A model generated the notes under the pieces. The model did not search any database. It was not told where the DNA came from and was given only the letters and a program-made list of their open reading frames with translations. From contig NZ_JACHIP010000002.1 in the NCBI RefSeq assembly GCF_014203275.1, positions 744,001 through 808,000 of the forward strand: a stretch of 64,000 nucleotides of DNA, read 5' to 3'. This stretch comes from Granulicella aggregans. Its GTDB lineage: Bacteria; Acidobacteriota; Terriglobia; Terriglobales; Acidobacteriaceae. This document shows, one piece after another, positions 1 to 64,000 of the stretch (its first letter is position 1; each line of letters opens with the position of its first letter). The translations under genes and the position numbers were made by a program.

Positions 1-606
1 TGGCTATGGGACAAGGCGCTCTCCGGCGACATCCTCGTCGAGCAGAACATCCACATCATCGATCTCTGCAACTGGATGCTCGGCACGCATCCGCTGAAGG
101 CCACGGCCACCGGGGGCCGCAACGTCCTAAAGCACTATGGCGACTGCTGGGACAACTACGAGGTCGACTACACCTATCCCGGCGATGTCCACTTCTCCTT
201 CGCATCGACGCAGTTTGGCAGCGACGGCAAGTTCGACGCAGGCCTGAAGCTGTTCGGCTCAGCGGGATCGGCGACCGTTCCCTACTCCGGGCCGATCCAG
301 ATCACCGGCGCACAGGCGTGGGAGTGGAAAGACTCTCGCAGCAGCGCTTCGAGCGGAGGCCAGTTCGCCGCCAACGGCAGCTTCCTCGACAACCTTGAGT
401 TCGCTGACCGCGACAAAGACCGCAGTTTCATCGAGAGCATCATGTCCGGCCCAACGCACAACCAGATCGCAGCCGGAGTAGAGACGGCGCTCAGCTGCAT
501 GCTGGGCCGGATGGCCGGCTACACCGGTCGCGAAGTGACGTGGGAAGAGCTGATGACACACGGAGAGTCGTACCAACTCGGAATGAGCCTCGACCAGTTT
601 GCCTAA
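1..606 (+). CDS. Gfo/Idh/MocA-family oxidoreductase, C-terminal part (5' truncated)
   Basis: The reading frame is open from the first base, so the start lies outside the window; about 201 residues remain before the TAA at 604-606. The segment EQNIHIIDLCNWMLG near the beginning matches the conserved C-terminal domain of Gfo/Idh/MocA sugar dehydrogenases, where the histidine near it normally contributes to catalysis. The NAD(P)-binding Rossmann half is missing because of the window edge, not because the gene is broken. Such enzymes oxidise or epimerise sugars and inositols; the substrate cannot be read from this part. The next gene's likely start is 20 bp downstream. Confidence 0.8.
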   Translation, partial: WLWDKALSGDILVEQNIHIIDLCNWMLGTHPLKATATGGRNVLKHYGDCWDNYEVDYTYPGDVHFSFASTQFGSDGKFDAGLKLFGSAGSATVPYSGPIQITGAQAWEWKDSRSSASSGGQFAANGSFLDNLEFADRDKDRSFIESIMSGPTHNQIAAGVETALSCMLGRMAGYTGREVTWEELMTHGESYQLGMSLDQFA

Positions 607-625
607 GCCGGACCGGGGGTATCTT

Positions 626-2305
626 ATGCGTGTTCGACGAATAGCGGCACGGATGCTGGTGCTTCTTCTTTTTGTCGCGTCCTTCTGCGCGGGACGAGCC
701 GAGAACAGCGGCAAGGGCGCGGCTTCGGCGGCGGCGCAGCCACCTCCCAGTCAGGTCGCCACAGCCCCCGTCGTGCTACAGGGAAAGACTCTCTTCCAGG
801 TTCCCGGCGTACTTTCGTTTTCCGCCACAACCCGGGCGGAGGCCATCGCGAAAAGAATCACCTCCGTATACCAAGACGTGAACGCGGCGCATGCGAAGAT
901 CACTGTCTCCGACGCCGAGAGAACCAGCGACGTGGCGGCCGGGGACCTCGTCCTGCTCTCGGTCACCGAGCAGGACGCTGAACTCGCGGGCAAGTCCCGG
1001 CATGACTTGGCGGAGGCGTACGCCCGAACGATCAGCGTGTCCCTGGAACAACTACGGAAGGCCTACTCGGTAAAGACCCTCACCCTTGGAGGCATCTACG
1101 CTCTGCTGGCAACGATTCTCCTTATCGTGATCTTCAGGGCAATCGGCTTTCTCTTCGGCAAGCTCTTCAGCCAGATGGAGATATGGCGCGGGACACGCAT
1201 CCCTTCGCTGCGCATCCAGAAGTTCGAGCTGCTGCCGGCGGAACGGATCGCAGACTTTGCGATCGGGCTAGCGAAGCTCATCCGCCTCGCGCTGGTGCTC
1301 GTCGTTCTTTACTTCTACATATCGCTGGTGCTGGGCTTCTTCCCCTGGACGAGAGGCTACGGGCAGGTTCTGATCAGCTATGTTGTCGCTCCGCTCAAGG
1401 GGCTGGGCCAGACGATCGTGGCGTATCTGCCTGACATGTTTTCCATTGCGGTGATCGTGCTGGTGGCGGTCTACTTCATCAAGTTCACACGCATCATCTT
1501 CCAGGAGATCGGGAAGGGCTCCATAGCCTTCTCGGGCTTTCATCCGGAGTGGGCTGAGCCGACCTACAAGATCGCCCGCTTCCTGATCCTAGCGGTAACC
1601 GGGGTCGCGGTCTTCCCCTATCTGCCAGGCGCGAAGTCGCCGGCGTTTCAGGGCATCTCGATCTTCCTCGGCCTGTTGCTCTCGCTAGGATCGACCTCCG
1701 CGGTCGCGAACATCGTCGCCGGAGTGATCCTCACTTACATGCGCGCGTTCAAGTTGGGAGATCGCGTACAGATCGCGGACACCGTCGGCGATGTAGTGGA
1801 AGTTTCGCTGCTGGTTACGCGAGTGCGGACGATCAAGAACGTTGAGGTCACGATTGCGAACTCTATGGTGCTCAGCAGCCACATCATCAACTTCAGCGGA
1901 TCGGTGCAGGAGGAGGGTCTGGTGCTGCATACCACCGTGACCATCGGCTACGACGCTCCCTGGAGACAGATCCACGAGCTGCTGATCGCCGCAGCCGAGG
2001 CAACGGAGAACATCCTGAAGACTCCTGCGCCGTTTGTGCTGCAGACGGCGCTCGACGACTTCTACGTTCACTACCAGACCAATGCATTTACCGATCAACC
2101 CGCCCGCATGGCGAAAACCTACTCCGACCTGCACCAGAACATTCAGGACAAGTTCAACGAGGCCGGCGTCGAGATCATGTCGCCGCACTTCTCCACCCTG
2201 CGCGACGGCAACCCGATTGCGATCCCCGAACAATATCTACCGAAGGGCTACAAGGCACCGACGTTTCGCGTTGGCATGGAGAACAAGCGAGGCGATAGAG
2301 AGTGA
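626..2305 (+). CDS. MscS-family mechanosensitive ion channel
   Basis: About 559 residues. I place the start at the ATG at 626, just after a GGGGG Shine-Dalgarno at about 614-618; an in-frame TTG at 599 would overlap the previous gene. The protein begins with a hydrophobic signal sequence ending near CAGRA, has a periplasmic segment, then four or more membrane segments, and the pore-lining helix plus beta domain with GLLLSLGSTSAVANIVAGVI and FKLGDRVQI, the typical MscS pattern. It should release solutes on membrane tension during hypo-osmotic shock. It is longer than E. coli MscS (286 residues) because of the N-terminal extension. A hairpin follows the stop. Confidence 0.9.
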   Translation: MRVRRIAARMLVLLLFVASFCAGRAENSGKGAASAAAQPPPSQVATAPVVLQGKTLFQVPGVLSFSATTRAEAIAKRITSVYQDVNAAHAKITVSDAERTSDVAAGDLVLLSVTEQDAELAGKSRHDLAEAYARTISVSLEQLRKAYSVKTLTLGGIYALLATILLIVIFRAIGFLFGKLFSQMEIWRGTRIPSLRIQKFELLPAERIADFAIGLAKLIRLALVLVVLYFYISLVLGFFPWTRGYGQVLISYVVAPLKGLGQTIVAYLPDMFSIAVIVLVAVYFIKFTRIIFQEIGKGSIAFSGFHPEWAEPTYKIARFLILAVTGVAVFPYLPGAKSPAFQGISIFLGLLLSLGSTSAVANIVAGVILTYMRAFKLGDRVQIADTVGDVVEVSLLVTRVRTIKNVEVTIANSMVLSSHIINFSGSVQEEGLVLHTTVTIGYDAPWRQIHELLIAAAEATENILKTPAPFVLQTALDDFYVHYQTNAFTDQPARMAKTYSDLHQNIQDKFNEAGVEIMSPHFSTLRDGNPIAIPEQYLPKGYKAPTFRVGMENKRGDRE

Positions 2306-2311
2306 AGCAAC

Positions 2312-2337
2312 GCCTCCGACGCTGTGATGCGGGAGGC
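2312..2337. terminator. hairpin between convergent genes
   Basis: GCCTCC (2312-2317) and GGAGGC (2332-2337) can pair just downstream of the MscS gene and ahead of the end of the convergent SDR gene. Flanking CAACGC and GCGTTG extend the possible stem. It could end transcription from both sides. There is no strong T tract, so the call is tentative. Confidence 0.4.
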
Positions 2338-2354
2338 ATCGCTTGCGTTGAAGG

Positions 2355-3125
2355 TTAGTGAGCTGCCATGGCCGCGTTGAACTGCTCGAAGAACGCGTAG
2401 AACTTCTCACTGTTGAAGTCGCCCGCGAACCGTAGCGGATAGACGTTCTTCACGAGAATCTCCTTCGCATCAGGCTGGGTGGAGAGGATGCTCATGACCT
2501 CGGCTATATAGTCGGCGAGTGGCATGGCACGCGGATCGCTGGCCTGGTGCTCGCCCATAAGCTCGGTCTGGACGTAGGGTGGCGCGAGCTCGAGCACCTC
2601 GACCGAGGTGTGGCGAAGCTGGTAGCGCAGCGAGACGGACCACGAGTGCATGGCGGCCTTCGTCGCACAGTAGGTGGGCGTCATCGCGAGCGGCGTGAAG
2701 GCGAGGCCGGAGGTGACAGTCATGACAGTTGCCTTAGGCTGCTTCTTCAGCAAAGGCAACAGCGTGGCAGTCAGATGAATGGGAGCAGTCAGGTTAGTGG
2801 AGATGATGTCATCGGCGGTCGCGGTGTCCGTTGAGTCGGCGAAGTTCTCCGGCTTCATGACTCCCGCCATGTTGATGAGCACGTTCAGAGCGGGATACTT
2901 CGCGGTGATATCCGCGACAAAGGTGGAAAGCTTGGTGGAGTCCTGCACGTCGAGGACGGCGAACTCCATGCCAGGGTTTGCGGCAGTGACGGTCTCGAGG
3001 ACTTCCTTGCGGCGACCGGCGATGATCACCTTATTGCCAAACTTGTGAAAGGCTTCCGCTAGGCCGCGGCCGATGCCGGATCCGCCGCCGGTGATGAGAA
3101 TGGTGTTGTTTGCGCTGGGATTCAT
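2355..3125 (-). CDS. short-chain dehydrogenase/reductase (DltE-like)
   Basis: About 256 residues from an ATG at 3125, preceded by AAGGAG; a longer frame to 3206 has no ribosome site and would run through the divergent promoter. The N-terminus has the NAD(P)-binding motif TGGGSGIGRG, then NMAG at the start of strand beta-4 and the catalytic YCATK with an upstream serine. The overall pattern is the classical SDR fold of the DltE-like subgroup (COG3967). The substrate is unknown. It is divergent from an HxlR regulator with two inverted repeats in between, which suggests the regulator controls it, as is common for redox or aldehyde-responsive HxlR/SDR pairs. Confidence 0.88.
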   Translation of the reverse strand: MNPSANNTILITGGGSGIGRGLAEAFHKFGNKVIIAGRRKEVLETVTAANPGMEFAVLDVQDSTKLSTFVADITAKYPALNVLINMAGVMKPENFADSTDTATADDIISTNLTAPIHLTATLLPLLKKQPKATVMTVTSGLAFTPLAMTPTYCATKAAMHSWSVSLRYQLRHTSVEVLELAPPYVQTELMGEHQASDPRAMPLADYIAEVMSILSTQPDAKEILVKNVYPLRFAGDFNSEKFYAFFEQFNAAMAAH

Positions 3126-3155
3126 TGGGGGTAAATCTCCTTCTTGAATTACGAT

Positions 3156-3196
3156 AAGAGAGCCACTCTCTTTTGGGAAGTAGGCACTTTTAAGTG
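3156..3196. promoter_or_regulatory. two inverted repeats in the SDR/HxlR divergent promoter
   Basis: AAGAGAG (3156-3162) and CTCTCTT (3166-3172) form a perfect 7-bp inverted repeat with a 3-bp centre. CACTT (3185-3189) and AAGTG (3192-3196) form a second one, close to the start of the regulator. HxlR-family proteins bind short dyads of this size in their own promoters. Both lie in the only intergenic space of the pair, so control of both genes is likely but inferred. Confidence 0.5.
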
Positions 3197-3209
3197 GGGT
3201 ACGCACCGC

Positions 3210-3641
3210 ATGGTAAGAGTTGCGAAGAAGCTAAATAAGAAGGCAAAGAAACTGCGCTTCGAAGGCATGGACGGCAACGTCGCACGGCCGGAGATCGACA
3301 AGCTGGTTGAGGAGGTCATCGGCCGGGTTGCGGACAAGTGGACGCTGCTGCTATTGGAAGCGCTGGCGCAGCATGGAGTTGTGCGCTTCAGCCGGCTGGC
3401 GGAGCTCGTCGGCGGCATCAGCCAGAAGATGCTGACGCAGACCCTTCGGCAGATGGAAGCAGATGGTTTCGTCACGCGGACAGTGTACCCGGTAGTCCCG
3501 CCAAAGGTTGAGTACGAGCTGACAAAGCTGGGGGAGAGCCTGGGAGCGGCGTTCTGCGGCGTGTGGGAGTGGGCGGAGAAGAACTACGAGGAAGTGGAGC
3601 AGCGCAGGGCAACGTATGCGCTCCGGATGAAGCCGGATTGA
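3210..3641 (+). CDS. HxlR-family transcriptional regulator
   Basis: About 143 residues from the ATG at 3210; the upstream in-frame ATG at 3144 would overlap the divergent promoter. A basic N-terminal tail precedes the winged-helix HxlR domain, recognised by VADKWTLLLLEAL, FSRLAELVGGISQKMLTQTLRQMEADGFVTRTVYP and VEYELTKLGESL. These are dimeric DNA-binding repressors or activators, often responding to electrophiles through a cysteine. Only one cysteine is visible, in AFCGVW near the C-terminus. The divergent SDR gene is the probable target. HxlR proteins usually have about 110-130 residues, so this one carries a modest N-terminal extension. Confidence 0.88.
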   Translation: MVRVAKKLNKKAKKLRFEGMDGNVARPEIDKLVEEVIGRVADKWTLLLLEALAQHGVVRFSRLAELVGGISQKMLTQTLRQMEADGFVTRTVYPVVPPKVEYELTKLGESLGAAFCGVWEWAEKNYEEVEQRRATYALRMKPD

Positions 3642-3653
3642 ATCACCTGAACG

Positions 3654-4931
3654 CTACAGCCCCGCATACCAGTCATATCCGAGCTTGGTCCAATAGTCGT
3701 CCGGCTGTTTGTCAGTATAGGCGATCAGCGCGATGCGCTTAATCTGCTTGTAGCCATACTTGATCGGCATGTGCAGGCGGATCGGGGCGCCGTGGAGCTG
3801 AGAGAGCGGGGCGCCGGACATCTCCGTGGTGAGCAGGCTCTGCGGATGGGTGCATGCGGTCATGTTGTAGCCGCAGTAGTAGTCGCCGTAGGGCGTCTCC
3901 ATGTAGACGTACTTGGGGAGTTCGCCCTTGGCGTTGCGTGCCGGTGGGTAGGCGGCGATGAGGTCGGCGAGACGGTAGCCTCCCCAGTGGACGATCTCGC
4001 TCCAGCCCTCGATGCACTTGAACTCGGTGACGAACTCGTGGTGGGGCAGCGCCTTGATGTCGTCGAGGGTTAGTAGCAGGCCGGGGGTAAATGGATCGAG
4101 ATCGCTGTCGCTGTCACCAGCCTCTTCCTGGCCGCGCATGGGGGAGCCGTCGCCGTTGAGAGCGCGCGTCCAGACGGCGGGCTTCTCGGCAGGGCCTTTG
4201 GAGTCATCGGAGTGCGCAGACCCGGGCTGCACGAAGTCGATCTCTTTGTACTCCCACGCGGTCACGTCCGGGACGAACTGCTTGTACTTCGGGGCGTTGG
4301 CGACACCCACCAGTTTCAGCCGCCAGCTATCGAACACGAGCTCCTGCCGCAAACCGTAGGGGCCGTTGAAGCGAAGCTCGGAGACGGCTTTATCTTTCGA
4401 GTAAGTGGGCGCGATGCCGCGCTCATTGAAGACTTCACGGGCAATCTTCGCGTTGGTGTTGAAGGCTGTGCGGAGCGGCTTCTGCTGGCGGCCGATCATC
4501 TCGCTCTTGTCGATCCAGTTGTAGCCGGTGTAAGCCGCAGCTGCCGCGGCCGCAGCTATCACGAAGCTGCGGCGAGTGCGCTTGCCAGACTTACTGCGGA
4601 CAGCCTTGTTAGACGCTTCGATCGCGGCTGGATCGGGCTCTGGAGCCGCATCGACCGGAGCGGTGATTGGGATTGCGGACACGGTGACCGGCGGGGCCGG
4701 AGTGTCCTCCACTATGGGAGCCGCAGCGATAGGCGTCTCGGTGGAGTTGGAATCAGGGCGCTCCGGCTCGTAGTCGTCCGACTCTTCTCCGACACGGTCG
4801 GAGCGGTCAGTCTTCTTCTCTATCTCGCGACGCTTCTCGCGCTCCTCACGCTCTTCGCGGCCATCGCTCATCTTCAGCGGATCGTCGCTTGTTTTCAGCG
4901 GATCATTAGGTACTTGTTTCTCTGGGGTCAT
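3654..4931 (-). CDS. molybdopterin-dependent oxidoreductase (sulfite-oxidase/MsrP type) with a long Tat leader
   Basis: 425 residues, start ATG at 4931 after GAGGAG. The last 230 residues are the molybdopterin-binding domain of the sulfite oxidase/YedY family: FKCIEGW carries the cysteine that should ligate Mo (C306), followed by VHWGGYRLADLI and METPYGDYYCGYNM. Before it is a twin-arginine motif TRRSFVI (RR at 120-121) and an alanine-rich hydrophobic stretch, indicating Tat export. The first 119 residues are highly charged, with a repeated DPLK unit, then proline-rich; this is unusually long for a Tat n-region. The start overlaps the end of the cytochrome b gene by 4 bp (ATGA), so the pair should form a membrane-bound oxidoreductase. 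Substrate unknown. Confidence 0.85.
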   Translation of the reverse strand: MTPEKQVPNDPLKTSDDPLKMSDGREEREEREKRREIEKKTDRSDRVGEESDDYEPERPDSNSTETPIAAAPIVEDTPAPPVTVSAIPITAPVDAAPEPDPAAIEASNKAVRSKSGKRTRRSFVIAAAAAAAAYTGYNWIDKSEMIGRQQKPLRTAFNTNAKIAREVFNERGIAPTYSKDKAVSELRFNGPYGLRQELVFDSWRLKLVGVANAPKYKQFVPDVTAWEYKEIDFVQPGSAHSDDSKGPAEKPAVWTRALNGDGSPMRGQEEAGDSDSDLDPFTPGLLLTLDDIKALPHHEFVTEFKCIEGWSEIVHWGGYRLADLIAAYPPARNAKGELPKYVYMETPYGDYYCGYNMTACTHPQSLLTTEMSGAPLSQLHGAPIRLHMPIKYGYKQIKRIALIAYTDKQPDDYWTKLGYDWYAGL

Positions 4932-5749
4932 ACGTCTCTCCTCTCTTCAGTGTAGGGAGTTGAATCCGCTGGCCGGATCTCGTAGCCGCTAACCATGCCG
5001 CGGAAGTTATTCCATCCTGTCTTGATGACCTGACCTACGTGCAGCAGAAAGAAGGCCATGAAGCCGATCGTCAGGAAGAAGTGCTCCCATCGTGCCATCT
5101 CGTAGCCGCCCAGCAGCGAAGTGAGATAGTGGGCCTGGCTGGGCTTATAGATGGCAAGGCCGGTAAGCAGAGAACCGAGGCCCATCAGGATGATCGCGGA
5201 GTAAGCAATCTTCTGCGCTCCGTTGAACTTCTTTGCGGGCGGATGGACCTTCGTCAGATGGAGATCATAGAGGGTAACCTGGATCGCTTCTTTCCACGAG
5301 CCGAGTGTTGGGACTAGCAACCGCCAGTTGCCAGAGAGCCACAGGTACGTTACGTAGCAGAGGCCGTTGATGGCGAAGATCCACATGAAGACGAAGTGCC
5401 AGCCCAGCCCGACAGTAATACGATAGGGCGCGTTCAGCCAGGTGTAGACCCACTCCGGCCAGAAGCGGAAGAGTGTGAAGCTGCCGATGCCAATGCGGTA
5501 GATGCGGTGCGGATGCTGGTAGGCATTGTCGGAGTCGCCCCAGTAGATCAGCATGCCGCTCCAGATCATGGTGAACAAAACAGGGAAGTTGATCCAGTGC
5601 ATCCAGCGGATGGCCAGGGGATGCTTCTTCTCCAGGCGAATGCTGGCGACGGCCCTTTCAGGCTCTAGGGCGGCAGGTGTTGGCACGGCCCCCGGCACAG
5701 CGGAGACCACGGCAGCGACACCCTCGGCACCCGAAGCTACGTTCTGCAT
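4928..5749 (-). CDS. cytochrome b561/b-type membrane subunit
   Basis: 273 residues from ATG 5749, preceded by AGGAGA; an in-frame start at 5776 lacks a ribosome site. After an alanine/valine-rich N-terminus there are four to five hydrophobic helices. Histidines suited to bind heme b appear in IRWMHWINFPVLF, GLGWHFVFMWIF and MARWEHFFLTIGFMAFFLLHVGQ, the pattern of thiosulfate-reductase/hydrogenase cytochrome b subunits. It is the first gene of a two-gene operon with the Mo enzyme and is translationally coupled to it. It would pass electrons between that enzyme and the quinone pool; direction is not evident. Confidence 0.85.
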   Translation of the reverse strand: MQNVASGAEGVAAVVSAVPGAVPTPAALEPERAVASIRLEKKHPLAIRWMHWINFPVLFTMIWSGMLIYWGDSDNAYQHPHRIYRIGIGSFTLFRFWPEWVYTWLNAPYRITVGLGWHFVFMWIFAINGLCYVTYLWLSGNWRLLVPTLGSWKEAIQVTLYDLHLTKVHPPAKKFNGAQKIAYSAIILMGLGSLLTGLAIYKPSQAHYLTSLLGGYEMARWEHFFLTIGFMAFFLLHVGQVIKTGWNNFRGMVSGYEIRPADSTPYTEERRDV

Positions 5750-5908
5750 GGCAAGTTCTCCTGTGGGAAGTGACACCTAACATTGCCCCTTCCATGCCTA
5801 TGAGACAAGTTAATTCTCGAAAAGTTACAGCTGATTTCGATTGTGCAAGCGAAGCACAATGAGGCCTCGCGGCGGCTTTGAACGTATCCTTATAGAGGGT
5901 GGCCGCTG

Positions 5909-6610
5909 GTGAATTTACGTTTCGCGTTGGGTTCCGGATTACGTGGTGCAATCGGGTTGCTGGCAGCGACTCTGACTATTGCAATTGAAGCTCAGACTCC
6001 GAAGCCGATCCGGTTCTTCGACCAGACAGGCAAGATGACGGTCGACGTGGATGGAGCGCCGACGGCATACGGGCCCAAGGGCAAGCGGACGTTGGACTTC
6101 GAAAAGAATGCGCATACCGGTGGCATTCTCAGCGGCAAGATCGTCGGTTACATGATGGAGCATGGCAAGGCGGTGGTGCAGGGACCGAACGATCCGGCAC
6201 CGGGTTACTACGTCTCGACGACCGACTTTCGTGACGAGTCGATCGTCGATGATCGCAACCCAAGAAAGTATCTGGACGCCACGAAGATTCATTACGTAGT
6301 CATGGGAAACTTCGCGAAGCGGCATCACGTAAAGCTGGGCGACTTCGTCGTGGTGCACAGTCACGAGACAGAGAAGACGGTCTACGCGATCGTCGGCGAC
6401 TCCGGCAACCCGGCGGGGACGGAGGGTTCACTGGCCTTACTTCAGGGCCTTGGCTATCCCTACAAGGATGGCAAAGATGACGCGGTGGAAGACCCGAAGA
6501 TCGTGATCCGGTATTATCCGGGGTCGAACACGGAACACAAGTTCTTCCACACCCAGTCAGAGATAGACAAGGCCGCCGAAACTCTAAAACTTAACCGAAA
6601 GTTCCACTAG
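5909..6610 (+). CDS. secreted protein resembling GH75 chitosanases
   Basis: 233 residues from a GTG at 5909; the ribosome site (AGAGGGTGG) is only fair. A signal peptide ends near IAIEAQ. The mature part resembles the fungal-type glycoside hydrolase family 75 chitosanase: VDGAPTAYGP, YYVSTTDFRDES, PRKYLDATKIHYVVMG, KLGDFVVVH, and VYAIVGDSGNPAGTEGSLALLQGLG. In GH75 an Asp and a Glu in this last region are catalytic; D and E residues are present but I could not align them rigorously. It would act outside the cytoplasm on chitosan or a similar amino-polysaccharide. It is a single-gene unit. Confidence 0.65.
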   Translation: MNLRFALGSGLRGAIGLLAATLTIAIEAQTPKPIRFFDQTGKMTVDVDGAPTAYGPKGKRTLDFEKNAHTGGILSGKIVGYMMEHGKAVVQGPNDPAPGYYVSTTDFRDESIVDDRNPRKYLDATKIHYVVMGNFAKRHHVKLGDFVVVHSHETEKTVYAIVGDSGNPAGTEGSLALLQGLGYPYKDGKDDAVEDPKIVIRYYPGSNTEHKFFHTQSEIDKAAETLKLNRKFH

Positions 6611-6625
6611 CGGCGCCGTAATGGG

Positions 6626-7552
6626 TCACTCGCACGCAGCAGCTTCTGAAAGCTTCACGGGCGCGTGCACCTTCTGCTTCGCTGGTGACGATGTCCTGCT
6701 GAGCAAAACGAGTCCGGCGATGACGATCGCAACTCCCACATACGCCGCTGGCGCGATCGACTCATGGGCGAGCTTGCCCCAAAACAATCCCCACACCGGC
6801 CCAAAGTAAGTAACCGAGACGACGCGCGTCGGCGAGACACGATCCAGCAGCGTGTAGAAGAGGAGATACGCGAGGCCGCTGCCGAGCACACCGAGCGTGA
6901 TGGCCGCGGCGAGCGATGCGGCATGGAAAGCCGTGGGGTGGGGGCCAAAGAGAGCTACGGGTGTCACCATTAGAAGCGCGAGGCTAAGTTGTGTGGTGGC
7001 GAGGCCGATGGGATCGAGGCCTGCGAGCTTTGCCTTAGCCAGCACGGCAGCGATAGCGTAAGCCGCGCTCGCGAGGGCGATGTAAGCGATGCCTGCAAGG
7101 TAGTCGTGACGCGATACGGCAGCCCCTGATGTTCCATGCGAAAACACGACGAGGACAACGCCAATGAACCCGAGCACGATGCCGGGGATGGCACCTCCTT
7201 CGGCCTTCTTGCCGACGAAGGTCATGCCCAGGATGAGCGCCCAGATGGGCGTCGTCGCGTTGACGACTGCCGCGATGTTCGAAGGCACGAAGCGTTCGCC
7301 CATCGGAAAGAGGATGAAGGGAATCGCGTTGTTGAACAAGGCGACCAACAGCAGCACCACTATCAGCCGGAAAGGCGGCAGCTTGCGGCCTTTCGCAAAC
7401 ATCACCGCCCACAGAAACATCGCCCCGAAGAACAGCCGCAGCATCGCGACCCACGCTGGCGGGAAGCTGCCGACAGAGATACTGATGAGGAGAAATGAGG
7501 CTCCCCAGATCGCAGATAGAACCAGGAGTTGGACGACGTCGCGGAGTTTCAT
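6626..7552 (-). CDS. EamA/DMT-family transporter
   Basis: About 308 residues from ATG 7552, preceded by AGGGAGA; a frame to 7663 would overlap the LysR gene start. Ten hydrophobic segments in two EamA repeats are visible, the first beginning LLVLSAIWGASFLLI and the second with a LDPIGLATTQLSLALL-type loop. Drug/metabolite transporters of this group export or exchange amino acids and metabolites across the inner membrane. It is divergent from a LysR regulator, which probably controls it; the substrate cannot be inferred. Confidence 0.88.
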   Translation of the reverse strand: MKLRDVVQLLVLSAIWGASFLLISISVGSFPPAWVAMLRLFFGAMFLWAVMFAKGRKLPPFRLIVVLLLVALFNNAIPFILFPMGERFVPSNIAAVVNATTPIWALILGMTFVGKKAEGGAIPGIVLGFIGVVLVVFSHGTSGAAVSRHDYLAGIAYIALASAAYAIAAVLAKAKLAGLDPIGLATTQLSLALLMVTPVALFGPHPTAFHAASLAAAITLGVLGSGLAYLLFYTLLDRVSPTRVVSVTYFGPVWGLFWGKLAHESIAPAAYVGVAIVIAGLVLLSRTSSPAKQKVHAPVKLSEAAACE

Positions 7553-7623
7553 GCTTTCTCCCTTGCTAAATCCATGCGTCTTATCCAGACTCCCATCAAA
7601 CGCACATCGCGTCCAACGATTTG

Positions 7624-7644
7624 TTTCGATGCAATAGATCGAAA
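7624..7644. promoter_or_regulatory. LysR-type operator candidate
   Basis: TTTCGAT (7624-7630), seven bases, then ATCGAAA (7638-7644) form a perfect inverted repeat ending 17 bp before the LysR start codon. It contains the T-N11-A spacing expected of LysR boxes. Its place suggests autoregulation and control of the divergent EamA transporter. Confidence 0.6.
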
Positions 7645-7661
7645 TATGCGATAGTCCTTCC

Positions 7662-8645
7662 ATGCTCGACCTGAGAGAACTAAAGACATTTCAAGCGGTA
7701 GCTGCGGAGAAGAGCTTTACGCGGGCCGCGAATGGTCTGAACTATGCACAGTCCAGCGTGACCGCGCAGATTCAAAGCCTTGAAGGCGAGGTCGGCGTTC
7801 CGCTCTTCGACAGGCTGGGACGTCAAGTGGAGCTGACACTTGCAGGCAGGCAGTTGCTGACGTATGCGGACAGGCTGCTGAGCCTGGCCGATGAGGCGCG
7901 GCGCGCTGTGCGCGAAGATGGTGAGAAGACGGGCGTCCTGACTATGCTTGCGCCAGAGACGCTGCTCGCTTACCGTCTGCCTGACTTGTTGAAGCGGTTT
8001 CAGTCGGAGTACCCGGGCATCCATCTATCGCTTTCGGCCAGCGAAAGCTGCGGCACGGGCGGTGATATCGAGCCGAACGTCGACGTCGCGTTCTCGCTTG
8101 ACGTTCCTCTTCGGGCACCCCACCTTATCGTGCAGACGCTGCGCGTGGAGCCAATTGTGCTGGTAGTCGCAGCCGGACATCCCCTTGCTGGAAAGAAGCG
8201 GGTGAAGGCAAAGGAGATCGGTGCCGAACAGGTGCTGGTGAACGAGCGTGCGTGCAGTTACAGAGCGCTGTTCGAGCGGGCTTTGCGCGCAGAAGGTGTG
8301 CCGGTGACGCGTTCACTTGAGTTGCTGAGTGTGGAGGCGATCAAGCAGTGTGCTCTCGCTTCGCTCGGCGTGGCCGTGCTGCCGGAGGTGGTGGTACAGC
8401 GCGAACTGAAGGAAGGGACACTGGTCGCAGTGGAATGGCCAAGGAAGCCGCTGGTGGTATACACACAACTCTACCGGCACCGAGATAAGTGGATGTCGCC
8501 GGTGATGACGGCGTTTTGGCAGATGGCAGTAGAGACGTGCGCGGAGACGATGGAGGACATTCCGACGGCGCGGGGAGAACAGAGAAAGCAGATTTCCGCA
8601 GTCAAACGTCACGGTAACGCTGTGGCGTTCGACCACGAAGGATGA
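7662..8645 (+). CDS. LysR-family transcriptional regulator
   Basis: 327 residues, ATG at 7662. The first 60 residues form the LysR winged helix (LRELKTFQAVAAEKSFTRAA, SSVTAQIQSLEGEVGVPLFDRLGRQVELT), followed by a linker helix and a periplasmic-binding-like effector domain with TMLAPETLLAYRLPDLLKRF and VLVVAAGHPLAG. A polar tail of about 30 residues follows. It likely senses a small molecule and regulates the divergent EamA transporter; the inverted repeat at 7624-7644 is the likely binding site. The gene ends 9 bp before the convergent FAD oxidoreductase. Confidence 0.93.
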   Translation: MLDLRELKTFQAVAAEKSFTRAANGLNYAQSSVTAQIQSLEGEVGVPLFDRLGRQVELTLAGRQLLTYADRLLSLADEARRAVREDGEKTGVLTMLAPETLLAYRLPDLLKRFQSEYPGIHLSLSASESCGTGGDIEPNVDVAFSLDVPLRAPHLIVQTLRVEPIVLVVAAGHPLAGKKRVKAKEIGAEQVLVNERACSYRALFERALRAEGVPVTRSLELLSVEAIKQCALASLGVAVLPEVVVQRELKEGTLVAVEWPRKPLVVYTQLYRHRDKWMSPVMTAFWQMAVETCAETMEDIPTARGEQRKQISAVKRHGNAVAFDHEG

Positions 8646-8654
8646 CAAGGCTTA

Positions 8655-10409
8655 TTACTTTTTGTCCTTCTCTTCGTGGTACTCCTGCTCGGTATTAATC
8701 GACCAGAGAGCCGCCTTATCGACATAGCCTGCGACCAAGCCATCGACGACGCTCATCGCCGTCAACATGCTGTGGTCCTGGTTGTTGTACTTGTGCATTC
8801 CGTTGCGGCCGACGAGAAAGATATTCTCAAAGCTATCCGTAAACTCTCGTAGTTCACCGAAGCGATCGTAGGTTCCAAAGTAGGCTGGATAAGTCTTCGG
8901 CACACGCACAACGTGACCATCGCTGACAGCGTTAGCGTCAAGGATGCCGATCTTCGCGACCTCCTCGATGGCGAAGCGCTTGAGGGCTTCGTCTTCCATC
9001 TTCCACAGGTCATCTGTCTCGTAACAGAAGTACTCGAGACCGATCCAGACCTTTGTTGGATCGGAGACAAGATACGGGCTCCAGTTATTGAAGATTTGTA
9101 ACCTGCCGAGGAGCACATCTGGCTCCTGCACATAGATCCACGTATCTTTCAACAACCCACCGTCTGACTCGCGGACTTTCAGGCGATCGGCAAGCAGGCC
9201 GACGGTGATGAAGTCACGGTACTCGAGGCCTTCGCTGACCTCCTGCACATTGTGAGGAACGTCATAGCCAGTCATCTTGATGGCAGAGACGAGTTCGCGC
9301 ATCGGCATCGTTGAGAAATAGTAGTCGCCTTCGTAGCGTTGTCTCTGGCCTGCGTTATCGACGATCTCAACGGCTGTGACCTGGCGTGCGGCGTGGGTCA
9401 TCTTATCGCCGGGAATCGCTTCTATCCGATCGACCTTTCCGTTCATGTGGATCTCGCCGCCAAGGCGAATGATCTCGTCAGCGACGTGCTCCCACAACTG
9501 GCCGGGGCCGAACTTGGGATACATGAAGCGTTCAATCAGGCTGGTGTCGGTGCCCTTCTGCGCCAGGTCGCCCGTGGGCTTCTTCGCGCTGAAGGTCTTC
9601 TTGAGGAAGTGCTTTACCGCAGTGGTCAAGCTGAGACCCTTGATGCGCTGCGCTCCCCACTCCGCCGAGATCTTGTCGCAGGGCGTGCCCCAGACCTTCT
9701 CCGTGTAGCTCTTGAAGAAGGTGAGATAGAGCTCGCGACCGAAGCGATTGATGAGGAAGTCTTCAAGACTCTTCTCCGGTTTGATCTGGAAGAAGCGCGA
9801 CTTGACGTAGCTGACACCGACGCGAATCGTCCGTGCAATGCCGAGGTTCTCAAGCGTGTTCGCAGTCAGCTTGATGGGGTAGTCGAAGAACTTGCGCAGA
9901 TAGTAGATGCGACTCTTGCGCGGACGGATGAGCATAACCAGATCGGGGTCGCAAGATGGCGTCACCTCGACCGTCTCAATGACCTCTCCAACAGTGGGCG
10001 CTTCTTCGTAGGCGTCGTCACCCTGCTCAGCTTCAGGCTCATGTTGCAGCGGCCCAAGGCCACGTAGCGGCGGCTCTTCAGTAAGGTGCGCGGGCACAGT
10101 AACCACCCGACGCTTGCCTTGATAACTAATTTCAGCTTCGGGCACGGCTAAACCGCCGGCAGCGAGTTCGGGCGGCATCAGGTCCATCCACCACTGCATC
10201 ACGCGGTCGCTCTTTGAGAAAAATCGGTGGCCGCCGATGTCCATGCGGTTGCCCTTGTACTTGATGGTTCGCGAGATGCCGCCAATCTCGTTCGAGGCTT
10301 CAAGGATGATGGGCTTGATGTCCGTTCGCCGAAGGAGCTCGAGCGCCGCTGTAAGGCCTGCCGGGCCCGCTCCTATAATTACCGCCGTCTTTCCCAAACT
10401 CCCTCGCAT
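8655..10409 (-). CDS. NAD(P)/FAD-dependent oxidoreductase (amine oxidase/UDP-galactopyranose mutase-like)
   Basis: 584 residues. The N-terminus has the dinucleotide-binding motif [17 protein letters not shown], the acidic end of strand beta-2 (IILEAS), and [26 protein letters not shown], typical of flavin enzymes in the protoporphyrinogen oxidase/UDP-galactopyranose mutase superfamily. A second FAD-contact region occurs near the C-terminus ([21 protein letters not shown]). An acidic insertion around residues 105-145 is specific to this subgroup. The reaction is unknown; homologues with this layout often sit near cell-envelope glycan genes, but no such neighbour is next to it here. Confidence 0.8.
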
Positions 10410-10500
10410 CCACGCACTTCGGCGGTGGCCGGATTAGCAATCCAACTCTTGAGTATACGAGTTGGTGGAAGGGAAAGGCTCAGGCGCGGCGACTGAAGCG

Positions 10501-10531
10501 AGATGGCACCCCATCGCGATGGGGGCCATCT
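10501..10531 (-). terminator. rho-independent-like terminator of clpB
   Basis: AGATGGC then CCCCATC (10501-10515, one bulged A) pair with GATGGGG and GCCATCT (10518-10531). The hairpin starts two bases beyond the clpB stop codon on the minus strand. No long T tract follows, but the strength and position make a terminator likely. Confidence 0.6.
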
Positions 10532-10532
10532 G

Positions 10533-13154
10533 TTACACGGTAAGTGCAGTGCGGCCCTCTACCTCGAACTCCAGCCCCTTCGCTCCCACCGTTCCCACAA
10601 CGTGATCCCCATGCAGGATGCTGCCGTCGAGGATCTTGACTGCCAGCGGGTCTTGAACCATTCGCTGGATCGCACGCTTCAGCGGCCTCGCTCCGTAAGC
10701 GCGGTCGTATCCGGCCTTGAAGAGCGCGGCCCGCGCCTCGGGCGTAAGTTCCAGCGTGATCTTGCGGTCTGCTAAGAGCTTCTCAAGGTCGAGGAGCCGG
10801 AGATCGATGATGTGCGTCAACTGGTCCTGCCCAAGGGCGTGGAAGATGACGATGTCGTCGACGCGGTTCAGGAACTCCGGCCGGAAGTGCTGGCGAAGCT
10901 GTTCCATCACCCGGCCCTTCGCGTCTTCGAAGCCGGCGGGGCCATCGGCCCATGCGCCCGAAAGCTGCTGCGCGCCGATGTTCGAGGTCATGATCAGCAC
11001 CGTGTTCTTGAAGTCGACGGTGCGGCCCTTGGAGTCCGTCAGGCGGCCATCGTCGAGCACCTGCAGCAGGACATTGAAGACATCGGGATGCGCCTTTTCG
11101 ATCTCGTCGAACAGCACCACCGAGTAGGGACGGCGACGTACCGCCTCGGTAAGCTGACCGCCCTCGTCGTAGCCGACGTAGCCCGGAGGCGCGCCGATCA
11201 GCCGCGCGACGGCATGCTTCTCCATGTACTCGCTCATGTCGATGCGCACCATGGAGGCCTCGTCATCGAAGAGGAACTCGGCAAGCGCACGCGCCGTCTC
11301 CGTCTTCCCAACGCCCGTAGGCCCAAGGAAGATGAAGCTGCCTATCGGCCGTTTCGGGTCAGAAAGCCCAGCCCGCGAACGCCGGATGGCATTGGCCACA
11401 GCGGCAAGCGCATCGGCCTGGCCGACAACGCGCTCGCCAAGCCGCGTCTCCATCTGCACCAGCTTCTGCATCTCGCCTTCAAGCATCTTCGAGACAGGAA
11501 TGCCGGTCCACTTGGAGACGACGCGGGCGATGTCTTCTTCGTCCACTTCTTCTTTCAGCATCCGCGAACCCGGCCCCGAAGCAGAGTCGTGCGTCTGGGT
11601 AAGCGTGGCAAGCTCAGCCTCGAGCTTGGGGATCTCGCCGTACTGCAGCTCGGCGGCGCGCTGCAGGTTACCCTTGCGCGTCTCTTCGCTCATCTGGAAA
11701 CGCAGCGACTCAAGCTTCTCTTTCAGCTCAGCGATCTTGCCGATGGCTCCGCGTTCGGTCTGCCAGCGAGCACGAAGGCCGCTTGAGGTCTCCTGCAACT
11801 CAGCGAGTTCGCGCTCGACTATCTCGCGACGTTCTATGGATGCAGGGTCGGTCTCGCGCTTCAACGCCTGCCGCTCGATCTCGAGCGACGTAGCGCGGCG
11901 TTCGAGGTCATCGATCTCGACGGGAACGCTGCCAATCTGAATTGCCAACGCTGCCGCAGCTTCGTCGACCAGGTCGATCGCCTTATCCGGAAGGAAGCGG
12001 TCGGAGATATAGCGGTGCGAGAGCGTCGCCGCAGCAACGATCGCCGAGTCCTTGATGCGGATCTTGTGGTGCGACTCGTAGCGCTCCTTCAAGCCACGCA
12101 GAATCGCGACCGTGTCCTCCACGTTCGGCTCGCCGACATAGACGATCTGGAAACGGCGCTCCAACGCAGCATCTTTCTCGATGTACTTGCGATACTCGTT
12201 CAACGTGGTCGCGCCGATAGCGCGGAGGCCACCGCGAGCGAGCGCCGGCTTCAGCATATTGCTGGCGTCGAGCGAGCCCTCGGACGCACCCGCGCCAACC
12301 AGCGTGTGCAGTTCGTCGATGAAGAGGATGATCTCGCCGTTCGACTCTTCGATCTCCTTCAAAACAGCTTTGAGGCGATCTTCGAACTCGCCGCGAAACT
12401 TGGCTCCGGCGATCATGCTGCCAAGGTCGAGCGAGACCACGCGCTTATCCTTCAAAACTTCGGGCACATCTCCCTGAATGATGCGACGTGCGAGGCCTTC
12501 AACGATAGCGGTCTTACCTACGCCAGGCTCTCCAATAAGCACGGGATTATTCTTCGTCCGGCGGCTGAGCACCTGCACCACGCGACGAATCTCTTCATCG
12601 CGGCCGATGACGGGGTCGAGCTTGCCTCGACGGGCGAGCTCCGTGAGGTCTTTTGCGTACTTCTCAAGCGCCTGGAACTTGCCCTCGGGGTTCTGGTCGG
12701 TGACGCGCTGCGACCCGCGAACCGAACTCAGCGCCTTCAATACAGCCTCGTGCGTGGCCCCAAGCGCGGCCATCGCCGACTCCACCGCATCGCCCTTGGC
12801 GCGGGTCAGCGCGAGCAGCAGGTGCTCGGTCGAGACGTACTCATCCTTGAAATTCTCGGCCTCCTTGAAGGACTGGTCCATCACAGTCTGCAGCGCCTTG
12901 GACATGCCGGGCTGGTTGCCGCCGGCGACCTTCGGCAACTTCTCAATCGCCGCATTGACGCCCGAGAGTAACTGCTCCACCGGCACGCCAACTTTCTCGA
13001 GCACCGGAATGCAAATGCCCTCCTTGTCCTCCAGCAGCGCGGCAAGCAGATGCAGCGGCAGAATCTCCGGGTTGCCGTGTTCGCCGGCCATCGTGCTTGC
13101 CGCCTGGACGGCCTGCTGTGCCTTGACTGTCAACTTCTCCCAACGAATCGCCAT
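10533..13154 (-). CDS. clpB: ATP-dependent disaggregase ClpB
   Basis: 873 residues, the usual length for ClpB. An N-terminal Clp_N double repeat (1-145) is followed by the first AAA+ module with Walker A GEPGVGKT (208-215), a coiled-coil middle domain rich in E, L and R (about 410-530), and the second AAA+ module with [32 protein letters not shown] and a ClpB_D2 tail. It works with DnaK to recover proteins from aggregates after heat stress. The start is preceded by GAGAGGAAG. It is divergent from a DUF1275 gene with about 30 bp between starts. I saw no CIRCE or HAIR element. Confidence 0.97.
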
Positions 13155-13184
13155 ACTCTTCCTCTCTCAACCTGCCACTACACC

Positions 13185-13934
13185 ATGCTCTACTGGGTTC
13201 AGCCTTGTGAACGTGCCCAATTGACCAGACCCGACCCGATCCTGGCTGCCCAGAATCGACCACTCCAACCCGACCGCCTTCTGAGCGCCTCGCTGCTCGC
13301 TGCTACCGGCGGTCTGCTGGACGCGGTGGTCTATACCCTGCACGGCCATGTCTTCGCGAATGCGATGACCGGCAATGTAATCCTTCTCGGCATCAGCACC
13401 TTCTCCCATGACTGGATGCAGGCCGCCCGTCACATGGTGCCGATTCTCTGCTTCATCGCCGGGGTCGTCGCGTCGCGGTTCCTCCGCATTCTGCCCCTAT
13501 TCCACGCCTCGATCGCGGTCCTTGCGCTGGAGATGGTCGTGCTCTTCGCCGCCGGCCTCCTACCGATGTCTTTTCCGGAGATGACCTTTACCGCCATCAT
13601 CTCGTTCACCTCGGCATTTCAAGTCTCCACCTTCCGACAGGTGGGGCGGTTCGCGTACAACTCCACCTTCATCACCGGAAATCTTCGAACCGCAGCAGAG
13701 GCGACCGTAAACCAGTTCCTCGACTCCGCCCCCGAAGTGCGTCGAAGCGAGGCTGCCAAAGCGCGGAAGCTATTTTTCATCTGCGGCTACTTTCTTCTGG
13801 GAGCCATGGCGGGCGCATGGGGAGCGCCACACCTTGGGAACAAAACTCTCTGGCTTGCTGAGCCCCTGCTCCTCATCGTCCTCGCGCGCGTCCTCTTCCT
13901 CAACTCCGATCCTGGAGTCGCTCTGGCTGAATAG
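13185..13934 (+). CDS. YoaK/DUF1275 family membrane protein
   Basis: About 249 residues from the ATG at 13185; the frame continues upstream into the clpB coding region, which I reject. Six hydrophobic segments are visible, including [19 protein letters not shown] and the family signature [15 protein letters not shown], plus [19 protein letters not shown]. This is the DUF1275 (YoaK) family, inner-membrane proteins of unknown activity. There is no good ribosome site before the ATG, so the start is uncertain. The divergent placement with clpB may be only chance. Confidence 0.82.
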
Positions 13935-13937
13935 ACG

Positions 13938-13968
13938 GACGGGCGGAAACCGAAAGTCTCCGCCCGTC
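13938..13968. terminator. bidirectional terminator between DUF1275 and hsp20 genes
   Basis: GACGGGCGGA (13938-13947) and TCCGCCCGTC (13959-13968) are perfect 10-bp arms with an 11-base loop, lying between two convergent genes. Confidence 0.65.
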
Positions 13969-14000
13969 GCCAACCTCTCCTTCTTGCGACCTTACTCGCC

Positions 14001-14534
14001 TTACACGATACGACCCTGAGTCGTGGCCGAACCGTTCTCCCGTCCGGCCTCACGACCGGGGGCCGACAATTCGATCTTCACCTGGCGAGGCTGAGCCTCG
14101 GCCTTCTTGGCCAGCGTAATGGTCAGCACTCCAGCGTCGTACGCCGCCGTGATGTTTTCCGTGTCGACCGACCGCGGAAGCGTGAAGGTGCGGACGAAGC
14201 TCCCAAACCGGCGCTCGATCCGGTGGAAGTTCTCCTGCTTCGAGGTGTTTTCGAGTTTGCGTTCGCCTTTGATGGTAAGTGTCTGACTTTCAAGCCGAAT
14301 ATCAAGATCTGACTGTTTCACGCCCGGAACTTCGAGGTGCAGCACCAAGGCCTGGGCATCTTCGTAGATATCGACGGCCGGGACGAAGCTACCCATAGCC
14401 GGAGCACCTTCAGCCTGATTCTCGGCGACTGCCGGACGGGCGAATTCGCTGAAGATGGAGTTGAGGCGGTCCTGAAGGGCTGCCATCTCGTTGAAGGTGC
14501 TGCGCAAAGGAACGAACCGAGTCATCGTGGTCAT
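14001..14534 (-). CDS. small heat-shock protein, Hsp20/alpha-crystallin family
   Basis: 177 residues from ATG 14534, preceded by AGGAG; the frame extends further upstream but without a ribosome site. The alpha-crystallin domain spans roughly residues 55-150: FVPAVDIYEDAQALVLHLEVPGV, LTIKGERK, FGSFVRTFTLPRSVD and the C-terminal GVLTITLAKK. An N-terminal arm begins MTTMTRFVPLRSTFNEMAAL, and the C-terminal tail lacks a clear I-x-I but has VKIEL. It binds unfolding proteins in the cytoplasm and hands them to ClpB/DnaK; the clpB gene lies 0.8 kb away on the same strand. Confidence 0.93.
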   Translation of the reverse strand: MTTMTRFVPLRSTFNEMAALQDRLNSIFSEFARPAVAENQAEGAPAMGSFVPAVDIYEDAQALVLHLEVPGVKQSDLDIRLESQTLTIKGERKLENTSKQENFHRIERRFGSFVRTFTLPRSVDTENITAAYDAGVLTITLAKKAEAQPRQVKIELSAPGREAGRENGSATTQGRIV

Positions 14535-14622
14535 AACAACTCTCCTGAGAAGAAATTTGAGGTGGGCTGGAGCAGGGCTCGTGGCCTCACATCTCTGTAG
14601 ACGCAAATATAGCACAGGCGAT

Positions 14623-14635
14623 TCACAAAATGTGA
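14623..14635. promoter_or_regulatory. palindrome upstream of hsp20
   Basis: TCACA-AAA-TGTGA (14623-14635) lies about 90 bp upstream of the hsp20 start. It could be an operator, but no regulator is assigned and the sequence is short. Confidence 0.25.
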
Positions 14636-14694
14636 TGTACTTGCGCTCATGTTTTTTATTCCCCTGATGATTCAGAGTATCCCCGACCTCCCAA

Positions 14695-14808
14695 GCCGTC
14701 ATTCTGAACGGAGTGAAGAATCCTCGAATTCCGTTCCCGTGCCACCAACTTCCCCCGGCAACATGACCGAAATGCGGGGATTATTCGGCTACGCCTCAGA
14801 ATGACGGC
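14695..14808. repeat. intergenic repeat unit with 13-bp terminal inverted repeats
   Basis: GCCGTCATTCTGA (14695-14707) and TCAGAATGACGGC (14796-14808) are perfect inverted repeats enclosing about 88 bp. Units starting GTCATTCTGA and ending AGAATGACG are widespread between acidobacterial genes (from memory). It encodes nothing recognisable and has no transposase. It fills most of the space between the hsp20 promoter and the aminotransferase gene. Confidence 0.6.
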
Positions 14809-14900
14809 ACAGGACGCGATTGCAGCATTCGACAAATCTATCGGCGCTATAGATGATTGTTATGCGGCGCAACGTACACCGCCGAATGGGATGATCTCTG

Positions 14901-16043
14901 ATGAAAGCTACTTTGGCAGAACCCGCCACATCCGCCGACATGTCCGCAGACTCCCGGCGCCACCTCTTCTACGAGACCTCCCACTCCCCGGCGCTCGCCG
15001 ACCTCGTCGGCTACGAAAAAGCCCAGGACATCATCGACTTCTGCTTCATCGCCAACCCCTACTACCCCACCCCGGCGATGCTCGAAGACCTGCAGCGCAA
15101 CCTCCCGAATCTCATCAAGTCCTACCCCTCTAGCAACCCGGTGCTTAGCCAGCAACACCTCGCCGCCGTCCTCAACGTCGACCCCGAGCACCTCATCATC
15201 GGCAACGGTGCCACTGAGCTCATCGCCCTCATCAAGCTCACCCTCATCGACCGCATCGCCGTCCCCATCCCCACCTTCGGCGAGTACATCGAAAAGATGA
15301 AGGACCTCCGCGACGCCGAACTCTATTCCCTGCGCCCCGAAGACCGCTATCAGCTCAACCTCGACGACTACCTCGCCTGGGTCGACAAGCGAAAGCTCGG
15401 CTGCCTCCTCGTCATCAATCCCGGCAACCCCACCGGCCAGTTCATCCCGCTCGAAGAGATGGTGGAGTTCCTCCATCGCGCCCGGCATCTCGAACTCGTC
15501 ATCGTCGACGAGTCCTTCATCGACTTCTCCGGCGACACCATCCCCAGCCTGCTCTCCATGGCCGACCAGTTCACCAACCTGCTCATCGTCCGCAGCATGA
15601 GCAAGCACTGCGGCGTCCCCGGCCTGCGCCTCGGATACTGCTACAGCTCGAACCTCTATCTCCTCAACCGCCTCCGGCGGTTCATCCCCACCTGGAACCT
15701 GAACACGCTCGCGCAGTACTTCCTCTCGCAGCTACCGGATAACGACGCCGTCTATCACCAGAGCCGCAGGCGGCTCATCGGCGACGTCACCGCCCTCTAC
15801 GAAGATCTCCGCGCCCTCCCGCACCTGGATGTCTATCCAACCGGCGCCAACTTCCTGCTCTTCAAGATTCAAAACGGCATGACCGCCAACGAGCTCCAGA
15901 CAAGGCTTCTTGTCGATCACGAGATGTACGTTCGCGACTGCTCGAATAAACTCGGCATGGACCAGTTCCACATCCGCGTTGCCTCCCAGGGCCGCGAAAA
16001 AGACAAGCGCCTCGTCCACGCGCTGAGGACCCTGCTCCAATGA
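14901..16043 (+). CDS. PLP-dependent aminotransferase, histidinol-phosphate aminotransferase-like
   Basis: 380 residues, ATG at 14901 without a clear ribosome site. Fold-type I aminotransferase features are in order: GNGATELIALI (phosphate cradle), PTFGEY, the NPGNPTGQFIP loop, IVDESFIDF, and the Schiff-base lysine in SMSKHCGVPGLRLGY, with a C-terminal arginine-bearing domain (FHIRVAS). The closest families are HisC/CobD. The last codon overlaps the start of a glutamine-amidotransferase-like gene (ATGA), so the two proteins are made together. No histidine or cobalamin genes are near, so a role in another aminated small molecule is more likely; the substrate is unknown. Confidence 0.85.
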   Translation: MKATLAEPATSADMSADSRRHLFYETSHSPALADLVGYEKAQDIIDFCFIANPYYPTPAMLEDLQRNLPNLIKSYPSSNPVLSQQHLAAVLNVDPEHLIIGNGATELIALIKLTLIDRIAVPIPTFGEYIEKMKDLRDAELYSLRPEDRYQLNLDDYLAWVDKRKLGCLLVINPGNPTGQFIPLEEMVEFLHRARHLELVIVDESFIDFSGDTIPSLLSMADQFTNLLIVRSMSKHCGVPGLRLGYCYSSNLYLLNRLRRFIPTWNLNTLAQYFLSQLPDNDAVYHQSRRRLIGDVTALYEDLRALPHLDVYPTGANFLLFKIQNGMTANELQTRLLVDHEMYVRDCSNKLGMDQFHIRVASQGREKDKRLVHALRTLLQ

Positions 16044-16771
16044 CTCGTCCTGTTGTCCTCGTCGTCTCCCGCCGCACCTCTCGCAAAGATCGCCAGATCG
16101 ACTACGTGGGCGAGCTGCACCTCGAACTCCTCATCCGCTTCGGCACCCTCCCGCTCATCGTCCCGGTTGTCGAGGGCACGCTTGCCTGCCTGCCGCAGTA
16201 CAAAGAACGCATGGACGGCCTGCTTCTGGTCGAAGGCGATGACATCGAGCCAAAGCGGTTCCATGCCGATGAGGCCAACTTCGAGTACGTCGAAAACACC
16301 CACCCGCTCAAAGACGAGATCGAGATCCGTCTCCTCCGCCGTGCCATGAAGCTGCAAATCCCGATCATGGGCATCTGCCGCGGATCGCAGCTACTCAACG
16401 TCGTCAACGGCGGCACGCTCTACGGTGATGTGCAGAAGGAAAAACACACCGCCCGCCACCACATCGATTACGAAAACTACGACACCTACCGCCACCCGGT
16501 CTCCATCGTTAAAGACACCCCGCTGGCAGACTGGTATGGCTTGGATGAACTGAAAGTAAACAGCTATCACCACCAGGGTTACCGCGAACTCGCCCCACGC
16601 TTCCAGCCCATGGCCCACGCCGACGACGGCCTCATCGAGGCCTACTACGATCCCAACGCCGCGTTTGTGGTGGGACTTCAATTCCACCCCGAACGCATGT
16701 TGAACGACTACGCCGGCAACCTGAAGGTCTGGGAAGCGTTCACCTCAGCAATCAAAGACCGCAGCCGGTAA
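16040..16771 (+). CDS. class I glutamine amidotransferase/gamma-glutamyl-GABA hydrolase-like (peptidase C26)
   Basis: 243 residues. The catalytic triad is complete: Cys in MGICRGSQ, and His and Glu in LQFHPERM. VEGDDIEPKRFH and HHIDYENYDTYRHPV are in the usual positions of the gamma-glutamyl-gamma-aminobutyrate hydrolase family. These enzymes cleave gamma-glutamyl bonds or supply ammonia. The start overlaps the aminotransferase stop by 4 bp. A plausible reading is that one enzyme aminates a substrate and this one removes a gamma-glutamyl group from it or a related intermediate, but no direct evidence shows this. Confidence 0.87.
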   Translation: MTRPVVLVVSRRTSRKDRQIDYVGELHLELLIRFGTLPLIVPVVEGTLACLPQYKERMDGLLLVEGDDIEPKRFHADEANFEYVENTHPLKDEIEIRLLRRAMKLQIPIMGICRGSQLLNVVNGGTLYGDVQKEKHTARHHIDYENYDTYRHPVSIVKDTPLADWYGLDELKVNSYHHQGYRELAPRFQPMAHADDGLIEAYYDPNAAFVVGLQFHPERMLNDYAGNLKVWEAFTSAIKDRSR

Positions 16772-16773
16772 AC

Positions 16774-16787
16774 GCCCGAAGGCGGGC
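16774..16787. terminator. short hairpin between convergent genes
   Basis: GCCCG (16774-16778), loop AAGG, CGGGC (16783-16787), immediately after the amidotransferase gene and touching the stop of the convergent DUF899 gene. Short, but well placed to terminate from both sides. Confidence 0.45.
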
Positions 16788-17618
16788 TTACGAGCGGCCT
16801 TCACCCAAGCAGCAGGACCCGCCAGCACTCTTCTCCTTGCCGTATCTCGCGAAGAGTTCCTCCGGCTTCAGTGCCGAGTCCACGGAGTAGTTCTGCTCGT
16901 AGCGGTCATGGTGACGCACCCACGACATGGTGAAGGCCAGTCGATCTTCGTCCCGTCCTTTGGGCACGAGATCCAGCAGGTTATACGTGCCGTTCAGGAT
17001 ATCCAGCCCTCGCGCATAGGCGGAATAAGTATGAAACACCTCTCCCGCCGCATCCTTGGCGAAGACACTCATCCCCGGAGCTTCTTCGCTTGGAAACGCG
17101 CCTTCGGCATAGTTGTAGTCGACCTTGCCTGACTTCATCTCTTCCGGCGTGAACGAGACGTGATAGTCAAAGTTGAAGTCGCTCTCGTAGGAAGAGACCC
17201 ACTGGAACTTCCATCCCATGCGCGCCTTGAACCTTGCAATCTCGGCCAGCGGCGCATGAGAGACGACCACCAGCGTCACGTCGCGATTGGCAAGATGAAT
17301 CGTCGTTCCATCGAATTGGTCGGCGAAGAACGAACAGCTTGGGCAGCCCTGCTCCCACCCCGGTCCGAGCATGAAGTGATACACCATCAACTGGCTGCGG
17401 CCGTCGAATAGATGTGAGAGCGCGACTTTCCCGTTCGCCGAATCGAACTCATACCGCTTCTCTACCCGCTCCCACGGCAGAGTTCTTCGCTGCCGGCTCA
17501 ACTCATCGCGCAGGTGGGTAAACTCCCTTTCTTTCGCTAGAAACTCCATGCGAGCTTCGAGCCACTCGGAATGCGAAACGACATCTGCTTGCTGAACTGC
17601 AATCGCGCTGCTAGCCAT
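16788..17618 (-). CDS. DUF899 thioredoxin-like protein
   Basis: 276 residues, start ATG 17618 after GGAGG. The family signature is clear: WERVEKRYEFDS, LMVYHFMLGPGWEQGCPSCSFFADQFDG with a CPSC motif in the position of the thioredoxin active site, then VVVSHAPLAEIARFKARMGWKFQWVSS and MSWVRHHDRYE. DUF899 proteins have a thioredoxin-like fold and an unproven redox role. A CC pair lies near the C-terminus (GGSCCLGEG). It is the last gene of an operon of ArsR regulator, SRPBCC protein, small membrane protein and DUF899, and its start overlaps the end of the small gene by 8 bp. Confidence 0.9.
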   Translation of the reverse strand: MASSAIAVQQADVVSHSEWLEARMEFLAKEREFTHLRDELSRQRRTLPWERVEKRYEFDSANGKVALSHLFDGRSQLMVYHFMLGPGWEQGCPSCSFFADQFDGTTIHLANRDVTLVVVSHAPLAEIARFKARMGWKFQWVSSYESDFNFDYHVSFTPEEMKSGKVDYNYAEGAFPSEEAPGMSVFAKDAAGEVFHTYSAYARGLDILNGTYNLLDLVPKGRDEDRLAFTMSWVRHHDRYEQNYSVDSALKPEELFARYGKEKSAGGSCCLGEGRS

Positions 17619-17766
17619 GATGTTCCTCCGTTGCTGGGGTTGGGATGGGATGAAATTCTCCGGCGCTCCTGCCGCCGAGCTTCCTGACTACGATCGCCGT
17701 AATTCCGCCTGCTGAGAGCACGCTCCCGGCAATCAACATTGCGCTGGTTAAGCACACTGGACACAT
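17611..17766 (-). CDS. 51-residue CxxC membrane protein
   Basis: Read directly from the DNA: ATG at 17766 preceded by an excellent AAAGGAGGG, ending TAG at 17611. The product begins MCPVCLTSAMLIAGSVLSAG and continues with GITAIVVRKLGG, so it has a CPVC motif followed by one hydrophobic helix and a basic end, then a polar tail. Its stop overlaps the DUF899 start codon, which uses its last codons as ribosome site. Small proteins starting MCPVC are, from memory, common next to ArsR/SRPBCC/DUF899 genes. Function unknown; the CxxC and membrane anchor suggest a metal or redox role together with DUF899. Confidence 0.8.
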   Translation of the reverse strand: MCPVCLTSAMLIAGSVLSAGGITAIVVRKLGGRSAGEFHPIPTPATEEHHG

Positions 17767-17793
17767 GGGCCTACCCTCCTTTGGAGTCAGTTC

Positions 17794-18243
17794 TCAGCGA
17801 CCCTCGGCATGCCGCCGAACGCGGTCGTGCATCGAAGTCCACCCCTTAGTCATCCCCGCCTTATGCTCTTCGGTAACGAGGCCCAGCGCGGTGTGGCGAA
17901 AGGTGATCAGAGTTCCGCCCTCGACCTCGCTCAGACGGTATTGAACGTTCGAGACGAACGGAAACGAGGCAAACATCGGCCCAACGAACTCCAGCAGCGT
18001 CGGCCGCATGATCGCCTTCACATTGGCCCAGAAGTGCCCGTTGCCATCGCCCATATCGCGATACCACCGGCCGCCGGGCCATGGCTCGATCTTCATGCTG
18101 AGAGACTTGCCATCGGGCGTCTCATTTCCCGGCCCCAACTGCTCTAGCAGAGCGGCGAAGGTCACGTCCATGGACGCCTGCACGTGGATCTCCTGGTTGA
18201 TGGTCAACAACATGTCTTCGAGCGTCGATTCCGTAGCGGTCAT
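17794..18243 (-). CDS. SRPBCC/AHSA1-family protein
   Basis: 149 residues from the ATG at 18243, whose A is shared with the ArsR stop (TGATG) and which has AAGGAGAAG just upstream. It has the START/Bet v1-like pattern: INQEIHVQASMDVTFAALLEQL, MKIEPWPGGRWYRDM, WANVKAIMRPTLLEFVGPMF, VQYRLSEVEGGTLITFRHTALG. Proteins of this fold bind hydrophobic ligands; the physiological ligand is not known. It is the second gene of a four-gene operon and is translationally coupled to the ArsR regulator. Confidence 0.87.
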   Translation of the reverse strand: MTATESTLEDMLLTINQEIHVQASMDVTFAALLEQLGPGNETPDGKSLSMKIEPWPGGRWYRDMGDGNGHFWANVKAIMRPTLLEFVGPMFASFPFVSNVQYRLSEVEGGTLITFRHTALGLVTEEHKAGMTKGWTSMHDRVRRHAEGR

Positions 18244-18626
18244 CACTTCTCCTTAGATTTCAGATTGGGATTCGGTTCTGGGGAATTAAAAACAGGGCCC
18301 TGACGCGCCATCGCCTCCGCGCGCTCTTTCACACGATTCAACTGGTGCTGCCAGTACCGCTCGAAGGTTCCCGCCCACTCGTGCAGCGGCCGGATCGCCG
18401 CCGCGTTGGTCTGGTACAACTTCTGGCGGCCCACACAGCGCATACGGACCAGACCCACATCCCGCAGCACCCGAAGGTGCTTCGAGACCGAAGGCTGTTC
18501 CAGGCCCAGAGCCGCGACAATCTCCCCAACCGGCCGCTCAGAGCCGGCGAGATAGCTCAAAATCTCCCGCCGTCTTGGTTCAGCCACCGCGTTGAATGCG
18601 TCCGACGTCGTGCTTGCTCTTGCCAT
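18243..18626 (-). CDS. ArsR-family transcriptional repressor
   Basis: 127 residues. Winged helix: AFNAVAEPRRREILSYLAGSERPVGEIVAALGLEQPSVSKHLRVLRDVGLVRMRCVGRQKLYQ. No ELCVC-type arsenic site is seen, and the following region (WAGTFERYWQHQLNRVKERAEAM) is the one typical of ArsR proteins paired with SRPBCC genes. It leads the operon and probably represses it through the inverted repeat at 18640-18655. The C-terminal proline/asparagine tail overlaps the next start. Confidence 0.92.
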   Translation of the reverse strand: MARASTTSDAFNAVAEPRRREILSYLAGSERPVGEIVAALGLEQPSVSKHLRVLRDVGLVRMRCVGRQKLYQTNAAAIRPLHEWAGTFERYWQHQLNRVKERAEAMARQGPVFNSPEPNPNLKSKEK

Positions 18627-18639
18627 GCCGGAACATTAC

Positions 18640-18655
18640 ATTCCGATATAGGAAT
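18640..18655. promoter_or_regulatory. ArsR operator candidate
   Basis: ATTCC (18640-18644), spacer GATATA, GGAAT (18651-18655), starting 14 bp upstream of the arsR start on the minus strand. The AT-rich centre could overlap a -10 element. Binding by the ArsR protein is inferred from position. Confidence 0.5.
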
Positions 18656-18740
18656 ATGTCAAGGCCGGCTTTCTCCAATTGCGAAATTTCACTCGCGAGA
18701 AAGTCTTTATCGAAGACCTGTCACTTTCTTGCGGGCGCGC

Positions 18741-19361
18741 TCAAGCTTGTGCAGCGGAAGCAGACGCCAGTCCGCTCAGCATCACCTCGAGCGTCTCCTG
18801 AGCATCGCGCCTCGCTTGCTTCGTCCCTTCAATCCGGCTGATCACCAGCGACCCTTCCAGCATCGAGATCACCGCATTCGCCGTCCTTTTCGCATCGACA
18901 TCACCGCGCAGCTCGCCACTCGCGACTCCGTCCTCCAGGATCCCCAGCAGCCGCGCCTTCCACGCTCCCATGAAATCCTTCGCTTGCGCCTGAACTCCCT
19001 CGCAACCGGATTCGGAGTACGCCGCCACGTTCAGCAGGGGACATCCGCCCGGCACCGGCGACGGAATCTCCACAAACGCCTTCACTACATGCATCAGCCG
19101 AGGAATCGCGCCCGAAACCTTGTCCAGATCGACGATGCGAGCGGCCACAGCCTCCTGCATCGCGTACCGGAACGCCGCCACCGCCAGCTCTTCCTTGCTC
19201 GCAAAGTGCCGGTAGATGCCACCCTTCTCCAGCCCCGTCGCCTGCATCAGGTCCTGCATGGAGCAGCCCGCGAAGCCGCGCTGATTGAAGACAGGCGCCG
19301 CCTTCGCGATAATCATTTGCCGAGTCAGCTCTCCTTTGCTCATTCCGACCTCGTTTTTCAT
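18741..19361 (-). CDS. TetR/AcrR-family regulator of the adjacent efflux gene
   Basis: About 206 residues from ATG 19361 (GGGGGAG upstream; ATG 19343 is an alternative). The N-terminal HTH reads TRQMIIAKAAPVFNQRGFAGCSMQDLMQATGLEKGGIYRHFASKEELAVAAF. The C-terminal domain includes GGCPLLNVAAYSESG, typical of the TetR_C_6/YxaF-like group. It is divergent from a DHA2 exporter, and a perfect palindrome sits between them, so it should repress both until it binds a toxic compound. The residues that bind ligand are not evident. Confidence 0.92.
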   Translation of the reverse strand: MKNEVGMSKGELTRQMIIAKAAPVFNQRGFAGCSMQDLMQATGLEKGGIYRHFASKEELAVAAFRYAMQEAVAARIVDLDKVSGAIPRLMHVVKAFVEIPSPVPGGCPLLNVAAYSESGCEGVQAQAKDFMGAWKARLLGILEDGVASGELRGDVDAKRTANAVISMLEGSLVISRIEGTKQARRDAQETLEVMLSGLASASAAQA

Positions 19362-19417
19362 CTCTCCCCCGAAAATTTGCACCCTGCCGCCCATTTAAAT
19401 AATCAGATGCAGGAATA

Positions 19418-19431
19418 AGACCGAACGGTCT
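19418..19431. promoter_or_regulatory. TetR operator palindrome
   Basis: AGACCG-AA-CGGTCT (19418-19431) is a perfect dyad midway between the tetR and MFS starts. The GACCGNNCGGTC form is a known half-site pattern for TetR regulators next to drug-efflux genes. It is likely the operator for both directions. Confidence 0.75.
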
Positions 19432-19476
19432 CAAATATACGCCCCGCGCAGCCGACGGGCAGATCTAGGGAGAACC

Positions 19477-21090
19477 ATGGCAACCGCCGTCCTCACACCG
19501 CCGCAAACAGCCGTGCAACGGGCGGGAATCAATCCCTGGGTCATTGCCCTCACGGTGACGATCGCCACGTTCATGGAATTGCTCGACACCTCCATCGCGA
19601 ACGTGTCGCTCCCCTACATCGCCGGCGGTCTTGGCCGTTCTTACGACGAAGTCACCTGGATTCTGACCACCTACCTCGTCGCCAACGCCGTCATCCTTCC
19701 CATGTCCGCGTGGCTCTCCCGTGTCTTTGGCCGCAAGAACTACTACATGGCCTGCGTGGCCCTCTTTACCATCACCTCGTTCTTCTGCGGCATCGCTCCC
19801 AGCCTCAACATCATGCTGATCGCACGCGTGCTGCAGGGCATCGGCGGCGGCGGCCTCGCTCCCGTCGAGCAGGCGATCCTGGTCGACACCTTCGCTCCGG
19901 CCAAACGCGCCTCAGCCTTCGCCCTCTACACGGTTGCCATCGTCACCGCGCCCGCCATCGGCCCGGTGCTCGGCGGATGGATCACCGACAACTACAACTG
20001 GCGCTGGGTCTTCTTTATCAACATCCCGATTGGGCTCATCTCGCTCTTCCTTACGAACCGCTTCGTCCACGATCCCCCGTCCTTCGCCGAGGAGCGCAAG
20101 ACCGTCCGTACCGACGGCAAGCTGAAGATCGACGGCATCGGCATCGCCCTCATCGCTCTCGGCTCTGCCTGCCTTGAAGTCCTTCTGGACCGCGGCCAGA
20201 TCGACGACTGGTTCGGATCTCGCTTCATCGTCGCGATGTTCGTCGTCGGCGTAGGCTGCCTCACCGCTGCCGTCTTCTGGGAGCTCAATCACCCCGACCC
20301 GGTCATCGACTTCCGCCTGCTCAAGATCCGCAACTTCGCCATCGCAAACTTCTTCTACTTCATCTTTGGTGTCGGCCTCTTCGCCTCCACTACGATGATC
20401 CCGCAGATCCTGCAGACCCTCTACGGCTATCGCGCCATCGACGCCGGCCTGGTCCTTGGGCCCGGAGCTTTCGTCATCACGCTGCTCGCTCCCGTAGGAG
20501 CGCAACTCGTCCAGCGCCAGATCATCCACCCCAGGATCCTGCTCTTCGGAGCGGTCATGGTCGTGGGCATCTCGTTCCTTCACTACAGCCACTTCAACCT
20601 GCAGACCGACTACGAGCACTACGCTCTCGCCCGCGCGCTTCAGGGTCTCGGCTACGCCTTCTTCTTCGTGCCGCTCACCGTTATCGCTTACTCGCAGCTA
20701 ACCCCGGCGCAGAACAACAAGGCGTCCTCGCTGACCAACTTCTTCCGCAACTGGGGTGGCAGCTTCGGAATCGCGCTGATCACCACCGTCAGCGAGCGCC
20801 GCCAGAACTTCCACCAGGCCCGCACCGGCAACAATCTCGCGCCTTCCTCAACCGCGCTGCAGGACAACATTCACAGCACCACCGCCTACCTGCAGGCGCA
20901 CGGATTCTCCCACGCCGACGCAGTCACAGCAGCCTATGGGCGGCTCTACGAACAGCTTCACAACCAAACGCTGCTGCTGGCGTTCATGGATTGCTTCTTG
21001 ATCATCGGCGTCATGACGCTCATCGCCGCCCCCATCGTGCTGCTGACGAAGAACTTCAAGGTCGGCGGAAAGGCTCCCGCCGGGCACTAA
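19477..21090 (+). CDS. DHA2-family MFS multidrug exporter (EmrB/QacA type)
   Basis: 537 residues with about 14 hydrophobic segments. Motif D1 (MELLDTSIANVSLPYIAGGLG) in helix 1, motif A-like WLSRVFGRKNY, motif B (LIARVLQGIGGGGLAPVEQAIL) and motif C (AIVTAPAIGPVLGGWITDNYNWRWVFFINIP) identify the EmrB/QacA 14-TM group. It exports drugs or lipophilic toxins using the proton gradient. No EmrA-type adaptor gene is beside it. A TetR repressor and palindromic operator lie directly upstream. Confidence 0.95.
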   Translation: MATAVLTPPQTAVQRAGINPWVIALTVTIATFMELLDTSIANVSLPYIAGGLGRSYDEVTWILTTYLVANAVILPMSAWLSRVFGRKNYYMACVALFTITSFFCGIAPSLNIMLIARVLQGIGGGGLAPVEQAILVDTFAPAKRASAFALYTVAIVTAPAIGPVLGGWITDNYNWRWVFFINIPIGLISLFLTNRFVHDPPSFAEERKTVRTDGKLKIDGIGIALIALGSACLEVLLDRGQIDDWFGSRFIVAMFVVGVGCLTAAVFWELNHPDPVIDFRLLKIRNFAIANFFYFIFGVGLFASTTMIPQILQTLYGYRAIDAGLVLGPGAFVITLLAPVGAQLVQRQIIHPRILLFGAVMVVGISFLHYSHFNLQTDYEHYALARALQGLGYAFFFVPLTVIAYSQLTPAQNNKASSLTNFFRNWGGSFGIALITTVSERRQNFHQARTGNNLAPSSTALQDNIHSTTAYLQAHGFSHADAVTAAYGRLYEQLHNQTLLLAFMDCFLIIGVMTLIAAPIVLLTKNFKVGGKAPAGH

Positions 21091-21099
21091 GCCGCTGCG

Positions 21100-21130
21100 G
21101 CAGTACCGCGTGAATCACGCGCGATACTGC
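21100..21130. terminator. hairpin after the MFS gene
   Basis: GCAGTA (21100-21105) pairs with TACTGC (21125-21130), and CGCGTGA with TCACGCG inside it. The element overlaps the last codons of the convergent cupin gene, so it may end the exporter transcript. Confidence 0.45.
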
Positions 21131-21510
21131 TCGTCCGTAACATGCTCGAGCCAGTCCACCGACCTGCCATCTACCTTCTCCGCAATTGCGACATGACTCA
21201 CACCAGTCGTCGCCGTAGCTCCATGCCAGTGCTTCTCCCCCGGCGCGAACCACACCACATCACCGGGACGAATCTCTTCCACCGGACCGCCGTCGCGCTG
21301 CGTCCACCCGCAGCCAGCCGTCACGATCAATGTCTGCCCCAGCGGATGCGTATGCCAAGCCGTACGCGCACCCGGCTCGAAGGTCACTGTCGCTCCGCCA
21401 ACCTTCGCAGGCTCCGCCGCCTGAAACGGCTGATCTATCCGTACCGCTCCGGTGAACCAATCCGCCGGTCCCTTGTTCGAAGCCTGCGACCCAACTCTCT
21501 TGATCTCCAT
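21115..21510 (-). CDS. cupin-domain protein
   Basis: 131 residues from ATG 21510 with AGGAGA upstream; the frame continues to 21546 without a ribosome site. A single cupin barrel holds both signature motifs: [20 protein letters not shown] (metal-binding HxH) and [28 protein letters not shown]. The layout resembles the small stress-linked cupins related to carboxymuconolactone decarboxylase partners. The reaction is unknown. It may be cotranscribed with the upstream aldo/keto reductase, although a hairpin separates them. Confidence 0.88.
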
Positions 21511-21543
21511 AAAGTCTTCTCCTGAAAGTTCTGATGCACAACA

Positions 21544-21572
21544 CAAGGGGCCTCCGCATCGAAGGCCCCTTG
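21544..21572 (-). terminator. terminator after the aldo/keto reductase
   Basis: CAAGGGGCCT (21544-21553) and AGGCCCCTTG (21563-21572) are perfect 10-bp arms with a 9-base loop, between the aldo/keto reductase stop and the cupin start on the minus strand. Confidence 0.65.
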
Positions 21573-21594
21573 CTGCGATCCTACTCGCCTGCAG

Positions 21595-22617
<1,023 letters not shown>

Positions 22618-22786
22618 TCACGGCCCGTTCACTGCCCTTTCTCATCTCCAAGCCTACGCAACCACCCCTGAAAGCCGGTATCCCGATCCTGCCAATATCT
22701 TGCCTGATCCTGTCGCCGGTTATGAATTTTGTCAACAAGCCACCGCACTGGAGATACCGTAAGTAAGGAAGAGATAGAGCGACCAG

Positions 22787-23749
22787 ATGACAGCACACTT
22801 TGAACCGACACCTCAGCCTGACAACAAGGCCGTCATAACCCTGCGCGCAACTCTAGCCCGAAAGATCTCCGCGCATTGCCCCACCGAAGGCCCACGCTCC
22901 ACCGCCGTCCCCGGCATGATCCTCACCCGCCGCTCCACACCCACCGCCTGCTGCTCCGCCACCTATGAGCCTCACCTCGTCGTCTTCGTCCAGGGCCAGA
23001 AGCGCATCGACCTCGGCAAGACCACCTTCCTCTGCGATGAGTCCAGCCTCCTGCTCACCTCGGTTGACCTCCCCGTAGTCAGCCAGATCGTCGCCGCCAC
23101 CCCGCAGAAACCTCTGCTCGGCATGCTGCTCAAATTCGACATGCCCACGGTTCGCGAGATTCTAAGCCTGGAGGAGTTCCACACCAACGAACCCGCCGGC
23201 ACCCGCGGCATGGCCATGGGCGTCACCACGCCTGAACTCCTCGCCCCCTGCCTGCGCCTGATGGATCTCCTCGACGCCCCACAGGACATCGCCTTCCTCA
23301 GTCCCATGCTCCACCGCGAAGTCATCTACCGGCTCCTGCGCAGCCCTCAGGGCAAGCACCTCCGCTCCATCGCCACGCTCGGCGAACAGAGCCAGCGCAC
23401 CGCCCGCGCCGTCGAATGGCTGCGAGCAAACTACGCCAAACCCCTCCGCGTCGAAGAGCTGGCCGAGATGGCCCGGATGGGAGTCTCCACCCTGCACCAC
23501 CAGTTCCGCTCTCTCACCGCTATGAGCCCCCTGCAATACCAGAAGCACCTGCGCCTCCATGTCGCCCGCGAGCGCATGCTCCACGACGGCATGGACGCAG
23601 CATCCGCCGCCTTCGATGTAGGCTACGAGAGCGCCAGCCAGTTCAATCGCGAGTACAGCCGCTTCTTCGGCCAGCCACCCATGCGCGACATCAAGTCACG
23701 CCGTCTCGCGATTGCTCCTGAAGCCGAGGTCGCCGCCACCGGCGACTGA
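22787..23749 (+). CDS. AraC-family regulator with AraC_N domain
   Basis: 320 residues, ATG 22787. Residues 30-200 match the AraC_N cupin-like sensor (LTRRSTPTACCSATYEPHLVVFVQGQKRIDLG, LLTSVDLPVVSQI, GMLLKFDMPTVREIL), and the last 110 residues carry two HTH motifs (RVEELAEMARMGVSTLHHQFRSLTAMSPLQYQKHLRLHVAR and DAASAAFDVGYESASQFNREYSRFFGQPP). This is the YqhC-type architecture. The aldo/keto reductase gene transcribed away from it is the likely target, with aldehydes as possible signals. Confidence 0.93.
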   Translation: MTAHFEPTPQPDNKAVITLRATLARKISAHCPTEGPRSTAVPGMILTRRSTPTACCSATYEPHLVVFVQGQKRIDLGKTTFLCDESSLLLTSVDLPVVSQIVAATPQKPLLGMLLKFDMPTVREILSLEEFHTNEPAGTRGMAMGVTTPELLAPCLRLMDLLDAPQDIAFLSPMLHREVIYRLLRSPQGKHLRSIATLGEQSQRTARAVEWLRANYAKPLRVEELAEMARMGVSTLHHQFRSLTAMSPLQYQKHLRLHVARERMLHDGMDAASAAFDVGYESASQFNREYSRFFGQPPMRDIKSRRLAIAPEAEVAATGD

Positions 23750-23896
23750 CACTGGTCCTGCCGAACAACAACGCCAAAGGTGGCCGCATTCACCAGCGCG
23801 CTCGTAGGACACACTCCTGGCCCTCAAACAAATCTCGCTACAATTTGTCTCTTTTCATCCAAATCCCCTTGCACTCGTTTCTTGCTTAATATATAT

Positions 23897-23910
23897 ACCT
23901 ACTAGTACGT
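23897..23910. promoter_or_regulatory. palindrome upstream of the secreted protein gene
   Basis: ACCTACTAGTACGT (23897-23910) is a dyad centred on ACTAGT with 12 of 14 positions symmetric, sitting in an AT-rich TATATATA context 18 bp before the start at 23928. A TetR regulator is encoded at the end of the same unit, and palindromes of this type are usual TetR sites. Autoregulation is therefore likely. Confidence 0.5.
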
Positions 23911-23927
23911 ATTTATTAAGGAGACTT

Positions 23928-24947
23928 ATGAAACCTCTTTCCGGCGCTGCAATCTTTCTTATCCTCCACACATCTCTGTGCATTCCGAACCTCTCCGCCG
24001 AAGCCCGCGAAGCTGCCGCCCAGCAACTCTCCCAGGCCGCCTGGACCTCCGCTCACGTCCAGCATGTCTATGGATTTCCCGACGCCAAACCCAACAAGAA
24101 GGGCACTCTTACGTTAGGCGCGGACACGCTCACCTTCTCCTCAAAGTCCGGCACCACCTCGATCCCGCGCAGTTTGCTAACAGCCGCGAGCGCCGGCAAT
24201 CAGCGAGTCGAGATCTGGGGTGTTGGCGGCAGGATCCTCCGCATGACCATCCCCGACGGCGGCGGTCTTGCGGCAGCAGCGTTCATGCATCATCGCGTCG
24301 ACATGCTCACGGTCGAGTTCAAAGACGCCCACGGCGGCGCGCATTCGGCCGTCTTCGTTCTCCCCGCCAAACAAGCGGAGATTGCCCTGAGCGGCTTCGC
24401 TCTGCCTGCCACGCGAGCCGCCGCCAGCTTCCCCAGCCAGCAGCCGCCAAGCCAGAAGAGCGCCCTGTCCCTTGTTGCTTCAGAGACCTCATGCGGCACC
24501 TCCGTTGAACGCAACAGCGTCCTTATCTCCGAGCCGGACTGGGGCCGCGCCGAAGTGCCAGCCGCCTACCGGGCACTCGTCTACGAGCACATCGTCGACC
24601 GCTTCCGCAAAACAAAAGATGTTGGCCGCGTCTATCGTGACGGCGAACAGGGTGCCGGCTGCCCGCAGTACATCGTCCACATCTCAGTCATGGCATTCAA
24701 GCAGGGCAGCTCCGTGAAGCGCGCGGCCCTTGGCCCCATCGGCTTCTTTGTGGGTACCACGCAGATGAAGTTCGACGCGACCTTCACCCGGGCCACCGGC
24801 AGCGTCATCGGGACCGAGCAGATCAAGGCGACGATACGGGGAGAGTCGGAGAGCACCAACGTCGCGGACCACTTAGCCAAGTCGCTTGCCAAACGCTACA
24901 CGGCTGCAGTGGAACGCTCATGGAAGCTCACCGAGGCGAAGAGCTAG
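23928..24947 (+). CDS. secreted protein of unknown function
   Basis: 339 residues; ATG at 23928 follows AAGGAGAC closely. A signal peptide of about 24 residues ends near NLSAEA. Then come a beta-rich region resembling a PH- or GRAM-like barrel (GTLTLGADTLTFSSKSGTTSIPRSLLTAAS, VEIWGVGGRILRMTIP, DMLTVEFKD) and, after a proline/glutamine linker, a second domain (GTSVERNSVLISEPDWGRAEVPAAYRALVYEHIVDRFRKT, GCPQYIVHISVMAFKQGS). I do not recognise a named family. It heads a likely operon with a small coiled-coil protein and a TetR regulator, under a palindromic operator. Confidence 0.8.
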   Translation: MKPLSGAAIFLILHTSLCIPNLSAEAREAAAQQLSQAAWTSAHVQHVYGFPDAKPNKKGTLTLGADTLTFSSKSGTTSIPRSLLTAASAGNQRVEIWGVGGRILRMTIPDGGGLAAAAFMHHRVDMLTVEFKDAHGGAHSAVFVLPAKQAEIALSGFALPATRAAASFPSQQPPSQKSALSLVASETSCGTSVERNSVLISEPDWGRAEVPAAYRALVYEHIVDRFRKTKDVGRVYRDGEQGAGCPQYIVHISVMAFKQGSSVKRAALGPIGFFVGTTQMKFDATFTRATGSVIGTEQIKATIRGESESTNVADHLAKSLAKRYTAAVERSWKLTEAKS

Positions 24948-24953
24948 GCAGCG

Positions 24954-25178
24954 ATGAAGTACGACGGAGATACCATGACCTGCTGCGATCAGCTACCTTC
25001 AGATAGCGGAGATCAATCCGGAGCCGACATCGTTGAGCTCATGCATCAGCTAAAGGATCTGCGGCTTCTCGTCTCCCACCTTCTAATAGAAAATCAAGAG
25101 CTTCGCTATGCTTTGGTTGAGTCGCGATCGGCCAAACCGGAACAAGTTGAGTCCGGTCGCGACCGATCCCTTTACTAA
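24954..25178 (+). CDS. small coiled-coil protein of unknown function
   Basis: 74 residues, ATG at 24954, six bases after the previous stop; ATG 24975 is an alternative start. The centre (IVELMHQLKDLRLLVSHLLIENQELRYALVE) has heptad-spaced leucines that suggest a short coiled coil or zipper. There is a CC pair near the N-terminus. It ends one base before the start of the TetR gene. Its position between two genes of one unit supports it being real, but no family is recognised and the ribosome site is weak. Confidence 0.45.
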   Translation: MKYDGDTMTCCDQLPSDSGDQSGADIVELMHQLKDLRLLVSHLLIENQELRYALVESRSAKPEQVESGRDRSLY

Positions 25179-25179
25179 A

Positions 25180-25824
25180 ATGAAATCAGGAATGATGACT
25201 GTCGAAAAAACTGCAAATAAGCATGAACTCAAAACCAGGGAGACGCGGGCGCGTCTCCTGCAAGCTGCCGAAACGATCTTCGTTCGTGACGGCTACGAAG
25301 GTGCTGACCTTGGCGAAATCGCCGCTCTCGCCGGCCGCACCAAGGGTGCTATCTACGCCCAGTTCAAGAGCAAGGAAGACATCTTCCTTGCCCTTATCGA
25401 AGAGCGCTCCAACTGCTTTCGGGCGCAGATGGAGAAGTTCCTGTCCGTCTCAACCAACGCCGAAGGCAATCTTGCAGCGCTCCGGTCTTTTTACCTTCAG
25501 CGCACCGCGGACACAGCATGGTCCCTGCTGCTGCTCGAGTTCAAGCTCTTCGCCCTGCGACATCCCGAGTCGAAGTCTCGCCTGCAGAGTCTGAGAAAAG
25601 CATTCATCACTGAAAATGATGAGCAGCGAATCTCCAACATCCTCGGACTTCAACCCAGACAAAAAAACGGAATCAGACTTACATCGGCGGTCGAGGCAAT
25701 CTTTCCTATCATCTCCACCCTGGTCCTCGAGACGCAGTTGGAGACCGCCCTGCTCGACAAAGCGACCATCAAGAGGATCGTTGGTCGCGTCTTCGATGCC
25801 TTGTTTGAGCTTCCGCCCGGTTGA
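25180..25824 (+). CDS. TetR-family transcriptional regulator
   Basis: About 214 residues. The start could be ATG 25180, 25192 or 25195; none has a strong ribosome site, so it may depend on coupling to the gene before it. The N-terminal HTH is clear: TRARLLQAAETIFVRDGYEGADLGEIAALAGRTKGAIYAQFKSKEDIFLALIEE. The ligand domain contains WSLLLLEFKLFALRHPESK, typical of the BetI/AcrR group. It probably represses its own unit through the dyad at 23897-23910. Confidence 0.9.
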   Translation: MKSGMMTVEKTANKHELKTRETRARLLQAAETIFVRDGYEGADLGEIAALAGRTKGAIYAQFKSKEDIFLALIEERSNCFRAQMEKFLSVSTNAEGNLAALRSFYLQRTADTAWSLLLLEFKLFALRHPESKSRLQSLRKAFITENDEQRISNILGLQPRQKNGIRLTSAVEAIFPIISTLVLETQLETALLDKATIKRIVGRVFDALFELPPG

Positions 25825-25841
25825 CGCCTAGCCAACCGGGC
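25815..25841. terminator. bidirectional terminator hairpin
   Basis: GCCCGGTTG (25815-25823) and CAACCGGGC (25833-25841) are perfect 9-bp arms around a 9-base loop. The left arm includes the TetR stop, and the convergent hydrolase gene ends at 25850. Confidence 0.6.
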
Positions 25842-25849
25842 CGTCGGCC

Positions 25850-26785
25850 TCAGTTACCCAGGAACTCCGTCACCGCGTCGACAAACTCCTTCGGCTTCTC
25901 AAGCGAAGGCGCATGCCCGCACTCCGGCACAATCACCAGCTTTGCTCCGGGAATCTTCTCCGCATAGTCCTTGCCATCGGCCAGCGGAACCAGCTCATCG
26001 TTACCGCCCCACACCACAAGGGTGGGGATGGAGATGCCGGCCAGATTCTTGCCAACCACTTCCTTGTCCGTCTCCGGATTGCCCACCAGCAGCCGCTCCG
26101 TCATACCGTCGTTCGCCTTCAGCTTCATCGCGAAGCTCTCGCGGATGAACTCCGGAGTAATGCGCGACTTGTCGTAGAAGACAATCGCCACGCCCGCAGC
26201 ATCGCGTAGGTTTCCAGCGATCGGAATCCGCTGTAACACCGAGTGCAGCGATGTGTGTCCCGCCGCATCTTCAAGTATCAGCTTCTCCGGCTTGGGCAGC
26301 GCAAACTTACCATCGTTCGCTGGAGCCAGCGCCTGCATCGTGTAATTCGCGACAATCCATCCACCAAGACTCTCACCCGCAAGATCAAACTTCTCGACGC
26401 GCAGCGAGCGCAGAAACTCCCCAAGGAAGTCCACATAAGTCTGAATGCTGTAATCGATGAACGGCTTGTCCGACCCGCCAAAACCAATTTGGTCGAGAGC
26501 GATCACACGATGATGCTTGCTCAGCGGCACGATCACATTGCCCCAATCGAAACGCGCCTGGCTTGCAAAGCCATGCACCAGCACCAGCGTCGGCCCCGAG
26601 CCCGAATCGTAGTACGAGATCTTCTGCCCGAAGATAAGCGCCGTCCGATGCGGAGGCAAAGTGTTCTCGGCCGCCAGCGGCGACTGCGCGGGCGGTGCCG
26701 GTTTCACCTGCGCCTCCATCATCGGCGTTAGACCCATTGCAACCGCGCCAACCACCAAGGCATATAGAGAACGACGAAGTTGCAT
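25850..26785 (-). CDS. exported alpha/beta hydrolase
   Basis: About 311 residues from ATG 26785, preceded by GGAGGA. A signal peptide (LRRSLYALVVGAVAMGLTPM) precedes an alpha/beta-hydrolase fold: oxyanion region LVLVHGFASQARFDW, nucleophile elbow AGESLGGWIVA, acid in VVWGGNDELVP and the histidine in PECGHAPSLEKPKEF. It is likely a periplasmic esterase or C-C bond hydrolase; the substrate is unknown. Single-gene unit, convergent with the TetR gene. Confidence 0.9.
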   Translation of the reverse strand: MQLRRSLYALVVGAVAMGLTPMMEAQVKPAPPAQSPLAAENTLPPHRTALIFGQKISYYDSGSGPTLVLVHGFASQARFDWGNVIVPLSKHHRVIALDQIGFGGSDKPFIDYSIQTYVDFLGEFLRSLRVEKFDLAGESLGGWIVANYTMQALAPANDGKFALPKPEKLILEDAAGHTSLHSVLQRIPIAGNLRDAAGVAIVFYDKSRITPEFIRESFAMKLKANDGMTERLLVGNPETDKEVVGKNLAGISIPTLVVWGGNDELVPLADGKDYAEKIPGAKLVIVPECGHAPSLEKPKEFVDAVTEFLGN

Positions 26786-26933
26786 TTGCTCCTCCAAATG
26801 TTACAAATCACTTAAGCCATCAAGCTGCGCCGCTCGAAACACCGTCAAGCTTAGCTCAGCGACGAGTCCCGAGTAAGTTCGTACCGCCTCAGCCGTCCGA
26901 ACCTTTCAGCGATTTAGACTCTACAAGAACCGG

Positions 26934-26969
26934 GTGCCCATCCATAACGATCTCATCGCATGGATGGGA
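26934..26969. repeat. dispersed hairpin repeat, copy 1 of 3
   Basis: CCCATCCAT (26937-26945) and ATGGATGGG (26960-26968) form a 9-bp hairpin within GGGTGCCC-to-GGGAG. The flanks and loop (TCATCGCATG) match, in inverted orientation, the elements at 36362-36400 and 45765-45802. It lies between the aspS stop (26980) and the hydrolase start. Confidence 0.6.
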
Positions 26970-26979
26970 GTGGATCACC

Positions 26980-28803
26980 TCAACTCTTCGTCGCGACCCG
27001 CAAGCTAAGCTCTTTCAACTGCTGCTCGCTCACCGGTGTCGGCGCATCCACCATCAGATCGATCGCCTTGGCAGTCTTCGGGAATGCGATCACCTCGCGC
27101 AGGCTCGTCGCCCCGGCGAGGATCATCACGATGCGATCAAGCCCCAGCGCAATGCCGCCATGCGGAGGTGTGCCGTACTCAAGAGCATCGAGGAAGAATC
27201 CAAAGCGCTCATGCGCCTCTTCATCCGTCATGCCCAAAGACCGGAATATCTCCGCCTGGACATCCTGGCGATGGATACGTATCGATCCCGACCCAAGCTC
27301 CGTGCCATTCAGCACTATGTCGTAAGCGAGCGCCCGCACTGCGCCCTTATCGTTCGTCAGCTTGCCAGCCTTGATGTCCTCTTCATGCGGCGACGTGAAC
27401 GGATGGTGCGCCGCGTTCCAGACCTTGTGCTCTTCATCCCACTCGTACATCGGGAAGTCGGTGACCCAGAGAAACTTGAAGTCCGCCGCTGTGCCCGTCT
27501 GCTCGAAGCGCTTGTGCTTGTCCGCGAACTTCGCCGCCAGCGTAAGCCGCAGTGCGCCGACGCGCTTGTAGATCCACTGCGGATCGTAGTTCCACATGGC
27601 CGGCGTGCCCAGCTTCGGCGTGACCACGATCAACAGATCGTCCGCACCAAGAGAGGCCTTCGTCTCAATCGCTGCAGCCAGCGGAGCGAACGTCTCGTTC
27701 GTCTTGAGTCGCGCCACATCCAGCAGATCAAGGCCGGAGTCGCCAAAGCCACCGCGAATCTCCGACAGCAGCGACTTACGCGCCGTCCCGCTTAGTTCGC
27801 CAACGCTTGGAATCACGAACCCAAGCACCGGCAGCGCCTGCTCGATCTTCAACGTCTCGCGCAACTCCGACGTAAGTTCATCGGTCAGCGAAACCATCGC
27901 AGGCAGCCGCATATCCGGCTTGTCGATGCCGTAGTTCTTGATCGCATCGTCATACGTCATTTGCACGAACGGAGGCTCAAGTGTGATGCCCGCTTCCCTG
28001 AACGCCGCCTTCAAAAAGCCTTCGACAAATCCGAAGATCAGTTCCTGCTGCGGGAAGGTCGTCTCGAGGTCGATCTGCGTAAACTCGGGCTGTCTATCCG
28101 CGCGAAGGTCCTCATCGCGGAAGCATCGCGCAATCTGAAAGTACTTATCAAACCCGGAGATCATCAGGATCTGCTTGAAGATCTGCGGCGACTGCGGCAG
28201 CGCATAGAAATGCCCACCATGCACGCGGCTCGGAACAAGATAATCGCGCGCGCCCTCTGGCGTCGACCGAGTCATGAAGGGCGTCTCGATCTCGAGGAAG
28301 CCTTCGGCCACGAGGTAGTTCCGGATCGCCATTGCCACGCGGCTGCGCAGCGCGAAGTTCTTCTGCATCTCCACCCGCCGCAGATCGAGATAGCGGTACT
28401 TCAGCCGCACCTCTTCATTCGCAATCGCCTCTTCGGCAGGCGAGAACGGCGGCGTCTTCGCCTCGTTCAGCAGTAATAGTTCATGCGCAACAACCTCAAC
28501 ATCGCCCGTCGACATGTTTGGGTTCTCAAGGCCAGCTGCACGCTTGCGCACGCTTCCCTTCACCGCGACGACATACTCCGAACGCGCGGCCTCTGCCTTG
28601 GCATGGGCCTCCGGCGACTTCTCGATATCGAGCACGATCTGCGTAATGCCGCTGCGGTCGCGCACATCGAGAAAGATCAGGTTGCCATGGTCGCGTCGCC
28701 GGTTCACCCAGCCCATCAGGACTACGTCGTTGCCAGCATCCTCAGCGCGGAGATCTCCGCACATCTTCGTTCGTTGCAGCTTGCCTAAAAAGTCGAGTGT
28801 CAC
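26980..28803 (-). CDS. aspS: aspartate--tRNA ligase (non-discriminating type)
   Basis: 607 residues, typical bacterial AspRS. It has the N-terminal OB anticodon domain (VLMGWVNRRRDHGNLIFLDVRDRSGITQIV), class II motif 2 (FRDEDLRADRQPEFTQIDLE), the GAD insertion domain and motif 3 (GIALGLDRIVMILAG). The residue after RRRD is His (H39), and G91 lies in VRKRAAGLENPN. These match the His/Gly pair known from AspRS enzymes that also charge tRNA-Asn, whereas discriminating enzymes such as the E. coli one have Leu. This implies Asn-tRNA formation by GatCAB transamidation in this organism, although gat genes are not in the window. Confidence 0.97.
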   Translation of the reverse strand: MTLDFLGKLQRTKMCGDLRAEDAGNDVVLMGWVNRRRDHGNLIFLDVRDRSGITQIVLDIEKSPEAHAKAEAARSEYVVAVKGSVRKRAAGLENPNMSTGDVEVVAHELLLLNEAKTPPFSPAEEAIANEEVRLKYRYLDLRRVEMQKNFALRSRVAMAIRNYLVAEGFLEIETPFMTRSTPEGARDYLVPSRVHGGHFYALPQSPQIFKQILMISGFDKYFQIARCFRDEDLRADRQPEFTQIDLETTFPQQELIFGFVEGFLKAAFREAGITLEPPFVQMTYDDAIKNYGIDKPDMRLPAMVSLTDELTSELRETLKIEQALPVLGFVIPSVGELSGTARKSLLSEIRGGFGDSGLDLLDVARLKTNETFAPLAAAIETKASLGADDLLIVVTPKLGTPAMWNYDPQWIYKRVGALRLTLAAKFADKHKRFEQTGTAADFKFLWVTDFPMYEWDEEHKVWNAAHHPFTSPHEEDIKAGKLTNDKGAVRALAYDIVLNGTELGSGSIRIHRQDVQAEIFRSLGMTDEEAHERFGFFLDALEYGTPPHGGIALGLDRIVMILAGATSLREVIAFPKTAKAIDLMVDAPTPVSEQQLKELSLRVATKS

Positions 28804-28902
28804 AGTGGTTCTATTGTACGAACTTCCGCCAGCCTGCGCGTTTGTTCAGCGACCCATTCGCTTGCGCTGCCGCAAGAAAGTCGCCCGCATCGACGAATTA
28901 TC

Positions 28903-28930
28903 TTGTAACGCCGGCGAATCTCACTACACT
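28903..28930 (+). promoter_or_regulatory. sigma-70 promoter candidate
   Basis: TTGTAA (28903-28908), a 16-bp spacer and TACACT (28925-28930), about 65 bp ahead of the glycine-zipper gene. Matches to consensus are good but not perfect. Confidence 0.4.
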
Positions 28931-28994
28931 GATCACCAATCGACACCGCCATAACGTCTGCCTTGCCGGAAATCCGCTGCATCTGTGAGGAAAC

Positions 28995-29501
28995 GTGCGC
29001 TTCTCGACCTCGTTGCTCCGGGCCCCGATGATGACCTGTCCTGCCATCCGCCAAATCGCTATGTTCGGCATTGCGATCAGCGTTCTGGCGATCACAACCT
29101 CCGCGCTCGCGCAGGCGCCCGCCGGATCCAACTGGGACTACCTGAAAGCGCTCCCAGCGCAAACCAAGATTCACGTTTCAGCGGATAAGGGCGGCGGCAC
29201 CTGCAAGTTGCTCTCTGTCGACGACGCAACCCTAATCTGCGGCAAACACACCTTCCAACGCGCCGACGTGAAGAGCGTCAAGCTCACCCGCTACGGTGTG
29301 TCGACCGCGGTCGGGGCGGGCATTGGCGCGGGCATAGGGGTTGGCGTTGGGATCGGCCTGGCGGGCGGAAAAGACAGCTTCTTCGGTGACGACAAGGGGA
29401 AGTTCGCTGCGGCCGGGGCCGGAATCGGAGCTGTCCTTGGCGGGCTGATCACAGGCCCGGCAGACCTCTTCCGTGGCCCCACCGTCTATCGCATGCCCTG
29501 A
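28995..29501 (+). CDS. exported glycine-zipper protein of unknown function
   Basis: 168 residues from a GTG at 28995 (GAGGAAA upstream); ATG 29028 is also possible. A signal peptide ends near SALAQAP. A middle part with two cysteines (GGGTCKLLSVDDATLICGKHTFQRADVKSVKL) is followed by two glycine-zipper stretches (VGAGIGAGIGVGVGIGLAGG and AAAGAGIGAVLGGLITGP) that could insert into or pack along a membrane. Homologous exported proteins are common in acidobacteria; none has a known role. It is divergent from aspS. Confidence 0.75.
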   Translation: MRFSTSLLRAPMMTCPAIRQIAMFGIAISVLAITTSALAQAPAGSNWDYLKALPAQTKIHVSADKGGGTCKLLSVDDATLICGKHTFQRADVKSVKLTRYGVSTAVGAGIGAGIGVGVGIGLAGGKDSFFGDDKGKFAAAGAGIGAVLGGLITGPADLFRGPTVYRMP

Positions 29502-29556
29502 TTCAATCGTACGCGTTACGCGACCTGTGACCTTGCTTATCTGACGGCCCGCAGGC

Positions 29557-30160
29557 TCACGCCTTCGGCCAGCGATAGTGCCCCTTCGCGAGATGGGGTT
29601 GAAAAGCGGCAAGTTCGATCTCCTGCGCTCCTTCACCGATGTTGTGGACGACCGGGTTGCGGAAGGAGATGCGGCCACGACAATGGCCACATGGGGCAAC
29701 CGTGCATCAAGGAGCCAAGTCAGTTGATCCCCGATCCGAAGCTCTGCCTCGAACGTATCTCCCCTGGTCTCCCTTGCGGCATACCAGAGCCTCTGCCCCG
29801 AACGCTGCCAGAATGTCTCAAGATTCAACACGCGACGATGGTCGATGTTCGAGTCTGCACGCTTCGTACCCCAGGCCTTCGGGTAGGCCGCGAAGTGGCG
29901 TTCCATGTCTTCATGAACAAGTTGTTGAAGATCTAGCCCAAGGCCGTCCCGCCCCGCGCGCACGATCACATCGGCACAGACGCCTGTCGACCGCGCAACG
30001 TCCCCACCCGGATAGGTGATGCGGGCATATTGAGGATCGTAGCCTGTGGTCACGCCCAACTGGGTTCGGGCAGCGGCGGCCAGCTTTTCGCCGTCGCTCT
30101 CTGCATCCCCGCTACAGCGAGAGTGGCTGCCGATTGAACGATGAAATCCCTGGGCAGCAT
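29557..30160 (-). pseudogene. DUF1287 protein gene disrupted by two frameshifts
   Basis: Three reading frames together spell one protein. The ATG at 30160 (GAGGA upstream) starts a signal peptide (MLPRDFIVQSAATLAVAG). In the next frame follows the DUF1287 core: RTQLGVTTGYDPQYARITYPGGDV, STGVCADVIVRAGRD, DLQQLVHEDMERHFAAYPKAWG, DSNIDHRRVLNLETFWQR and LPHVAIV. In the third frame the domain finishes with RNPVVHNIGEGAQEIEL and HLAKGHYRW before TGA at 29557. Each change equals a net one-base loss, one near 30085-30110 and one near 29680. DUF1287 proteins are NlpC/P60-like exported enzymes. Either the gene is decaying or the assembly has two indels. Confidence 0.75.
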
Positions 30161-30217
30161 CGGATTCTTTCCTCAGGGCCTGAGTATCCTCGACACGCCC
30201 GCTCTCAGCAAGCTGAA

Positions 30218-31543
30218 TCAGTTCTTCAGGAACTCTCCAAGTTCTGCCCGCTCCACCTTTACCTGGTCGCCCGTAGCGAAGGTCTTCACGGTCATTACCC
30301 CGGTCGCCACTTCATCCTCACCAAGGATCAGGATTCGACGCGCCAGCTTGTCTGCTAGCTCAAACGACTTCTTCAGCCGGAAGCTGCCGTCGCCTACCTC
30401 GACCGACAAACCCGAAGCACGGAGGTCCTTCGCCAGCGCGAGTGCTGCGGCGTTCTGGCCTGCGCCCATCGGGGCGATGTAGGCGTCCAGCTTGCTTTCG
30501 GCAATGGTTACTGAGCCAGCCTCGGCAAGCGCCTGTAACGTCAGGATCAGGCGGTCTTCGCCGATCGCGAAGCCGATTCCTGGGGCCTTCGGGCCGCCCA
30601 GCATCTCGCTCAGACCGTCGTATCGGCCGCCGCCGAGAAGCGCATTCTGCGTTCCCAGACCGAGCGCGACGGTGAACTCGAAGGTCGTCCGCGTGTAGTA
30701 GTCCAGGCCGCGAACCAGCCTTGGCTCAATGACATACGGCACGCCGCAGGCGTCCAGCGCTGCCTTGACCTCGGCGAAGTGCGCGGTTGAAGCCTCATCC
30801 AGGTACTCGGCGATCTTCGGCAGACCGTCGATGATGGGCTGATCCTCCGGCACCTTGCAGTCCAGCACACGCAGTGGATTCGTCTCCGCCCGGCGCTGGC
30901 AGTCGACGCACATTGTCGCCTTAACCGGCTCGAGCGCGGCCTTCAAAGCTGCGATGTATCGAGGTCGGTCCGTCGACGAGCCAACTGAGTTCAGCGCCAG
31001 CCGCCAGCCCTTGCCGTCGTTTGCCTCGGATGCGCGCGGGATCGCAAGCTCATCAAGGAGAGTCGCCAGCATCTCAAGCACTTCGGCGTCGCGCAGTGCC
31101 GACTCGGCACCGGAGGATTGAGGGCCAAGAACCTCGGCTCCAATCTGCCAGAACTGGCGGTATCGGCCCCGCTGGGGACGCTCGCGGCGGAACTGCGGAC
31201 CAATGTAGAAGAGCTTCTGCAGCATGCCCGTATCACCCATCTTATGTTCGATATACGAGCGAACCACACCAGCAGTGTTCTCTGGCCGAAGGGTCAGCGA
31301 CTGGGCCTTTTCACTGGCAGCGCGGGCGCGGTCCTCCCAGGTGTACATCTCCTTCGAGACGACATCGGTCTCTTCGCCCACGCCGCGGACAAATAGCTGC
31401 GTGTCTTCGAATACGGGCGTACGGATCTCGCCAAATCCATAGCGGGCAAAGACAGCGCGGGCAGTAGCCTCAACGCGGTTCCAAAGTGCGGTTTCGGGCG
31501 GCAGCAGGTCGCGGGTGCCGCGTACGGCTTTCAGGGTCGACAT
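30218..31543 (-). CDS. hisS: histidine--tRNA ligase
   Basis: 441 residues. Class II features are in order: motif 1 region with IRTPVFEDTQLFVRGVGEETDVV, motif 2 FRRERPQRGRYRQFWQIGAE, histidine-binding LVRGLDYYTRTTFEF, motif 3 GIGFAIGEDRLIL, and a C-terminal anticodon-binding domain beginning LDAYIAPMG. It charges tRNA-His in the cytoplasm. The gene is transcribed alone, upstream of the disrupted DUF1287 gene on the same strand. Confidence 0.97.
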   Translation of the reverse strand: MSTLKAVRGTRDLLPPETALWNRVEATARAVFARYGFGEIRTPVFEDTQLFVRGVGEETDVVSKEMYTWEDRARAASEKAQSLTLRPENTAGVVRSYIEHKMGDTGMLQKLFYIGPQFRRERPQRGRYRQFWQIGAEVLGPQSSGAESALRDAEVLEMLATLLDELAIPRASEANDGKGWRLALNSVGSSTDRPRYIAALKAALEPVKATMCVDCQRRAETNPLRVLDCKVPEDQPIIDGLPKIAEYLDEASTAHFAEVKAALDACGVPYVIEPRLVRGLDYYTRTTFEFTVALGLGTQNALLGGGRYDGLSEMLGGPKAPGIGFAIGEDRLILTLQALAEAGSVTIAESKLDAYIAPMGAGQNAAALALAKDLRASGLSVEVGDGSFRLKKSFELADKLARRILILGEDEVATGVMTVKTFATGDQVKVERAELGEFLKN

Positions 31544-31619
31544 AAGAGTTCCAGTCTATCGAATCCGTCAAGCAACACCTCTATCGAACCCGTCAAGCGG
31601 CGTTCCGCAAACAGCGGCC

Positions 31620-32054
31620 TCAAAGCCCGTTTGCCAGCCCGCTGCTTCCTATCTCCCGCGCCTGCGCCCAAGCGTCAATCAGCAGACCCACGCCGATGGC
31701 AAAGGGGATGATCGCCGCGGCTGCGCCCGAAAGAACATCGCGCTCCTGCAAGATCCACGCGAGCACGATGAAGAACGTCGCGACTCCGATCCCCGTAGCC
31801 ACCAACACGATGCCGCCGCGCCGCACATTGCCCATCCGAATCTGCAGATTTACGAACGAGCTCCGCATCGGCATCGGCGGCAGTTCGGGAAGCGGGATTC
31901 CCTTTGCGATCGCCGCCATGCGCTCCTCGTACTGCAGCTTGCGCGTGCTGTAGTCGCTGAGCTTCGAGACAGCGACGATGGCGGGAACCATGATCATCGC
32001 CGCAACCGGGACGATAAACGGGCTACTGAACGCGTTCTCAAACTCCATCAACAT
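31620..32054 (-). CDS. DUF6249-like membrane protein
   Basis: 144 residues from ATG 32054 with GAGGAGAA upstream. One hydrophobic helix near the N-terminus (PFIVPVAAMIMVPAIVAVSKL) is followed by a conserved basic/acidic segment (STRKLQYEERMAAIAKGIPLPELP) and two more helices (IVLVATGIGVATFFIVLAWIL, AAAIIPFAIGVGLLIDAW). This pattern is that of the DUF6249 group, usually encoded beside ECF sigma factors. It is divergent from such a sigma factor here, with a pair of dyads between them, so it may take part in the same membrane-stress circuit. Confidence 0.7.
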   Translation of the reverse strand: MLMEFENAFSSPFIVPVAAMIMVPAIVAVSKLSDYSTRKLQYEERMAAIAKGIPLPELPPMPMRSSFVNLQIRMGNVRRGGIVLVATGIGVATFFIVLAWILQERDVLSGAAAAIIPFAIGVGLLIDAWAQAREIGSSGLANGL

Positions 32055-32110
32055 ATCGTTCTCCTCATTCACTGGTGTGTTTCTGGCCGGGTTAGACCTC
32101 GCCGTTCGCT

Positions 32111-32140
32111 GAAAGTTTCATGGCGAACCCTGAAACTTTC
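32111..32140. promoter_or_regulatory. 10-bp inverted repeat / paired GAAANTTTC sites
   Basis: GAAAGTTTCA (32111-32120) and TGAAACTTTC (32131-32140) are perfect 10-bp inverted repeats with a 10-bp spacer. Each arm is itself a GAAANTTTC dyad, and the two dyads are 21 bp apart, two helical turns. They lie between the DUF6249 and sigma-factor starts, so both genes could be controlled from here. Confidence 0.6.
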
Positions 32141-32165
32141 GGCGCATACTGCGGTCTTACCCAAC

Positions 32166-32726
32166 TTGCAGACACACCTCCAGTTCGAAGAGATCGTCCG
32201 CGAACACCAGTCCATGGTCTTCCGGACCCTGCTGCGTCTGACGGGTGACCGCGAACAGGTGGACGACCTGGCACAGGAGGTCTTTCTGCGTCTCTATCGC
32301 GCACTGGACAACTTTCGCGGACAGGCGAAGATCTCGACTTATCTTTACCGGATCGTGGTCAATGTCGCGCAGGACGAGTGGAAGCGCCGCCGTAAGGAGC
32401 GAGCCGCGAGAGTGATGCCATTTTCGGCGCAGGACGAGACCGCGCCCGATTATATGGAATCCTTTGCGCACCCTGATCCCGACGCTGAACAGCAGCTTCT
32501 CGAGCAGGAGTTCTGGCAGACCGTGGACTGCGAGTTGCTCGCGCTTGGCGAGAGCGAACGCGCCGTGCTGGTGCTCTATCATCAGGAAGAGTGCAGTTAC
32601 GAGGCGATTGCAGAGATCCTTCATCTGCCGATAGGCACGGTCAGAACGCATCTCCATCGAGGAAGACAGCGCCTCGGTGAAGCCGTAAGAACTAGAATTC
32701 GCCCCAGGGAGGTAGTCGCGCGATGA
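32166..32726 (+). CDS. ECF RNA polymerase sigma factor
   Basis: About 186 residues. The frame runs far upstream, but homology begins just before FEEIVREHQSMVFRTLLRLTGDREQVDDLAQEVFLRLYRAL (region 2, with the -10 recognition helix FRGQAKISTYLYRIVVNVAQDEWKRR). The TTG at 32166 is the best start I can find, and the ribosome site is unclear. Region 4 (LGESERAVLVLYHQEECSYEAIAEILHLPIGTVRTHLHRGRQRL) binds the -35 element. Its stop overlaps the next start (ATGA), so the sigma factor is made with the small membrane protein that follows, its likely anti-sigma partner. Confidence 0.9.
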   Translation: MQTHLQFEEIVREHQSMVFRTLLRLTGDREQVDDLAQEVFLRLYRALDNFRGQAKISTYLYRIVVNVAQDEWKRRRKERAARVMPFSAQDETAPDYMESFAHPDPDAEQQLLEQEFWQTVDCELLALGESERAVLVLYHQEECSYEAIAEILHLPIGTVRTHLHRGRQRLGEAVRTRIRPREVVAR

Positions 32727-33049
32727 ACCCAGAGCAAAATAATCAGGAATCCCTACTGATCGCGGCGCTGGAGCGCAGGCCCGAGATCGCCGTGCCGGTG
32801 GACTTCCATCTGCGTCTCCGGGCGTCCCTGGCTGAGGAACCTGCGCGGCGGGCCGCCCGCCGCGTCAGCTTTGCCAGGACGACAGCGTACGTCGCCGCTG
32901 TTTGCATGGCCGTGGCACTGGTGGTGCTGACGATGCTTTATCCCGAGACAATCAAGGTGCCCGAAAGCATGACTTTCGTCCTGGAACTGCTGCTTGTGGC
33001 GCAGCTGGTGGCTGTCGGCTTCTGGCTGGGAACTCATAGCGAAGGCTAA
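32723..33049 (+). CDS. small two-helix membrane protein, putative anti-sigma factor
   Basis: 108 residues, start coupled to the sigma gene by a 4-bp overlap. The N-terminal 55 residues are soluble (SLLIAALERRPEIAVPVDFHLRLRASLAEEPARR), followed by two hydrophobic helices (TTAYVAAVCMAVALVVLTMLY and FVLELLLVAQLVAVGFWLG). Position, size and layout fit a membrane-anchored anti-sigma factor, but no zinc-binding HxxxCxxC motif is present, so it would be a non-ZAS type or only an accessory protein. Confidence 0.6.
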   Translation: MNPEQNNQESLLIAALERRPEIAVPVDFHLRLRASLAEEPARRAARRVSFARTTAYVAAVCMAVALVVLTMLYPETIKVPESMTFVLELLLVAQLVAVGFWLGTHSEG

Positions 33050-33139
33050 TTCGAGGTTCCGCGGAGCGATTTTTAATGCTCCACGTGGAACATCTGCGGG
33101 GCTTGCTGGTTATTTCAGAGTTTCTTAGGCACCCGCGGG

Positions 33140-33655
33140 TCATTCAGTCTCCGCGAGGTAGATCTTCGTGTAGTCGAGGTAGTTCTGGGCGTACTTGAGG
33201 ATCATCTCGCGGTCGGCATCGCCAAGCGTGCGACGGACCTTCCCGGGAACACCTGCGACAAGCGATTTCGGCGGGATGACCGTGTGCTCCGGGATGACAG
33301 CGCCGGCGGCGATGATGGAACCCTCGCCAATTCGGGCGTCGTTCAGGACGACCGCGCCGATGCCGATCAGGACGGCGTCTTCAAGGGTGCAGCCGTGGAC
33401 GGTGGAGTTATGGCCGATGGTTACCAGCTCGCCAATGATCACGGGGTACAGATGTCGCATACCGTGCAGAACGGCGCAATCCTGGACGTTCGAACGAGCG
33501 CCGATGCGGATGGAGTTGACGTCTCCGCGTACGACGGCGTTCATCCAGATGCTGCAGTGTTCTCCGAGCGACACATCGCCGATGACCTGCGCGGAGGCGT
33601 CAACGTAGCAAGTTGCTGGAATGACGGGGAGTTTCCCCTGGTACGAGCGAATCAT
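33140..33655 (-). CDS. gamma-carbonic-anhydrase-like hexapeptide protein
   Basis: 171 residues from the ATG at 33655 (MIRSYQGKLPVIPATCYVD), 45 bp inside a longer open frame. The left-handed beta-helix repeats run through the middle: SAQVIGDVSLGEHCSIWMNAVVRGD, IGARSNVQDCAVLHG, GELVTIGHNSTVHGC, IGIGAVVLNDARIGEGSIIAAGAVI. The three histidines expected for metal binding are visible (VLHG and GHNSTVHG). This is the YrdA/PaaY/CaiE group, related to gamma carbonic anhydrases. Activity is not proven for most members. Confidence 0.9.
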   Translation of the reverse strand: MIRSYQGKLPVIPATCYVDASAQVIGDVSLGEHCSIWMNAVVRGDVNSIRIGARSNVQDCAVLHGMRHLYPVIIGELVTIGHNSTVHGCTLEDAVLIGIGAVVLNDARIGEGSIIAAGAVIPEHTVIPPKSLVAGVPGKVRRTLGDADREMILKYAQNYLDYTKIYLAETE

Positions 33656-33772
33656 ACGCCCTATCTTAGCCCGGCCTGGACGTTGTTCCGCAGCGGTCAA
33701 AGTGCGGCAACAACGGGCAATACGTTACAAAGCATCAAAAAGCTGCGCAATTATTCTATTTTTCTCTGGCGT

Positions 33773-33780
33773 AAGGAGGT
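33773..33780 (+). promoter_or_regulatory. orphan perfect Shine-Dalgarno in the rpsU leader
   Basis: AAGGAGGT at 33773-33780 has no ATG, GTG or TTG at usable distance; the rpsU ribosome site is separate, 34 bp further on. It could act as a ribosome standby site or a sensor of free bS21. This is inference. Confidence 0.35.
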
Positions 33781-33828
33781 ATCCTAAGATATAAACCCGA
33801 TCAGGGATGGTTTGGAGGTGTATTTCCC

Positions 33829-34026
33829 TTGGCAGAGATTCGTGTTCAGGAAGGTGAACCTCTTGAGAACGCTCTTCGCCGGTTCAAGCGTAAAGTGCAG
33901 ACGGAAGACATCATTAAGGAAGTAAAACGTCACTCTTTTTACCTGAAGCCGGGCGAGAAGAAGCGGGTGAAGGAAGCACTGGCCCGCAAGCGCAACCGCA
34001 AGAAGGTTCGTAAGGAACAGGACTAA
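33829..34026 (+). CDS. rpsU: ribosomal protein bS21
   Basis: 65 residues from a TTG start at 33829, with GGAGGTG 8 bases upstream. The product (AEIRVQEGEPLENALRRFKRKVQ, then a very basic C-terminus) is clearly bS21. This protein sits beside the 3' end of 16S rRNA and influences Shine-Dalgarno use. A second, perfect AAGGAGGT at 33773-33780 lies upstream with no start codon behind it, which may matter for autoregulation. It is transcribed away from the carbonic-anhydrase-like gene. Confidence 0.96.
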   Translation: MAEIRVQEGEPLENALRRFKRKVQTEDIIKEVKRHSFYLKPGEKKRVKEALARKRNRKKVRKEQD

Positions 34027-34349
34027 GTCCGTTTCTGACTTCGGCACTAAAGTAGCACGCTTTACGCAACAAGCAGTAAAAAGCTGTATGGAACGACTAT
34101 AGGAAGGCCGCCGCCCAATGCCCTTGCCGAACTCAGGCACACAGAAGGCGTAACGGTGGTGGCCTTCCGCAGATCGCTCGGCGAGTTTTTCTAACTCGTG
34201 AGCTTTGACCGGCAGACCTCTCTCCTGCTGCCGCGTCCAGAAACTGACTACATCGGGCCCCGGTACATTAAGCTTGACCACCTCGCACGGTCGCGTCCGA
34301 TGGCCGGTGGAGTGATCATCCTTTTTCCTGCAAGACATGGAGAAAAGCG
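34027..34349 (+). other. gene-free stretch with strong predicted secondary structure
   Basis: About 320 bp without a convincing gene. GGAAGGCCGCCGCC (34102-34115) pairs with GGTGGTGGCCTTCC (34155-34168) over 14 positions including two G-T pairs, with a 39-base loop. Further on, GGCAG and CTGCC flank ACCTCTCTCCTG around 34212-34233. It could be a small RNA or a long 3' UTR of rpsU; I do not recognise 6S, SRP or tmRNA motifs. Confidence 0.4.
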
Positions 34350-34754
34350 ATGCAAACCGAGTTTATCGACAGACTTCTGACCTGCGTTGACTGCCACGGC
34401 CAGTTCGTATTCACTGCCGGCGAGCAGATATTCTTCCTCGACAAACAATTCAAGAACGATCCCAAGCGTTGCAAGCCTTGCAAGGCCAAGCGTGCCAGCG
34501 TCGGGGTGCGCGCGCCCGGAACTCCCGCCACGGCGGTCGCCCGGACGGAGACACGGACCGAGTGCTCCGAGTGCCATATCGAGACGACGGTCCCGTTCAA
34601 GCCGACCCAGGGACGTCCTGTGCTCTGCCGCCAGTGTTTTCAGGGCAAGCGCCCGGCAGCGGCCGTCCCAGCAGTGATCTCTTCGGCGAACCCGGTCAGC
34701 TTCGAATTAGCGGCTTCGCTGGGCGATTCTCTCTCGGTGGGTCTGCAGGCCTGA
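34350..34754 (+). CDS. zinc-ribbon protein with two CxxC pairs-of-pairs
   Basis: 134 residues. The first ribbon is CVDCHGQFVFTAGEQIFFLD followed by KRCKPCKAKR; the second is C-x2-C-x17-C-x2-C exactly (CSEC to CRQC). This is the CxxC-x17-CxxC zinc-ribbon family, small proteins of unknown role seen in acidobacteria and relatives, possibly binding nucleic acid. The C-terminal 30 residues are hydrophobic and variable. It stands alone, 320 bp after rpsU. Confidence 0.75.
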   Translation: MQTEFIDRLLTCVDCHGQFVFTAGEQIFFLDKQFKNDPKRCKPCKAKRASVGVRAPGTPATAVARTETRTECSECHIETTVPFKPTQGRPVLCRQCFQGKRPAAAVPAVISSANPVSFELAASLGDSLSVGLQA

Positions 34755-34829
34755 TGGAGAGTCAGGATTAGTCTAGCCTGGTTTCTCCGCATATCTGGCA
34801 ACAGTTTCGCGTGTTCAGTAAAGAATGCG

Positions 34830-34847
34830 CGCCTGCGACCGCAGGCG
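34830..34847 (+). terminator. hairpin after the zinc-ribbon gene
   Basis: CGCCTGCG (34830-34837), AC, CGCAGGCG (34840-34847). It lies about 75 bp after the zinc-ribbon stop and just before the MBL gene. It is flanked by a direct repeat AATGCGCG (34825-34832 and 34853-34860). No T tract. Confidence 0.4.
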
Positions 34848-34902
34848 TTGCGAATGCGCGACACGCGAACTGAGCGAAGTCACGCGCGGTAGACTACTCT
34901 GC

Positions 34903-35826
34903 GTGAGCACATCGGCAACCATCGCGACACATCCTGCAGCACGAGCGAACGATGGCGATCTCGTACGGACACGGCTGGATGTGGGCGCCTTCGACGTGAC
35001 CGTCTGCAGCGATGGCACCTACCTGCTGGATGGCGGGGCTATGTTCGGCGTCGTTCCCAAGACGCTGTGGTCGAAGCGGACGCCGGCGGACGATCTGAAC
35101 CGCATTCTGCTCGGCCTGAATTCTGTGGTGGTACGGACGGGCAAGCACGTCGTTCTGATCGAGACTGGCATCGGCAACAAACAGTCCGCAAAGATGCGCG
35201 AGATTCAACAGAATCAGGAGTTGCTGCCAGCCTCGCTCGCAGCCGCCGGGGTGCGAGCGGAGGAGGTTGACGTCGTCCTCAATACCCACCTGCACTTCGA
35301 CCATTGCGGCTGGAACACGACGCTGCATCCTGATGGCTCGGTGACGCCGACTTTTCCCAACGCACGATACTTTGCGCACGCAGGCGAGGTTGCGCATGGG
35401 CACCTGCAGCTTGACCGCGACCGCGTCAGCTATCTTTCGCCGAACTACGATCCTTTGATCGCCTCCGGCCAGATGACGCTACTCACGGCGGAAGGCATTC
35501 GTGCCAATCCTGAGATCGTGTCCGGCATTTCGGTGGAGGAGTTTCCGGGTCACACGGCGCAGATGATCGGCGTTCATATTGAGTCGGGCGGCGAGCATGC
35601 CTGCTACATTGGCGACCTGATCCCGACCGTGCACCATCTCGATCCGACGTGGGTGATCGCATACGATCTAGACCCGGTGCGGTGCATTGCGGAGCGCAAG
35701 AGATTTTATGAGCGCGCGATTCCGGAGCAATGGACCGTGCTCTTCACGCACGACCACCACACCCCAGCGGCGAAGGTTGTCCTGAATGAGAAGGGCAAGC
35801 CGGTGGCGACGCCAGTCGGAAATTAG
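34903..35826 (+). CDS. MBL-fold metallo-hydrolase
   Basis: About 307 residues from GTG 34903; the open frame extends further back but lacks a start with a ribosome site. The metal-binding motif is THLHFDHCGW (HxHxDH), with further ligands expected at GHT in EEFPGHTAQMIGVH and at D in YIGDLIPTVHHLD, and a final histidine in TVLFTHDHHTPAA. The fold is that of the glyoxalase II/lactonase/quorum-quenching group; the substrate cannot be told. A DinB-family gene follows 25 bp later and is probably cotranscribed. Confidence 0.88.
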   Translation: MSTSATIATHPAARANDGDLVRTRLDVGAFDVTVCSDGTYLLDGGAMFGVVPKTLWSKRTPADDLNRILLGLNSVVVRTGKHVVLIETGIGNKQSAKMREIQQNQELLPASLAAAGVRAEEVDVVLNTHLHFDHCGWNTTLHPDGSVTPTFPNARYFAHAGEVAHGHLQLDRDRVSYLSPNYDPLIASGQMTLLTAEGIRANPEIVSGISVEEFPGHTAQMIGVHIESGGEHACYIGDLIPTVHHLDPTWVIAYDLDPVRCIAERKRFYERAIPEQWTVLFTHDHHTPAAKVVLNEKGKPVATPVGN

Positions 35827-35851
35827 AATTGCACCGTACCAGGAGTCTTCC

Positions 35852-36343
35852 ATGCCCTTGCTTTATACCGAACCGAGCGACCTCTCCACACTTGAACCCA
35901 AGAAACTCGCTGCCGAGTTGCGTGCTGTTGTTGAGCAGGGTTTCGATGGGCTTTGCCGCCTGCCTGAACCATTGACCTCGCAGCCTCTCGGCGCGAACAA
36001 GTGGAGCGCCAAACAGGTCGTCGGGCACCTGATCGATTCGGCCGCGAACAACCACCAGCGGTTTGTACGGTTGCAGATTGAGCCTGACCTGCATCTCCCC
36101 GGCTACAAGCAGGAAGAGTGGGTCGCGGTGCAGTGCTACGCGGTGATGCCGTGGATGCAGGCGCTCGAGACGTGGCGGGTGTTCAACCAGCATCTCGCCT
36201 ATGTAATTCAGCACATCAAGGTAGAACATCTGGGCCGCGTGTGGCACTTCGAAGAAGGGCCGATGCCGCTTGGCTTCCTGATCGAGGACTACATCGGGCA
36301 CCTGAAACACCACTTGAAGCAGTTGCCGAATTATTCGGCGTGA
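35852..36343 (+). CDS. DinB-family (DinB_2) protein
   Basis: 163 residues from ATG 35852 with AGGAG upstream. A four-helix DinB fold is indicated by NKWSAKQVVGHLIDSAANNHQRFVRL and FLIEDYIGHLKHHLKQL, which carry the histidines that bind a metal in this superfamily (one in GHLIDS, two in HLKHHL). Related to the YfiT/bacillithiol-transferase group, so a thiol- or small-molecule-transferase role is possible. It follows the MBL hydrolase closely. Confidence 0.88.
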   Translation: MPLLYTEPSDLSTLEPKKLAAELRAVVEQGFDGLCRLPEPLTSQPLGANKWSAKQVVGHLIDSAANNHQRFVRLQIEPDLHLPGYKQEEWVAVQCYAVMPWMQALETWRVFNQHLAYVIQHIKVEHLGRVWHFEEGPMPLGFLIEDYIGHLKHHLKQLPNYSA

Positions 36344-36361
36344 CCGGAAGATTCTCGGGCT

Positions 36362-36400
36362 GTCCCACTCATCGCGATGTTGCTGCGATGAATGGGGCAC
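36362..36400. repeat. dispersed hairpin repeat, copy 2 of 3
   Basis: CCCACTCATCGC (36364-36375) pairs with GCGATGAATGGG (36385-36396), one G-T pair. It lies between the convergent DinB and aldo/keto reductase genes. Its right end is duplicated: GATGAATGGGGCACAGACC (36387-36405) is followed by a nearly identical 18-mer at 36407-36424. The same element is seen at 45765-45802 and, inverted, at 26934-26969. Confidence 0.65.
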
Positions 36401-36426
36401 AGACCTGATGAATGGGCACAGACCAA

Positions 36427-37473
36427 CTACTTCTGAGGCACGGGGAAGGGATTGCGCTCCGAGAAGAAGGCCTGGTGCCAGTAGGGGTAGGCGAGCGGAA
36501 CCGCGCTGGCGGCGTCGAGCTTGGCGATTTGTTCCGGCGTGAGCTGCCAGCCCACTGCGGCGAGGTTCTGTTTGAGTTGCTCCTCGGTGCGGGCACCGAT
36601 GATGACAGTCGAGATAGTGGGCCTGCGGAGCACCCAGTTCAGCGCAACTTGCGGAACGGTCTTGCCGGTCTCGGCAGCAACCTCATCGAGAGCGTCGACG
36701 ACCTTGTAGAGATGCTCCTCGGGGACCTGCGGGCCGGCGTCCGTGGAGAGTTTTGAGTTGAGGCGGCTGGTCTCAGGCATCGGCTGGCCGCGGCGGATTT
36801 TGCCAGTGAGACGGCCCCAGCCGAGGGGCGACCATACGAGAGCACCGACGCCTTGGTCGGCGGCGAGGGGCATTAGCTCCCACTCGTAGTCGCGGCCTAG
36901 GAGCGAGTAGTAAACCTGGTGGCCGATGTAGCGCGACCAGCCGTAGCGCTCGCTAACGGAGAGCGACTTCATGAGGTGCCAGCCGGAGAAGTTCGATGCG
37001 GCGATGTAGCGGACTTTGCCCTGGCGGATGAAGTTGTCGAGGGTGTTCAGGGTCTCTTCGACTGGCGTGGTCGCGTCGAAGGCGTGGAGGTGGTAGACGT
37101 CGATGTAGTCCGTCCCGAGGCGCTTCAGGGAGCCTTCGAGGGCCTGGGTGAGATGGTAGCGGGAGCTGCCGACATCGTTGGGGCCCTTACCGAAGCGGAA
37201 GGTGGCCTTGGTGGAGATGAGGACATCTTCGCGCTTCAGGTGGTCGATGGCCTTGCCGAGGACTTCTTCGCTGGAGCCCATCGAGTAGATGTCCGAGGTA
37301 TCGAAGAAGTTGAGGCCGGCTTCCATGCAGATGTCGACGATCTTGCGGGCCTCGGCGACGTCGGACGCGCCCCAGGTCTTGAAGAACTCGTTGTCGTGTC
37401 CGCCGAATGTTCCGCAGCCGAAGCAGAGCTCCGGCACCTTGAATCCTGACTTGCCAAGTTGACGATATTCCAT
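36427..37473 (-). CDS. aldo/keto reductase
   Basis: 348 residues from ATG 37473 (MEYRQLGKSGFKVPELCFG); a longer frame to 37569 has no support. AKR signatures: LNFFDTSDIYSMGSSEEVLG, VLISTKATFRFG, DYIDVYHLHAFDATTPVEETLNTLDNFI and VIIGARTEEQLKQN near the C-terminus. This resembles the YghZ/GPR group (AKR14/AKR12-like). It is NADPH-dependent and the substrate is unknown. Its C-terminus is close to a repeat element and the convergent DinB gene. It is unrelated in sequence detail to the other aldo/keto reductase at 21595. Confidence 0.92.
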   Translation of the reverse strand: MEYRQLGKSGFKVPELCFGCGTFGGHDNEFFKTWGASDVAEARKIVDICMEAGLNFFDTSDIYSMGSSEEVLGKAIDHLKREDVLISTKATFRFGKGPNDVGSSRYHLTQALEGSLKRLGTDYIDVYHLHAFDATTPVEETLNTLDNFIRQGKVRYIAASNFSGWHLMKSLSVSERYGWSRYIGHQVYYSLLGRDYEWELMPLAADQGVGALVWSPLGWGRLTGKIRRGQPMPETSRLNSKLSTDAGPQVPEEHLYKVVDALDEVAAETGKTVPQVALNWVLRRPTISTVIIGARTEEQLKQNLAAVGWQLTPEQIAKLDAASAVPLAYPYWHQAFFSERNPFPVPQK

Positions 37474-37694
37474 GTGACTATAGATGCCTCCAACCTCGTC
37501 TTCGATTGATTGGCCTGTAGAAATCGATCGCGGGGTCGGCGTAAGTGCATGTACTCCGGCCTTTAGCAAAAGGCGACGATGCCCGGATGGCCGCCGAGCG
37601 CAAAAGCTCCGCAGCGTTTCGAAATTAATAGACGGGAAGCTCGATTCGTCGTGCCATAATCCTCCGTGTTAATTGATTGGACCGAGGTGTACCT

Positions 37695-38267
37695 GTGAAG
37701 ATGCTTTCATCGCTGGTAGTAATTCTTACGGTTGGGTGTGGATCCATCTTCGCGCAAGACAACCCGATTACAGCAAGGACCGCCACAATCGCCGTTACTC
37801 TCAAGAGTTATGGTGACACCGCAGCTGCATGCGTGTTCAATGCAAGCTCCGTCAAATACAATATTGAACAAACCTTGAATATAGGGTCGCAAAGTTCTGG
37901 CGCAGGGGCCGGAAAGATTACTTTCAACCCCTTAAGTATCGTTAAGCCGATAGACCTCTGCTCACCTGTCTTTTTCAGTTCGGCCGTTAGCGGCACTGCG
38001 TTCAGTGAGGTGCTTGTCGTCATCTCTCCGCCCGCTGGCAATGCTTCGCAGTCAACCTTTGTCATTCGACTTGGCCTGGCCGCGGTGAAGGACCTTACCG
38101 ATGCCGCGGCTGACAAGACTGTGATTCAGGAACAAGTGCTGCTCGAGTACGGGGACCTCACCCTGGCGGAGTTGTCACCGTCAGGGAGCTTACTATCCTG
38201 CCGCGGATGGGACCGAGTTAGAAATGTTCAGGACAGCTCTCATTGCTCTGAGTTGCAGGGCAAGTAG
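37695..38267 (+). CDS. exported Hcp-like (type VI tube-protein fold) protein
   Basis: 190 residues from GTG 37695 with GAGGTG upstream (ATG 37701 also possible). A signal peptide (MLSSLVVILTVGCGSIFAQ) precedes a domain with the Hcp pattern: GSQSSGAGAGKITFNPLSIVKPIDLCSPVFFSSAVSGTAFSEVLVVI, then VIQEQVLLEYGDLTL. In Hcp the matching stretch begins GGGxGAGKV and goes on to the SPALFxAxAxGxxxxEA segment. No other T6SS gene is nearby, and a signal peptide is not normal for T6SS Hcp, so it may be a Sec-exported relative with another job. Three cysteines could form disulfides. Confidence 0.6.
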   Translation: MKMLSSLVVILTVGCGSIFAQDNPITARTATIAVTLKSYGDTAAACVFNASSVKYNIEQTLNIGSQSSGAGAGKITFNPLSIVKPIDLCSPVFFSSAVSGTAFSEVLVVISPPAGNASQSTFVIRLGLAAVKDLTDAAADKTVIQEQVLLEYGDLTLAELSPSGSLLSCRGWDRVRNVQDSSHCSELQGK

Positions 38268-38409
38268 TTGCTACAGCGCATCCGGAACAAGTCGGGGAGA
38301 CGGCGCGAAAGCTGACACGCATGCTGATATTCCATAATGGTTGCGATGCAGGTGTCGCGGAACGGTGGCCCGGAACGAGGTTCATTGGAGAGTAAACAGC
38401 CATAATCTC

Positions 38410-38426
38410 GTGGAATTTCTTTCCAC
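38410..38426 (+). terminator. small hairpin after the Hcp-like gene
   Basis: GTGGAA (38410-38415), TTTCT, TTCCAC (38421-38426), about 145 bp after the Hcp-like stop. Weak. Confidence 0.25.
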
Positions 38427-38450
38427 TGGCGTCGCCGGTATTCTTATGTA

Positions 38451-38663
38451 GTGCAGGCAACTCTTTTATTTCCGTCAGAACCGGGGCTTACTCCGGAGAT
38501 TCCACCAACGTGGGGCATCGGCAGCGATGTTTACCACATCACCGAGAAGTGCAACCGGCTGCAGGCGATCCACCCGAACAATCGCGAGACGGGGAAGCCG
38601 GGGATCGCGATGCGGCAGTGCTTCAACTGCGAGGACATCATTCGGACCAAGCGGTCGGGGTGA
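38451..38663 (+). CDS. small protein of unknown function
   Basis: 70 residues from a GTG at 38451 with no visible ribosome site. The second half is well organised (DVYHITEKCNRLQAIHPNN, GIAMRQCFNCEDIIR) with cysteines including a CFNC pair, which suggests a metal-binding knuckle. It sits in a 450-bp gap between two genes of the same strand. I cannot assign a family, and it could be a chance frame. Confidence 0.4.
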   Translation: MQATLLFPSEPGLTPEIPPTWGIGSDVYHITEKCNRLQAIHPNNRETGKPGIAMRQCFNCEDIIRTKRSG

Positions 38664-38732
38664 AGTGAGGGTAGCAATCCTCGCGCGCGGAAGCGGATAT
38701 ATGATCAGCATGGAATTGAAAGGGTCTCGATC

Positions 38733-39146
38733 ATGAAGAGCTTTGCCCTCCGCCATCTTCCCTGTTTTCTGCTCTGCGCAACCGCCTCCTTTGCCTCAAC
38801 GCCCCCCAATCCGGCTGACTATAACGTGAACCTTCACGTGACTTCATCGCGAACCGTGTGGCAGTGCACACAGAGGGGAGCGACGCCACAATGCGCTTCG
38901 CAGCTCGTTTTGAATGCAACGATCGATGGAGCGAAGTTCGAGCTTGAAGGTGGAATTGAGAACCATTCGGGGGAGACGAGGTTTGAATCCTACGATGGGT
39001 TCCTGGCTCCGGGAGACTACAAAGCGATGCTTCTGTCTAACAAGTTGAAGGAGCCGAAGGTCTCTCACTTCGTGATGAAGAACTATGAGTTACTCATGCC
39101 GGATGGAAGACTTGCGAAGTTCCAGGTCACGGGTCAGTCTGAGTAG
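38733..39146 (+). CDS. small exported protein of unknown function
   Basis: 137 residues from ATG 38733. Signal peptide MKSFALRHLPCFLLCATASFAS. The mature part has two cysteines (TVWQCTQRG and QCASQLV) likely to be disulfide-linked and a beta-rich C-terminus (KFELEGGIENHSGETRFESYDGFLAPGDYKAML, FVMKNYELLMPDGRLAKFQVTG). No family recognised. It ends 12 bp before the convergent DNA ligase gene. Confidence 0.6.
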   Translation: MKSFALRHLPCFLLCATASFASTPPNPADYNVNLHVTSSRTVWQCTQRGATPQCASQLVLNATIDGAKFELEGGIENHSGETRFESYDGFLAPGDYKAMLLSNKLKEPKVSHFVMKNYELLMPDGRLAKFQVTGQSE

Positions 39147-39157
39147 ACACATCTGAT

Positions 39158-40993
39158 TCACTCCACCGGCTTGTCGACCTGGGATTGATAAATCTCTTCG
39201 ACGCGGTCGAGGGTGTCGATCTCTTCGAGGGGCTTGTCGTCGCGGATGCGAAGGATGCGCGGGAAGCGCATGGCGAAGCCGCTGGCGTGGCGTTCGCTGC
39301 GCATGATGTTGTTGAAGGCCACTTCGAGGATGCGAATGGGTTCAACGGTGCGGAAGTGGCCTTGATCTTCCAAAGTGTGGGCCATCGCCCAGGCGCTTAG
39401 TTCGGCGATCTCGGCGTCGGTGAGGCCGGAGTAGGCCTTGCCGACGTTGAGGAGTTCGCCGGTCTGGTGGAAGGCGGGGCCGCAGACGGCGAAGGTGTAG
39501 TCGCTAAGGATGCCGGCACGACGGCCATGGCCGAACTCGGCTCCGGTGATGACGACATCGAGGGTGGCGAGTTCGCGCTTCAGCTTGATCCAGGCTAGGC
39601 CCCGGCGACCAGGCTGATAGTGCGAGTTGGCGGCTTTGAGCATGACGCCTTCATTGGCGCGGGCACGGGCGGCTGCGTAGGCGCGATCGATCTCTTCGGC
39701 GGATTCGACCAGACGCGAGGGCGAGAGCATGAGGCGTGCGAATTTCTCTTCCTCGGCGGCTGTTGGTTCGAGCTGCGAGAAGAGGTCGGCTTGTGCAGGA
39801 GGGGTGCGATCTTCAATTGGGATGGGGGATGTGGCAAGCGTACCGAGCTGCTCGACGATGGCTTCTAGGGCGTTGCGACGGGCTTTCAATGGCTTGTCGA
39901 GCTGTAGCTCTCCTGCGGAGTAGAGCAGATCGAAGACCATGAAGACGGCGGGGATCTTGCGCAGGAGTTCAGCTTGTACGCGCTTGCGACCGATGCGCTG
40001 GCCCATGACAGCGAAGGGTAGCGCCCGGCCGGTGGCGAAGTCCCAGCCTAGGATTTCGCCGTCTAGAATTAGCCCGCCTGTGCTGGCCGGGACAGATGCG
40101 AAAGCTTCGAGGAGATCCGGGAAGCTCTCGGTAATCTCTTCCTTGTTGCGGGAGTACATGGCGACGCGCGAACTTTCTCCACAATGAATTTGAGCGCGCA
40201 TGCCGTCGTACTTGTCTTCGAGGAAGGCTTCGACGCGTACTTCTTCGGCTTCGTCAATCGGCTTAGAGCTGAAGCGAGCCACGGCCTCTTCAGGTGATTC
40301 CACGGGGCTGGCGAGCATGAACCCAAGTGGATGGAAGAGTCGCATCATCGCCTGGTCAAGAGTGCCGGAGAAGGCCATGGCGGTGGCGCGGGAGAGGTCG
40401 GCTTCGAGCATGACGGCGTGGCGGACGGCTTTGACTAGCACCTGCGTGCCGTCTTCGACTGAGGCTGCGGCGGCGATCGCTTCTTCGACAAGACTCTGCT
40501 TTACGCCGATGCGCATGTCTCCGAGCATGAGCTTGAGCAGGTACTTGGCTTCGAGAGGTGAGGAGCGCCGGAGGAGTCGCTGGACGAGTTCGCCGCGGAC
40601 GGCAGTGGTCTTGGCGAAGGGCATAGCGGCGAAGGTGGTGGCGACTTCGGAGAGAGTCAAGGTGACGGTCGCCTGCAGGGGCCAGAGGTCGAAGGCGGCT
40701 GCGCCCATGTCGCCGTGGCGGCGGTAGGCGGTGGTGAGGGCTGCGTCTGTGGCGCCGGTGATGGCCTTTATGGCGCTCGAGAGCAGAGCGCCTCCGGCGT
40801 TGAGCTTGCGTGGGTCCGATTCGGCGAAGGGAGTTCCGGCGATGTAGAGGGCCAGGAGACCGGCGTCATTGCTGGCTGGAGCGGCGGAGTGCGCGGAGCG
40901 CAAGGCGGCGGCGATGGCGGCGCGCTTCTTCAGGCGGCTGGGTTCGCCGGAGAGGTATTCAGCCAGCGAGGCTACGTCTGCGAACAACGCCAT
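39158..40993 (-). CDS. ATP-dependent DNA ligase
   Basis: 611 residues. Residues 1-230 are the alpha-helical DNA-binding domain, then the nucleotidyltransferase domain with motif I KYDGMR (catalytic Lys261), motif III-like FMVFDLLYSAGELQL, motif IV NEGVMLK and motif V GLAWIKLKREL, and a C-terminal OB-fold ending in RFPRILRIRDDKP (motif VI). It has the same layout as archaeal/LigB-type enzymes. Bacteria use these beside NAD-dependent LigA for repair. In many genomes the gene lies next to an Lhr-type helicase, a metallo-beta-CASP exonuclease and a PdeM-type phosphoesterase; none is here. Confidence 0.93.
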   Translation of the reverse strand: MALFADVASLAEYLSGEPSRLKKRAAIAAALRSAHSAAPASNDAGLLALYIAGTPFAESDPRKLNAGGALLSSAIKAITGATDAALTTAYRRHGDMGAAAFDLWPLQATVTLTLSEVATTFAAMPFAKTTAVRGELVQRLLRRSSPLEAKYLLKLMLGDMRIGVKQSLVEEAIAAAASVEDGTQVLVKAVRHAVMLEADLSRATAMAFSGTLDQAMMRLFHPLGFMLASPVESPEEAVARFSSKPIDEAEEVRVEAFLEDKYDGMRAQIHCGESSRVAMYSRNKEEITESFPDLLEAFASVPASTGGLILDGEILGWDFATGRALPFAVMGQRIGRKRVQAELLRKIPAVFMVFDLLYSAGELQLDKPLKARRNALEAIVEQLGTLATSPIPIEDRTPPAQADLFSQLEPTAAEEEKFARLMLSPSRLVESAEEIDRAYAAARARANEGVMLKAANSHYQPGRRGLAWIKLKRELATLDVVITGAEFGHGRRAGILSDYTFAVCGPAFHQTGELLNVGKAYSGLTDAEIAELSAWAMAHTLEDQGHFRTVEPIRILEVAFNNIMRSERHASGFAMRFPRILRIRDDKPLEEIDTLDRVEEIYQSQVDKPVE

Positions 40994-41143
40994 GGGGTCA
41001 TGATCTCCAGAAATTCAGGGCTCTCTGGATACAGATGCGTTTGGGGCGGTCTGCGCTTACTTTGGTGATGCGGTAACGGGTTTAGAACCAAAAGCAGATT
41101 CCCTTGCGGGAATGACAAACAAAGAGAGGCAAGATGCACAGGG

Positions 41144-43195
41144 CTACGGTCGTAGCTTCTGTTCGAGACTGGGAATCTGGTCTGCCTGCAGCTCCGGCTC
41201 GATGGTTCGGGCGTTCTGAAGAGCGGCGGCGTAGTGGGCGTGCGCTTCGGCGGAACGGCCTTGCTCGGCCAGTACATCGGCGAGAGCGCTCTGTGTGCGG
41301 ACGGATTGCGGGGCTAACGCGACGGCTTGCCGGGCGTGGGCGAAGGCGGCGTCGAGATGCTTCGCATAGCGTGCGGTATCGGCTTTCTCGGCTTGATCGA
41401 GAGCGCTCGCCAGGGGAAGCGAGAAGTGGCCATCGTAGACGAAGAGGCCGTGCTCGATGATGGCGGTGGGCTTGATGGCGTGGAAGCTGTCGTAGGGATT
41501 GAGTGCGCCCGGGCCGTACTCGATGCCCTGGAGGTCGCTGTCGGAGAGGAAGACGGTGCCGTCGATCTCGGGAGGAACGTCCATGGGCAGATTCATCCAG
41601 AGCGTTGACTCCTGCGTGGGCAGGCGCTTGCAGTGGATGCCGTAGTCGGAGGGCTCGGTGACGCCGTCGACGAAATAGGCGAACCAGCAGTTGGTGATGT
41701 GGTGCTTGTCGATGTAGAGCTTCACGTCTTTGAGCTGCTGGCCCCAGTCGGTGTTGGCATCGCTGAGGTAGTTGTGGACTTGGTCGGAGCCGCCCCAGGC
41801 CTCGTTGCCGTAGCCCATGTAGCCGGGTGCGGCGTAGACGGAGGTTGCGACCTGCCAGATCAGGAGTGCGGCGATGGGTGCGGCCCAACGGCGGTTCGAC
41901 TCGTAGAGGGCGAGGGCGGCGCCGGCAGCGAGGATGTAGAGAAAAGGGTAGATGGGCAGCAGATGGCGATGGCCGATATTCATGCTGGAGCTCATCGCGA
42001 TGGCGAGATAGACGACGACAGGAAGCAGGAGGAAGGTGAGGTCGAAGGCCCGGTCGTTCCATCGGCTAAGTCGCCACGCGAAGGGCGCGAGGCACAGCAG
42101 TATGAGGAATGGAAGTGTGGATTTGATGAGGAAGGCGGCGGGAAAGTAAAGCCAGGTGCCGTGCCGGTAGACGTGGCCGAAGAAGTAGCTGGTGTCGGCA
42201 TTCTCGGTGATCTTGGTGTTGGCGAGGCCAAAGATGTAGGCCTCGGGGAGAAGGTGATGCTTGGCGACGAGTTCGAGGTGGGCGGCGTCGGTGGGGCGCG
42301 GGACTTTGTGGAGGTACTCGGCGAAGGGAGGGTTGGTGTCGCGGCCGTTGGGGGCCGGGGCGTAGCGAAAGCCGTAAAAAGACCACAGGATAATGTAGGC
42401 AACTGCGGCGACGGCAACTAGAGCCGCCAAGCGTTGGCCAAAGAGGCGGAGGCTGCGGCGACGGGCGGCTTCGCCTGCGGCGAGGAGGAGAAGCATCGGC
42501 CAGAAAAAGATTCCGGTGAACTTCGCGACGACCGATAGGCCGATTGCAAGCGCGACCAGGAAGAGCCGGAGGGTCGTTGACCGCTTGCAGTAGCGGTACC
42601 ATGCGTAGATGGAGGCGAGCATCAGGCAGGCGCAGGGGACGTCGGTGGTGACGAGCGCGCCGTGGGCGAGGAAGTTGGGATCGAAGGCGAAGAGCGCTAG
42701 AGCAAGCAGCGCGGCGAATGGGCCGAAGATCTCGCTTGTGGCTGCGTAGAGGAGCAACGCTAGCGCGAGCGTGAAGATTACGCATGCCATGCGCGCTGGG
42801 AAGAGGATGCGGTCGTAGCCGTTGGCGATCAGAAAGGCACGGCCGTCGAGGTAAGCCTCGGTCTGTTCTTCGCGCTCTTGATTCGGTGGGACCTGTAGGT
42901 CCGCGTGCAGGAGGGGCAGCGCCGAGATAAACTTTACCAGCGGCGGGACCTCGGGGTTGAGGCGGTAGTCGAAGTTCTTCCAGGTGTTGTAACCGTCATA
43001 GAGGTGGTGGCCCTCGTCCCAGGTGATGGAGGTGGCACCGCTGACGTGGATGAGCTGCGCGGCCAGAATCGCAAGCAGGGTCAGGAAGAAGAGCTTTCGA
43101 TGGGCGGGCTTGATCTTGGGAAGATAGCTGGGCACGGGACGCTCGGCGGATGGATTGATTTCAAGATAGTATCCGGTGCGGTTCGAACTATGCAT
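41144..43195 (-). CDS. GT39-type membrane glycosyltransferase with C-terminal TPRs
   Basis: 683 residues. About 10-12 membrane segments follow an N-terminal ITWDEGHHLYDG loop, in which D and E correspond to the DE motif of protein-O-mannosyltransferases and ArnT-like enzymes. Later loops include NPNFLAHGALVTTDVP-type (DPNFLAHG) and SSMNIGHRHLLPIYPFL. The last 80 residues are soluble with tetratricopeptide-like repeats (AFAHARQAVALAPQSVRTQSALADVLAEQGRSAEAHAHYAAAL). It likely moves a sugar from a polyprenyl carrier to a protein or lipid in the periplasm. It is divergent from the secreted protein gene at 43235. Confidence 0.87.
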   Translation of the reverse strand: MHSSNRTGYYLEINPSAERPVPSYLPKIKPAHRKLFFLTLLAILAAQLIHVSGATSITWDEGHHLYDGYNTWKNFDYRLNPEVPPLVKFISALPLLHADLQVPPNQEREEQTEAYLDGRAFLIANGYDRILFPARMACVIFTLALALLLYAATSEIFGPFAALLALALFAFDPNFLAHGALVTTDVPCACLMLASIYAWYRYCKRSTTLRLFLVALAIGLSVVAKFTGIFFWPMLLLLAAGEAARRRSLRLFGQRLAALVAVAAVAYIILWSFYGFRYAPAPNGRDTNPPFAEYLHKVPRPTDAAHLELVAKHHLLPEAYIFGLANTKITENADTSYFFGHVYRHGTWLYFPAAFLIKSTLPFLILLCLAPFAWRLSRWNDRAFDLTFLLLPVVVYLAIAMSSSMNIGHRHLLPIYPFLYILAAGAALALYESNRRWAAPIAALLIWQVATSVYAAPGYMGYGNEAWGGSDQVHNYLSDANTDWGQQLKDVKLYIDKHHITNCWFAYFVDGVTEPSDYGIHCKRLPTQESTLWMNLPMDVPPEIDGTVFLSDSDLQGIEYGPGALNPYDSFHAIKPTAIIEHGLFVYDGHFSLPLASALDQAEKADTARYAKHLDAAFAHARQAVALAPQSVRTQSALADVLAEQGRSAEAHAHYAAALQNARTIEPELQADQIPSLEQKLRP

Positions 43196-43234
43196 CCAAT
43201 TGCGGGTGGCTTATTCGCGAAAGACGGGATCAAT

Positions 43235-44287
43235 ATGAGGACTTCACTGTGGAGCGGAGCGTTGGTCTTCCTGACGCTGGTGGTTGGAGCTTGCGGGCAT
43301 GGGATCGCTCAGAGTGTGGATTCTGACCATGACGGGATGAGTGATGGGCTGGAGCAGGCGCTGCTGGTGCAGTTTGCGCCAACGTTCATGATTGGGGAGC
43401 GTGACTGCTCGGATGTTCCGGCGGAGTTCCGGCCAGCAGTGAAGACGCCCGAGGTGGAGCACGAAAACGGCACGATCTACGGCCAGGTCTCTCCGGCGAA
43501 AGCGGGTGGCGGACGCAGGCAGGACGTGGAGATTCACTACTACCATCTGTGGCGGACGGACTGCGGAAAGCATGGGCATCCATTGGATACGGAGCATGTA
43601 GCGGTGTTGGTGCGCGCTTCCAGGTCTAGTGCGGAGTGGAAGCGGGACGATTGGAAAGCAATCTACTGGTACGCGGCGGCGCATGAGAATACGGTGTGCG
43701 ACGTCAGCCAGGTTGCGCGGGCGTCTACACTGCATGCGGAAGATCGCGGGGCGAGGGTTTGGATATCTCCGGGTAAACATGCTTCCTATCTCAATGGGGA
43801 GCTATGCCGACGCGGATGCGGCGCGGACAAGTGCGAAAGGATGGTCCCGTTGACGCCAGGTGGGATCGTGAACCTGGGCGAGGTGGGAGCACCGATGAAC
43901 GAGTCGGCGTTTATCGCGTCGAGGGCGTGGCCGCTGGCGGCGAAGATGTCGCAGACAAACTTTCCGGCAGAGCCGTTGGCGCGGCTGGAGGCGCTGCCCG
44001 ATACCGACATCGCTTGGGTCAACGCGGGCAGGCATCCGGCGCAGCAGATCATCTCGATCAGCAGCGCTACGGAGCAGAGCATTGCTGGTGGCGGGCACAA
44101 TGCGAGCTCGGCCATCTCGCTGGCCGGCGACTCAACTGGCAATGCGCTGTCGACCGCGCAGGATTCGACGGGCAACGCGCTTGGGACGAGCTATCGGAAG
44201 ACCAAGCATGCTCTCGGAAGCTCGGCGCGACATGTGGGCGAGGCGCTGCATGTGACGCCAAAGCCGGATGACTCCAAACCAAACTAG
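43235..44287 (+). CDS. exported protein of unknown function with calcium-type loop
   Basis: 350 residues from ATG 43235; the frame is open far upstream but there it is antisense to the glycosyltransferase. Signal peptide SLWSGALVFLTLVVGACGHGIAQ. Directly after it, DSDHDGMSDGLEQALL is a thrombospondin-type-3/EF-hand-like calcium loop. The next region (NGTIYGQVSP, EIHYYHLWRTDCGKHGHPLDTEHVAVLV, YAAAHENTVCDVS, VWISPGKHASYLNGELCRRGCGADKCERM) is cysteine-rich and loosely like Vps62-type proteins. The C-terminus has a repeated STGNALxT unit. Ends 4 bp into the convergent purD gene. Confidence 0.65.
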   Translation: MRTSLWSGALVFLTLVVGACGHGIAQSVDSDHDGMSDGLEQALLVQFAPTFMIGERDCSDVPAEFRPAVKTPEVEHENGTIYGQVSPAKAGGGRRQDVEIHYYHLWRTDCGKHGHPLDTEHVAVLVRASRSSAEWKRDDWKAIYWYAAAHENTVCDVSQVARASTLHAEDRGARVWISPGKHASYLNGELCRRGCGADKCERMVPLTPGGIVNLGEVGAPMNESAFIASRAWPLAAKMSQTNFPAEPLARLEALPDTDIAWVNAGRHPAQQIISISSATEQSIAGGGHNASSAISLAGDSTGNALSTAQDSTGNALGTSYRKTKHALGSSARHVGEALHVTPKPDDSKPN

Positions 44288-45693
44288 GGTTTTTGCAGGG
44301 CGCGCCAGCCTATATCGCGGCGGAATTGCATGCCTTCGAAGGTGATCTGGTCGAGGCGGGCGTAGGCCTGGTCGAGGGCGGAGCGTAGGTCGGCGGCGTA
44401 GGCGGTGATGCCAAGGACGCGGCCTCCGGCGGTGACGAGGGTTTCGCCCTTGAGCGACGTGCCGGAGTGGAAGACGGTGACGGCTTCGGTGTCGGATTGG
44501 GTGGTGAGGCCGGAGATGGAGCGGCCGCTGGGGTACTTGCCGGGGTAGCCCTCGCTGGCAGCGATGACACATACGCTCGCGCCGGACTTCATGGCAATGT
44601 CGAGCTTGTCGGCGGTGCCGTCGATGGTAGCGGTGAAGAGGTCGACGATGTCGGTTTTGTTGGTGTCGAGGCGGAGCATGAGGGCCTGGGTCTCTGGGTC
44701 GCCAAAGCGGGTATTGAACTCGAGGACCATGGGGAGGACGGGTCTACCGCCGAACGCAATACCGGGATCTTTTGCTTCGCCCAGGATGATGGCGATTTGG
44801 CTAATGGTATCGACACTTTGGAATTCCTCATTGGCGCCTTGCTCGGGGACCATCATGATGCCGCAGAAGAGGATGCCCTTGAAGGGAGTTCCGACGGCGG
44901 CCATACCGTCTACCACCGGCTGGGCGACGTTCGCGGTGAGCCAGTCGCGCATGGCGGGCGACATCAAGGCGTCCGTGGAGTAGGCTCCCATGCCGCCGGT
45001 GTTGGGGCCGGTATCGCCTTCGCCGATACGCTTGTGGTCCTGCGCGGCGGCGAGCGGGACGGCGTGGGTGCCGTCGCAGAGAGCGAAGAAGGAAAGCTCT
45101 TCGCCGTGAAGGAACTCTTCAAGGACGACCTGGTCGACGGCTGCTCCGAGTAGCGCGCCGGAGAACATTTCGTCAGCTGCTTGTTGGGCCTCTTCCCTGC
45201 TGGCGCAGATGACTACGCCTTTGCCGGCAGCCAGGCCATCGGCCTTGACGACTACAGGAAGGGCGAATGCGATGAGTTCGCGTGCGACGTCTTCGGGCGA
45301 GTCGCATACGACGTAGCCGGCGGTGGGGATGCCGTGCTGCTGCATGAATTGCTTGGCGAAGGCCTTGCTTGACTCGAGTTCGGCGGCGGCTTTGGTGGGG
45401 CCGAAGACGCGGAGGCCGTGGCGTTCGAGTTCGTCGACGAGACCGAAGGCGAGGGGGATTTCGGGGCCGATGACGGTAAGGTCGGGCCCCTCAGAGAGCG
45501 TGAGGGCGAGCATGGCTTCGAGGTTGGTGCCGTCAATGGGGACGCAGCGGACGGGAATCTTCGCGGTTGCTCCCCAGGCGGCGATGCCGCCGTTGCCGGG
45601 TGCGATGACCAATTCGGTGACGCGGGGGGATTGCGCGATGGCCCATGCGAGGGCGTGTTCGCGGCCTCCGCCGCCTAATACGAGAACCTTCAT
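44284..45693 (-). CDS. purD: phosphoribosylamine--glycine ligase
   Basis: 469 residues from ATG 45693 (MKVLVLGGGGREHALAWAIAQ). ATP-grasp enzyme of purine synthesis that joins glycine to phosphoribosylamine. Signature regions: HGIPTAGYVVCDSPEDVARELI, VVKADGLAAGKGVVICASREEA, LHGEELSFFALCDG, DHKRIGEGDTGPNTGGMGAYS, and FNTRFGDPETQALMLRL. About 35 residues between VNGxPxxG-like GTPFKGILFCGIMMV and VLEFNTRFG are an insertion (EQGANEEFQSVDTISQIAIILGEAKDPGIAFGGRP) absent from the usual enzyme. The stop overlaps the end of the convergent gene by 4 bp. Confidence 0.96.
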   Translation of the reverse strand: MKVLVLGGGGREHALAWAIAQSPRVTELVIAPGNGGIAAWGATAKIPVRCVPIDGTNLEAMLALTLSEGPDLTVIGPEIPLAFGLVDELERHGLRVFGPTKAAAELESSKAFAKQFMQQHGIPTAGYVVCDSPEDVARELIAFALPVVVKADGLAAGKGVVICASREEAQQAADEMFSGALLGAAVDQVVLEEFLHGEELSFFALCDGTHAVPLAAAQDHKRIGEGDTGPNTGGMGAYSTDALMSPAMRDWLTANVAQPVVDGMAAVGTPFKGILFCGIMMVPEQGANEEFQSVDTISQIAIILGEAKDPGIAFGGRPVLPMVLEFNTRFGDPETQALMLRLDTNKTDIVDLFTATIDGTADKLDIAMKSGASVCVIAASEGYPGKYPSGRSISGLTTQSDTEAVTVFHSGTSLKGETLVTAGGRVLGITAYAADLRSALDQAYARLDQITFEGMQFRRDIGWRALQKP

Positions 45694-45764
45694 TTTTCGG
45701 TGAGTCTCCAGAGATTGATGATAGATGGTTTCGGAAGGGTCACTAAGGTAGGGGAGCGTCTTAC

Positions 45765-45802
45765 GTCCCACTCATGCGATGAAGCCGCATGAATGGGGCA
45801 CC
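45765..45802. repeat. dispersed hairpin repeat, copy 3 of 3
   Basis: CCCACTCATGC (45767-45777) pairs with GCATGAATGGG (45787-45797). It lies between purD's promoter and the end of the mntR gene. It shares the outer bases, loop GATGAAGCC-type, and GGGGCAC end with the copies at 36362-36400 and 26934-26969. Confidence 0.65.
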
Positions 45803-45831
45803 CGAACATTCTGGGCACCCGGTGCCTGCGG

Positions 45832-46506
45832 CTATTTCGTGAGCGGCAGGATGCGGACCTCGCGGGCTACCTCTGGGGAAAGATCAAGCGCGGTCGTGGA
45901 GCGGCCGATGCGGACGGAGTAGCTGTCTGACGGTGAGCGGGTGACGCGGACCTTCGTCCCTGGAGTCAGGCCGTTGGCTTGCAAAGAGCGGAGAGTGGGG
46001 GCGTCGCGGTCGGAGATGCTGTCGACGATGAAGGTGCCCTCGGAGACGTCGGTGAGGCACATAGAGGAGCGCGGCGGCATCTCGCCTTCGAGCGAAGGGA
46101 TGGCGTGGCCGTGGGGGTCGGTGGTGGGGTGGCCGAGCTTGGCGGCGATGCGCTCTTCAAAGCGCTCAGAGATGAAGTGTTCGAGGCGTTCGGCCTCTTC
46201 GTGGAGCTCTTCGATGGGGTAGTCGAGGACCTCGTAGAGGAAGGTCTCGATGAGGCGGTGGTGGCGCACGATCTCGAGGGCGCGACGACGGCCCGAGGGC
46301 GAGAGGAGAACGCCGCGGTGGCGCTCGTACTCGACGAAAGGTGCGGCTGCGGCGGCGAGCTTCTGCAGCATGTTGGTGACCGAGGCTGGCGCGACGCCGA
46401 GGTGAGCGGCGAGGGCGTTGCTGGCTACACGGCCGGGCTGACGCTCGCCGAGAGTGAGAATCGCCTTGAGGTAGTTGTCGACGGATTCAGTGCTGCGTTG
46501 GGGCAT
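45832..46506 (-). CDS. mntR: DtxR/MntR-family metal-dependent repressor
   Basis: 224 residues from ATG 46506 (MPQRSTESVDNYLKAIL). The N-terminal winged helix (VASNALAAHLGVAPASVTNMLQKLAAAAAPFVEYERHRGVLLSPSGRRRALEIVRHHRLIETFL) is followed by a dimer/metal domain (EELHEEAERLEHFISERFEERIAAKLGHPTTDPHGHAIP) and a C-terminal FeoA/SH3-like domain. It is divergent from an NRAMP transporter and the TTAGGT-AA-ACCTAA box lies between, so it represses manganese (or iron) uptake when metal is sufficient. Whether Mn or Fe is sensed is not certain. Confidence 0.9.
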   Translation of the reverse strand: MPQRSTESVDNYLKAILTLGERQPGRVASNALAAHLGVAPASVTNMLQKLAAAAAPFVEYERHRGVLLSPSGRRRALEIVRHHRLIETFLYEVLDYPIEELHEEAERLEHFISERFEERIAAKLGHPTTDPHGHAIPSLEGEMPPRSSMCLTDVSEGTFIVDSISDRDAPTLRSLQANGLTPGTKVRVTRSPSDSYSVRIGRSTTALDLSPEVAREVRILPLTK

Positions 46507-46562
46507 GGGATCTTTCAAAGCGGTACGACTTCGGAGTTAACAGTTTGACTCAGAAGTTTGAT

Positions 46563-46576
46563 TTAGGTAAACCTAA
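46563..46576. promoter_or_regulatory. MntR/DtxR box
   Basis: TTAGGT-AA-ACCTAA (46563-46576) is a perfect 6-bp inverted repeat typical of DtxR-family operators (TTAGGTTAxCCTAA). It lies between mntR and mntH, so it probably controls both. Confidence 0.75.
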
Positions 46577-46603
46577 TAAGTAGGCAAGACTAAATTTGGA
46601 CGA

Positions 46604-47986
46604 TTGAGGCAGGCGGAATTGGGATCGGGATCAACAGTACGGGATGCGGAGACGACGGACTTCGGCGCGGTGCCGCAGGAGGTAAAGCGCGGCGAGTTGA
46701 TGCGTTACCTCGGCCCGGCGTTCGTTGCGAGCGTGGCTTATATCGATCCCGGCAACTTCGCTGCGAATATCCAGGGCGGAAGCCAGTTTGGGTACAAGCT
46801 GCTTTGGGTGCTGTTGTGGTCGAACGCAATGGCAATTCTCGTCCAGTATCTTTCGGCCAAGCTCGGGATCGTGACCGGGCTGACGCTGCCGCAGAACTGC
46901 CGAAAGCACTTCTCGCGACGGAATACGATTCTGCTTTGGATTGCGGCTGAGGTGTCGGCGATTGCGACCGACCTGGCGGAGTTCTTGGGAGCTGCGATCG
47001 GGATTTACCTTCTGTTCGGAACGCCGCTGCTGGAGTATGGATTTTCGCGGACGGGGACTCTGTTTGTTGCAGCGGTGGCGGCTTCGGTGCTGGTGTTCGG
47101 GATTCTGGCGCTTGAGGTCGCGGGGTACCGGTGGTTCGAGGGCGGCATCATCGGGTTCGTTGCGATCATTGGGGTCTGCTATGCGGTAGAGGTCTTCCTG
47201 GTACATCCTGACTGGCGCAACGTGGCCTTGCATACGCTGGTGCCGATGCTGGATGGGAGCAGCGCGAAGTCGTTCCACGACAGCATCTACACGGCAGTCG
47301 CGATGCTGGGCGCTACCGTGATGCCGCATGTGGTGTATCTGCATTCAGCGCTGGTGCAGCCGCGTTTGAAGGAGCTTGAGGCCAAGGACCAACGGCGGCT
47401 GGCGGGTACGACTTCAGGCATGAATACGAGCCGGAGGCGTTACCTACGCTACGAGCTGATCGACATCATCGTAGCGATGAACGGGGCTTGGCTGATCAAC
47501 TCGGCAATGATCGTGATGGCGGCCATGGCGCTTGCGCACACGGGATTTGCGGCTCCTTCGATCGAGGATGCTTACCGGACGCTGGGACCGCTGCTAGGGC
47601 CGGCGGCGGCGATGATGTTCGCGGTCGCGCTGCTGTGTTCGGGGCTCTCGTCATCCACGGTTGGGGTGCTGGCTGGACAGGTGATTATCGAAGGATTTCT
47701 GGACATCAAGTTTCCGATCTTTGTCCGACGGCTGATTACGATCATTCCGGCGCTGGCGGTGATCGCCATTGGGCTCGACCCGTTGAAGATATTGGTGCTG
47801 TCGCAGGTGGTGTTGAGCTTTACTCTGCCGTTTGCTCTGGTGCCGTTGCTGATTTTGACGAATCGGAGCGGGGTGATGGGTGAGTTTTTGAGTCCGCCTA
47901 GAGTTCGTGTTGCGGGGTGGGTGACGGTGGGGATTATTGTGGCATTGAATGTGGTGCTGGTGGGGCAGTTGGCTATAGGTGGGTAG
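46604..47986 (+). CDS. mntH: NRAMP-family manganese/iron transporter
   Basis: About 460 residues if started at TTG 46604; TTG 46619 after GAGGCAGGCGG is equally possible. Eleven hydrophobic segments. NRAMP metal-site motifs are intact: DPGN in helix 1 (YIDPGNFAANIQGGSQFGY) and MPH in helix 6 (GATVMPHVVYLHSALVQPR). It uses proton symport to import Mn2+ or Fe2+. It is divergent from mntR with a clear operator between, so it is probably induced when metal is scarce. Confidence 0.94.
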   Translation: MRQAELGSGSTVRDAETTDFGAVPQEVKRGELMRYLGPAFVASVAYIDPGNFAANIQGGSQFGYKLLWVLLWSNAMAILVQYLSAKLGIVTGLTLPQNCRKHFSRRNTILLWIAAEVSAIATDLAEFLGAAIGIYLLFGTPLLEYGFSRTGTLFVAAVAASVLVFGILALEVAGYRWFEGGIIGFVAIIGVCYAVEVFLVHPDWRNVALHTLVPMLDGSSAKSFHDSIYTAVAMLGATVMPHVVYLHSALVQPRLKELEAKDQRRLAGTTSGMNTSRRRYLRYELIDIIVAMNGAWLINSAMIVMAAMALAHTGFAAPSIEDAYRTLGPLLGPAAAMMFAVALLCSGLSSSTVGVLAGQVIIEGFLDIKFPIFVRRLITIIPALAVIAIGLDPLKILVLSQVVLSFTLPFALVPLLILTNRSGVMGEFLSPPRVRVAGWVTVGIIVALNVVLVGQLAIGG

Positions 47987-48026
47987 GCTAGGCCCGTTTT
48001 CGCGACGTGGCGGTACGTTCGTGGTT

Positions 48027-48122
48027 AAAAGGTTCGGGCGGCTGAGGTGATGTGGGCGGTATCGGGGTCCTTCGACTGCGTTTGGGCGCAAGTGCGCGCC
48101 AAACGCCGCTCAGGATGGCGGG
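48027..48122 (+). repeat. 3'-end repeat unit, copy A
   Basis: The segment from the AAAAGGTTCGGGCGG at 48027 onward to CTCAGGATGGCGGG shares the exact 19-mer CGGGGTCCTTCGACTGCGT (48063-48081) and its flanks with 63659-63764. CGTTTGG and CCAAACG inside form a hairpin. It follows the mntH stop. Confidence 0.6.
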
Positions 48123-48135
48123 TTTGTGATGATGG

Positions 48136-51100
48136 CTAGAACGAGAGGCGGGCTCCGAACTGGAACTGGCGGGGATCGGAGGCGGCGGTGGGGCGGCCTG
48201 CGTTGGTGTAGAGAAGGTTTACGTCCAGGGTGTTGTTCTTGTTGATGAGGTTGAAGGCGTCGGCGGTGATTTGCAGGGCTATCTCGTGGGGGAGAACGAA
48301 GGCACGGGCGAGGCGGAAGTCGGTGAAGACTACGTAGGGTTTTACGGCGGCGTTGCGGCCGAGGTTGCCGCTGAAGTGGCTGTCGGTGGAGCCGGCGTTG
48401 GCGGGAGCGTCGATGTAGCAGGGAAGGTTGAAGGCTCCGGTGGGGGAGAACTTCGAGGCTACGGGGGCGGTGCCGCAGCTGGTGGGGGCACTGTCGGGTG
48501 TGACGGCGTTGGGGCGGTCGGTGAGTGGGTTGAAGTCGAAGTTGGTGTCGGTACCGGTGAGGATGTTGAAGGGGCGGCCGGAGGAGATCTCGATGATGGG
48601 AGCGACGGTGAAGCCGGAGAGTGCTTTCTGCATGAAGGGCGAGCTCATGAACTTACCTGATCCGACTTTGCCGGAGTTGTAGACGCCGCTGAGGACGAGG
48701 CGATGGCGTTGGTCGAAGGCGGAGCGGGAGCGTTCGGCGTTGGGGGCGAAGTTGTTTTGCGGGGAGTCGGAGGTGGAGACAACATCGGTGGAGTCGTCGA
48801 TGGCGTGGGACCAGGTGTAGCTGAGAAGGCCCTCGAAGTTGGCGGAGTAGGTCTTCTTGAGGTTGACGGAGAGGCCGTTGTAGCTGGAGGTGCCGGTGGT
48901 GAGGTTTGGTGTCATGTCGCCGAAGGGGACGGCCTGGCCGATGCCGAGGCCATAGGCGGCAGCAAGTTCGCTGGCGAGTTCGACGCACTGGCCTGCGCCC
49001 TGAGAGTCGAGGAACTGGCCTAGCGAGGTGTTGAGGCCAGAGCGGCGGAAGAAGTTGAGCAGCGGCGGGGCGACGTAGGGGCCATTGGGGCCTACTCCGC
49101 ACGGGACGGTGCCACTAGCCGTGGCGACGGTAAGAGGGTTCGAGGTGCCGGAGGCGACGGCGGATTGCGGGGTTCCGGGGAAGACTCCGGCGGAGCCTGC
49201 GTTGACTGCGGCGACGGCGTTGCGCCAGTTGGCGACGACCAGAGCGGGGTTGACCGGGTTGACGTTGATGGGGCGGTTGAGGTCGCGGCCTCCGGTGGAG
49301 TTGAAGGCGACGTTGAGCGAGTAGTTGTGGCCGAGGTCGCGCTCGATTCCGAAGGAGATCTGCTGGACGTAGGGGGTTACGTAGTGGAGATCCGCAGGGA
49401 GGCCGGAGGGCAGGATGGCGAGTGGGAATCCGGCGGCGAGGTAGTTCTGGTTGACGAAGAGGGAGGCGGAGTTGTCGGGGTCGAAGCGCTGCTGGCCGGG
49501 GATGTAGTTGAGGCTAGGGACGGGCAGGCAGTTTGCGTTGCTTAGCGAGCCCTGGAAGGTGTTGGTCGCGTTGAGATTGAGAGGGCTCAAGGTGCTGGCC
49601 GCGGTGCAAGGCGCTCCGCCGGCGAGGATGACGAGCGGTACGGCGCTGGCGTTGAACTTGAGCGACTGCGACTCGAGGTTACCTGGCGCGCGGTCGTAGA
49701 AGAGGCCATAGTTGGCGCGGACGACAGTCTTGCCGTCGCCGGTGATGTCCCAGGCAGCACCAATGCGGGGGGCGACGTTCGAGTCCTGGAGGCGGATGCC
49801 TTCGCGGACACCGTAGGCGCGTTCGGCGGAGTTGGTTGCGGAGTTCAGGGCCAACTGCGTAGGGAAGGATTCGACGTCGTAGCGGACGCCGTAGTTGAGG
49901 GTGATGCGCGAGGTGATGCGCCAACTGTCCTCGAGGAAGCCCCCCAGGGTCTTGAGGTCGTACTTGGTGCTGGTCTTGCCGATGCCTTGCGCGAAGGACT
50001 GTGGCAGGCCGAGGCCGTAGGCCTGGATGGGCGAGAAGCCGGGGAGGCCGGCTAGTGCTGGCGAGACATCGGTCGCGCTGAGGGCGGCGAAGCTGTAGTC
50101 GCCGCCACCGTAGAGCTGGCCCTGCTTGAGGTTGATGACGATGTAGCGGAGGTCGATGCCGGCCTTGGCGGTGTGGCTGCCGCGGGTGTAGGTGAAGTTG
50201 TCCTGGAGCTGGGACTGGTCTTCGATGCGGTCGACGACGGAAAAGGGGGTCTTGCCGAAGTAGGCGAAGCCGGGGATGTTGACGGCGGCACCGTCTCCGC
50301 CGAGAGAGTTGGTGTTGGCGAACATGATGGGGTGGCGAGCGAACTGGAAGCGAAGCTCGTTGACCTTGTTCGAGCCGAAGAGAACAGTGTGCTGGCCGAG
50401 GATGGAGTAGTCGTGGAAGCGCTGGGTGGCGGTGCGGGAGAAGGAGTTTTCGCCGAGGTTCTGGTTGGCGGCGTTCTCCTGGATGCCGGAGACGAAGCTG
50501 GGGCTAACGCTGGCGCGGAGGAATAGCTGCTGGTTTTCTGTGAGCTTGTGATCGAGGCGGAGGGAGTAGACCTCTGTCTTTTCGCCGATGGGGAAGTTGC
50601 CGATGAGCGAGTTCAGTGGGACGAACGACGCGGGCGTCGCCTGGCCGGAGGTGACGAAGTTTGCGGCTCCGATGGTGGGCTGGAGGAAGCCGGGGTTCTG
50701 GCCGGTGGTTGAGAGTGAAGAGGATGATCCGACGAGGGCGATGTACTGCTGGATGCCGGGAGTTGCGGCGGGGAGAGAGCCGAGGGCGGCGGCCTGCTGC
50801 GGGGTTCCCTGGATGGAGACGGTGCCGGAGGGGTAGCCGAAGAATTTGCTGACGTCGATGGCTGTGAGGCCGAAGTTGTTGGAGCCGATGTCGGAGAAGC
50901 CGGTCTCGTTACGGCGGGTGATCTCGGTGGAGAAGAAGTAGAAGGTCTTGTCGGGGATGATAGCTCCGCCTACAGTGAAGCCGGCCTGGACGCGGGTGTA
51001 GGCAGGCTGAGCCACAGTGCTAAACGGATTTGTGGCTTGGATATAGCGGTTGCGGAGGAAGCCAAAGGCGCTGGCGTGGGTCTTGTTCGAACCGGATTTG

Positions 51101-51834
51101 GTGATGATATTGACGACGCCACCGGAGGCGCGGCCGTACTCCGCCGCGAAGCCGTTGGTGATGATCTGGAACTCCTGGACGGCGTCCTGGGAGACGGTGG
51201 CGCGGGTTCCGCCGGAGACGTAGTCGCCCGAGTCTGCGCCATCGACGTTGATGGAGTTGGAGCGGGCTCGGACTCCGCCAAAGTTGAGGCCGGAGGTGGG
51301 GATCGCTCCGACAGAGGGTGCGGCGTCGCGGGCGATCTGCGAGTTGGTGAGGGTGAAGTTGATGTAGTTGCGGCCGTTAGTGGGGAGGTTGGTGATCTTG
51401 AGCTGGTCGACGGTGGTCGATTGGGAGCTGCGCTGGGTTTCAATGACGTCGGCGCTGGACTGAACGACGATGATCTGGCCTACGGAGGCGACCTGGAGCG
51501 TGACGGGAAGCTCGGCCTGTTCGCCTACGGTAAGGGTGATGTTTTTTTGCTCGAGGGTATTGAAGAGGTTCGCCTTAACGGTAAGGATGTAGGTTCCCGG
51601 GGGCAGAAGGAGAAGCTGGTAGTTCCCTGCTCCATCGCTCGTGTCTGTGCGGGTGAAGCCCTTGCTCTCGTCGGCGATGGTGACGGTTGCGCCCGGAATG
51701 GCTGCGCCGGTGGAGTCGCGGATGGTACCGGAGAGCTGGGCGGTGGCGGTGTTCTGGCCGTGGAGCGCCGGGGATGCGAAGCCTACAGCGAACAGCAGGA
51801 GCGCGGGGAGGCTCCGCAGAGTACGGATGAGCAT
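48136..51834 (-). CDS. TonB-dependent receptor with carboxypeptidase-like N-terminal domain
   Basis: 1232 residues from ATG 51834 with AGAGGTG upstream (a start at 51843 is in frame). Order: signal peptide, carboxypeptidase-regulatory-like beta-sandwich (about 35-120: ATAQLSGTIRDSTGAAIPGATVTIAD), plug domain ([67 protein letters not shown]) and a long beta-barrel ending GARLSF with the C-terminal Phe that targets the BAM complex. This Oar/Cna_B-like group is hugely expanded in acidobacteria, where it is thought to take up complex sugars or peptides. No SusD partner or substrate genes sit next to it. Confidence 0.93.
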   Translation of the reverse strand: MLIRTLRSLPALLLFAVGFASPALHGQNTATAQLSGTIRDSTGAAIPGATVTIADESKGFTRTDTSDGAGNYQLLLLPPGTYILTVKANLFNTLEQKNITLTVGEQAELPVTLQVASVGQIIVVQSSADVIETQRSSQSTTVDQLKITNLPTNGRNYINFTLTNSQIARDAAPSVGAIPTSGLNFGGVRARSNSINVDGADSGDYVSGGTRATVSQDAVQEFQIITNGFAAEYGRASGGVVNIITKSGSNKTHASAFGFLRNRYIQATNPFSTVAQPAYTRVQAGFTVGGAIIPDKTFYFFSTEITRRNETGFSDIGSNNFGLTAIDVSKFFGYPSGTVSIQGTPQQAAALGSLPAATPGIQQYIALVGSSSSLSTTGQNPGFLQPTIGAANFVTSGQATPASFVPLNSLIGNFPIGEKTEVYSLRLDHKLTENQQLFLRASVSPSFVSGIQENAANQNLGENSFSRTATQRFHDYSILGQHTVLFGSNKVNELRFQFARHPIMFANTNSLGGDGAAVNIPGFAYFGKTPFSVVDRIEDQSQLQDNFTYTRGSHTAKAGIDLRYIVINLKQGQLYGGGDYSFAALSATDVSPALAGLPGFSPIQAYGLGLPQSFAQGIGKTSTKYDLKTLGGFLEDSWRITSRITLNYGVRYDVESFPTQLALNSATNSAERAYGVREGIRLQDSNVAPRIGAAWDITGDGKTVVRANYGLFYDRAPGNLESQSLKFNASAVPLVILAGGAPCTAASTLSPLNLNATNTFQGSLSNANCLPVPSLNYIPGQQRFDPDNSASLFVNQNYLAAGFPLAILPSGLPADLHYVTPYVQQISFGIERDLGHNYSLNVAFNSTGGRDLNRPINVNPVNPALVVANWRNAVAAVNAGSAGVFPGTPQSAVASGTSNPLTVATASGTVPCGVGPNGPYVAPPLLNFFRRSGLNTSLGQFLDSQGAGQCVELASELAAAYGLGIGQAVPFGDMTPNLTTGTSSYNGLSVNLKKTYSANFEGLLSYTWSHAIDDSTDVVSTSDSPQNNFAPNAERSRSAFDQRHRLVLSGVYNSGKVGSGKFMSSPFMQKALSGFTVAPIIEISSGRPFNILTGTDTNFDFNPLTDRPNAVTPDSAPTSCGTAPVASKFSPTGAFNLPCYIDAPANAGSTDSHFSGNLGRNAAVKPYVVFTDFRLARAFVLPHEIALQITADAFNLINKNNTLDVNLLYTNAGRPTAASDPRQFQFGARLSF

Positions 51835-51843
51835 GTAGGACAC

Positions 51844-52153
51844 CTCTGCGAAATAGTGTCTGCCCGGTGAGGTTCGTGGCGGATAAAGACTACGATTTCG
51901 CGCGGGAATCTTCTACATGAATGAGCATTCAGTATGCAAGACGATTGATTAAGGATGCGGGACCGAATGGTTTACAAGGGATGGAGCCGGGGAGCAGGCG
52001 GTCGGGCTTCGCTCGATGGCCACATCTCCAAATCGAGATGTAAGGGCACTCAGCAAAAGAGCGCTATGGGACCGGTGTACGCGCGGTATACCTGATTAGC
52101 TCTCGACGAGACGAGGCCAGGGCAGACTTCAGTCGAGCTTTGCCCCAGTCGTT
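51844..52153. other. intergenic stretch with no gene seen
   Basis: About 310 bp between the receptor start and the small gene. It holds the receptor promoter (not resolved). CTCGAC and GTCGAG near 52098-52137 can pair. No coding frame or repeat is evident. Confidence 0.5.
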
Positions 52154-52333
52154 CTATGTGAGCTCAGGCGACATATCAGGCAGGTGACCGGCGTGCAAGG
52201 AGATCGTTTGCATCTCGTCTCCGATCATCGTGGCGATCAGGACGCAGTCTCTTCCAGACTCCGGGTCCTCGGCCTTAAAGTGCCAAGGTATGACGTACGT
52301 TTCAGCTCGTTCGGCGTGCGTAGGCTGATCCAT
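52154..52333 (-). CDS. 59-residue protein of unknown function
   Basis: Starts at ATG 52333 after an excellent GGAGGATTCA; the longer frame to 52495 has no ribosome site. The product (MDQPTHAERAETYVIPWHF, then KAEDPESGRDCVLIATMIGDEMQTISLH) is acidic, with no membrane segment. The ribosome site and position are the evidence that it is real; I recognise no family. It is divergent from the radical SAM gene, with about 330 bp between. Confidence 0.6.
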   Translation of the reverse strand: MDQPTHAERAETYVIPWHFKAEDPESGRDCVLIATMIGDEMQTISLHAGHLPDMSPELT

Positions 52334-52663
52334 TGAATCCTCCAGGAACACTGTCCAAGTTCTCCTTTGACAATGCTCCAAAGTCGCGGCTCGGACAATA
52401 CGGCTTGAGGGGCATCCGATAACACCACCGTCGCAGCGCCGGAAAGCTTTCTGGTGTGCAGAAGTGAGGTCTATTGACACGCCCCCGGTTCTCAATTGAA
52501 GTCAGCTCGGAGCGTCACAATCGGATGCGTGGTACCTTTCAGGGACACAGAACACAGGGGATTGCATCTCTTCCCTGCTCCCACTTGCACATCTTCTGAA
52601 GCTGACTGGATCGATCTCACCGCCTGAATGAGTCGCGGAGATCACGTTTTGCCGGAGATACCC
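52334..52663. other. intergenic region between the small gene and the radical SAM gene
   Basis: About 330 bp. A reading frame from 52628 continues into the radical SAM gene but its start has no ribosome site. No repeat or RNA gene is seen. Confidence 0.4.
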
Positions 52664-54334
52664 ATGCTCGCCTCTCTGAAAGACCCGTTTCAGCAGATTT
52701 CTTCCTCCGCCCACGAGATCGCAACGAAGCAGTTCGAACCGCTTGGCAAACAGGTCAAGGCTCTGATGGTCTGGCCCCGCTTCCCGCCCTCATTCTGGGG
52801 TTTTGAGGGCGTGCTTGAGATGGTGCCTGAGAAGTCCGTCATGCCTCCACTCGGTTTGATCACCGTCGCTGCACTGCTTCCGCTGTCGTGGACAGTTCGA
52901 TTGCTGGACCTATCGTTCCAGGAGTTGCGCGAGGAGGATCTGCTCTGGTGCGACCTGGTGATGGTGAGTTCGATGCAGGCACAACGCGCCGACACACTGG
53001 ACGTCCTGAGCCGCGCTCGAGAACTGGGCCGTAGGACCTTCATCGGCGGCCCTTGGGCCAGCAGCGAACCCGAGTTCCTGATGACGCGCGCTGACCATGT
53101 ATTCGTTGGTGAGGCGGAAGAGGTCTTCGCAGAGGTTGCGCATCAACTTGAGCTCGGTACAGCACAGGCTGTCTATCGAGTCATCGACAAGCCTGATATG
53201 TCAGTCAGCCCGGTGCCGCGCTTTGATCTTCTGCACATGAATAAGTACACCTCGATGTCCGTACAGTTCTCGCGCGGGTGCCCGTTTCAATGTGAGTTTT
53301 GCGACATCATCACCATCTATGGGAGACGCCCTCGGGCCAAGCCGCCGGAGAAGCTGATTGCGGAGTTGGACGCTCTGCTGGCACTGGGCTGGCGCAACGA
53401 GGTATTTATTGTTGACGACAACTTCATAGGCAACCACAAGTTGGCACTGCAACTCACCCACTCGCTCGCTGAATGGCAGGAGCGCAATAAGCGTGTCATC
53501 TCGTTCTACACTGAGGCGTCGATCGATCTGGCGGACAAACCCGAGTTGCTTGCGTCGATGGTTGAGGCAAACTTCATGTATGTGTTTCTGGGGATTGAAA
53601 CACCGTCGGCGGAGGCGTTGAAGGGATCGTCGAAGTTCCAGAATCTTCGTGGTGACCTGGTGACGCAGGTGAGTAAGATTCGTGAGAGCGGCTTGTGGGT
53701 ACTGGCAGGGTTCATTGTGGGCTTCGATTCGGATGACGAGACGATCTTCGAACGACAGCTGCAGTTTATCGAGAAGACTGCGATCACGTGGGCGATGGCC
53801 GGCGTGTTACAAGCCCCGCCCACGACTGCGCTGTTCGATCGCATGAAACGGGAAGGAAGGCTGATTGAAGACAGTACGGCCACAACCAACTTCAGCCCGC
53901 CAAACTTCAAAACAGTGCTTCCACTTCCGGTCCTGCTGCGCGGGCTGAGCACGCTGCTCACAGGCTTGTACACCCCGGCAAATTACTTTGGCCGAGCGAT
54001 GCGCTCCATCGAATCGTGGCAACCACGTCCGGCACAAAGGCCTCCGGAGCTGCCAATGCTTTACAACCTGCGTGTCTTTGTACAGTCGATGTGGCAACAG
54101 GGGGTGTGCTCAAACTATCGGCTTGCCTATTGGCGATTTCTCCTCACGGCTGTCCGGAGATGGGCTCTTCAGCCGGCCAAGATGTGGCTGGCTGTCATGG
54201 TTTTGCTTTCGGCGAATCATTTCTTGAAGTATGCGAGAGGAGTTGCGGAAACTTTAGAGGAGGAGTGCCAGACGCTCGAAGACTCAGGACTTTATTCGCA
54301 GACATTGGCTGTCGCCGCGGAGAACAGTGTTTAG
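52664..54334 (+). CDS. B12-binding domain radical SAM protein (DUF4070/HpnP-like)
   Basis: 556 residues from ATG 52664 with GGAG upstream. Residues 30-180 form the cobalamin-binding Rossmann domain (KALMVWPRFPPSFWGF, SVMPPLGLITVAALLP, LVMVSSMQAQR, FIGGPWASSEPE, HVFVGEAEEVF). The radical SAM barrel carries CPFQCEFC (cysteines about 206, 210, 213), then FVDDN-like VDDNFIGNHK. A DUF4070-type C-terminus follows (FSPPNFKTVLPLPVLLRGL). This is the group that includes hopanoid C-2 methylase HpnP and related methyltransferases. HpnP function is possible but uncertain; no hopanoid genes are adjacent. A strong hairpin follows. Confidence 0.8.
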   Translation: MLASLKDPFQQISSSAHEIATKQFEPLGKQVKALMVWPRFPPSFWGFEGVLEMVPEKSVMPPLGLITVAALLPLSWTVRLLDLSFQELREEDLLWCDLVMVSSMQAQRADTLDVLSRARELGRRTFIGGPWASSEPEFLMTRADHVFVGEAEEVFAEVAHQLELGTAQAVYRVIDKPDMSVSPVPRFDLLHMNKYTSMSVQFSRGCPFQCEFCDIITIYGRRPRAKPPEKLIAELDALLALGWRNEVFIVDDNFIGNHKLALQLTHSLAEWQERNKRVISFYTEASIDLADKPELLASMVEANFMYVFLGIETPSAEALKGSSKFQNLRGDLVTQVSKIRESGLWVLAGFIVGFDSDDETIFERQLQFIEKTAITWAMAGVLQAPPTTALFDRMKREGRLIEDSTATTNFSPPNFKTVLPLPVLLRGLSTLLTGLYTPANYFGRAMRSIESWQPRPAQRPPELPMLYNLRVFVQSMWQQGVCSNYRLAYWRFLLTAVRRWALQPAKMWLAVMVLLSANHFLKYARGVAETLEEECQTLEDSGLYSQTLAVAAENSV

Positions 54335-54377
54335 AGGCGAAATCCCGGCTTCGGTTCGCACGCTATGAGGAAGTGGT

Positions 54378-54420
54378 TGAGGTGAATGAAGGCCCACCTG
54401 CCGGGCCTTCATTCACCTCA
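54378..54420 (+). terminator. strong hairpin after the radical SAM gene
   Basis: TGAGGTGAATGAAGGCCC (54378-54395) and its exact reverse complement (54403-54420) form an 18-bp stem with loop ACCTGCC. This is 44 bp after the radical SAM stop. There is no T tract, so it may instead be a processed or regulatory structure. Confidence 0.6.
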
Positions 54421-54526
54421 CGCAATGAGTTTCATGCCTTGCTTGAGGAAGAGTTCGGGCCGCCGCCTTGGCATAGGTTGGCGCTGGCTTGCTGTTTCAG
54501 TCAGAGCTCTTTTCAGGAGATCAGTC

Positions 54527-54598
54527 ATGACGTTGCTACCATGGCGATATCATCCCGGTCTAACTTCCGGCTGCGTAGAAGAGAGCCGGCAACGTCAT
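54527..54598 (+). promoter_or_regulatory. structured leader before pilT
   Basis: ATGACGTTGC (54527-54536) pairs exactly with GCAACGTCAT (54589-54598); inside, CCGGCT (54567-54572) pairs with AGCCGG (54584-54589). The second arm ends 18 bp before the pilT start, so folding could affect translation. Function unknown. Confidence 0.4.
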
Positions 54599-54616
54599 TA
54601 GGAGCAATGCTGTTTT

Positions 54617-55750
54617 ATGGCGACCTACCAAAATGAGCTTTCGGAGCTCGTCTATGAGCTGAACTCCTCTACATCGACGACAAAGCTGGAACGGAGTGCT
54701 TCGCTGGACTCCCTCTTGATCTTGGCGGCTGACCAGCGTGCCTCAGACATCCTCTTGGTGTTGGGCTCCCCCGTAATACTCAGAATCAGGGGGGAACTGA
54801 ACCTTGGCACGGGCAAAATCCTCTCCTCCGATGATCTTCGCAGGATGCTTCTACCCCTCCTGAGCGCAGCGCAATTGAAGGAACTAGAGGACAACAGAGC
54901 CGTCGACTTCTGCTTTGCCCACAACTCCGCGGGAAGGTTTCGCGCCAACGTTCACTATCAGCGAGGCACACTTGCGGCGAGCATTCGGCTCCTTCCCGCT
55001 CAAATTCCAACGATAGAATCCCTCCATTTGCCTCCCGTACTTTCGCGCTTGATGGAGCGTCGTCAGGGCCTTGTGTTACTCACCGGGCCCACGGGGTGCG
55101 GGAAAACCTCTACCATGGCAGCGTTTGTCGACTTCATCAACGCACGGAGGAGGGAGCACATCGTGACGATTGAAGACCCGGTGGAGTATCAGCACACGAA
55201 CAAAAAATCGATCCTGGAGCAGATTGAGGTGGGTTACGACACCCCCAGCTTCGCTCAAGCGGTGCGTGCTGTGCTTCGCCAAAACCCTAACGTCATTCTT
55301 ATAGGCGAGATGCGCGACTCGGAGACGATGGCGGCCGCTCTTACTGCGGCGGAGACTGGTCATCTAGTGCTTTCATCTCTACATACAAACGATGCATCCC
55401 AAACGATGTCCAGAATTGTCGATAGCTTTCCGGCAAGCAACCAATCGCAGATAAGACAGCAGTTGTCCTTAGCGCTTCTTGCTGTCATCGCGCAACAGCT
55501 TGTCCCTGGGCTGGATCAGGCAGGTCTGTATCCCGCGGTAGAGATCATGGTGGCTACCTTAGCCGTCAAGAACCTTGTACGACATGGGCACGATCATTTG
55601 CTCCGGTCCCAGATTTCAACCGGCAAAGCTGAAGGCATGATGACGATGGACCAATCTTTGGCAGAACTTGTCCAATCGCGACGTATATCTCGAGATACAG
55701 CTCTCGCACATTGCTATCATCCTGACGAGCTCAGGTCTTATTTGCCATAG
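54617..55750 (+). CDS. pilT: type IV pilus retraction ATPase PilT
   Basis: 377 residues. PilT/PilU-type GspE ATPase. The N-terminal PAS-like domain (LAADQRASDILLVLGSPVILRIRGEL) is followed by the RecA-like core: Walker A GPTGCGKT (157-164), Asp box (IVTIEDPVEYQH), Walker B VILIGEMRDSETM, His box (GHLVLSSLHTNDASQTMSRIVD), and a C-terminal AIRxGLMTMDQS-type segment (AEGMMTMDQSLAEL). The start is ATG 54617 without a strong ribosome site. No other pilus genes are adjacent, so it would act on pili encoded elsewhere. Confidence 0.94.
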   Translation: MATYQNELSELVYELNSSTSTTKLERSASLDSLLILAADQRASDILLVLGSPVILRIRGELNLGTGKILSSDDLRRMLLPLLSAAQLKELEDNRAVDFCFAHNSAGRFRANVHYQRGTLAASIRLLPAQIPTIESLHLPPVLSRLMERRQGLVLLTGPTGCGKTSTMAAFVDFINARRREHIVTIEDPVEYQHTNKKSILEQIEVGYDTPSFAQAVRAVLRQNPNVILIGEMRDSETMAAALTAAETGHLVLSSLHTNDASQTMSRIVDSFPASNQSQIRQQLSLALLAVIAQQLVPGLDQAGLYPAVEIMVATLAVKNLVRHGHDHLLRSQISTGKAEGMMTMDQSLAELVQSRRISRDTALAHCYHPDELRSYLP

Positions 55751-55758
55751 CTTCGTGG

Positions 55759-56445
55759 TCACGCGGTAGCTGTGGGGCAGATATCGCGCAAAGGACATCG
55801 AGGGCAGCGCGGATCGTTCTTGGTGCAGCATTTTTGACCGTGGAGCTTGATGAGGGAGTGGTGGTCGTCGAGCATGGCGGCTGACCAGTCGTCGGGCGTC
55901 ATCTCCATGATGCGGGTTTCGGCTTCGCGGGCGGTTGCGGCCTTGTTGACGAAGCCGAGGCGCTGGACGATGCGGAGGTGGTGGCTGTCAACGCACATGG
56001 CTCGGCGGCGGAGGGTGGAGAAGTTGACTACGGCAGCGCTGGTCTTGACGCCTACGCCTTCGAACTTCTCGAGCCATGTGCGGATCTTTTCTGTTGAATG
56101 GCGAGCGAGAAAACCTAGGTCCAGAGAGCCGTGACGCTCGGTGATGCGAATGAGTGCGGCCTTGAGGTTGATGGCTTTCGGTTCTGGAAAGGTGACGGGG
56201 CGGATGATGTCTTCGATCGCGGGGATGGAGGCTTCGCGGAGGTTCTCCCAAGTGCCGAAGCGGGCTCTGAGCGCGGCCAGGACGGCGTGGGAGACGGGTG
56301 TCTTGGTGCGCGAGGAGAGCATGGAGTAGATCATCTGGGTGAGCGGATCCCAGAGATCGCGGGGTTCGGGTGGGCCGTAGTGTTCCAACAGACGACGGTG
56401 AACGTCTTGGAGGCGAGTGTCGGGGAAGAGGGAGGCGGGTTGCAT
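55759..56445 (-). CDS. endonuclease III-like HhH-GPD DNA glycosylase
   Basis: 228 residues. Helix-hairpin-helix WLEKFEGVGVKTSAAVVNF with the lysine of the Nth active site (K134), then VDSHHLRIVQRLGF with the catalytic Asp (D153), and a 4Fe-4S loop C-x6-C-x2-C-x5-C at 207, 214, 217 and 223 (CCTKNDPRCPRCPLRDICP). All key residues are present, so it is probably a bifunctional base-excision enzyme. It differs enough from canonical Nth that substrate range is uncertain. Convergent with pilT, 8 bp apart. Confidence 0.93.
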   Translation of the reverse strand: MQPASLFPDTRLQDVHRRLLEHYGPPEPRDLWDPLTQMIYSMLSSRTKTPVSHAVLAALRARFGTWENLREASIPAIEDIIRPVTFPEPKAINLKAALIRITERHGSLDLGFLARHSTEKIRTWLEKFEGVGVKTSAAVVNFSTLRRRAMCVDSHHLRIVQRLGFVNKAATAREAETRIMEMTPDDWSAAMLDDHHSLIKLHGQKCCTKNDPRCPRCPLRDICPTATA

Positions 56446-56478
56446 CGGGAGACTTCTACACAGAGTGTATCGAGCTTC

Positions 56479-58035
56479 TTACTTACAGGCGACGTTCTCT
56501 GCTGAAGGAAATTCCACGAATGTGATGCTTGCTGGCGGCAGCGCCAGCTTGCCCTTTGCAACCGGGAGACCTTTGAACTCCGGGATGTCGCCGTTGGAGG
56601 CGACCATCAGCTCTTTGCCGTTTAGATCCACGGTGTGTCCCATCAGGTCTTTGGCTGTCAGCATGTAGCGCACTCCGCCGACAGGCAGGTTCAGAGTGCC
56701 TGCCTCGTCTCGGCTCAGGTTCGACGCCAGCAGGGTTACGCCGCCGGGCGTGTCCTTCATGCAATGCGCGTAGAGGTGAATCGTATTGGTGCTGCCCGGA
56801 CCAGCGCTTAGAACGGTCGTGCCCATTGTGCGATGCCAGAGCAATGCAGCCCAATAGTCCGGTCTGGGCAGCAGGGTCTTCTCGTCGATCAGCCCATAGT
56901 CGCTGGCCGCAAGCGTGTTGTGCATGATGGTCTGGACATGCAGCTTGGCCAGCTGGCCCATCTGGTCGACATAACGGAAGCTGTCGAGAAAGGTGGAAGC
57001 CCATCGGTCGCCCCCACAGGCCGCCTGCCCGGTTTCGGTGAGCCACATCGCCTTGCCTGGAGCGTATTCGTCGCGGAGCTTCGCATAAAACTGCTCTACC
57101 GTTCCTGTTCGCGAGAGCCAGTCTGCAGTGAGCGCCGCCTCCGGAGTGGTGCCGACCTTGCCACCGCCCATCGGGCCGGCACAGCGCTCCGAGATCGTAC
57201 CGTAGAAGTGATAGGAGAAGGCGTCGACCGGGTTCGATCCCATGGCTGACAGCAGTTCCTTTGAGGGCAGAAGCTTTACCGGGACGAAGTCGATTCCCTC
57301 GCCTACCGATCCTGGCCCGAGAAGGACGGTCTTCGGCGCGGCGTCGCGAAAGAACGGCTGGAAGACCGCGAAGTCCTTGCCGTACGCTGCCGCGTCATAT
57401 CCCTTGGGAACGCCCGCTGCGGACGCGAAAGTTGGTTCATTCATGAACTCCGCCGCTGCGATCTCGCCGCCGATGGAGTGGGTGTAGTCGAGGAACTTCT
57501 TCGCTTCGACCGGAGTCCAGACGCCGTCCTTGTCGCGCGTCCCCACGCTCGTAGCAAAGGAGGTCACCAGTTCTGCGTCGACGCTCTTCGCAAAGTCAAC
57601 GACGCGCTTCCACTCCGCGCGGGTGAGCACTCCATTGAATCCTTCCGGCGGAGCTGCGGCCACGGTCGCATCGGTGTCCTGAAAGTAGAGCGTATTCGCC
57701 CAGGTGCCGGAGACGCGCATGTACGCCGGGCCCAGCGATGTTGCCAGCTTGCGCAGTCGCGTGTCTTCGAGGTTGATTGGCGTTCGCTGCTCGAAGAGGT
57801 TTGGATCGATCCCGCCGGGTGTGCCTGCCCCGGTCGGCGGTGCAACCGTTCCCTTGCTTGCGTAGGGCTTCCAGAAGCGCCCGCCGATCACCTCGACCAT
57901 CTCCACGTTGTAGGACTGGAAGCGTGGACCGACGGTGCCGAGCTTTGGCAACGTCTGCGGGTTTAGTTGCGGGGTGTGCTGCGCTTCGAGCGAAAGGCTC
58001 AATCCGGCGAGAACAAATGCAAGGGCGATTTTCAT
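56479..58035 (-). CDS. exported GH79-like glycosidase (heparanase/beta-glucuronidase family)
   Basis: 518 residues from ATG 58035. Signal peptide MKIALAFVLAGLSLSLEAQ. A (beta/alpha)8 region with the acid/base in AAEFMNEPTF (Glu about 200) and the nucleophile in MWLTETGQAACGG (Glu about 334), followed by YGLIDEKTLLPRPDYWAALLWHRTMG and a beta-sandwich, is the pattern of GH79. It should cleave glucuronic-acid-containing polysaccharides outside the cytoplasm. No carbohydrate operon surrounds it. Confidence 0.78.
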   Translation of the reverse strand: MKIALAFVLAGLSLSLEAQHTPQLNPQTLPKLGTVGPRFQSYNVEMVEVIGGRFWKPYASKGTVAPPTGAGTPGGIDPNLFEQRTPINLEDTRLRKLATSLGPAYMRVSGTWANTLYFQDTDATVAAAPPEGFNGVLTRAEWKRVVDFAKSVDAELVTSFATSVGTRDKDGVWTPVEAKKFLDYTHSIGGEIAAAEFMNEPTFASAAGVPKGYDAAAYGKDFAVFQPFFRDAAPKTVLLGPGSVGEGIDFVPVKLLPSKELLSAMGSNPVDAFSYHFYGTISERCAGPMGGGKVGTTPEAALTADWLSRTGTVEQFYAKLRDEYAPGKAMWLTETGQAACGGDRWASTFLDSFRYVDQMGQLAKLHVQTIMHNTLAASDYGLIDEKTLLPRPDYWAALLWHRTMGTTVLSAGPGSTNTIHLYAHCMKDTPGGVTLLASNLSRDEAGTLNLPVGGVRYMLTAKDLMGHTVDLNGKELMVASNGDIPEFKGLPVAKGKLALPPASITFVEFPSAENVACK

Positions 58036-58125
58036 GGCGGCCAACTCTACCATGATAGGTGGAAATTGGTCGAACCACTTTGTGAGGGATCTGCGATCCC
58101 GAATGCGTCGCTTGATCGTAGGGAG

Positions 58126-59094
58126 TTAGTTGCGGGCGACGCCGAGGGATGCGCCTTCGGGGGTCTGGATACCCCAGGCCATGCGGGGGGTGTTGTGGGC
58201 GAGGCCGATGCGACCGTCGGGGGCGAGGAGAATGATGCCTCCGTGGCCGCCAAGACGCTTGTAGAGGTAGGCGATGGCTTGGGCGGCGGCGTCTTCAGGA
58301 GCGACGCCGGCGGCGACGCGGTCGACGGCCCACTTGCCGAGAACAAGCTTCATGATGGGCTCGCCCCAGCCGGTGAGGGAGACGGCGGCGGAGAGGTTAT
58401 CAGCGTAGCAGCCGCAGCCGATGAGGGAGGAGTCGCCGACGCGGCCAGGGGCCTTCGAGAGCGTGCCTCCGGTGCTGGTAGCGGCGGCGATGTTGCCGTG
58501 GATGTCCAGGGCTACGGCGCCTACGGTGTCGTGGGATTCGAGGGCGTGGGCGGCTTCTTTGTCGAGCGAGCTCGATGAATCAGAGGCTGGGCCAGAGAAG
58601 GTTTCGTCGACTCCGCCAGCGAGTTCGGCTTGTTGGAAGGCGTAGAGGCGGGCCTGCTCGCGGGGGATGACGAGGTCCATGTTGTCGCAGAGTTCCATGC
58701 CGTGCTGGCGGGCGAAGCGCTCGGCTCCCGCGCCGACAAAGTAGACATGAGGGCTTTCGTCGAGGATTAGGCGGGCGGCCTTGATGGGGTTGCGGAGGCG
58801 TTCAACGCAGGCGACTCCGCCGGTGCGGAGGTTCGAGCCGTCCATGAGGAGCGCGTCTAGTTGGACGCGGCCGTCGCGGGTGAGGAAGCTGCCTCGGCCG
58901 GCGTCGAAGGTCTCGTCATCTTCCATGACGACGACGGCGGCTTCGACGGCGGAGACGGCGGTGCCACCTTCTTCAAGGATGGCGTATCCGGCGGCGAGGG
59001 CGTTGGCGATGCCGTTCTCGTGGGCGGCGATCGCGTCGTCGGGCATGGCCCATGCGCCGCCATGGATAATGAGGGTGGGTTTCGGGTGGGGCAT
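58126..59094 (-). CDS. isoaspartyl peptidase/L-asparaginase (Ntn hydrolase)
   Basis: 322 residues. N-terminal LIIHGGAW, then GRGSFLTRDGRVQLDALLMDG and the autocleavage site before Thr190 in SHDTVGAVALDIHGNIAAATSTGG, which becomes the N-terminal nucleophile after self-processing. RVGDSSLIGCGCYAD is the usual substrate loop. Removes isoaspartyl residues from peptides and hydrolyses asparagine. A serine-rich linker just before the cleavage site is expected. Cytoplasmic, as no signal peptide is seen. Confidence 0.93.
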   Translation of the reverse strand: MPHPKPTLIIHGGAWAMPDDAIAAHENGIANALAAGYAILEEGGTAVSAVEAAVVVMEDDETFDAGRGSFLTRDGRVQLDALLMDGSNLRTGGVACVERLRNPIKAARLILDESPHVYFVGAGAERFARQHGMELCDNMDLVIPREQARLYAFQQAELAGGVDETFSGPASDSSSSLDKEAAHALESHDTVGAVALDIHGNIAAATSTGGTLSKAPGRVGDSSLIGCGCYADNLSAAVSLTGWGEPIMKLVLGKWAVDRVAAGVAPEDAAAQAIAYLYKRLGGHGGIILLAPDGRIGLAHNTPRMAWGIQTPEGASLGVARN

Positions 59095-59144
59095 CTAGAT
59101 GATTGTATGCAGATCTCAGTACACGGTATTCGCGAACGTATTTC

Positions 59145-59783
59145 TTAGCCGCGCTTCAGTTCTAGCATCTTCATCCGCTCGGTTTCTAGATACGTGTAGC
59201 GGATGCGGTGGATGACCGTGACTGTTGAGAAGAAGGCGAGCACCCAGAGGGCCGCGGCCATGACTCCCCAGTGGTTGGCGAGCGCTCCGAGGATGACGCA
59301 GACGATGCGTTCCGGGCGCTCCATGAAGCCTACCTTGCAGCTTCCGATCAGGGCTTCGGCGCGAGCGCGGGTGTAGCTGACCATCAGGCAGGCCGTCATC
59401 ACGAAGGCGGTGAGGCCGACGTAGAAGAGGCGATTGCCGCGGGCGTAGAAGACCAGCAGGCCAAAGAAGATGGCGACGTCGGAATAGCGGTCCATGACGG
59501 AGTCGAAGAAAGCTCCGAAGACCGAGACCTGATTGGTGAGGCGGGCCACGCGACCGTCGACCATGTCGAAGAGGCCGGCACCAATGATGGTTAGGCCGGC
59601 GTAAACGAACATGCGGTCGGCATTCTGGGCGCGGGCGAAGCCGAAGAAGAGCGCGGCGACGATGTTGATGAGCAGGCCGATGAAGGTGAGAGCGTTCGGC
59701 GAGATGCGAGTGAGCGCAAGACCGTTCACGATCTTATTGAGCAGCCATCCGCTGCCCTTACCAAATGCGTTCGTCCAGGTCAT
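59145..59783 (-). CDS. CDP-alcohol phosphatidyltransferase
   Basis: 212 residues with about six hydrophobic helices. The catalytic motif is exact: D76-G77-x2-A80-R81-x8-G90-x3-D94-x3-D98 (DMVDGRVARLTNQVSVFG and AFFDSVMDR). It joins a CDP-activated lipid to an alcohol head group in the inner membrane (e.g. phosphatidylglycerophosphate, phosphatidylinositol or archaetidyl types); the head group cannot be told. It lies 74 bp downstream of greA on the same strand, possibly in one unit. Confidence 0.9.
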   Translation of the reverse strand: MTWTNAFGKGSGWLLNKIVNGLALTRISPNALTFIGLLINIVAALFFGFARAQNADRMFVYAGLTIIGAGLFDMVDGRVARLTNQVSVFGAFFDSVMDRYSDVAIFFGLLVFYARGNRLFYVGLTAFVMTACLMVSYTRARAEALIGSCKVGFMERPERIVCVILGALANHWGVMAAALWVLAFFSTVTVIHRIRYTYLETERMKMLELKRG

Positions 59784-59857
59784 TTCTTCAACGCCAACTT
59801 TGCGGCAGTCAACGCTGCCTATTGTTCAAATTGCTGCCGTACACACGGCAGACGAGT

Positions 59858-60349
59858 TCAGACGGCTTCGGGAGAGACTTCCTTCACATCGTGGATGGTG
59901 GTGAGCTTCAGGACTTCAAGTTCGCGCTTGCCGTTTGGGGTAACGACGAGAGCGATCTCGCCAAGTTTTTTGCCGAGCAGGGCGCGGCCGATGGGCGAGG
60001 TGGTGGAGATGAGGCCCTGAGCGACGTCCGACTCTTCACTGGTGACGAGCTTATAGGTGAGCTCTTCGTTCTTGCTGGAGTCGAAGACGACTACCGTTGC
60101 GCCGAAGCCGACCTTGTCGTGAGGGATGTTGACGAGGTTGACCATGGCGAGCTCGCCCATACGTTTTTTGAGCTGGCCGAGGCGGGCGTTAACGAAGACC
60201 TGGCGCTGCTTGGCCATGTGGTATTCGGCGTTTTCACTGAGGTCGCCGAGGGCGACGGCCTTCTTGATCTCGGCTGGAAGTTCGGTGGTGAGTTCGTGCT
60301 CGAGGAGCCTGATCTCTTCTTCGAGCCGTTTTTTTACTTGTTCTGGCAT
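59858..60349 (-). CDS. greA: transcription elongation factor GreA
   Basis: 163 residues from ATG 60349 (MPEQVKKRLEEEIRLLEHEL), with GGAAGG upstream. N-terminal coiled coil with the acidic tip LGDLSENAEYHMAKQRQ, then a C-terminal FKBP-like domain with DSSKNEELTYKLVTSEESDVAQGLISTTSPIGRALLGKKLGE. It rescues backtracked RNA polymerase by stimulating transcript cleavage. Confidence 0.95.
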   Translation of the reverse strand: MPEQVKKRLEEEIRLLEHELTTELPAEIKKAVALGDLSENAEYHMAKQRQVFVNARLGQLKKRMGELAMVNLVNIPHDKVGFGATVVVFDSSKNEELTYKLVTSEESDVAQGLISTTSPIGRALLGKKLGEIALVVTPNGKRELEVLKLTTIHDVKEVSPEAV

Positions 60350-60604
60350 GGACCTTCCGACTCGCTGCGAGCCGTGATAAAAGCCTGGAGCAGCGCACCT
60401 GTGGTGAAACATTGATTATACGACGACGGCGTGGGGAAGCCAGGGCGCGAGGGATTGCGAAGATTGTCCGCACAGATGCTTCGCCAGGAAGCAGCAAACG
60501 GCTAGACGAACAAAGACTCTTATGGTCTTATATATCAAAGACTAAACAAGTCCGAGTTGAACGGCTAATGTATCAAATGCCGCCGATGATCGAGGTATCC
60601 GCAG

Positions 60605-61480
60605 GTGAAAGTCCGCACGTCCGTTCTGTTTGTACCGCTTCTACTCGTGCTTCTATGGCTGCGTCCGATGGCCTTGAATGCCCAGGAACCTCCGTACTTC
60701 GTTACTTACTCGCATGTGCTGGAGGAGCCTGGGAATCTGGAGGTTGCGAGTCAGAATATCGGGGCTTCGCCTAAGAATGCCAGTGCCTTTTATGGGCAGA
60801 CGATCGAGCTGGAGTACGGCGTGACCGCCTGGTACACGGCCGAGGTGTACTTCCAGGGGCAGACGACGTTGAACGATTCGACCATCTTTACCGGATGGCG
60901 GCTGGAGAACCGGTTCCGGCCCCTTCGCAGCGAGCACTGGATCAACCCCGTGATCTACGTCGAGTACGAGGACATCAGCCACGCGGACAAGAGCTTCCTT
61001 GAGATCACGGGGCGCCATGTGATCTCGGACCAGGCGATTGCGAATGGGCTGCTGCGTAGTGACGTGGAACGGTCGGTGGAAGGCAAGCTGATCCTGTCGA
61101 GCAACTTCAAGGGGTTCAATGTCTCGGAGAACTTTATCGCCGAGAAGAATGTTTCGAACGAGCCGTGGGAGTTCGGATATGCAATTGGCGGGAGCCACGC
61201 GCTGGCATCACATGCGAGCGCTTCGAACTGCCAGTTCTGCCGGCAGTATTTTGCGGTGGGCGGGGAGCTGTTTGGCGGGCTCGGGACGAGGTACGACTTC
61301 GGGTTCGACAGCACATCGATTTATGCGGGGCCGACGGTTGCGTATAACTCGCCGCGTAACTACACGATTACGGCTGGGCCGGAGTTTGGGCTGAACGCGA
61401 ACAGCGCTGCAGTGCTCTGGCGGCTGAAGGCTTCTTACGAGTTTCCGCAGGTTCGCGACCTGTTCCGGAGGTCACGATGA
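60605..61480 (+). CDS. outer-membrane beta-barrel-like protein of unknown function
   Basis: 291 residues from GTG 60605 (GAGG upstream). A signal peptide ends at NAQEPP. The mature part has alternating hydrophobic strands (YGQTIELEYGVTAWYTAEVYFQGQT, INPVIYVEYEDIS, NYTITAGPEFGLNANSAAVLWRLKASYEF), as in outer-membrane barrels. One exposed CQFC pair (SNCQFCRQYF) lacks the histidine of a heme site. It ends overlapping the cytochrome gene by 4 bp, so the two are made together. It may form a porin-like conduit for the heme proteins; this is inference. Confidence 0.65.
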   Translation: MKVRTSVLFVPLLLVLLWLRPMALNAQEPPYFVTYSHVLEEPGNLEVASQNIGASPKNASAFYGQTIELEYGVTAWYTAEVYFQGQTTLNDSTIFTGWRLENRFRPLRSEHWINPVIYVEYEDISHADKSFLEITGRHVISDQAIANGLLRSDVERSVEGKLILSSNFKGFNVSENFIAEKNVSNEPWEFGYAIGGSHALASHASASNCQFCRQYFAVGGELFGGLGTRYDFGFDSTSIYAGPTVAYNSPRNYTITAGPEFGLNANSAAVLWRLKASYEFPQVRDLFRRSR

Positions 61481-61908
61481 AGCGAGTTTCAGGAGTAGCA
61501 GCGGTGATGTTGGGAGCCTGCGTGCTGATGGGCGCGGCGGATGGAAGTTGGTTGAAGCGGGTTCCAGCAGGCGACAAGGCGAAGGTAAATCCGCTGGCCG
61601 GCCAGAAAGAGGCGGCCGAGGCGGGAGAACACCTGTACGAAGAAGCCTGCTCGCGATGCCATGGGAAGCAGGCTGAAGGCAAGGGAAACCGGCCGACTCT
61701 GATCAGCGAGCGGATGAAGACGACAACGGACGGCGAGTTGGCCTGGCTGCTGCGGAATGGAAACTCCTGGAAGGGGATGCCTTCGTGGAGCGTGATGCCG
61801 GACGGCGAGCGGTGGCAGCTAGTTGCGTACATGCGGAGCATCAATACGCCGGCTACGGCTGCTGGGATCGCAGTTGAGGCGAGGAAATCTGACGGAGCAG
61901 GACAGTGA
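61477..61908 (+). CDS. monoheme cytochrome c
   Basis: 143 residues, ATG 61477 overlapping the previous stop. Signal peptide MKRVSGVAAVMLGACVLMGAADG. One heme-binding CSRCH (C58, C61, H62); the axial methionine is probably in GMPSWSVM. It is a class I periplasmic cytochrome of the cytochrome-cbb3/diheme-cytochrome-associated type. It likely shuttles electrons between the barrel/peroxidase neighbours and the respiratory chain. The next gene starts inside its stop codon (GTGA). Confidence 0.9.
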   Translation: MKRVSGVAAVMLGACVLMGAADGSWLKRVPAGDKAKVNPLAGQKEAAEAGEHLYEEACSRCHGKQAEGKGNRPTLISERMKTTTDGELAWLLRNGNSWKGMPSWSVMPDGERWQLVAYMRSINTPATAAGIAVEARKSDGAGQ

Positions 61909-63632
61909 AGCACCCGCAGGCAAAGTACAAGGAAGTGAAGACGATTCGGCGCAGGGTTGGACGGATAATGCTGGCGATGAGCGGGCTGACGATGCTCTCG
62001 TGTGCGGTCCTTATTGGATGCGGTTCGGGGACGGCGCCTAACCTGGGCGGCGAGGCGGACGAGGGAGTAACGCCTGCGGCCGATCCGATTGGCGAGCGGC
62101 TATTTCTGGATACGCGGTTCTCGGAGTACTTTGCGACGCACATGACGAGCGTAAACGCTCCGCTGACGACGGGTGACCCGGTGGTGGCGACTGTGCAGAC
62201 GGCGGACGGGCCGCTGCCCGGGCCGTTTGCGGGACAGGCGATCAACTGCCGAAGCTGCCACTTTGTGACGGAGTTCGAGGGCGTGGCCAATGCGGGGAAT
62301 CGGACGTATGCGGACTTTACGACGCGGAGCCCGCTGCCGATCTCGCAGAGCGGATTCGATACGACGCCACGGAATTCGATGCAGATGGTGGGGACATTTG
62401 CGCCTCACAGCGGGCCGCAATTTCTACACTTCGATGGCGAGTTCGCGACGGGCAACGACCTGGTGGTGGGGACGATTACGGGGCGGAACTTTGGATGGAA
62501 GCCAACTGAATATCAGGCGGCGGTGGCGCATATCGCGCGGATCATCCGCGAGGATAATGGCTCGGACCAGCTTGCGGCTGATCGGAGCGATGGGCTTTCT
62601 TACGGCACTTTGTTCAAGGGGACGGACCCGAAGATTACTTCGGACATTCTGCTGCCGGCTTCGCAACGGATCGATGTGACGACGGCGACCGACATCCAGA
62701 TCGTGAACGAGGTTGCGCTTTGCATCGCGCAGTACTTCGAGGACCTGCAGTTCAAGACGGACAACGTCGGGCGGTACGATACTTCTCCGTACGACTTATT
62801 CCTGAATGCGAACCATCTGCCCCTGGCTCCCTTGGTGGGAGAGACGGACCTGGCGTACAGCCAGAGACTGTACCTGCAGGTCGTCGCTCTGACGAATCCG
62901 AAGTACATCACTCCTGCGGATGGGACGTACGCGTATCACTCGTTCGATTTCAAGTTTGGCGCGCTGGAATTACAGGGGTTGAAGATCTTCCTGAAGGCAG
63001 CGGCGTCCGGGAGCGGGACGGACCAACATGCGGGGAACTGTGCGGCATGCCATACGCCACCGAACTTCTCGGACTTCGTCTTCCACAATACGGGTGTCTC
63101 GCAGGAGGAGTACGACGGGGTTCACGGGTCGGGTGCGTTCGCGGCGCTGCATGTTCCGGGGTTCGCGGAGAGAAATGCGGCTTACGACCAGTACCTGCCG
63201 GCGAATCCTGCGCATCCGAACGCGACCGAGGCTCTGCGGCGGCCTGCTGGATCGAATGCGAACTATGCGGACCTTGGGCTCTGGAACATCTATTTAAACG
63301 ACGACTATCCGAACCCGCAGGCGAACCTGAAGTCCGTTGTGTGCGTGACGGGGACGGACTGTTCGGTCGATTCGGAACTGGCTTTGACGATCGCCCAGTT
63401 CAAGACTCCGTTGCTGCGGGATCTCGTTGACTCTGCACCGTACCAGCACAACGGCAGCGCTGCGAAGTTCGACGATGTGGTGAACCACTACATTCGCGTT
63501 TCGGCGCTGGCGAAGGCGGGTGGGTTGAGGAATGCTCCGGCTCAGTTCGCGAATATGTCGCTGTCGGCGGATGATTTGCAGGCGTTGGTGGCGTTCTTAA
63601 CGTCGATCACGGAGGACTACGACGACGCGTAG
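61905..63632 (+). CDS. diheme cytochrome-c-peroxidase-like lipoprotein
   Basis: 575 residues from GTG 61905, overlapping the cytochrome c stop. The N-terminus has a lipobox (VLIGC, Cys39) after a hydrophobic stretch, so it should be a lipid-anchored protein. Two heme motifs: CRSCH (115-119) and CAACH (379-383). The C-terminus has FKTPLLRDLVDSAPYQHNGSAAKFDDVVNHYI, the MauG/CcpA domain ending. It is longer than standard diheme peroxidases (about 330-350) because of about 150 extra residues between the hemes. It could reduce H2O2 or carry out another oxidation with the coupled cytochrome. Confidence 0.85.
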   Translation: MKHPQAKYKEVKTIRRRVGRIMLAMSGLTMLSCAVLIGCGSGTAPNLGGEADEGVTPAADPIGERLFLDTRFSEYFATHMTSVNAPLTTGDPVVATVQTADGPLPGPFAGQAINCRSCHFVTEFEGVANAGNRTYADFTTRSPLPISQSGFDTTPRNSMQMVGTFAPHSGPQFLHFDGEFATGNDLVVGTITGRNFGWKPTEYQAAVAHIARIIREDNGSDQLAADRSDGLSYGTLFKGTDPKITSDILLPASQRIDVTTATDIQIVNEVALCIAQYFEDLQFKTDNVGRYDTSPYDLFLNANHLPLAPLVGETDLAYSQRLYLQVVALTNPKYITPADGTYAYHSFDFKFGALELQGLKIFLKAAASGSGTDQHAGNCAACHTPPNFSDFVFHNTGVSQEEYDGVHGSGAFAALHVPGFAERNAAYDQYLPANPAHPNATEALRRPAGSNANYADLGLWNIYLNDDYPNPQANLKSVVCVTGTDCSVDSELALTIAQFKTPLLRDLVDSAPYQHNGSAAKFDDVVNHYIRVSALAKAGGLRNAPAQFANMSLSADDLQALVAFLTSITEDYDDA

Positions 63633-63658
63633 GGTAGTGGCCTGGCTTTGAGTCTGGG

Positions 63659-63764
63659 GTTGAAAGGCTCGGGCGGTATGGGCTGTGCTTGCGATCTCGG
63701 GGTCCTTCGACTGCGTCCCTCGCGATGAAGCTGCAAGGGACTTCGCTCGGGATGACGGAGTTTG
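63659..63764 (+). repeat. 3'-end repeat unit, copy B
   Basis: Contains the same 19-mer CGGGGTCCTTCGACTGCGT (63698-63716) and flank (AAAGGCTCGGGCGG) as 48027-48122, ending CTCGGGATGACGG. GTCCCT and AGGGAC inside can pair. It follows the peroxidase-like gene, as copy A follows mntH. Confidence 0.6.
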
Positions 63765-63775
63765 GGTGGGGATAA

Positions 63776-63809
63776 GAACGGCCCGGATCTTTTCAGATCC
63801 GGGCCGTTC
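63776..63809. terminator. strong bidirectional terminator
   Basis: GAACGGCCCGGATCT (63776-63790) and AGATCCGGGCCGTTC (63795-63809) are perfect 15-bp arms with loop TTTC, between the heme operon and the convergent Ig-like gene. A short T run follows on each strand. Confidence 0.8.
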
Positions 63810-63825
63810 GCTTTTGGTGCGATGG

Positions 63826-64000
63826 TTAGCGGGTGATGGTCAGGGTGAGGGTGGCGGTGGCGGTCTTACCGCCTCCGGTTGCCGTGATCGTGATCGGGAA
63901 GGTGGTGCGGGTCGCGGTAGACTTCGCTGTAACCAGCATCGAAACACTTCCTGATCCCGGAGCAGCGATTGGGTTCGGAGAGAAAGAGACAGTGACGCCC
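63826..64000 (-). CDS. C-terminal end of an Ig-like/beta-sandwich repeat protein (5' part outside window)
   Basis: On the minus strand the frame runs from the window edge to TAA at 63826 and reads GVTVSFSPNPIAAPGSGSVS, then MLVTAKSTATRTTFPITITATGGGKTATATLTLTITR. This is the end of a bacterial Ig-like or NPCBM-type beta-sandwich repeat as found at the C-terminus of exported acidobacterial proteins (proteases, glycosidases, adhesins). The catalytic or other upstream domains are outside the window, so the protein cannot be named. Confidence 0.65.
   Translation of the reverse strand, partial: GVTVSFSPNPIAAPGSGSVSMLVTAKSTATRTTFPITITATGGGKTATATLTLTITR

Follow-up and report, generated by a model that had tools for sequence, protein, structure and literature searches.

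A putative barrel and a monoheme cytochrome c in an acidobacterial operon with iron-type operators: a possible envelope module for iron acquisition

Introduction

What would a putative small outer-membrane protein, a monoheme cytochrome c, and a MauG-like diheme protein do together when their genes overlap at stop and start codons? The three genes lie in a 64,000-nucleotide stretch of Granulicella aggregans DNA, the whole of which we call the window; the host genome is 7.3 Mb and belongs to the same genus as G163, one of the genomes compared here. A sequence-only reading had suggested an electron route or extracellular oxidation system rather than simple peroxide detoxification. We think it somewhat probable that the operon is instead an envelope module for iron acquisition, induced by iron starvation, and not a general exporter of electrons. 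The argument for an iron-acquisition role, which we hold with moderate confidence, is drawn from shared iron-type operators together with gene linkage.

Gene layout and conservation of the barrel–cytochrome pair

The three genes stand on the forward strand behind a divergent GreA-like gene (Table 1). Their ATGA and GTGA overlaps, described in the sequence-only reading, were confirmed in the sequence. Such overlaps suggest translational coupling, whereas the fixed product ratio read from them earlier goes further than that. On comparison they are not due to chance, as the overlap is exactly 4 bases at 24 of the 27 barrel–cytochrome junctions and 7 of the 8 cytochrome–diheme junctions found in close relatives. 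A scan for terminator-like hairpins returned one against a shuffle mean of 2.5, which by itself gives no reason to assign a function, and a sigma-70 promoter scan of 60400-64000 found none.

Table 1. Features of the operon and its flanks (window positions).
Feature	Position	Strand	Details
Two tandem GACY-N5-RGTC palindromes	60515..60552	+	GACTCTTATGGTC and GACTAAACAAGTC, 25 bases apart; putative Rrf2/IscR-type operator
Putative small outer-membrane barrel protein, 291 aa	60605..61480	+	Signal-like segment, residues 1-26; CxxC, residues 209-212 (61229-61240)
Monoheme cytochrome c, 143 aa	61477..61908	+	CSRCH at 61648-61662; putative axial Met101 at 61777-61779; start within barrel stop (ATGA)
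Diheme MauG/BthA/MbnH-like protein, 575 aa	61905..63632	+	Start within cytochrome stop (GTGA)
Lipobox-like Cys39 of diheme protein	62019-62021	+	
Heme motifs of diheme protein	62247-62261, 63039-63053	+	
Tyr529 of diheme protein	63489-63491	+	
Terminator-like hairpin	63776..63809	+	15-pair stem, 144 bases 3' of the last gene

When remote homologues are counted, the barrel turned up in 18 of 61 relatives, and a survey of 396 genomes from the phylum gave 21 that have one. The close set comprises 27 genomes (at least 42% identity in 14 aligned rows, the others found by profile or tblastn; in G160, where the barrel is split over two contigs, locus L046 represents the genome). In every one of these, a monoheme cytochrome gene lies 3' of the barrel on the same strand, and barrel and heme domain are separate genes. 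A diheme gene follows the cytochrome at eight of the 27 loci; none was found in that place at the other 19. A barrel unlinked in relatives, which the sequence-only reading had named as a refutation, is thus not what the close homologues show, and the trio is not obligate. The pair, whose carriers belong to several families within the phylum, is an older unit than the trio.

Sixteen further barrels are remote (at most 30% identity or a profile match below 170 bits). Two of them adjoin a monoheme cytochrome gene of the same strand, which lies upstream at L048 and 43 bases downstream at L055, and a third, L099, has a small CxxCH ORF 550 bases away; for the other remote barrels a search out to 1.5 kb, or less where a contig ended sooner, found no cytochrome. 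The cytochrome link may therefore predate the close family, which is itself marked by a CxxC: the motif is present in 25 of the 27 close barrels (absent from G162 and G160, of the host's own genus) and in none of the 16 remote ones, several of which are fragments and one of which, L053, is read partly out of frame. Since these remote cytochromes widen the pairing and leave the operator evidence untouched, they do not alter the odds that we place on an iron role.

Operators shared with iron genes

The tandem arrangement of palindromes upstream of the barrel matched once in the window and never in 100 window shuffles, and we liken the GACY-N5-RGTC motif to the type 1 consensus of IscR. Across 22 loci, the sequence upstream of the barrel contained 21 GAC-N7-GTC sites, with 1.3 expected. 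Among 27 barrel loci, GACY-N5-RGTC was present at 13, a Fur-type box with at most two mismatches at 5 (the consensus was composed after some upstream regions had been viewed, which makes its zero-mismatch matches partly circular), and neither at 9. Locus L040 also has two mismatches to the classical 19-base Fur pattern. The nine loci with neither operator include L082, with a GAC site before an adjacent Fur-family gene, and L038, L090, and L092, with TTGCAA-type repeats by eye.

By our estimate, chance would give the motif in this looser form some 450 times in a genome of such size. Consequently, a single site in the host genome means little, and the weight lies on the tandem arrangement and on comparison. 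A stricter form gave 14 matches in the host genome against 6 for a control pattern; by eye these outlined no clear iron regulon, and neither site in the window fits the stricter form. When eight relatives were searched in a similar way, the matches included an FTR1 permease gene (L118, the locus through which FTR1 of G162 was reached), the barrel pairs L122, L125, and L127, a gene of the Fur family (L119), and one for a TonB receptor (L126); further matches, at L115, L116, L117, L120, L121, L123, and L124, had no obvious iron gene.

At FTR1 itself, the motif was found in 19 of 22 upstream regions against 0.28 expected, although 18 of the 22 come from one genus and are not independent; in the host genome it reads GACCAAAGTAGTC and lies 100 bases 5' of the start. 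In the remaining three regions (G055, G010, and G050) perfect Fur-type boxes stand instead, and the two types occur together in G012. Where both could be classified, pair and permease (or its cluster) agree in operator type in 12 of 13 genomes. GAC-type sites stand at both in G000, G151, G162, G160, G527, and G163, and in G142 by way of a linked receptor–permease cluster; Fur-type boxes stand at both in G055, G050, G266, G504, and G205, the permease box in G205 having three mismatches. The discordant genome is G010, in which the two operator types differ. G184 was outside the comparison at the permease, and no recognised operator was found at pair or permease in G185 and G233. In G202, outside the 13, TTGCAA-like repeats were seen by eye at both. 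Judging from these operators, the operon is very probably under iron control, and GACY-N5-RGTC would then serve as a sequence-based iron-control motif for Acidobacteriaceae.

FTR1 scored above the cut-off in 17 of the 25 pair carriers searched, the host included, and below it in G157. It was not found in the other seven (G017, G200, G013, G083, G019, G553, and G436, the last counted as a miss for its absence from the match list), and many members of the genus have FTR1 and no pair. Trio and FTR1 lie on different contigs in the host, and a neighbouring cluster was seen in G142 only. There, the trio is followed by a motif site (GACTAAAATAGTC), a TonB-dependent receptor, a small ORF, a CbiX-like protein with a signal-like N-terminus, and an FTR1-matching protein (3.7e-15). 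In G200, an NRAMP ORF overlaps the cytochrome stop. Heme and permease can also be joined directly: in four of eight FTR1 regions examined, the FTR1 protein itself begins with a CxxCH domain (G504 and G266, which carry the pair, and also G540 and G397). The host permease is an FTR1–FtrD fusion followed by MacB-like ABC genes.

A candidate regulator

The host genome has two Rrf2 genes, one of which encodes a protein with three cysteines. This protein passes the cut-off of the Rrf2 superfamily model TIGR00738 (106.6 bits against 73.3) and falls below those for IscR (59.5 of 207.55) and RirA (72.3 of 193). For Rrf2 genes of the three-cysteine kind, 12 of 18 loci show the strict motif in the promoter of the gene itself, versus none of 4 for other Rrf2 genes, in a count that was grouped by eye and from which 10 of 32 loci had been dropped because no start was recognised. 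A precedent comes from Rhodobacter sphaeroides, where, in the part of the article available, IscR is described as an Rrf2 protein that represses iron genes via a palindrome at or near -35/-10 (PMC4618611). The motif in the gene's own promoter and this precedent make the Rrf2 protein the leading candidate for a regulator of the operon. The likeness consists of an Rrf2 protein, an iron-gene palindrome, and a motif-bearing Rrf2 gene; the phylum, however, is another one, the protein here scores below the cut-offs given above, and its operator binding is putative. A Fur-family protein may be the regulator instead. The Fur-family protein that adjoins pair L119 scores about as well with models for PerR as with those for Fur, under the cut-off in every case.

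The three proteins and two alternative roles

For the first protein, the CxxC without a heme histidine (C209, C212) that had been pointed out was seen, as was an N-terminal signal-like segment. No significant match to a Pfam or NCBIfam family, conduit families included, and no PDB relative in a profile search were found. AlphaFold2 returned a mean pLDDT of 36.7 from an alignment of only four rows, and an amphipathic-strand test failed to discriminate, since even the barrel of a TonB receptor could not be told from shuffles of itself. The protein is probably located in the outer membrane, and its barrel fold is putative. The cytochrome has a single CxxCH (CSRCH) and a GMPSW methionine motif and matches Pfam Cytochrome_CBB3 (1.6e-15).

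A barrel-type protein and a cytochrome c, apparently coupled in translation in 24 of 27 genomes, recall the porin-cytochrome and Cyc2 systems, and the two could carry electrons through the outer membrane, either towards external acceptors or inward from them. Described conduits use many hemes or a fused porin. Compared with porin-cytochrome systems (Mtr/Pio/Mto), the operon offers one CxxCH in the carrier and two in the diheme protein, with no multiheme cytochrome; compared with Cyc2, the heme domain is unfused from the first protein. These differences, the missing conduit-family match, and the iron-type operators common to operon and iron permease make such an extracellular electron route unlikely, and the sequence-only proposal of one was not supported.

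The diheme protein has two CxxCH motifs (C115-H119 and C379-H383) and a lipobox-like LIGC. The hemes are 264 residues apart (C115 to C379) versus 170 in MauG (C31 to C201, from the alignment), so the insertion earlier put at about 150 residues is closer to 95. With alignment A5, the profile search matched BthA (2.3e-6) and MauG (1.3e-4) in the C-terminal part only; matches to MbnH, MauG, and BthA are weak and fall mainly at the C-terminal end. Pfam CCP_MauG (PF03150) had no match in the protein in a Pfam scan and none in the host genome, and the score with MbnH model TIGR04039, 43.5 bits, is below the cut-off of 362.85. Tyr529 aligns with MauG Tyr294, a heme ligand in that enzyme, and the tyrosine is kept in all 8 of the 9 rows that extend into the C-terminal part (the row of L013 is cut). 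The mean AlphaFold2 pLDDT, again from only four rows, was 34.8.

This enzyme adjoins a cytochrome, an arrangement in which the cytochrome could feed a diheme peroxidase for peroxide defence under iron limitation, the first protein being simply a porin; the Fur-family protein at L119, as close to PerR as to Fur, would also fit. Peroxide defence becomes improbable given that the diheme gene was not found at 19 of 27 pair loci and that the enzyme has a MauG-type tyrosine at a position for which bacterial cytochrome c peroxidases are known to use methionine. The earlier view of a coupled envelope redox unit, rather than a lone peroxide defence, agrees with the conserved unit and with the MauG/BthA-type tyrosine of the C-terminal domain.

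A proposed role in iron acquisition and its relation to known systems

How might an iron-acquisition module of this kind work? When iron is plentiful, an Rrf2/IscR-like iron-sulfur regulator (Fur in other lineages) would repress the operon and the FTR1 permease. Under iron scarcity, the first, small protein would let iron pass the outer membrane or give it a place to dock there. The periplasmic cytochrome, made by coupled translation, would swap electrons with the incoming iron, and most likely it would take them from Fe(II), ahead of the inner-membrane importer. That direction of electron flow is a guess, and a doubtful one, prompted by the FTR1 fusions and by the cytochrome being of the His/Met type. 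Where present, the MauG-like lipoprotein may either re-oxidise the cytochrome with peroxide or oxidise a residue of the barrel, as MauG-like partners in copper homeostasis are suspected of doing. Counting against an iron module are the pair carriers in which FTR1 was not found, the genomes with FTR1 and no pair, the 9 of 27 pairs with neither operator, discordant G010, and the stricter search of the host genome, which outlined no iron regulon.

Copper or manganese could take the place of iron. MauG-like diheme proteins are paired with surface or partner proteins in MopE/SACCP and MbnP/MbnH, and the available part of the source ties MbnP/MbnH-type pairs to copper homeostasis (PMC3621798). The likeness lies in that metal-linked pairing; the partner here differs, being a putative barrel plus a cytochrome, as does the MbnH score. 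Copper-type genes adjoin remote barrels L094 and L097 (by eye), and the NRAMP beside L043 can carry manganese, both of which weigh against iron. The copper-linked relatives, however, are without the CxxC and had no cytochrome nearby, and the Fur-type boxes and the operator common with the FTR1 iron permease speak for iron, so a module for another metal has a low probability in our view.

Returning to iron, the closest known systems are those of FTR1-type uptake (FtrABCD, FetMP-FetABCDEF, and EfeUOB), to which the locus is likened by the host's FTR1–FtrD fusion, behind the same motif as the trio. In the available part of one account, Fet models require an outer-membrane transporter that is "as yet unidentified" (PMC10783030), and part of another describes the recent in vitro assignment of ferrous oxidation in Ftr to the cupredoxin FtrB (PMC11966278). 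Neither a barrel nor a c-type cytochrome is among the components described in those parts, and the P19/FetP/FtrA family (PF10634) was found in none of the 25 pair carriers, the control having matched only in Haloferax volcanii. Sharing its operators with FTR1, the pair is a concrete candidate both for the outer-membrane iron step and for the role of ferrous oxidase. Among the open-licence papers listed by literature searches, none was described as treating such a pair as an iron-uptake unit.

More tentatively, iron entry could be independent of TonB, through a small iron-specific barrel, a periplasmic cytochrome coupled to it in translation that oxidises iron for FTR1, NRAMP, or another importer, and, in some lineages, a MauG-like enzyme that modifies the barrel by oxidation. 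If true, the module would stand to iron as the MopE/SACCP pair does to copper, and it would fill the outer-membrane step absent from models of FTR1-type uptake. A comparison of barrel residues between trios and pair-only loci gave weak leads, confounded by kinship, to possible targets of the diheme enzyme; among them is W272, present in 7 of 8 trio barrels versus 1 of the 19 others.

Iron permeases, heme motifs and candidate operators

In G142, a related genome that carries the trio of putative barrel, monoheme cytochrome c and diheme lipoprotein genes, the trio is followed by a receptor–permease cluster (table). The CbiX-like protein of this cluster has a signal-like N-terminus and may be a periplasmic chelatase or dechelatase. 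FTR1-family permeases were also found with an N-terminal CxxCH domain fused to them, at four loci (L178, L179, L180, and L182). Fur-type boxes lie upstream of three of these fusions, with zero mismatches at L178 and L180, matches that are partly circular given that the consensus was drawn up after some upstream regions had been seen, and three at L179. TTGCAA-type repeats, recognised by eye and possibly a third operator type, lie 5' of barrels (L038, L090, and L092) and of FTR1 in G202 (L203). At L200, the TonB-receptor gene is followed by ORFs that, by eye, look bacteriophytochrome-like and heme oxygenase-like.

Locations of the features
Feature	Location	Strand
Cluster 3' of the trio (G142): candidate operator, TonB-dependent receptor, small ORF, CbiX-like protein, FTR1-family permease	L010:2717-7470	
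Diheme relative outside the trio	L012:9250-11298	
Diheme relative outside the trio	L013:1-1369	
Monoheme cytochrome ORF adjoining remote barrel without CxxC	L048:5766-6448	
Monoheme cytochrome ORF adjoining remote barrel without CxxC	L055:638-1168	
TonB-receptor gene preceded by the GACY-N5-RGTC motif, with the ORFs after it (G017)	L200:2205-9904	
Protein matching the glycosyl hydrolase family 79 N-terminal domain	window 56479-58053	minus

Relatives of the trio proteins

The two diheme relatives that are not part of a trio carry an insert whose hydrophobic, Arg-rich segment lies immediately ahead of the second heme motif. The cytochrome ORFs beside two remote barrels (L048 and L055) were not picked up by tblastn with the window's cytochrome as the query. 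Other remote barrel relatives adjoin genes with a copper-type look, as judged by eye: CopC-like and heavy-metal ATPase ORFs at L094, and a CusA-like ORF at L097.
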